IMG/VR virus record: IMGVR_UViG_3300009181_000417
Span: 1 to 21,294 of that record
Length of the DNA stretch: 21,294 bases
Origin: a virus
Reading direction: 5' to 3' (one strand)
The notes under the pieces are model-generated. The model saw only the letters and a list, made by a program, of their open reading frames with translations. It did not search any database and was not told the DNA's origin. Made by a program: the position numbers and the translations under genes. Below are positions 1 to 21,294 of this stretch, piece after piece; position 1 is the stretch's first letter; every line of letters begins with the position of its first letter.

Positions 1-90
1 AATCTAGTTCCCGTGTGTCCGAATCATCATCAAATGATTCATACAAAGAAGTGGGGAATTCAGACCGTGGCACAGATAAAAGAAAAACTT
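1..90. other. Left edge, no gene recognised; one perfect hairpin
   Basis: No coding sequence or complete tRNA is visible here. Positions 21-27 and 34-40 form a perfect 7-bp stem with a 6-nt loop. Positions 6-12 can also pair with a G-rich stretch at 53-59 with one G-T wobble, which would enclose the hairpin. The first 16 bases read like the T-loop end, T-stem and acceptor 3' strand of a tRNA cut by the window edge, but too little is present to call one. Confidence 0.3.
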
Positions 91-164
91 CGGGGCGTGG
101 GCTAAAGGTGAGCCGCTTGCTTTGGGAGCAAGACATCAAGTGAGTTCGATTCTCACCGCCCCGA
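91..164 (+). tRNA. tRNA-Pro (TGG)
   Basis: Complete cloverleaf. The acceptor CGGGGCG (91-97) pairs fully with CGCCCCG (157-163), with discriminator A164. The D-stem is GGCT/AGCC, the anticodon stem CTTGC/GCAAG with loop TTTGGGA gives anticodon TGG, and the T-arm is GTGAG-TTCGATT-CTCAC. The 3' CCA is not encoded. The anticodon has U34 and would favour CCA codons. Confidence 0.95.
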
Positions 165-216
165 CTTAGTAGGGCACTTGTCAAGTGCAGATAATTGTAG
201 TATCTTTAATCAGTAT

Positions 217-288
217 GGCGTGTTCTTCCATCGGTTAGGAAACCTGACTTTCACTCAGGTAAGACGGGTTCGACTCCCGTACGCGCTA
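217..288 (+). tRNA. tRNA-Glu (TTC)
   Basis: Cloverleaf with acceptor GGCGTGT/ACGCGCT (two wobble pairs), D-stem TTCC/GGAA, anticodon stem CCTGA/TCAGG with loop CTTTCAC (anticodon TTC), and T-arm ACGGG-TTCGACT-CCCGT. The discriminator is A288 and CCA is not encoded. The gap before it holds a small perfect inverted repeat (174-188) of unknown role. Confidence 0.92.
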
Positions 289-346
289 CTTGTAGTACGA
301 TGGGCTGTGGAATCCGGTCAGGCATAATCCTGTTCAATGTATATTC

Positions 347-419
347 CCTCCTGTAGCTCATCGGTCAGAGCAGTCGCCTTATAAGCGACCGGCAGCTAGT
401 TCAATTCTAGCCGGGAGGA
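347..419 (+). tRNA. tRNA-Ile (TAT)
   Basis: Acceptor CCTCCTG/CGGGAGG, D-stem GCTC/GAGC, anticodon stem GTCGC/GCGAC around loop CTTATAA, T-arm GCTAG-TTCAATT-CTAGC, discriminator A419. The anticodon is TAT as encoded, matching the AUA codon. Most bacteria instead read AUA with a CAT-anticodon tRNA-Ile modified to lysidine, so this is an uncommon isoacceptor. CCA is not encoded. Confidence 0.92.
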
Positions 420-442
420 TTTAGAAGTTTGAAAATCGTTAT

Positions 443-513
443 TCCCCTTTCGTCTAACGGCAGGACAGCGGCCTTTGGAGCCGTGAATCGTGGTTCGAAT
501 CCATGCGGGGGAA
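443..513 (+). tRNA. tRNA-Gln (TTG)
   Basis: D-stem GTCT/GGAC, anticodon stem GCGGC/GCCGT with loop CTTTGGA (anticodon TTG), T-arm CGTGG-TTCGAAT-CCATG. The acceptor TCCCCTT/CGGGGGA pairs at positions 1-6, with a T-C mismatch at the seventh pair. The discriminator is A513. CCA is not encoded. Confidence 0.9.
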
Positions 514-515
514 TT

Positions 516-610
516 TAAAACAAATTGTATGAGGGCGGAAAAGTATCCGAGTCCACCCCGCCAGATGTGTAATGTAGGCGACTCTCGGTCCTACCATACA
601 ATTTGTTTTA
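516..610 (+). ncRNA. Candidate structured RNA with kissing hairpin loops
   Basis: A perfect 16-bp helix (516-531 with 595-610) closes a domain with two hairpins. Hairpin 1 is GGCGG (534-538) with CCGCC (558-562). Hairpin 2 is GTAGG (574-578) with CCTAC (590-594), and it abuts the closing helix. Loop 1 holds CCGAG (547-551), complementary to CTCGG (584-588) in loop 2; alternatively GAGTC (549-553) pairs with GACTC (580-584). This implies a loop-loop tertiary contact. It sits between tRNA-Gln and tRNA-Gly but lacks D- and T-arm sequences and is not a tRNA. The strand follows the flanking tRNAs. No known RNA family is recognised. Confidence 0.5.
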
Positions 611-629
611 TACAATATTAAATACGCCC

Positions 630-658
630 TTGACAGATACATAACACCAATATATACT
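630..658 (+). promoter_or_regulatory. Sigma-70-type promoter upstream of tRNA-Gly
   Basis: A perfect -35 TTGACA (630-635) is followed by a 17-nt spacer and the -10 box TATACT (653-658). The start of transcription would fall near 665, about 10 nt before tRNA-Gly. It would also serve the small gene at 810 if transcripts read past the hairpin at 760-793. Confidence 0.75.
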
Positions 659-674
659 TAAGGGGTAGTACTTT

Positions 675-745
675 GCGGTTCTAGTGTAATAGATAGCACG
701 GTTGGCTTCCAGCTAACAAGTCCGGTGCAACTCCGAGGAACCGCT
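675..745 (+). tRNA. tRNA-Gly (TCC)
   Basis: Acceptor GCGGTTC pairs perfectly with GAACCGC (738-744), discriminator T745. The D-stem is GTGT/GCAC, and the anticodon stem GTTGG/CTAAC with loop CTTCCAG gives anticodon TCC. The T-arm is degenerate: the loop reads TGCAACT instead of TTCNANT and the T-stem has a C-A mismatch. A run of six T residues follows at 747-752. CCA is not encoded. Confidence 0.82.
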
Positions 746-759
746 CTTTTTTGATGTAT

Positions 760-794
760 AAAAGGACTTTATCTTGACGGGTAAAGTCCTTTTT
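760..794 (+). terminator. Intrinsic-terminator-like hairpin after tRNA-Gly
   Basis: A perfect 12-bp inverted repeat (760-771 with 782-793) with a 10-nt loop, ending in a T-run at 790-794. It lies just upstream of the GGAGG of the next gene, so it could terminate tRNA transcripts, protect a processed 5' end, or both. Confidence 0.65.
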
Positions 795-809
795 CACTTT
801 GGAGGTTAT

Positions 810-959
810 ATGAAACATAATGAAGTTGACCTAACACAAATGTCACACGATGATTTTGATTTTATGGTACTGGAAACTCGGGAAAAGTTATCTGATGCCC
901 ACGCCCAATCCTTAAAAGAACAACGAATTCGTCAATTAGAGTCTATTAATAACCAATAA
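810..959 (+). CDS. Small acidic/charged protein of unknown function, 49 aa
   Basis: The start is chosen at ATG 810 because GGAGG lies at 801-805 with 4-nt spacing. An in-frame TTG at 774 would start inside the terminator-like hairpin and has no ribosome site. The product is 49 residues, highly charged, without cysteines, membrane segments or a recognisable motif. The C-terminal half is probably helical, alternating charged residues with Leu/Ile. It sits between tRNA-Gly and the promoter at 969. The strong ribosome site and the position in a + strand series support it being real. I do not recognise a family. Confidence 0.6.
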   Translation: MKHNEVDLTQMSHDDFDFMVLETREKLSDAHAQSLKEQRIRQLESINNQ

Positions 960-968
960 TAGACTGAC

Positions 969-1009
969 TTGACGTATTAACTTGGATGAGGTATATTTAG
1001 TAGTATACC
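969..1009 (+). promoter_or_regulatory. Sigma-70-type promoter with inverted repeat over the -10
   Basis: -35 TTGACG (969-974), 17-nt spacer, -10 TATATT (992-997), predicted start near 1004. GGTATA (990-995) and TATACC (1004-1009) form an inverted repeat that straddles the -10 box and start point, a layout typical of a repressor operator. The same arrangement is present at the promoter at 6748. Confidence 0.75.
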
Positions 1010-1025
1010 CGTTATGGAGAATATT

Positions 1026-1481
1026 ATGGAAAAGCCGATAACCTATGTAAAGGCCACGGAGGACAACAGTTGTGTCCCTGCGTGTCTTGCTATGGTTACT
1101 CATAAAACATTGAAACGTGTATTGTCTGATATTTATGAGTATTGGGAGGCAGAAGGCAAAATATCGGGTACGACCAACGATATTGTTGATGAGTATTTAG
1201 CACAAAACGGATATGCAATACAACGAATTAATTACGAATATTCTCCCGCTAAGTTATTGATTGATGGATGGCCGATTGACCCGTTTGCACCTATCCATAT
1301 TGTCGATGTATGGTCATCAAACCCAGCAGGAATGCACTCAGTTGTAATGGATAAATCTGGTAAAGTCTACGACCCATCCAACAGACGTATGAAAACGCTA
1401 TCACAGTATCAACGAGTATTTGCTATCACCGGTGTTTGGAAAGTCTCGGACACCACACTTATCGCCATCACAAAGGAGTAA
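1026..1481 (+). CDS. Predicted C39-like cysteine peptidase
   Basis: A 151-aa product. ATG 1026 is preferred over the in-frame ATG 1014 because GGAG at 1016-1019 is correctly spaced for 1026 and nothing suitable precedes 1014. The N-terminal motif DNSCVPACLAMV (Cys16, Cys20) followed by MHSVV (His104) and VYDPSN (Asp116) matches the Cys-His-Asp order of papain-fold C39 (bacteriocin leader) peptidases, with Cys16 the likely nucleophile. There is no signal peptide or transporter domain, unlike ABC-transporter C39 peptidases. It follows a strong promoter and is translationally linked to the 51-aa membrane peptide. Possible roles include cleaving a host or phage peptide; the substrate is unknown. 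The motif order is what I see; the family assignment is inferred. Confidence 0.6.
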   Translation: MEKPITYVKATEDNSCVPACLAMVTHKTLKRVLSDIYEYWEAEGKISGTTNDIVDEYLAQNGYAIQRINYEYSPAKLLIDGWPIDPFAPIHIVDVWSSNPAGMHSVVMDKSGKVYDPSNRRMKTLSQYQRVFAITGVWKVSDTTLIAITKE

Positions 1482-1484
1482 GCT

Positions 1485-1640
1485 ATGACATTCGCAATCA
1501 AGAGTATTTTTGTAATTGCCGCTGGTGCTGTATTGTATTTCGTCGCCAAGCATTTGTTTGAATCTCCAGCGGGTACCACTCCACCAAGCAAGGGTGGGCA
1601 ATCTACGGATGAAAGTACCTCGGGTACTGCGCAACAATAA
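1485..1640 (+). CDS. Small single-pass membrane protein, 51 aa
   Basis: A short gene starting at ATG 1485. Its GGAG (1475-1478) overlaps the end of the peptidase gene, which stops at 1481, so the two are likely translated together. Residues 7-20 are hydrophobic (SIFVIAAGAVLYFV) and form one membrane helix or an uncleaved signal; a Pro/Gly/Ser/Thr-rich polar tail follows to residue 51. The stop lies 10 nt before the tmRNA. It could be a lysis, exclusion or peptidase-associated membrane peptide, but no family is recognised. Confidence 0.6.
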   Translation: MTFAIKSIFVIAAGAVLYFVAKHLFESPAGTTPPSKGGQSTDESTSGTAQQ

Positions 1641-1650
1641 ATAGATTTTC

Positions 1651-1995
1651 GGGCGCGCCTGGTTTCGACGGGATGTAGAGGACTAAACTTTGTATCTGGT
1701 TTGGTAATACCAGTAAAACAGACCAAAAAACATAACTGCTAACAACACACTAGCACTCGCTGCTTGAGCTTCGGCTCGTAGCGTGATAAGTTAATCTGAA
1801 CTGTGTAGGGTTGACTTATTACATCACACGGTATATTATTAGAGAGTGGATTGGTATCTAGTAATGAACATTTCAATCCTCCCCACAACTGCATTTGCTT
1901 CTTAATGAGGATGTGGGTAAATATATAAGAAGCTACGTACATAAAAGTTTAGTAGGAAGCAGTCTCGGACGGGGGTTCGACTCCCCCCGCGTCCA
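1651..1995 (+). ncRNA. ssrA: tmRNA (transfer-messenger RNA), one-piece
   Basis: tmRNA rescues ribosomes stalled on broken mRNA by acting first as an alanyl-tRNA and then as a template for a degradation tag. The 5' end GGGCGCG (1651-1657) pairs with CGCGTCC (1988-1994), discriminator A1995. The conserved GGTTTCGACGGG follows the 5' acceptor strand, and the T-arm is GGGGG-TTCGACT-CCCCC (1971-1987). The tag reading frame starts at GCT 1738, after the typical ATAACT, and ends at TGA 1765-1767, giving ANNTLALAA, whose LALAA end resembles protease-recognised tags. A GAGC-TTCG-GCTC hairpin follows the stop, as in helix 5 of tmRNAs. It is not permuted, and CCA is not encoded. Confidence 0.95.
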
Positions 1996-2036
1996 TTTAA
2001 TCGGTTTGTGTTAATAATTTATCAATGGAGAACGGA

Positions 2037-2315
2037 ATGAAATTATTCCAAATTATTACACAATGGTTTTCTAACCAGAAAGCTAGTAGTACTGAATATA
2101 ATGAAAACGTATTGAACGAAATGTTTATCTCTATCATGCGTGAAATAGAACACTCACGTACACTAGGAGAGTTACTGCAGTCCAGACAGTCAATTCGGGA
2201 GTATCACGAAACTGTTGTAGAGTTTAACTCACCTGTATCTTCGGTCAATAAGGGCAAGTTATTAGATGCAAAATGGAATTTAAAATATCGGTTGTGGAAA
2301 TTAACCAAATACTAA
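2037..2315 (+). CDS. Unknown protein, 92 aa
   Basis: The start at ATG 2037 is supported by GGAG at 2027-2030 with 6-nt spacing; the in-frame ATG 2025 overlaps that site and has no signal of its own. The product is 92 aa, probably alpha-helical, with an amphipathic N-terminus (KLFQIITQWF) and no cysteines, membrane segment or known motif. It begins 41 nt after the tmRNA and ends just before the zinc-ribbon gene, so it opens a run of small genes up to the HNH gene. Function unknown. Confidence 0.6.
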   Translation: MKLFQIITQWFSNQKASSTEYNENVLNEMFISIMREIEHSRTLGELLQSRQSIREYHETVVEFNSPVSSVNKGKLLDAKWNLKYRLWKLTKY

Positions 2316-2316
2316 T

Positions 2317-2706
2317 ATGATAAGACGCAAAGTACAGAAAGTATCTGCTGAAATGAAAAAGTCATACCGGAAGGGTATGCGTAAATACTTGATATGTAAA
2401 GAATGTAATTTGCATGAAGTATTGGTATCGTTTGAAATTGGAGCAGTAACATGTGGTAACTGCGTTCAAAAAATGGTCGGCGCACCCGCAGGAATTACAC
2501 CAAAGTCCCCAGACGAAAAATTTCCTCGTGGGTGGGCATTAAAGGCACGATATGTACATACCGACGGAAGAGTATTTGAACGGGGAAAGGCAACAGACGA
2601 GATAGTACAGGCAGAACCGAAGGTGGTACGTACACATCGCAAGGTAAAGACCAAGAAATCGGTTACCCGTGTAATCAAGAAAAAGAAAACTTCAAAGAGA
2701 ACGTGA
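2317..2706 (+). CDS. Zinc-ribbon protein with basic tail, 129 aa
   Basis: Begins one base after the upstream stop, suggesting translational coupling. Two CxxC pairs, C27-x2-C30 (CKEC) and C46-x2-C49 (CGNC), 15 residues apart, form a classic zinc ribbon. The N-terminus and the last ~25 residues are very rich in Lys/Arg, which suggests nucleic-acid binding. Small zinc-ribbon proteins in phages act in transcription, ribosome or recombination roles, but nothing in this sequence tells which. No homologous family is recognised beyond the ribbon. Confidence 0.65.
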   Translation: MIRRKVQKVSAEMKKSYRKGMRKYLICKECNLHEVLVSFEIGAVTCGNCVQKMVGAPAGITPKSPDEKFPRGWALKARYVHTDGRVFERGKATDEIVQAEPKVVRTHRKVKTKKSVTRVIKKKKTSKRT

Positions 2707-2707
2707 T

Positions 2708-3019
2708 ATGTTAAATTTGCCGAACAAGCCATTTTCTGTGATTCGAAAATTTTTACGAGATAATGAAATACTTGTGTATCGGTATATGGTATGGGCAATA
2801 TATCAAGCAGTCAAGTCGGGTGAAACTAAAGCCGAACTATTCTCTTTTGCTGGCGGCGTCAATATCGCCGTAGTACAATATGTGGATTATGAAAAGGTAT
2901 TACTCGACGGGATTGAAAAATTTACTATAGCAGAAGACACAACGTACGTAGCACTGACATATCAGATATTAGATAAATTACGAGTAGAACAATTTCTTAA
3001 CGAGAAACCAACGGAATAA
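2708..3019 (+). CDS. Unknown protein, 103 aa
   Basis: Starts one base after the zinc-ribbon stop (TGATATG), so it is likely coupled to it. The product is 103 aa, mixed helical, with no membrane segment, no cysteines and no motif I can place. The upstream gene's final codons contain only a weak purine-rich site, consistent with re-initiation. It lies two bases before the HNH gene. Function unknown. Confidence 0.6.
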   Translation: MLNLPNKPFSVIRKFLRDNEILVYRYMVWAIYQAVKSGETKAELFSFAGGVNIAVVQYVDYEKVLLDGIEKFTIAEDTTYVALTYQILDKLRVEQFLNEKPTE

Positions 3020-3021
3020 TT

Positions 3022-3528
3022 ATGGGACTAGAATCTACGCGATGCGTAGTTCTCAATGCCACGTATGAACCCATTACAATTGTTTCATCCAAACGAGCTT
3101 TACTATTGTTCCTTGACGGTAAAGCTACAATTGTAGAAGAACATCCGGACTTGGTGGTGCGGTCACCGAATCGGACGTTCCCTGTACCAACAAGTATTGT
3201 ATTAAAACAATATGTAAAGGGACGAGTGATATTCAGAACTAAGGCACTATTGACACAACGAAACCTATTCATCCGAGACCAGTACACATGCCAATATTGT
3301 TTACGACATCGACGTGAATTAAAATCTAGTGAATTTCTCACCCGAGACCACGTAATTCCCCACCATTTAAAAGGAAAGGACGTATGGGAAAATGTAACAA
3401 CTAGTTGTAACAGCTGTAACAACAAGAAAGCATATTTCTCGTTGAATGAATGTGGAATGGTATTAGCAAAACCCCCCGTGGCTCCAACAATCTTTGAAAT
3501 TTGGACACGACAACAGAAAAAACTATAA
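3022..3528 (+). CDS. HNH endonuclease
   Basis: A 168-aa protein with an HNH nuclease core in the second half: the zinc pair CQYC, the metal/catalytic segment LTRDHVIPHHLKG, an Asn in WENV, and a second zinc pair CNSC followed by NNKKA. The N-terminal ~90 residues (VVLNATYEPITIVSSKRALLLFLDGKA) match the front domain of free-standing bacterial and phage HNH proteins. It lies within a co-directional gene run (previous stop at 3019). It could be a homing-type endonuclease or a DNA-processing nuclease; I see no interrupted gene beside it, so the homing role is not shown. Confidence 0.88.
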   Translation: MGLESTRCVVLNATYEPITIVSSKRALLLFLDGKATIVEEHPDLVVRSPNRTFPVPTSIVLKQYVKGRVIFRTKALLTQRNLFIRDQYTCQYCLRHRRELKSSEFLTRDHVIPHHLKGKDVWENVTTSCNSCNNKKAYFSLNECGMVLAKPPVAPTIFEIWTRQQKKL

Positions 3529-3542
3529 AATAAGGAATGGTT

Positions 3543-4163
3543 ATGACAGAAGAAAAAGCACAAGTAAATTTTGATAAGTTTATGGCGTTTGTGAAGGCGG
3601 ACTCCCGCGCCGACCAACTTATCGCAATGTATGAAGATTTTGGTGATGAGTTAAGTCTCGCACCCGCCTCTGGAAAGTCGTATTTTCATAACGCATTTCC
3701 TGGTGGATATTTGGACCACGTAGTACGAGTTACCGAAACAGCATTGCAACTGTCAAAGGTGTACAAGAGTATTGACGGTGATATTGATTTTACAAAGGAA
3801 GAATTGGTGTTTGCCGCACTTCACCATGACCTCGGTAAGCTGGGTATGCCTGGTGCATATCCGTACTATGTAGACCAAGATTCCGATTGGCATAGAAAGC
3901 GCGGGGAACTATATAAGCAGAACGAGCATTTACAATATATGAAGGTGCCTGACCGCGCATTAATGGTACTACAGAGCTATGGTATTAAACTCACTCAGAA
4001 AGAATGGTTGGGCGTCAAGTTGTCTGACGGTATTTATGATGATGGCGCAAAGTCGTATTTGATTAATTATGCTCCATATGCAATGAAGACCTCATTACCC
4101 CGCATCATTCACTGGGCCGATCATATGTCAAGTCAGAGCGAAAACGACAATTCACGATTCTAA
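3543..4163 (+). CDS. HD-domain phosphohydrolase
   Basis: A 206-aa protein. ATG 3543 is preferred over 3537 because AAGGA sits directly against 3537 but is well spaced for 3543. HD signatures are in order: GGYLDHVVRV with His59, then AALHHDLGKLG with His94-His95-Asp96, and near the C-terminus HWADHMS with Asp193. These residues bind the divalent metals in HD hydrolases acting on nucleotides or nucleic acids. There are no fused domains. Substrate cannot be read from sequence; nucleotide or (p)ppGpp-type hydrolysis are possibilities. Followed by a 112-nt intergenic leader. Confidence 0.85.
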   Translation: MTEEKAQVNFDKFMAFVKADSRADQLIAMYEDFGDELSLAPASGKSYFHNAFPGGYLDHVVRVTETALQLSKVYKSIDGDIDFTKEELVFAALHHDLGKLGMPGAYPYYVDQDSDWHRKRGELYKQNEHLQYMKVPDRALMVLQSYGIKLTQKEWLGVKLSDGIYDDGAKSYLINYAPYAMKTSLPRIIHWADHMSSQSENDNSRF

Positions 4164-4169
4164 AATAAC

Positions 4170-4239
4170 GTATAATATAACCGTTCGCAAACCTGTGGAC
4201 GGTTATATTTATAGTAGACCTGTACACTAGGGATTGGTC
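4170..4239 (+). repeat. Duplicated leader element, copy 1 (hairpin plus TATTTATA)
   Basis: About 70 nt nearly identical to 4906-4975. It contains a 10-bp hairpin (4177-4186 with 4197-4206, one wobble) with a 10-nt loop, then TATTTATA (4206-4213) and a conserved tail with TAGACCTG. It forms most of the leader of the methyltransferase gene. It could be a promoter with a palindromic activator site, a 5' stabilising hairpin or a weak terminator; the T-run is too interrupted for a convincing terminator. Confidence 0.75.
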
Positions 4240-4275
4240 ACCCATAACAAGACACAATATTGGGAAGGTTATACT

Positions 4276-4890
4276 ATGGTGAATTTAGATTATTCGGTGG
4301 ACTTTACATGTGCATCCGCATACTCACAGAAAATATGTGATAGTGATGTTACTTTAAACGAAATTAAATTAATTTGCGATTGTATTGTTGAAAATAATAT
4401 CAAAAATTATTTAGAGATTGGTGTATATCGTGGTGCATCAATGTATGGTATAGTAAAATTGTTTAAACTACATGGATATGAACTGGATGCATATGGGTAT
4501 GATTGTTTTGACGCAGGACCGCACACAGACATAGAAAATAGTCATACCTCGGGGTGGCCATCACAGGAGATGGTACAACATATCGTAGATTCCGCTGGTA
4601 AGGTTAAATTAATAGCAGGAGACTCTCGTCTTATCAATAAAGTCATCACGGATATGAAATTTGACTTTGTGTTCCATGATGCAAATCATACAAAAGAAGG
4701 CGTAATCGCAGATTTGCTTGTATTAAAAGATATATTAAATCCAAATGCGTTCGTAGTCGTACATAACAGTGCATACGACGAACCACACAGAAACTTTGGT
4801 GGAAAATCTGCCATAGACTCTTTGGTAGCGGACGGACACTATAAATTTATTAAAACGGCAGATTCCGCAACGCTTCTACAACTCGTATAA
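4276..4890 (+). CDS. Class I SAM-dependent methyltransferase
   Basis: A 204-aa protein from ATG 4276, chosen because GGAAGG (4263-4268) precedes it; a TTG at 4234 in frame lies inside the repeat element and lacks a ribosome site. Motif I is YLEIGVYRGAS, the glycine-rich AdoMet loop; further on, the FDFVFHDANHTKEGVIADL segment matches the motif IV region of the Methyltransf_24 / cephalosporin hydroxylase-like group, followed by DILNPNAFVVVHN. Such enzymes modify sugars or small molecules and are often found in phages beside glycosyltransferases. The target is unknown. The gene is bracketed by two copies of the same leader repeat, which suggests it was acquired or duplicated as a cassette. Confidence 0.8.
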   Translation: MVNLDYSVDFTCASAYSQKICDSDVTLNEIKLICDCIVENNIKNYLEIGVYRGASMYGIVKLFKLHGYELDAYGYDCFDAGPHTDIENSHTSGWPSQEMVQHIVDSAGKVKLIAGDSRLINKVITDMKFDFVFHDANHTKEGVIADLLVLKDILNPNAFVVVHNSAYDEPHRNFGGKSAIDSLVADGHYKFIKTADSATLLQLV

Positions 4891-4905
4891 TAAATTTATT
4901 GATAT

Positions 4906-4975
4906 GTATAGTATAACCGTTCGCAAACCTGTGGACGGTTATATTTATATTAGACCTGCATCACTGGGATGGGGT
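4906..4975 (+). repeat. Duplicated leader element, copy 2
   Basis: Second copy of the 4170-4239 element, starting 15 nt after the methyltransferase stop. The 30-nt hairpin (4913-4942) is identical in both copies; the downstream part, with TATTTATA (4942-4949) and TAGACCTG, differs by a few substitutions and small indels. It forms the leader of the Hsp20 gene. A second possible hairpin follows (GGGGTC at 4971-4976 with GACGCC at 4987-4992, approximate). Confidence 0.75.
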
Positions 4976-5026
4976 CTTTTACCCGTGACGCCTAATATTG
5001 GGGTCACATTATATAGGAGGTCATTT

Positions 5027-5506
5027 ATGACTCGTTTAGTATTTCACCCGTTTAATTCCACTGTATTAAACAACCGAGATAGTTTTATTGGAACTTTTGA
5101 TAAGGTGTTTGATGAACTTACTCGTACCACATTTCCCGAAGTATTTAAGCATATTGGGGCGGAACCGTTTGGTAAATCCGCCTATCCGAAAGTTAATGTT
5201 ATTTCACATGAACATTCGGTAATCATTGAAGCAGAATTAGCTGGATTTACAAAAGAAGATATTAACATTGAAGTAAATGAAGGTGTACTTACTGTCTCGG
5301 GTGGAGCATCGCAAACAACCGAGCAAACTGATAAATCTGTTTATCTACTACGAGAGCTTAAAAGAAGTTCATTTAGTCGCTCCTTTACGCTCGGGGATCA
5401 GTTGGATGCTTCCACCGTTGACGCTTCATTTGATAATGGGTTATTGATTATTTCTATCCAAAAGCTAACAAAGGAGCCAGCAAGTAAAAAGGTTACAATT
5501 AAGTAA
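5027..5506 (+). CDS. Hsp20-family small heat shock protein
   Basis: A 159-aa chaperone of the alpha-crystallin family that holds unfolding proteins as oligomers. ATG 5027 is used because AGGAGG (5015-5020) lies 6 nt upstream; the longer open frame back to 4904 translates the leader repeat. Residues ~50-150 are the alpha-crystallin domain: YPKVNVISHEHSVIIEAEL, GFTKEDINIEVNEGVLTVSG, then SFSRSFTLGDQLDASTVDASFDNGLLIISI, with the conserved GLL ahead of the last strand, ending in a short tail. Hsp20 genes are common in aquatic T4-like phages, where a role in folding phage proteins is supposed. It has its own leader and strong ribosome site. Confidence 0.93.
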   Translation: MTRLVFHPFNSTVLNNRDSFIGTFDKVFDELTRTTFPEVFKHIGAEPFGKSAYPKVNVISHEHSVIIEAELAGFTKEDINIEVNEGVLTVSGGASQTTEQTDKSVYLLRELKRSSFSRSFTLGDQLDASTVDASFDNGLLIISIQKLTKEPASKKVTIK

Positions 5507-5530
5507 TATCATTAAACCATGGAGGTTTTT

Positions 5531-5581
5531 ATGAGTAGTTGCTTAACCCAAACTAGTCACATAACACACGTAACCGATTAA
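5531..5581 (+). CDS. Possible 16-aa leader peptide
   Basis: GGAGG (5521-5525) and 5 T residues precede an ATG that opens a 16-codon frame, MSSCLTQTSHITHVTD, ending at TAA 5579-5581. The last codons and stop overlap an 11-bp hairpin (5568-5578 with 5597-5607). The layout, strong ribosome site, very short frame, hairpin at its end and a terminator-like hairpin before the next gene, resembles a leader-peptide attenuator, but no sensing codon run is present. It may also be a remnant of a decayed gene. Confidence 0.35.
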   Translation: MSSCLTQTSHITHVTD

Positions 5582-5607
5582 CCAGGGGGTGATCACATCG
5601 GTTACGT
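5568..5607 (+). promoter_or_regulatory. Hairpin overlapping the end of the mini-ORF
   Basis: A perfect 11-bp inverted repeat, ACGTAACCGAT / ATCGGTTACGT, with an 18-nt loop containing the TAA stop and a GGGGG run. No T-run follows, so it is not a standard terminator. Its opening would depend on whether a ribosome occupies the mini-ORF. Confidence 0.5.
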
Positions 5608-5648
5608 TACGGCACAAAACCTTTACAGACTTAGGAAACTGAAAATAA

Positions 5649-5682
5649 AAATGGGTCGGACTTGCAAGGGTTCGGCCCATTT
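5649..5682 (+). terminator. Terminator-like hairpin ahead of the membrane/coiled-coil gene
   Basis: A 13-bp stem (5649-5661 with 5670-5682, two G-T wobbles) with an 8-nt loop; A-run before and short T-run after, so it could terminate in either direction. It ends 4 nt before the GGAG of the next gene, the same geometry as the hairpin at 760-794. Confidence 0.55.
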
Positions 5683-5695
5683 ATTTGGAGAGTAT

Positions 5696-6751
5696 ATGAA
5701 AGATTTAGTACAATTTAAAACACTAGTATTTGTTAGTGCGATGTTCATTACCGCATGCGCAGCGGTTTTTTCTGTTACGGGAATCGGTAAATTATTTGCG
5801 GGGGCAGCACTATCCGCAATGATAATGGCATCTGCACTGGAATTTGGGAAAATCGTGAGTATTTCATTTTTATACCGATATTGGAAGGAGATGAATCGGG
5901 CACTAAAAATATACTTAGTCATATCCAGTATGGTATTAATGGTTATCACCTCGGCGGGTATTTACGGATATTTATCGTCTGCGTATGCAAAAGTAGCGGT
6001 GGGGCCGTTGAAAACTACTGCTGAAATCTCCACGTTAACATCTCGTGCTCAGACGGTTGACCAAGATATCAACAGAAAAACAACACGATTGACCCAGTTA
6101 AACGAATTGCGAACGCAACAAGAAAATCGGTTGGATAATCTTATCTCTAAAAGTGTGGCGGGTACAAATACAACGATTAAGACCGCACAATCTCAGATGG
6201 CACAATACGATAAAGATGTCCGAGATTTGCAAACCAATATTACAAAGCTGTCCGAAATTCGGGATAGTTTAACATCCGTCAAATCGGTAAAAGAGGTAGA
6301 AATCAACAGTAATTCCGATATTGGAACGTTCGTATATATTGCGAAAATTTTCAATCTTCCGTTGGATACTATTGTGAAATGGTTTACGTTCGTCATTGTA
6401 TTGGTATTTGACCCGCTCGCAGTTGCATTAATAATAGGGTTTAATTTCTTGGTAAAGAAAGATGAATTAATATCTGTTATTATACCCAATATACCAACCT
6501 TATCCGACGAGCCACCGACACGCCTCCCGTTGTCGGTGGGGATACCCGACCCAATAGACGAACCGGAGGTAGTTAATACGTCAGAACCAATTATAGCCCC
6601 AACAAACCCTACCCTAGAGGTGATTAATTCTCGTCGAATAGACGGTCAATACTTTAGCCGAGGAGACTTTGATTGGTCTAAAACTGACCTATGGCAATCT
6701 GACCCAAAAGCCGTAGAATACTATAATTACCGTATTAAAAATAGGACTTGA
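5696..6751 (+). CDS. Multi-pass membrane protein with coiled coil
   Basis: A 351-aa protein from ATG 5696 (GGAG at 5687-5690); the in-frame ATG 5651 lies inside the hairpin. Hydrophobic segments occur near residues 7-30, 34-55, 70-95 and 230-260. Between the third and fourth, residues ~105-210 form a long heptad-like coiled coil (SRAQTVDQDINRKTTRLTQL and following), placed on one side of the membrane, then a cytosol-type tail rich in Pro and acidic residues. The stop codon overlaps the -35 of the next promoter. Large coiled-coil membrane proteins occur in large phages and could act in superinfection exclusion or membrane remodelling, but no known family is recognised. Confidence 0.7.
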   Translation: MKDLVQFKTLVFVSAMFITACAAVFSVTGIGKLFAGAALSAMIMASALEFGKIVSISFLYRYWKEMNRALKIYLVISSMVLMVITSAGIYGYLSSAYAKVAVGPLKTTAEISTLTSRAQTVDQDINRKTTRLTQLNELRTQQENRLDNLISKSVAGTNTTIKTAQSQMAQYDKDVRDLQTNITKLSEIRDSLTSVKSVKEVEINSNSDIGTFVYIAKIFNLPLDTIVKWFTFVIVLVFDPLAVALIIGFNFLVKKDELISVIIPNIPTLSDEPPTRLPLSVGIPDPIDEPEVVNTSEPIIAPTNPTLEVINSRRIDGQYFSRGDFDWSKTDLWQSDPKAVEYYNYRIKNRT

Positions 6752-6788
6752 CAATTAACTGTTTAGTGGGTATATTTTAGTATATACC
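6748..6788 (+). promoter_or_regulatory. Sigma-70-type promoter with inverted repeat over the -10
   Basis: -35 TTGACA (6748-6753), 17-nt spacer, -10 TATATT (6771-6776), start near 6783. GGTATAT (6769-6775) and ATATACC (6782-6788) form a 7-bp inverted repeat across the -10/start region. The spacer also shares ATTAACT and a G-run before the -10 with the promoter at 969. It drives the UvsE to 98-aa membrane protein operon. Confidence 0.8.
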
Positions 6789-6804
6789 TAACATCGGAGG
6801 AATT

Positions 6805-7707
6805 GTGCCTCATCAAGTCGGTTATTGCTGTATCAATACTACACTCAATAAACAAGGCATCACAACAGGTCGTACAATGCGTAAAGCAACCTTTGACCAA
6901 AAAGGTTTAAGTTACGCATCCGAACTCGCATTGCAAAATGCTCACGACCTGTTACGTATTATCCGGTGGAATGTTGACAACAATGTAAATGTATTCCGTA
7001 TGGGGTCTGGTATTTTTCCGTGGGCATCGCAATACGATAATTTTACTAATCTTCCTGATGCAAAAAAAATTACGGATATTCTCCAAGAAGCTGGCAAGTT
7101 AGCTACCGCATCAGGCCAACGCATTACTGCGCATCCTGACCATTTTGTTAAATTAGCATCCACAAAACCCAATGTTGTTGAAAATTCTATTAACGAATTA
7201 CATATGCATTCGTTTGTGTTTGACTTGATGGGACTATCCGGTACCCCATATAACGCTATCAATATTCATGTAGGGATGAATTTCTCAGAAGAAACGGCTG
7301 ACCGGTGGATTACCAGTTATAATAAATTGCATCCTCGGTGTAAGTCTCGTATGGTTGTAGAAAATGATGACAAGGCATCTGGGTTTTCTATAATTCAATT
7401 GTTCACGTATTTACATTCTACGTTAAATATTCCTATTACATTTGATTATTTTCATCACCAATTTCACCCCGATGGGTTGTCTACCCAAGATGCGGCAGAA
7501 CTTGCGGCAGGTACATGGCCAGATGGAGTTACCCCGTTGTTCCATTATAGTGAGTCCAAAAATCTTAACGAAAATGTTATGGGAAATCCACGAGCACATT
7601 CGGATTATGTATTCAAAAAAATTAACGATTTCGGTATGACGTTGGATATTGACCTTGAAGCAAAAGCAAAAGAATTAGCACTATTCAAGTATAGGAGTCT
7701 TGTATGA
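6805..7707 (+). CDS. uvsE: UV damage endonuclease UvsE/UVDE
   Basis: A 300-aa enzyme that nicks DNA 5' of UV photoproducts (alternative excision repair), length typical for bacterial UvsE. GTG 6805 is used with CGGAGG just upstream (6795-6800). Family signatures visible: VGYCCIN at the N-terminus, LLRIIRWNVDNNVNVFRMGSG, ITAHPDHF, INIHVGMNF, MVVENDDKASGF with the metal-binding Glu, ITFDYFHHQFHPDGLS and PLFHYSES, spread over a TIM-barrel fold with three-metal ligands. First gene after a strong promoter and overlapping the glycosyltransferase by 4 nt. It likely repairs phage DNA after sunlight damage. Confidence 0.93.
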   Translation: MPHQVGYCCINTTLNKQGITTGRTMRKATFDQKGLSYASELALQNAHDLLRIIRWNVDNNVNVFRMGSGIFPWASQYDNFTNLPDAKKITDILQEAGKLATASGQRITAHPDHFVKLASTKPNVVENSINELHMHSFVFDLMGLSGTPYNAINIHVGMNFSEETADRWITSYNKLHPRCKSRMVVENDDKASGFSIIQLFTYLHSTLNIPITFDYFHHQFHPDGLSTQDAAELAAGTWPDGVTPLFHYSESKNLNENVMGNPRAHSDYVFKKINDFGMTLDIDLEAKAKELALFKYRSLV

Positions 7708-8306
7708 TTAGTTACGCTATTACAACACATAACGAAGGGGAATACATCCAAACGCTCCTTGACCAATTGCTCACCACTGATAATGAAATTGTTATTGTGG
7801 ACGACTTCTCTACCGATGACGATACCCGACACATTCTGGATAGGGCACAAAAACTTGGGATAAAGGTCAAGCAACATGCATTAAACAATGATTTCGCCCA
7901 ACAGAAAAATTACTTGACAAGCCTATGTACAGGCGAGTATATTCTACAGATAGATGCAGATGAAACATTACACAGTAATCTCTTACTCAATCTAAATGAA
8001 TTGGTAACAGAGAATACTGTGGATTTGATATTTGTACCGCGTGTGAACATTGTAAATGGGTTGACCGAGGCAGATATTCAGAAATGGCATTGGCACGTGA
8101 ACGAGTTGGGGTGGGTACAATTTCCAGATTATCAAGGTCGTATTTATCGGAATCACCCGTCAATCCAATGGCAGGGAAAAGTCCACGAACAGATTACTGG
8201 AGCACAAATGGTAGCAGCATTACCAGCAGAAGAAGAATGGGCATTCTATCATATTAAAGATGTGAATAGACAACGTAAACAAAATGAATATTATGCAGGA
8301 TTGTGA
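7704..8306 (+). CDS. Family 2 glycosyltransferase
   Basis: A 200-aa GT-A fold enzyme starting in an ATGA overlap with uvsE. Signatures: SYAITTHNEGEYIQTLL at the N-terminus, EIVIVDDFSTDDD (residues 28-40), and the metal-binding DAD at 84-86 (ILQIDADETLH). The remainder (RIYRNHPSIQWQGKVHEQI) matches the C-terminal end of SunS/TPR-type GT2 enzymes, which carry the WxGxVHE motif. It transfers a sugar from a nucleotide donor; the acceptor could be phage DNA, a virion protein or host surface glycan. It is shorter than many GT2 proteins and has no membrane segment. Confidence 0.88.
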   Translation: MISYAITTHNEGEYIQTLLDQLLTTDNEIVIVDDFSTDDDTRHILDRAQKLGIKVKQHALNNDFAQQKNYLTSLCTGEYILQIDADETLHSNLLLNLNELVTENTVDLIFVPRVNIVNGLTEADIQKWHWHVNELGWVQFPDYQGRIYRNHPSIQWQGKVHEQITGAQMVAALPAEEEWAFYHIKDVNRQRKQNEYYAGL

Positions 8307-8312
8307 GGGAGT

Positions 8313-9338
8313 ATGACAAAAACAGCATTAACATACGATGACATTCAACTCGTACCCATTTACAGCGATATTGAATCGCGGACTGCTATTAATCTAAATA
8401 CACAACTTAGTAAAAACTATAAGCTAAAAATTCCATTGATTGCTAGTCCAATGGATACCGTATGTGAAAATGAGATGGCAATTGCGATGGCACATCTTGG
8501 TGGGGTCGGGTGTATTCATAGATTTATGACTATCGAAGAACAGCGTGCACAGGTGAATACCGTATCAAATGCGATATATGCAACATATCCAATGTCAATG
8601 TACACTCCAATTATGGCAGCAATTGGTGCCAATGGTGATTATCTGGAACGAGCGCAAGCGTTAGTAAATGCTGGCGCAAACGTTATTTTGATTGATGTAG
8701 CACATGGTCACCATATTTATGTTAAGACGGCAATTCAACAGTTGAAAAAGACATTACCATCCCACGTAGATATTATTGCAGGGAATGTAGCAACTGCTCA
8801 AGGTGCAGAAGATTTGGAAAATTGGGGAGCCGATGCAATTCGGGTTGGCGTGGGTGGTGGTTCTTTATGCTGCACTCGGATTAAGACCGGATTTGGCGTT
8901 CCCAACGTAACTTCACTAGAAGATGCGGCTCGCACGGTGAAGGTTCCAGTGATTGCCTGTGGTGGTATTCGGTCAAGTGGGGATATCGCAAAGGCACTCG
9001 CGGTTGGCGCAAGTTCGGTCATTCTCGGCTCACTATTAGCAGGGACGAAGGAAGCACCTGGACAGATTATTGAGAACGCCAGTGGACTGTATAAACGATA
9101 TCGTGGTGCGGCATCGTTAGAAACCAAGATTACCCATAACCAGCATCAGCGAAACGTTGAGGGTGAATCTACCGTAGTACCATTTAAGGGTGGCGTAAAA
9201 TTTATTATTGAAGGATTGGAAGATGGACTGCGGTCGGCATTATCGTACGCAGGAGCACGGAACCTATCAGAATTCGCACCAAAATATGTGGCGGTCACTA
9301 ATGCAGGTATGCGTGAGGCAAAACCACATCTTCTCTAG
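8313..9338 (+). CDS. IMP dehydrogenase / GMP reductase family enzyme, CBS-less
   Basis: A 341-aa TIM-barrel enzyme of purine nucleotide metabolism, preceded by GGGAG. Signatures: LTYDDIQLVP at the start, IPLIASPMDTVCE (residues 40-52), the glycine-rich phosphate site, and the loop GGGSLCCTRIKTGFGVP with catalytic Cys at 186 (Cys187 replaces the usual Thr). Later VPVIACGGIRSSGDIAKALA, YRGAASLE and VPFKGG. The C-terminal NAGMREAKPH resembles IMPDH more than GMP reductase. The ~120-residue CBS pair found in most bacterial IMPDHs is absent (usual length near 490). IMPDH would make XMP for GTP synthesis; GMP reductase would run GMP to IMP. The choice is not settled by eye, as the flap Arg-Tyr of IMPDH is not obvious. 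Confidence 0.9.
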   Translation: MTKTALTYDDIQLVPIYSDIESRTAINLNTQLSKNYKLKIPLIASPMDTVCENEMAIAMAHLGGVGCIHRFMTIEEQRAQVNTVSNAIYATYPMSMYTPIMAAIGANGDYLERAQALVNAGANVILIDVAHGHHIYVKTAIQQLKKTLPSHVDIIAGNVATAQGAEDLENWGADAIRVGVGGGSLCCTRIKTGFGVPNVTSLEDAARTVKVPVIACGGIRSSGDIAKALAVGASSVILGSLLAGTKEAPGQIIENASGLYKRYRGAASLETKITHNQHQRNVEGESTVVPFKGGVKFIIEGLEDGLRSALSYAGARNLSEFAPKYVAVTNAGMREAKPHLL

Positions 9339-9349
9339 CCGGAGGACGT

Positions 9350-9877
9350 ATGAAACAAATATTCGCAATACTCGTAGTACTTAGTATTTTAGTACTGGCA
9401 GTAAAAAAAGAAGAACATATCCCGACTGCGCCTGTATATTCCCAACCCACGGAGATGGAGAAATTCATTCACCAGATATCATTACGGGAGAGCGGAAACA
9501 AACGAACAGCGGTGAATAAGTACGGTATGATGGGGAAATACCAGTTTGCATGGAGTACCGTTCGTATGCTGGGATATAAAATTACCCAAAAGCAATTTCT
9601 CGCAAATGCAAAGCTACAAGACACCGTAATGGTCTCCTATATGCGAGAAAATAACAGAGAACTTGGTGGTATTATTCGTAGATTTAATGGTAAGATATTT
9701 AAGGGTATTTATATTACCCGAGCAGGAATCTTGGCCGCCGCCCATTTGGCGGGGTCAACAAACGTAAAACAGTTTTTCGCAAATGCTGATTATAATGGAC
9801 GCACTGATGCAAATGGAACCTCCATTCGTAATTATTTGACCGAATTTAACAAATATAATCTGAGGGAAAATTTCTAA
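9350..9877 (+). CDS. Membrane-anchored transglycosylase/lysozyme-like protein
   Basis: A 175-aa protein with GGAGG immediately upstream (9341-9345). Residues 4-18 form a hydrophobic signal anchor. The domain starts near residue 36: IHQISLRESGN with the probable catalytic Glu47, NKYGMMGKYQF, and later GILAAAHLAG, the order found in lysozyme-like (goose-type/SLT) muramidases. It would cut peptidoglycan, either as an endolysin with a signal-anchor-release style N-terminus or as a wall-penetration or remodelling enzyme. The next gene, a small membrane protein, overlaps its stop, which fits a lysis pair but does not prove it. Confidence 0.72.
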   Translation: MKQIFAILVVLSILVLAVKKEEHIPTAPVYSQPTEMEKFIHQISLRESGNKRTAVNKYGMMGKYQFAWSTVRMLGYKITQKQFLANAKLQDTVMVSYMRENNRELGGIIRRFNGKIFKGIYITRAGILAAAHLAGSTNVKQFFANADYNGRTDANGTSIRNYLTEFNKYNLRENF

Positions 9878-10173
9878 TGTTTATTTTTCTGGTAGTACTT
9901 TCAAGCAGTCTCAATATCGTACTTGGTATTGCCGTATATAATCTTTTGAAAAAGAATGAATCGCTGGAATCGGCAATTGACGATTTTTATAAGGGATTGG
10001 TGGTAACTGTACGACTTATGCGTCATTTTGATGATAGACAAATCTTTGAAGGTGACGATGAGGTAGGATACGTATTTAAACAATTATTGGAATGTATCAA
10101 TCAACTGGATGCATTCGTTATGGAGAGTACAGATGGTAAAACCGAAGCCGAGCAAAGTATACTTCTCACTTGA
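9877..10173 (+). CDS. Small membrane protein, 98 aa
   Basis: ATG overlaps the last base of the preceding stop (TAATG), so it is translationally coupled to the lysozyme-like gene. Residues 1-23 form one hydrophobic segment (N-terminal membrane anchor), followed by an acidic, helical cytoplasmic-type domain (SLESAIDDFYKGLVVTVRLM). It could be a holin or a lysis regulator on position alone, but single-pass phage membrane proteins are too varied to say. Its 3' end overlaps the start of the sigma-like gene at 10133. Confidence 0.6.
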   Translation: MFIFLVVLSSSLNIVLGIAVYNLLKKNESLESAIDDFYKGLVVTVRLMRHFDDRQIFEGDDEVGYVFKQLLECINQLDAFVMESTDGKTEAEQSILLT

Positions 10174-10864
10174 GACAGAAGCAGCAATTATTGCATACAA
10201 TAAATCAGTTGACCTAGACGAACGAGAATTAATATATCGGTCAAAAATACAAATACCGTTAGATAAATTAGCGGAAAATGTCATAAATCGGTTTAAGTTC
10301 CCTTATATGGAAGGCACCTTTGATGAGATTAAAGCTCAGGTGGTTTCCTTTTTGGTTATCAATCTTCATAAATTTACTGAAGGAAAGGGGAAAGCATTCT
10401 CATATTTTAGTATCATAGCTAAAAACTATCTTATATTACATAATAATAATTCATACAAAGAAGAAAAGCGAGTACTCTATTTCCAAGACCAAAATGAAGA
10501 TTCATTCTCGCTAGAAGAAATGCTTACAGTAGAACCTGATGTGAAAGATACCAACGTTGATTCACGAGAACTCCTCAAGCTAATAGTAGAATATTGGGAG
10601 TTTAATCTCACCATAATCTTCAAAAAACCGCGTGATATTGAGATTGCCTCCGCTATTATTAAGCTTATAGAACGAGTGGATAACATAGAAAACTTCAATA
10701 AAAAGGCACTGTATCTTATGATACGGGAAATGACCACCCATAAGACTGCGCATGTAACAAAAGTCATCAATAAGATGCGTCCCCGTATGATTAAAATGAT
10801 TAAAGAATACCGCCAGTTCGGACATCTCTCTGACCCAACCACCTATTTTGTATATAAAAAGTAA
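10133..10864 (+). CDS. gp55-like late sigma factor
   Basis: Predicted RNA polymerase sigma factor for late transcription. ATG 10133 is chosen with GGAG at 10122-10125; the open frame back to 10109 lacks a site. The product is 243 aa; T4 gp55 is 185 aa. Residues ~41-105 (DKLAENVINRFKFPYMEGTF, IKAQVVSFLVINLHKFTEGKG, KAFSYFSIIAKNYLILHNNN) align by pattern with the region-2-like core of gp55: RFNF, then a helix, GLHNFDE and HAYITQACFNAF. The C-terminal ~100 residues extend beyond gp55. It directly precedes the structural operon it should activate. The start overlaps the upstream gene by 41 nt. I infer gp55 from pattern and position. Confidence 0.78.
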   Translation: MVKPKPSKVYFSLETEAAIIAYNKSVDLDERELIYRSKIQIPLDKLAENVINRFKFPYMEGTFDEIKAQVVSFLVINLHKFTEGKGKAFSYFSIIAKNYLILHNNNSYKEEKRVLYFQDQNEDSFSLEEMLTVEPDVKDTNVDSRELLKLIVEYWEFNLTIIFKKPRDIEIASAIIKLIERVDNIENFNKKALYLMIREMTTHKTAHVTKVINKMRPRMIKMIKEYRQFGHLSDPTTYFVYKK

Positions 10865-10871
10865 TTGTTAT

Positions 10872-10887
10872 CTATTTATAGTATAGG
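10872..10887 (+). promoter_or_regulatory. Candidate late promoter TATTTATA before the structural operon
   Basis: TATTTATA at 10873-10880 followed by GTATAGG, 23 nt upstream of ATG 10904 (ribosome site AGGAGG at 10893-10898). The same 8-mer occurs in the leaders of the methyltransferase and Hsp20 genes, also followed by TA-rich GTA or TTA. T4 late promoters carry TATAAATA with no -35, so a TATWWATA variant read by this phage's gp55-like factor is plausible. On the minus strand this site reads exactly TATAAATA, but no minus-strand gene is there. Confidence 0.4.
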
Positions 10888-10903
10888 AATTTAGGAGGTT
10901 TAT

Positions 10904-11290
10904 ATGGATATCAATTCAGAAATCTATGACGGGAAAAGTTTAGCGGACATTTTCACAGAAATCCACAAAAACACGGACAGTAAGCGTGTTCAAATTAACA
11001 CGTTTATATCAAAAATGGTTCAACTGATACGCACTCCTGAGGATGCTGCGGTCATTGGACCAATTGTGCAATCATTTATTGAAACAAATGTTAAGAATGA
11101 TGAACATCTTATTCGTGTTGCCCAAATTGCACAACGATTGATGGTCATTAATGGAAAATCAAAGGAAACCTTAGATTCTTTACTTACCGAAGAAGAAAAG
11201 CAATCATTACTGAAGGATATCAAGATTGAAATTAATGAATTGCAAGATGACGTAAAGGATATGGACGATATGTTTGCTGGGGCAGCCTAA
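10904..11290 (+). CDS. Unknown late protein, 128 aa
   Basis: First gene of the late block, with AGGAGG (10893-10898) ahead of ATG 10904. The 128 residues are almost wholly alpha-helical and strongly acidic toward the end (ELQDDVKDMDDMF), without cysteines or membrane segments. The stop abuts the ATG of the spike gene, so the two are likely co-translated. By position it may be an assembly factor, tail or baseplate component, or a transcription co-factor; it does not look like T4 gp33. I do not recognise it. Confidence 0.65.
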   Translation: MDINSEIYDGKSLADIFTEIHKNTDSKRVQINTFISKMVQLIRTPEDAAVIGPIVQSFIETNVKNDEHLIRVAQIAQRLMVINGKSKETLDSLLTEEEKQSLLKDIKIEINELQDDVKDMDDMFAGAA

Positions 11291-12658
11291 ATGACAAGAA
11301 CTTTTGGAACTGCAATACCGTATAACTTTGACATTAACCAACCTGGTGCCTCAGATTTTCCACGGTTTGCTATCCAAACGCCATACCCATATATGGATGG
11401 GTTGGTGGAAGATATTATTATTAATGAAGCTCACGAACTGCATGCTACTGACGGAAGTAATGTCGGACAGGCAAAGATTCGGCTACTTCCACAGGACTTG
11501 AAAGTATCGTTTGAAGAATTAAACTGGGTTAATCCAATAGAAACCAACCTACAAGAATATCCACTGAAAAATGAAATTGTATTGGTATTTTACTCAATGG
11601 GACAATTATATTACACCAGAAAATTAGCGGTAACACGAAAAATTACCGAAAATTCGTATCCTGGGATATCCGAACGATATAGTCCACCGTCAAAACAGGA
11701 AAATAATACTTCCATGCGACTTGCTGCGTTAGGAATATCCCCCTATACGCCACATTCTACCACGAAACCGTTTTCACTGGGGACGTATTTTAAAGAACAT
11801 CCAACCGCACACCCACTTCGGCATTTTGAGGGGGATTTAATTATCCAAGGTCGGTTTGGAAATTCAATTCGGTTTGGATCCAGTCAAATTTCTGACCCAC
11901 TAACCGCAATACCAGAACCAAATATTTTGATTAGTGTGGGACAACATACTCCAACCGAAACGTCAACAAAGACCAGAACACCAACATCACGTGTACTGGA
12001 AGATATAAATGACAATAGTAGTTGTATCTGGTTAGTAACAGACGATAAAATACCGTTTAATCCCGCTACGTTGTCTACTCACTCCACAAATCCGGCACAT
12101 TTACGGTCTACACCGAACAAAATCTCGGAGTGGATGGGGCCACAAATATTTATTAACTCAGACCGTGTAGTACTTAATAGCAAGAAGAAAGAGGTCTCGG
12201 TATTCTCCAAGACCGAGATAAACCTCTCAGCGATAAAGGATATATCATTGGATTCTGAGGGCAATATTAATCTATATGCCAACCGAAGTATACGATTGTT
12301 TTCTGACGGCGATTTGGAGTTGAAGGGTGATAATATCGCCATAATATCCCGAAAAGACCTGGCACACAAAGCGTCAGGTAACTACTCTATTTTAGGAAAG
12401 AAGATATTTATAGGTTCGGGGAATGATGCATCTCAACCGATGGTATTGGGTGGAAGCCTTGCAATATTCCTCCAAGCTCTACTTAAAACGTTATTGACTC
12501 CGGCTAGTATTGTAACTTTATCCGGTCCTGCCAGTTTTAATCCGATTGTAATTGCAACACTTACAGGATTACTACAGACATTGGGGTCGCCGATAGCACC
12601 GCAATCGGCTATATTCAATAGTAAAGATAACTTTGTATCACGCACGAACCTAGTATGA
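11291..12658 (+). CDS. gp5-like baseplate hub/spike protein
   Basis: A 455-aa protein in the position and build of the T4 central spike. Residues ~35-125 (VEDIIINEAHELHA, GQAKIRLLPQDLKV, LKNEIVLVFYSMGQLYYTRKL) look like the N-terminal OB-fold of gp5/VgrG proteins. A middle part repeats EGDLIIQGRFGNSIRFGS. Residues ~290-390 form short alternating strands (VVLNSKKKEVSVFSKTEINL, DISLDSEGNINLYANRSIRL, LELKGDNIAIISRK) typical of the trimeric beta-helix needle. No lysozyme domain is present between the OB-fold and needle, unlike T4 gp5. The last 70 residues are hydrophobic and helical. Overlaps the next gene by ATGA. Confidence 0.78.
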   Translation: MTRTFGTAIPYNFDINQPGASDFPRFAIQTPYPYMDGLVEDIIINEAHELHATDGSNVGQAKIRLLPQDLKVSFEELNWVNPIETNLQEYPLKNEIVLVFYSMGQLYYTRKLAVTRKITENSYPGISERYSPPSKQENNTSMRLAALGISPYTPHSTTKPFSLGTYFKEHPTAHPLRHFEGDLIIQGRFGNSIRFGSSQISDPLTAIPEPNILISVGQHTPTETSTKTRTPTSRVLEDINDNSSCIWLVTDDKIPFNPATLSTHSTNPAHLRSTPNKISEWMGPQIFINSDRVVLNSKKKEVSVFSKTEINLSAIKDISLDSEGNINLYANRSIRLFSDGDLELKGDNIAIISRKDLAHKASGNYSILGKKIFIGSGNDASQPMVLGGSLAIFLQALLKTLLTPASIVTLSGPASFNPIVIATLTGLLQTLGSPIAPQSAIFNSKDNFVSRTNLV

Positions 12659-13485
12659 GTAATGAATTCCAAGGTATTCAACAAAGTTTGGATAAAGCGG
12701 GTGAAGATGTTGCTGCCCTTTCTGGTAAAGCTGCGGAAACGCAACAAAAATTGAATGAGATAAACGAAGTCGGAAAAATTTTAAAAAATTCTAGAACAGC
12801 ATTATTACCTATTGTATTACCTGATATAATATTTGATACTATAAATTCTGGAGTTGATGCATATACAAATATCGCAGGTAAATTTGGTCCACGATATCAA
12901 TTATTTAACACACGGCTTATAAAAGAAGAAACAAAGACACAAAATGATATCGTTGCAGTAATATATACGCTTGAAACCTCGGATAGCAATAACTTTATAC
13001 CATCCGATATCAATGGGATGATGGTGGAGTTAAAATGTAATCCTGTAACAAAAGAAGAAAGCAGTAGGAAAACCACAGGATATAATAAAGCAGGTGACCC
13101 AGTAGTAACAGTTAATTGGACATGCCTTTCACTAACCCCAGTTAACGAAACAAATGGGGTGCATTCGACGATAGAGAAAATAGAAAAATCGGTGGCAGAT
13201 GCTAAGAGTAAAATACATAAACCAAGTATACCCAGTATACCAAAAATAACAGTAGCGGGTATAGTTACAGCACTACTACCAGACCTGCCAACATTTCCGT
13301 TAGAACTACCAACGAACGCAGATGTGACAGAATACGTGGAAAATAAAATAACAGTATTGAAGAGAAAACAACAGTCCGCTGTAATTCAAAAAAATAAAAT
13401 AGATGTGGCACAATCAAAAACGCCATTTACACGGATGAATGAACAGATAGCAGCGGGTAATAGAACAAATAATAACAGAGGATAG
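12655..13485 (+). CDS. Unknown structural protein, 276 aa
   Basis: Starts in an ATGA overlap with the spike gene. The N-terminus (residues ~5-45) is helical and rich in Ala/Gln/Glu, a probable coiled coil. The middle (~75-165) is beta-rich, and a Pro-rich linker with repeated IPSIP-type segments (~190-230) leads to a basic helical tail. It has no enzyme motifs. Its position between the spike and gp25 suggests a tail or baseplate part, possibly in the hub. I do not recognise a family. Confidence 0.65.
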   Translation: MSNEFQGIQQSLDKAGEDVAALSGKAAETQQKLNEINEVGKILKNSRTALLPIVLPDIIFDTINSGVDAYTNIAGKFGPRYQLFNTRLIKEETKTQNDIVAVIYTLETSDSNNFIPSDINGMMVELKCNPVTKEESSRKTTGYNKAGDPVVTVNWTCLSLTPVNETNGVHSTIEKIEKSVADAKSKIHKPSIPSIPKITVAGIVTALLPDLPTFPLELPTNADVTEYVENKITVLKRKQQSAVIQKNKIDVAQSKTPFTRMNEQIAAGNRTNNNRG

Positions 13486-13489
13486 TACT

Positions 13490-13819
13490 ATGGACAAAAC
13501 ATTATTTAAAGCATATGTACGAGAAATGGTCAAGGAAGAAGTGGAAAATGAAGTACGAAAAGTTCTACCGAAACTTCTTGGGGAAGCAGTGGCAGAAGTA
13601 AAATCTTTACAAGAAGTGGCCGCACCAGTAAAATCAAAGCCAAAATTCAATAGAAATGAATTGGCGGCAATGATGGGGTTGGAACGTGACGGTGACACGA
13701 TTCGTGCAACCACGGTCATGCCAAATATTCCGGAGGGTATTAGCCCAGATAATGTTGCACTTCCTGCAATTAACCGAGATTATTCCGCAGTGATGAAAGC
13801 TATGGGAATAACCAAGTAA
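13490..13819 (+). CDS. Unknown small baseplate-region protein, 109 aa
   Basis: Begins 5 nt after the upstream stop (GAGGATAGTACTATG). The first ~50 residues form a charged amphipathic helix (FKAYVREMVKEEVENEVRKV), then an Ala/Val/Lys-rich linker, then a compact C-terminus. There are no cysteines and no membrane segment. It lies one base before the gp25-like gene. It may be an assembly chaperone or a minor tail component; no family is recognised. Confidence 0.6.
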   Translation: MDKTLFKAYVREMVKEEVENEVRKVLPKLLGEAVAEVKSLQEVAAPVKSKPKFNRNELAAMMGLERDGDTIRATTVMPNIPEGISPDNVALPAINRDYSAVMKAMGITK

Positions 13820-13820
13820 T

Positions 13821-14207
13821 ATGCCAGCTCCTACTGGTATTGGAATTACGCTACCGTTTCGCCGGGGAAATACCGGTATGTTTGAAACGTCTACCACATT
13901 CGTTCAGCAAACAAAATCAAACTTTAAAAATTTGGTATTGACAAAAAAAGGAGAACGAATTCATCACCCAGATTTTGGATGTGATATTTGGAAAATAGCG
14001 TTTGAACAAATGACAGATGAAAATCTAGATAAAGCCAGACTTACTATTGTAGATGCAGTGGACAGATGGTTACCGTATTTGGAACTTATGAATTTTCAAA
14101 TAAATAAAAATGCAGACAATGACTACAATAAGATACAAATATTTTGTAGTTATAGATTTAGAAACAATCCCAATGTTACCGACTCAGTAGACTTCTCTCT
14201 ATTATAA
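13821..14207 (+). CDS. gp25-like baseplate wedge protein
   Basis: A 128-aa protein, length typical of the T4 gp25 / P2 gpW lysozyme-like wedge family. The signature runs from residue ~30: NFKNLVLTKKGERIHHPDFGCDIWKIAFE, then a helix and LPYLELMNFQI; the conserved segment LLTxxGERxxxPxFG is clear. In the virion it binds the sheath initiation point and the wedge core (gp6). It precedes the gp6-like gene by 17 nt that include GGAG, the order seen in many contractile tails. The classic gp25 catalytic Glu is present as in the family but is not thought to act enzymatically. Confidence 0.9.
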   Translation: MPAPTGIGITLPFRRGNTGMFETSTTFVQQTKSNFKNLVLTKKGERIHHPDFGCDIWKIAFEQMTDENLDKARLTIVDAVDRWLPYLELMNFQINKNADNDYNKIQIFCSYRFRNNPNVTDSVDFSLL

Positions 14208-14224
14208 TATTTTCGGAGCCATAG

Positions 14225-16159
14225 ATGGCAACCAATCAGCAAGTTGTAATGCAACCTAGACCAAATGTTAAGCAAATTAATTATCTAGCAAAAACATTTA
14301 CGGATTTTAGACAAAATTTAATTGAATTTTCTAAAGCATACTACCCTAACACGTATGCGGATTTTAATGAAGCATCTCCTGGTATGATGTTCGTTGAAAT
14401 GGCCGCATATCTGGGTGATGTACTGTCATTTTACATAGATAATCAATTCAAAGAAAATCTACTAGCCTATGCAGAACAACCGGAAAATATCGTAACCCTA
14501 TCTCAATTTTTGGGATATAAGCCAAAACTTACGTCGGTTGCATCTGCAACCGCAACCGTATACCAACTCGTACCAGCAACAACTAAAAATGGGGTATTTG
14601 TCCCCGATTCAAAGTTTTTACTCCGAATTGCGGCGGGGTCTACATTCTCTACCAATGACCAAGCTTCCGCACAATTTCGGTTAATGGAAGATGTAGATTT
14701 TAGTGATACAGTCGGCAGACAAGTCATTATTAGTTCAACCACCCCAAGTGGTAATCCATATTTTTATGTAGTAACCAAACAAGCTAACTTGTCTGCGGTG
14801 GTAGAAAAAACTACTACCTTCGCATTTGGAAGTCCACAAAAGTTTGCGTCTGTATTACTTCCAACCGAAAGTATTGTGGGGATTACTTCAGTAACCGATT
14901 CCGATGGAAATGATTGGTATGAGGTAGATTATCTTGCACAAGATACCATAACATCAACTATTGATGTAGTAGATAATAGTGAAACTGGGGCGTTACCTTC
15001 CGCAAAATTACGACTTAAAAAAGTCCCGCGCCGGTTCGTTACCCGAATTACACGAGACCTTCGTACCCAATTAGTATTTGGATCGGGGACCACGAACTTA
15101 GCAGATACCAACACCACGGTAGATTCTCGTCAAATCGCCAATTCCCAATATGGAAATACCATACAAACTCAATTGGCAAATACGGCAATTAACAATGTCA
15201 ATTTTCTAAACTCATCTGCCTATGGAGTCTCCCCCACCAATACAACACTAACCGTAAATTATTTGGTTGGTGGTGGGGTCGCAAGTAATACACCAACCAA
15301 TACTATTGTAAATATTGGTAATATCACACTGTTAAACGATACCACGGTATACTCCACAGCTGACTTAAATGCCTTCAATGCGGCATATCAAAGTCTATCA
15401 ATAAACAATGACCAACCAGCAACGGGTGGCAATGATGGGGAAACCTTATCAGAAATTAAAGAAAACGCACTGGCATTTTTTAACGCACAAAACCGAGTCG
15501 TAACCGCTGAAGACTATACAGTACGGGCATATGCATTACCCGCTACGTATGGACATATTGCAAAAGCGTATGCAATCCGAGATGAGCAGATTAATAATAT
15601 CCTTACGGCACAACAAGGACCTGGTCAACGGTCATACGTAGATAATCCAGTTCGTCCCAACTCCATTAATTTATATGTATTAGGATATGACAACTATGGA
15701 AAGTTAACCACACTGAATACGTTGGTTAAGCAAAATTTGTCTAAGTATCTTGAACAATATAGACTACTGACCGATGATATAAATATTTTAGATGCATTCG
15801 TGGTCAATATCGGGGTGAACTTTAGTATCACCGTATTTAAAAACTACAATGTAAATGATGTACTTGCCCGTGCAATTGGGGAAATTCAAAATTACTTTGA
15901 TACCTCCAAATGGACAGTTAATCAACCCATCATTGTATCTGATTTAGTCTATAAGGTAGGGTCAGTAGATGGTGTACAAAACGTGAAGAGTCTGGAAATT
16001 GTAAACAAGTATAAGTTCCACGATGGAAGCAACTATCAAGATTATCGGTATTCAATAGATGAAGCAACGGTTAATGGTATCATATACCCATCACTTGACC
16101 CGTGTATATTTGAACTCAAATACCCACAGAGTGATATTGTCGGGAGTGCTGTCCAATGA
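14225..16159 (+). CDS. gp6-like baseplate wedge protein (gpJ family)
   Basis: A 644-aa protein, close to the ~660 aa of T4 gp6. CGGAG (14213-14217) precedes ATG 14225. The N-terminal signature is NYLAKTFTDFRQNLIEFSKAYYP then DFNEASPGMMFVEMAAYLGDVLSFYIDNQFKE. A second conserved block near residues 400-440 (NDGETLSEIKENALAFFNAQNRVV, TAEDYTVRAYALPATYGHIAKAY) is the gpJ-type core. gp6 dimers form the inner ring of the baseplate with gp25 and gp53. The gene ends in an ATGA overlap with the next. The identification is strong. Confidence 0.92.
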   Translation: MATNQQVVMQPRPNVKQINYLAKTFTDFRQNLIEFSKAYYPNTYADFNEASPGMMFVEMAAYLGDVLSFYIDNQFKENLLAYAEQPENIVTLSQFLGYKPKLTSVASATATVYQLVPATTKNGVFVPDSKFLLRIAAGSTFSTNDQASAQFRLMEDVDFSDTVGRQVIISSTTPSGNPYFYVVTKQANLSAVVEKTTTFAFGSPQKFASVLLPTESIVGITSVTDSDGNDWYEVDYLAQDTITSTIDVVDNSETGALPSAKLRLKKVPRRFVTRITRDLRTQLVFGSGTTNLADTNTTVDSRQIANSQYGNTIQTQLANTAINNVNFLNSSAYGVSPTNTTLTVNYLVGGGVASNTPTNTIVNIGNITLLNDTTVYSTADLNAFNAAYQSLSINNDQPATGGNDGETLSEIKENALAFFNAQNRVVTAEDYTVRAYALPATYGHIAKAYAIRDEQINNILTAQQGPGQRSYVDNPVRPNSINLYVLGYDNYGKLTTLNTLVKQNLSKYLEQYRLLTDDINILDAFVVNIGVNFSITVFKNYNVNDVLARAIGEIQNYFDTSKWTVNQPIIVSDLVYKVGSVDGVQNVKSLEIVNKYKFHDGSNYQDYRYSIDEATVNGIIYPSLDPCIFELKYPQSDIVGSAVQ

Positions 16160-17187
16160 GAACATTTATAGTACCAACAAAAGATACTACGATATATCAA
16201 GCATTCCCAACCAATAATTCAGGGTTTGATGAAATATTGGAAATTGGAAAGGTTGTAGACACTACATTAGTTGAACCGAATTATACGGGTAGTTCTGCAC
16301 GGTCATTACTATATTTTAACTTACCAACCACGGCAAGTGTATCTACGGGGTCAAATTATTTTTTAAATTTGAAATTAGCAAATGCTAGTAATGTACTACG
16401 TAATCAAACATTGGTGGTCTATCAAATTTCGCAATCATGGGATGAAGGTAGTGGATTTTTCTACGAAAATGTAAAAAATAGTAACGATGGGGCAACATGG
16501 AACCAATTAGGTTCCTATACATCGTGGAGTCGGGCAGGGGGAACATTCCTTACTGCGTCGGTCTCGGCAAGTACTAGTTTAAATACATACCCATTAGAAG
16601 ATATTCGGATTAACGTTACCAGTATACTACAACCGATTGTTAACGCCAATAGTGCATCATACGGGTTGGCGATACAATTTCCAGCAGCAGATGAAGCTGA
16701 TATCAATAATATGGGGAACATTAAAGTGTTCTCGGCACAAACTCACACGGTACATCAACCCACACTGGAAATCGCCTGGGATAACCAAACATTCATAACC
16801 GGTAGTCTTGCGGTAATATCGACCTTGAATGTAAAAGTTACACCAACCAATATAAAAGAAATATACACACAAGGTGATATTGCTCGTATTGATTTAAATG
16901 TTCGAGATGAGTATCCACTTAAATCATTTGATAGTACCTTAAGATATAAAAACAAATATTATCTTCCATCCTCATCATATTATTCAGTGGTAGACGTTCA
17001 GAGTAATATAACAGTCATTCCGTTTGATAGTTATTCTAAGATACATTGCGATGGAACAAGTTCGTATGCAGTATTAGATACGTCCCCTCTATATAAAGGA
17101 CGATTCTATACGCTACGATTCAAATCAGATTGGAACGGATATTCACGAACGATTGGCAACGGTACCATATTCAAAATTGACCTATGA
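16156..17187 (+). CDS. DNRLRE-like structural protein
   Basis: A 343-aa protein starting at an ATGA overlap. Residues ~5-210 show a DNRLRE-type beta-sandwich: TKDTTIYQAFPTNN at the start, SSARSLLYFNLPTT, LVVYQISQSWDEGSG, the WNQLG...SWSRAGGTF stretch and YGLAIQF near the end. The domain is found in surface proteins, often with other binding modules. The C-terminal ~130 residues are a further beta-rich domain. In a tail operon it could be a peripheral baseplate or receptor-contacting protein. The DNRLRE call is by pattern and should be tested with a profile search. Confidence 0.65.
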   Translation: MRTFIVPTKDTTIYQAFPTNNSGFDEILEIGKVVDTTLVEPNYTGSSARSLLYFNLPTTASVSTGSNYFLNLKLANASNVLRNQTLVVYQISQSWDEGSGFFYENVKNSNDGATWNQLGSYTSWSRAGGTFLTASVSASTSLNTYPLEDIRINVTSILQPIVNANSASYGLAIQFPAADEADINNMGNIKVFSAQTHTVHQPTLEIAWDNQTFITGSLAVISTLNVKVTPTNIKEIYTQGDIARIDLNVRDEYPLKSFDSTLRYKNKYYLPSSSYYSVVDVQSNITVIPFDSYSKIHCDGTSSYAVLDTSPLYKGRFYTLRFKSDWNGYSRTIGNGTIFKIDL

Positions 17188-17492
17188 ACACTCTTATAAC
17201 GACGATAAACACACGTAATCCGGATAGCAGTAGTATTCAAACAAAGAGTACTATTGATATTTCATTTTCTATGGCAGAATTATCGTCTTCAAAAGTTATT
17301 ATGTCATCATCTGCGAATTACGCCTTACAATTGAAACCCAACTATACTACGAATGGATTGGTATTGGAAGTTCCACGTACACAAGACGCAATACTAAGTA
17401 GCGAAGGATATTACACACCCGTATATACCGAAAAAATCAATTACGACCAATGGAAATTGAAGATTAACAAAGTTTTCCTAGAGCTTACTTAA
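17184..17492 (+). CDS. Unknown tail-region protein, 102 aa
   Basis: Begins in an ATGA overlap and ends one base before the next ATG. The sequence is Ser/Thr-rich, mostly beta strands, with no enzyme motif, cysteine or membrane segment. It has the size of a small baseplate connector. I do not recognise it. Confidence 0.6.
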   Translation: MNTLITTINTRNPDSSSIQTKSTIDISFSMAELSSSKVIMSSSANYALQLKPNYTTNGLVLEVPRTQDAILSSEGYYTPVYTEKINYDQWKLKINKVFLELT

Positions 17493-17493
17493 T

Positions 17494-18354
17494 ATGGCAA
17501 ATCAACAAAATTTTAAAACGAATATCCAAACGGCATCGACCCAATATACCAAATACTCGGTCTCGCGTATATTTGACAACAAACGAGATACGTTGTTGGA
17601 TATGGAAATCCCAACAAATGTTGCAAATTTAGAAAAAACAAACATAGAGATAAATTTTTATAGTTTGTTTGATAACTCATTGGTATATTCTGATGTAGTA
17701 CCGGCGTCGGTGGGAGCAATATCAACCGAAACATTCCAATATACAGACGGAACCTCCAGAGTATTACTGTTCATTGATTTTTCAAAATTAGTAGCGTATG
17801 CATTTCCACAAGGACAATATCAAGTTGTATTCAATTTCTTTGAAGATGAAATTGGGTCATATACAGATAAAAAATTAATGGTATCACAGATATCCATATC
17901 TAGATCGGAAGTAGAATTGGAATATATAGGAGCACCTGCTGACGGCGAAATCGCACAGTTTATCTCACCACAAATTAACAATATGTGGGTAGTTGATGCA
18001 TTAAAGCAAATATTCAATCAACTTGATAATCAAACATCAGCAATTCCCACCGTGAGTACCGCACTAAATTCCACATTACTGTTTAATTACATGCCACCAG
18101 AAATGGTATCGGCAATAAATGTAAATGGTATTACAAATGAAGTAACGTCCAGTGCACAATTTTTATTGGATAGCGCATATAAAAATTGTATTGCATGTTT
18201 AAATGGTAAACCAATTACCGATAACAAACCGCATATGACAATAGACAAATCTACCACACGATTTACACAAGAAATGCTTATTAACTTGGTAACTTCGGAG
18301 TTAGATAATGTATTTTCCACGCTACAACAACCCACTACCTTTAAAATAGTATGA
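17494..18354 (+). CDS. Unknown structural protein, 286 aa
   Basis: Starts one base after the previous stop (TAATATG). The first ~145 residues are beta-rich (LEKTNIEINFYSLFDNSLVYS, RVLLFIDFSKLVAYAFPQGQYQ, YTDKKLMVSQISISRSEVEL), and the rest is more helical, with IAQFISPQINN and MLINLVTSELDNVF. There are no catalytic motifs. It is probably a baseplate peripheral or fibre-connecting protein by position. No family is recognised. Confidence 0.62.
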   Translation: MANQQNFKTNIQTASTQYTKYSVSRIFDNKRDTLLDMEIPTNVANLEKTNIEINFYSLFDNSLVYSDVVPASVGAISTETFQYTDGTSRVLLFIDFSKLVAYAFPQGQYQVVFNFFEDEIGSYTDKKLMVSQISISRSEVELEYIGAPADGEIAQFISPQINNMWVVDALKQIFNQLDNQTSAIPTVSTALNSTLLFNYMPPEMVSAINVNGITNEVTSSAQFLLDSAYKNCIACLNGKPITDNKPHMTIDKSTTRFTQEMLINLVTSELDNVFSTLQQPTTFKIV

Positions 18355-18896
18355 TACAAGACATAGAAGCTATAGATGGTGGTACGGATTCAACGGGAAC
18401 CACCGTAGTCGGGGGTACTACGGGAGGTACTGGCACTTCAAGCACATCGGGGGGAACCAGCGGAACGTCGGGTAACACATCAATTATACCTATCGCTAAT
18501 CAACTTACGGTATCTGATTCGCAAGTTCGCTCGGCATTTTCATATACACCAAGTACAATTGAAGTTAATTATATGCAACATTATGGGGATGCGTATATAG
18601 AGGTTCCCATTACGGTAACTAACGCATCAAAAACATTCGCACTACGGATATATCCGGACATTGCAAATGAAAACATAAAAATTTATGCATCGGGTAGTAC
18701 TAATGATTCACAACCATTGAGCAGTACAAGTGCATTTATATTACAAGCAAATAGTACTAAAGACTTAATTTTACGAGAGACAACAAAAGTTGCATCCACC
18801 ATTGGAGACGGGTACACAGAATTACGGGAGATTGGGGTGTATTCACAAAATCTAAACTTTGTTGTAACCGCAGTAACTTTACCAAAGACCAAATAA
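18351..18896 (+). CDS. Unknown structural protein with Gly/Ser/Thr linker, 181 aa
   Basis: Starts in an ATGA overlap. Residues ~7-43 are a low-complexity linker of Gly, Thr and Ser (GGTTGGTGTSSTSGG), after a very short N-terminus. The rest is beta-rich (IEVNYMQHYGDAYIEVPITV and following), possibly a small sandwich domain. The linker suggests a flexible or hinged part of the tail tip or fibre. No enzyme motif, no known family. The next gene starts 25 nt later. Confidence 0.62.
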   Translation: MIQDIEAIDGGTDSTGTTVVGGTTGGTGTSSTSGGTSGTSGNTSIIPIANQLTVSDSQVRSAFSYTPSTIEVNYMQHYGDAYIEVPITVTNASKTFALRIYPDIANENIKIYASGSTNDSQPLSSTSAFILQANSTKDLILRETTKVASTIGDGYTELREIGVYSQNLNFVVTAVTLPKTK

Positions 18897-18920
18897 ATAC
18901 GACTTACTCGGTAACTATAC

Positions 18921-21294
18921 ATGAGCAATAAGATAATTGTAACGTGGACAAATAATAAGTTTACCAGTAATACTGATAGTGGCTACCACCAGCAGTATGG
19001 GTTGGGTATGCCCATAGAAGAAACGGATATATCGTCTGAAATTATTTTTACTACGGAACAAGTTCAACACAAATTGGATGGTATTAAAGCAATTCTATTT
19101 AACCCAGATAACAGTGAATTATTTCATAACGCACCTGGAAAAGATTCTTCCATTTTAGAGGGAGGTTGGGCACGTGGTGAATTTTATGAAGGAACATTGA
19201 CTAAAATAAAACAACAATTAGCTAATGCATTATTTGATGCTTCAAATAAACCATCGGATCCAACAACGTATTTTAAATTTCGTACAACTACCGATGATAT
19301 TAATAAACATAATGATGTAGCGTTTCGGGAATTACAAGCAACAGTAAAAGGATATGGAATTCTTCTTGAAGCAATACTAAATAAAGAAGCTGGTTTGGCA
19401 CGTACTGACGTAAATGATGCCACATCATATATTGCTATATCAAATCCTGTATCGCTAAGTATACCATCAACGTTGTCCGTTACACAATTTCAAGTCCCAC
19501 TTCGTACTACGTTGCAACAAGCGGCAACAAATCTTATTATAGCAAAAACACTCGCATTTTTCGATGAATCCAGAGAATATAAAACCGTACTTGACTTTGG
19601 AAATGATACCCAATATGTAGCAGAAGCATGGAGAGTGTCTCCAAGTAATCCCAACGCAATACAACTTCGTCTATATACTCCGTTAAATGCATCCGTACAA
19701 GTATACGATTCCGCATTTATCGGACGGGAAATTGCCAAGAGTATCGTTGATATAGTTGACGTATTATTATCTCCGGAGGTTGACAATACCCCATATTTAC
19801 GACCACGTAATACACATATTAAAGAAGAATCTGCTAATAAAAAATACATTAACAATATAACACTTTCTTCATTAAATTTGGGGAGCGGAACAGTATCAGG
19901 ATCTAATATTTCATATGATAATACGGTATTTCGTCGCTGGTATACGGCAGATTTTAACTCATCCGAACTAAACATAGACTTTAGCAACTATAGTAACTTT
20001 GTACACTTTGGGTCTGCTCGTAATCGTATTGACGCATTTGCACAAAAATTATCAAAAATAGAACAACTAAAACTACAAACCACAGCGGATACAACATCAT
20101 CCGTAGCTGGATATAGTACCTCTACCTATTCACCAACCAATGCAACTGCGCAAGCAAGCGCAATTGCAATTGAAAATGTCATCAGAAATTTTGACCCATA
20201 CGAACAATTCCTATACTACACCACAGCATCCGTAGCGTATTCCGCTAGTGCTGATTATGCAAGTACGGGTATAGAATATAATTCGTCATCAAGTTGGCCA
20301 AAACAAAATGGTACACCATATAGTCCCACATTAATTGCTACCGCAAGTAATGCTTGGTACGTATTACAATCGGGTATCGCTGACAGATATGATTTAAATA
20401 ATCCAAATTATTTAGTCACCCATCTTCCACGCCATATTCAAGAAGACGCAGAATCTAATGAATTCTTGATATTTGTATCTATGATGGGACATATGGTTGA
20501 TAATATCAAAGTATACATTGACCAATTTCCCAACATATATTCCACAAATCCAGACCCGTATAGTGACCTTACGATGGATCAGGTCTATGAAGTTGCTTCC
20601 TCGTTTGGATTAAAACTTCCTAATGTATATTCATTGGAAGCATTGCAATCGTTTGTAGAAACCAATAATATTGATGGAGTAGACGGATCTCGTGTACTAG
20701 TATCGGAAACGTGGAAGCGATTCCTCCACAGTATGATATATATGTTCAAGTTGAAGGGGTCACGTACGGCATTTGATGCATTGTTAAATACCTACGGGAT
20801 AAATTCACCAATCCTACAAGTCAAAGAAACTACATATCCATCCCAAGGAAATTATATTACCTCGGATGAACTAACATATGGAGTCACATTTAACAGCGCA
20901 TCCACCAGTTATATTCAAATACCGTTCGTATCATCCTCGGTTGGTACGTCCACGGTACAACTGCGGTTTGTGCCAAGTATACGACAACTGGGAAGTATTG
21001 TAACCAGTAATACCAAGTGGTCTGTTAATGTGGTGCCACACCCAACCGCATCCCGTACGGACTATGGTCGTATTGAAATTGTAAGTGCAAGTACACGAAT
21101 TGCAAGTAGTAGTTATTTCCCACTATACTCCGATGATTACACCACGTTTATGTTGCGCAGTCAATCATCTGGAATAGATTTTAATATCATACAAACCGAT
21201 GGCAGTCAAATTCTATACCAATACTCATCGTCGGTTACGTTACCGCAATGGAGTACCACTGGGTATATCTATGTGGGTGGTAGTGGGTCCAACT
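18921..21294 (+). CDS. Large gp7/gpI-like wedge protein with LamG-like region (partial)
   Basis: Open from ATG 18921 (TAA in frame at 18912) and runs off the right edge: at least 791 codons. No strong ribosome site is visible. The N-terminal ~300 residues are unplaced. Around residues 480-640 the text VTHLPRHIQEDAESNEFLIFV, MVDNIKVYIDQFPNIY and then KRFLHSMIYMFKLKGSRTAFDALLNTYGI resembles the wedge domain of gp7/P2 gpI-type proteins, whose KGTxxAxxxLL motif is recognisable as KGSRTAFDALL. After ~residue 640 a LamG/concanavalin-type beta sandwich begins (VQLRFVPSIRQLGSIV to TTGYIYVGGSGSN), a sugar-binding fold. Gene order after gp6 also fits gp7. The gp7 call is tentative. Confidence 0.65.
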   Translation, partial: MSNKIIVTWTNNKFTSNTDSGYHQQYGLGMPIEETDISSEIIFTTEQVQHKLDGIKAILFNPDNSELFHNAPGKDSSILEGGWARGEFYEGTLTKIKQQLANALFDASNKPSDPTTYFKFRTTTDDINKHNDVAFRELQATVKGYGILLEAILNKEAGLARTDVNDATSYIAISNPVSLSIPSTLSVTQFQVPLRTTLQQAATNLIIAKTLAFFDESREYKTVLDFGNDTQYVAEAWRVSPSNPNAIQLRLYTPLNASVQVYDSAFIGREIAKSIVDIVDVLLSPEVDNTPYLRPRNTHIKEESANKKYINNITLSSLNLGSGTVSGSNISYDNTVFRRWYTADFNSSELNIDFSNYSNFVHFGSARNRIDAFAQKLSKIEQLKLQTTADTTSSVAGYSTSTYSPTNATAQASAIAIENVIRNFDPYEQFLYYTTASVAYSASADYASTGIEYNSSSSWPKQNGTPYSPTLIATASNAWYVLQSGIADRYDLNNPNYLVTHLPRHIQEDAESNEFLIFVSMMGHMVDNIKVYIDQFPNIYSTNPDPYSDLTMDQVYEVASSFGLKLPNVYSLEALQSFVETNNIDGVDGSRVLVSETWKRFLHSMIYMFKLKGSRTAFDALLNTYGINSPILQVKETTYPSQGNYITSDELTYGVTFNSASTSYIQIPFVSSSVGTSTVQLRFVPSIRQLGSIVTSNTKWSVNVVPHPTASRTDYGRIEIVSASTRIASSSYFPLYSDDYTTFMLRSQSSGIDFNIIQTDGSQILYQYSSSVTLPQWSTTGYIYVGGSGSN

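Follow-up and report, generated by a model that had tools for sequence, protein, structure and literature searches.

The RNA element at positions 516-610 of the window, by which we mean the whole 21,294-base stretch of a virus record with T4-kind baseplate wedge genes, is on sequence comparison very probably a divergent relative of the skipping-rope RNA (Rfam RF02924). It lies within a tRNA array, its closing helix beginning about 1 nt after tRNA-Gln, and it lacks one of the four helices of the family. An earlier note had proposed a new structured RNA with kissing hairpin loops inside a tRNA array. The structured RNA, its kissing loops and its setting in the array are borne out, whereas the matches to RF02924 and to a family model of our own (R1) rule out a new RNA class, and the pseudoknot is one that Rfam already draws for the family (PMC7779021). 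The three helices and the complementarity between CCGAG and CTCGG are present as the note described them, and the element is laid out as follows, the helices being named P1, P2, P3 and P4 in family order.

516-531, plus strand: 5′ strand of P1, the closing helix, 16 bp and perfect; P1 is long and covarying in the relatives too
530-541, plus strand: conserved core TGAGGgCGGAAA, made up of the junction AG, the 5′ strand of P2 and AAA of loop 1
534-538, plus strand: 5′ strand of P2, GGCGG
539-557, plus strand: loop 1, 19 nt, against 8-9 nt in 68 relatives
547-551, plus strand: kissing strand CCGAG of loop 1
558-562, plus strand: 3′ strand of P2, CCGCC
563-573, plus strand: 11-nt linker with no helix, replacing hairpin P3
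574-578, plus strand: 5′ strand of P4, GTAGG
584-588, plus strand: kissing strand CTCGG of loop 2
590-594, plus strand: 3′ strand of P4, CCTAC
595-610, plus strand: 3′ strand of P1, directly on P4 (linker 0), as in skipping-rope RNAs

The Rfam RF02924 model matches positions 524-602 end to end (1-80 of 80) with a score of 32.2 bits and an E value of 7.2e-6 for 361 bases searched with all 4227 Rfam families, or 2.6e-6 for 131 bases; the gathering cut-off of 36.7 bits is not reached. Pattern searches of viral and genome contigs supplied canonical members, nine viral loci being verified with Rfam, and 24 of them, with the window excluded, were aligned for the covariance model R1. This independent model also recovers the kinship: it scores positions 518-608 at 34.4 bits (E value 4e-7), the top rank in a search space of 996,577 bases of phage DNA that includes 80 other phage loci and consists mostly of relatives of the window phage, and the runner-up scores 14.5 bits. 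Further pattern searches returned phage members with scores of 33 to 64 bits, so the window falls at the low end of a continuous spread. Among highly conserved positions located on a 5′ strand or left unpaired, the element agrees with the family at 19 of 27 (p about 1e-6), and its core TGAGGgCGGAAA corresponds to TGAGGNCGGAAA of the skipping-rope family. Two other matches, one to mir-2807 on the minus strand (16.7 bits against a cut-off of 54) and one to mascRNA (14 bits against 42.5), were rejected as chance.

With RF02924 the window copy shares the helix order P1-P2-(P3)-P4, the TGAGGNCGGAAA core and the CC..CCA end, a P1-P2 linker of 2 nt and a P4-P1 linker of 0, complementary strands for the kissing pair between the P2 and P4 loops, and a position among phage tRNAs. 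The differences are that P3 is missing, that the kissing pair is 5 bp long and has different letters, and that two conserved motifs are each retained at only four of six letters: GAGATG, which runs into P4, is GTAATG in the window, and GGATAC, which spans the 5′ strand of P4 and its loop, is GGCGAC. All 68 relatives have the closing C-G pair of P3, a hairpin that the element lacks, and loop 1 of the element runs to 19 nt; we therefore describe it as a variant related to RF02924 rather than an ordinary member. A group of phage-type skipping-rope RNAs with GGAAC.GGCA, found in Lactococcus 949-group phages, Bacillus phage BSP38 and two further loci (L268 and L322; loci are given by L numbers throughout), resembles the window copy in that P3 is short or minimal in many of them, same-strand tRNA genes adjoin, and a tmRNA lies nearby in two (L270, L303). 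These RNAs differ from it in retaining the closing C-G pair of P3 and GAGATG, and in the letters of both loops.

We found no close relative of the exact window form by blastn in phages, by an exact pattern in viral contigs, by looser patterns, or by the family model across 30 related virus records. In four related phages the syntenic region has no skipping-rope copy, a small ORF filling the gap after tRNA-Gln, and the neighbouring protein (1014-1481) used as bait yielded no relatives.

The window copy stands out against shuffled sequence. The window contains one perfect inverted repeat of at least 16 bp within 150 nt, against none in 100 dinucleotide shuffles, and the RNA fold has a z score of -5.14, with 0 of 200 shuffles equally stable. 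All four helices (P1, P2, P4 and the loop-loop helix) consist of Watson-Crick pairs only. The loop-loop match carries little weight by itself: a 5-bp Watson-Crick match arises in 9% of loop shuffles (p = 0.09), and an alternative 5-bp register, GAGTC (549-553) with GACTC (580-584), can be read from the sequence. We therefore reject the pairing of 547-551 with 584-588 as stand-alone evidence and rest it on the pseudoknot that is a feature of the family. The energy minimum is a different interior fold, at -32.3 kcal/mol against -27.0 kcal/mol for the claimed nested helices, under an energy model without pseudoknots; the loop-loop duplex adds about -6.1 kcal/mol. The claimed fold of 516-610 is supported because the element is homologous to the skipping-rope family.

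Covariation among the homologues, which the earlier note had put forward as a check, is clear in the 68 skipping-rope relatives. In their alignment 91% of cells pair, both sides change at 24 of 30 pairs, and the covariation score is 0.559, compared with 0.16 for shuffled alignments and no more than 0.10 when partners are slid. Since the nested helices of R1 guided the alignment, these counts lean towards them, but the kissing pair lies outside the model. One kissing column pair (30/108) is C-G in 42 sequences, U-A in 20 and U-G in 5.

The P1-P2 linker measures 2 nt, P2-P3 1 nt and P3-P4 4 nt in all 68 relatives, in an alignment fitted to the model, and the P4-P1 linker is 0 nt; these values, 2, 1, 4 and 0, are those of Rfam's tRNA structure line (RF00005). 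The family resembles tRNA further in that a 5-bp last arm sits straight on the first helix and its loop pairs with that of the second arm; in tRNA, it is the D and T loops that join these two arms. Unlike tRNA, skipping-rope RNAs have neither tRNA sequence motifs nor CCA, and their P1 is longer than 7 bp. The window copy also has no third arm, with three helices against the four of the cloverleaf layout in 68 of 68 relatives, and neither the Rfam tRNA model nor ARAGORN calls a tRNA at 516-610. The earlier note's remark that the RNA has no D or T arm holds for its letters, but the family layout has the cloverleaf linkers. The likeness is one of secondary structure, from which we infer that an L shape, or mimicry of tRNA, may follow. 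The family was reportedly first described by Weinberg and colleagues, and the literature searched mentions it only in passing. Neither the P3-less form nor the tRNA-like linker pattern is described there, though the linker pattern may already be stated in the original description.

The array and its surroundings contain the following features.

91-165, plus strand: tRNA-Pro(TGG), the first tRNA of the array
217-289, plus strand: tRNA-Glu(TTC)
347-419, plus strand: tRNA-Ile(TAT)
442-514, plus strand: tRNA-Gln(TTG), CCA not encoded, ending about one base 5′ of P1
630-658, plus strand: TTGACA-17-TATACT, a sigma-70-like promoter by consensus alone (11 of 12 matches), lying 3′ of the element and 5′ of tRNA-Gly
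675-746, plus strand: tRNA-Gly(TCC), the next downstream tRNA
1651-1995 (stretch 1623-1998), plus strand: tmRNA with tag ANNTLALAA, in the same neighbourhood as the element

A permuted-tmRNA model scores the overlapping stretch 1623-1767 at 49.9, slightly above its cut-off of 47, and the tmRNA tag of related phages is GNYNLALAA. A terminator scan lists no terminator-like site in 1-2100, and no T-run follows P1 of the window copy. Just 3′ of tRNA-Gly, a perfect inverted repeat at 760-793 (AAAGGACTTTA...TAAAGTCCTTTTT) looks like a terminator of the array, though the scan does not list it.

Where a viral locus has tRNA genes, the skipping-rope RNA usually adjoins one on the same strand: the distance is 100 nt or less in the window and in L012, L123, L268, L270, L303, L320 and L322, and 197 nt in L260, while the tRNA is far away in L318 and L327. 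Three of these loci are Lactococcus phages that form one group: L303 is LW81, L270 is phiL47 and L260 is 949. P1 starts 1 nt 3′ of tRNA-Asp in LW81, next to tRNA-Asp in phiL47 and 1 nt 3′ of tRNA-Leu in L322, so that a spacing of about 1 nt after a tRNA recurs in three unrelated phage groups, the window included. Elsewhere the RNA lies between tRNAs (L268), overlaps the 5′ end of tRNA-Met (L123), sits between tRNA-Met and tRNA-Arg (Bacillus phage BSP38) or follows the tRNAs downstream (Brevibacillus phage Jenst); the copies in LW81, Jenst and BSP38 pass the Rfam cut-off. The linkage is not universal, as most skipping-rope loci on viral contigs have no tRNA gene on the sequence examined. Further copies occur in prophages and satellites of Streptococcus, either close to the lysin or attachment site or flanked by small genes, so the skipping-rope RNA is independent of tRNA genes. 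Of 69 copies, 29 have a TTTTT run within 40 nt 3′ of P1 where 8.3 would be expected, an excess suggesting that many copies make their own transcript ends.

Skipping-rope RNAs are often paired, in tandem or close together (L011:48-246, L317:3006-3202, L329:8059-8238, L316:1505-1722, L176, L209), with one copy more diverged than its partner. At L009:802-1024 a skipping-rope RNA adjoins SpF41, an sRNA of Streptococcus whose GGTTCGAATCC hairpin resembles a T arm. The Drum RNA (RF02958) is likewise a small phage RNA, which shares the tRNA cluster of L322 (4289-4397) and in L008 is present as two copies (5703-5981) about 1 kb upstream of a skipping-rope RNA; it is nevertheless a separate family, and the window element does not match it.

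From these observations, we think it somewhat probable that the window element, as a divergent skipping-rope RNA, acts in trans as a small phage RNA produced from the tRNA array. It would be co-transcribed with the upstream tRNAs, an RNase Z-type cut after the discriminator base of the CCA-less tRNA-Gln would leave its 5′ end, and the long P1 would shield both ends of the RNA; we give this route, taken as a whole, about an even chance. Two facts make release by tRNA 3′ processing plausible: tRNA-Gln, whose CCA is not encoded, is separated from P1 by about one base, and two other phage groups repeat that spacing. The next step is more tentative. P1 on P4 would correspond to the acceptor on the T arm and the kissing loops of P2 and P4 to the D loop on the T loop, giving a tRNA-like body that could bind a host protein that handles tRNAs by the elbow and either occupy that protein or be carried by it during infection. 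P3 occupies the position of the anticodon arm; that it is lost in the window and shrunken in other phages hints at the elbow, rather than an anticodon, as the working part. More broadly, we speculate that skipping-rope RNAs could be tRNA-shaped mimics from phage arrays which, once released by tRNA maturation, engage or distract host factors that grip the elbow, candidates being processing, modification or defence nucleases; the window copy might then be a minimal form of the mimic, with the arm in the anticodon place gone, a proposal we put forward just as guardedly. Phage tRNAs reportedly act as supplements or decoys against tRNA-cutting defences (PMC13096335), which sets a precedent for the neighbourhood and not for the skipping-rope RNA itself. 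The stable non-tRNA RNAs of T4, which the earlier note had offered as a precedent, found no confirmation in the paper examined, and the argument can dispense with them.

Other readings of the same facts must be weighed. An unrelated structured RNA could have converged by chance on the skipping-rope core, which would account for a score under the Rfam gathering cut-off, for the missing P3 and several missing conserved letters, and for kissing letters that are wholly different; we regard this as highly improbable in view of a full-length match 20 bits above the runner-up in 1 Mb, the agreement at conserved positions, the helix order and P4-P1 linker of zero shared with the family, and a tRNA-adjoining place like that of accepted members. 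The same losses, together with the lack of any relative of the same form and the absence of the element from sister phages, could instead mark a decaying copy whose function is gone. Decay, however, would hardly have left P1 perfect over 16 bp and P2 and P4 perfect as well, nor is it expected to yield kissing strands that have been re-lettered and yet remain complementary, and we consider it unlikely.

The element could also work in cis on the tRNA operon, signalling processing or termination: P1 would halt transcription or exonucleases after tRNA-Gln, and a separate promoter would serve the downstream tRNA. The promoter-like site directly 3′ of the element, the length of P1 and the T-runs that follow many relatives all fit such a signal, but the terminator scan and the missing T-run after P1 in the window speak against it, a terminator has no need of a conserved core and kissing loops, and relatives also occur in phage regions without tRNA genes; we judge it no likelier than decay. 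The purine riboswitch is built of stacked helices with a parallel arm and kissing loops, and the P3-less copy, in which two 5-bp arms with kissing loops meet P1 at a three-way junction, would recall that layout with P1 and P4 stacked and P2 alongside. A metabolite-binding aptamer is nonetheless the least credible reading and a very remote one, as no gene is placed for control, the next feature being tRNA-Gly with its own promoter-like site, and as Rfam types the skipping-rope family as an sRNA gene.

The skipping-rope RNA is catalogued without a known function, and the window copy, a divergent phage copy that the Rfam cut-off misses, separates the dispensable part of the structure (P3) from the parts retained (the P1/P4 stack, P2 and the kissing loops). 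The survey yields a testable idea, namely that tRNA arrays release a tRNA-shaped RNA, and the family is present in phages in culture, the Lactococcus 949 group and Bacillus phage BSP38.

The window also carries phage-borne genes for IMP dehydrogenase (8313-9338), the UV endonuclease UvdE (6805-7707) and an HSP20 chaperone (4904-5506). In sister phages another structured RNA lies right 3′ of tRNA-Gly (L102:6053-6148, L098:497-593, L115:6046-6140). It has no Rfam match and is a candidate unnamed RNA, with a closing helix of 14-15 bp, three hairpins, a fold z score of -4.7 and a core that is nearly invariant across the three phages.
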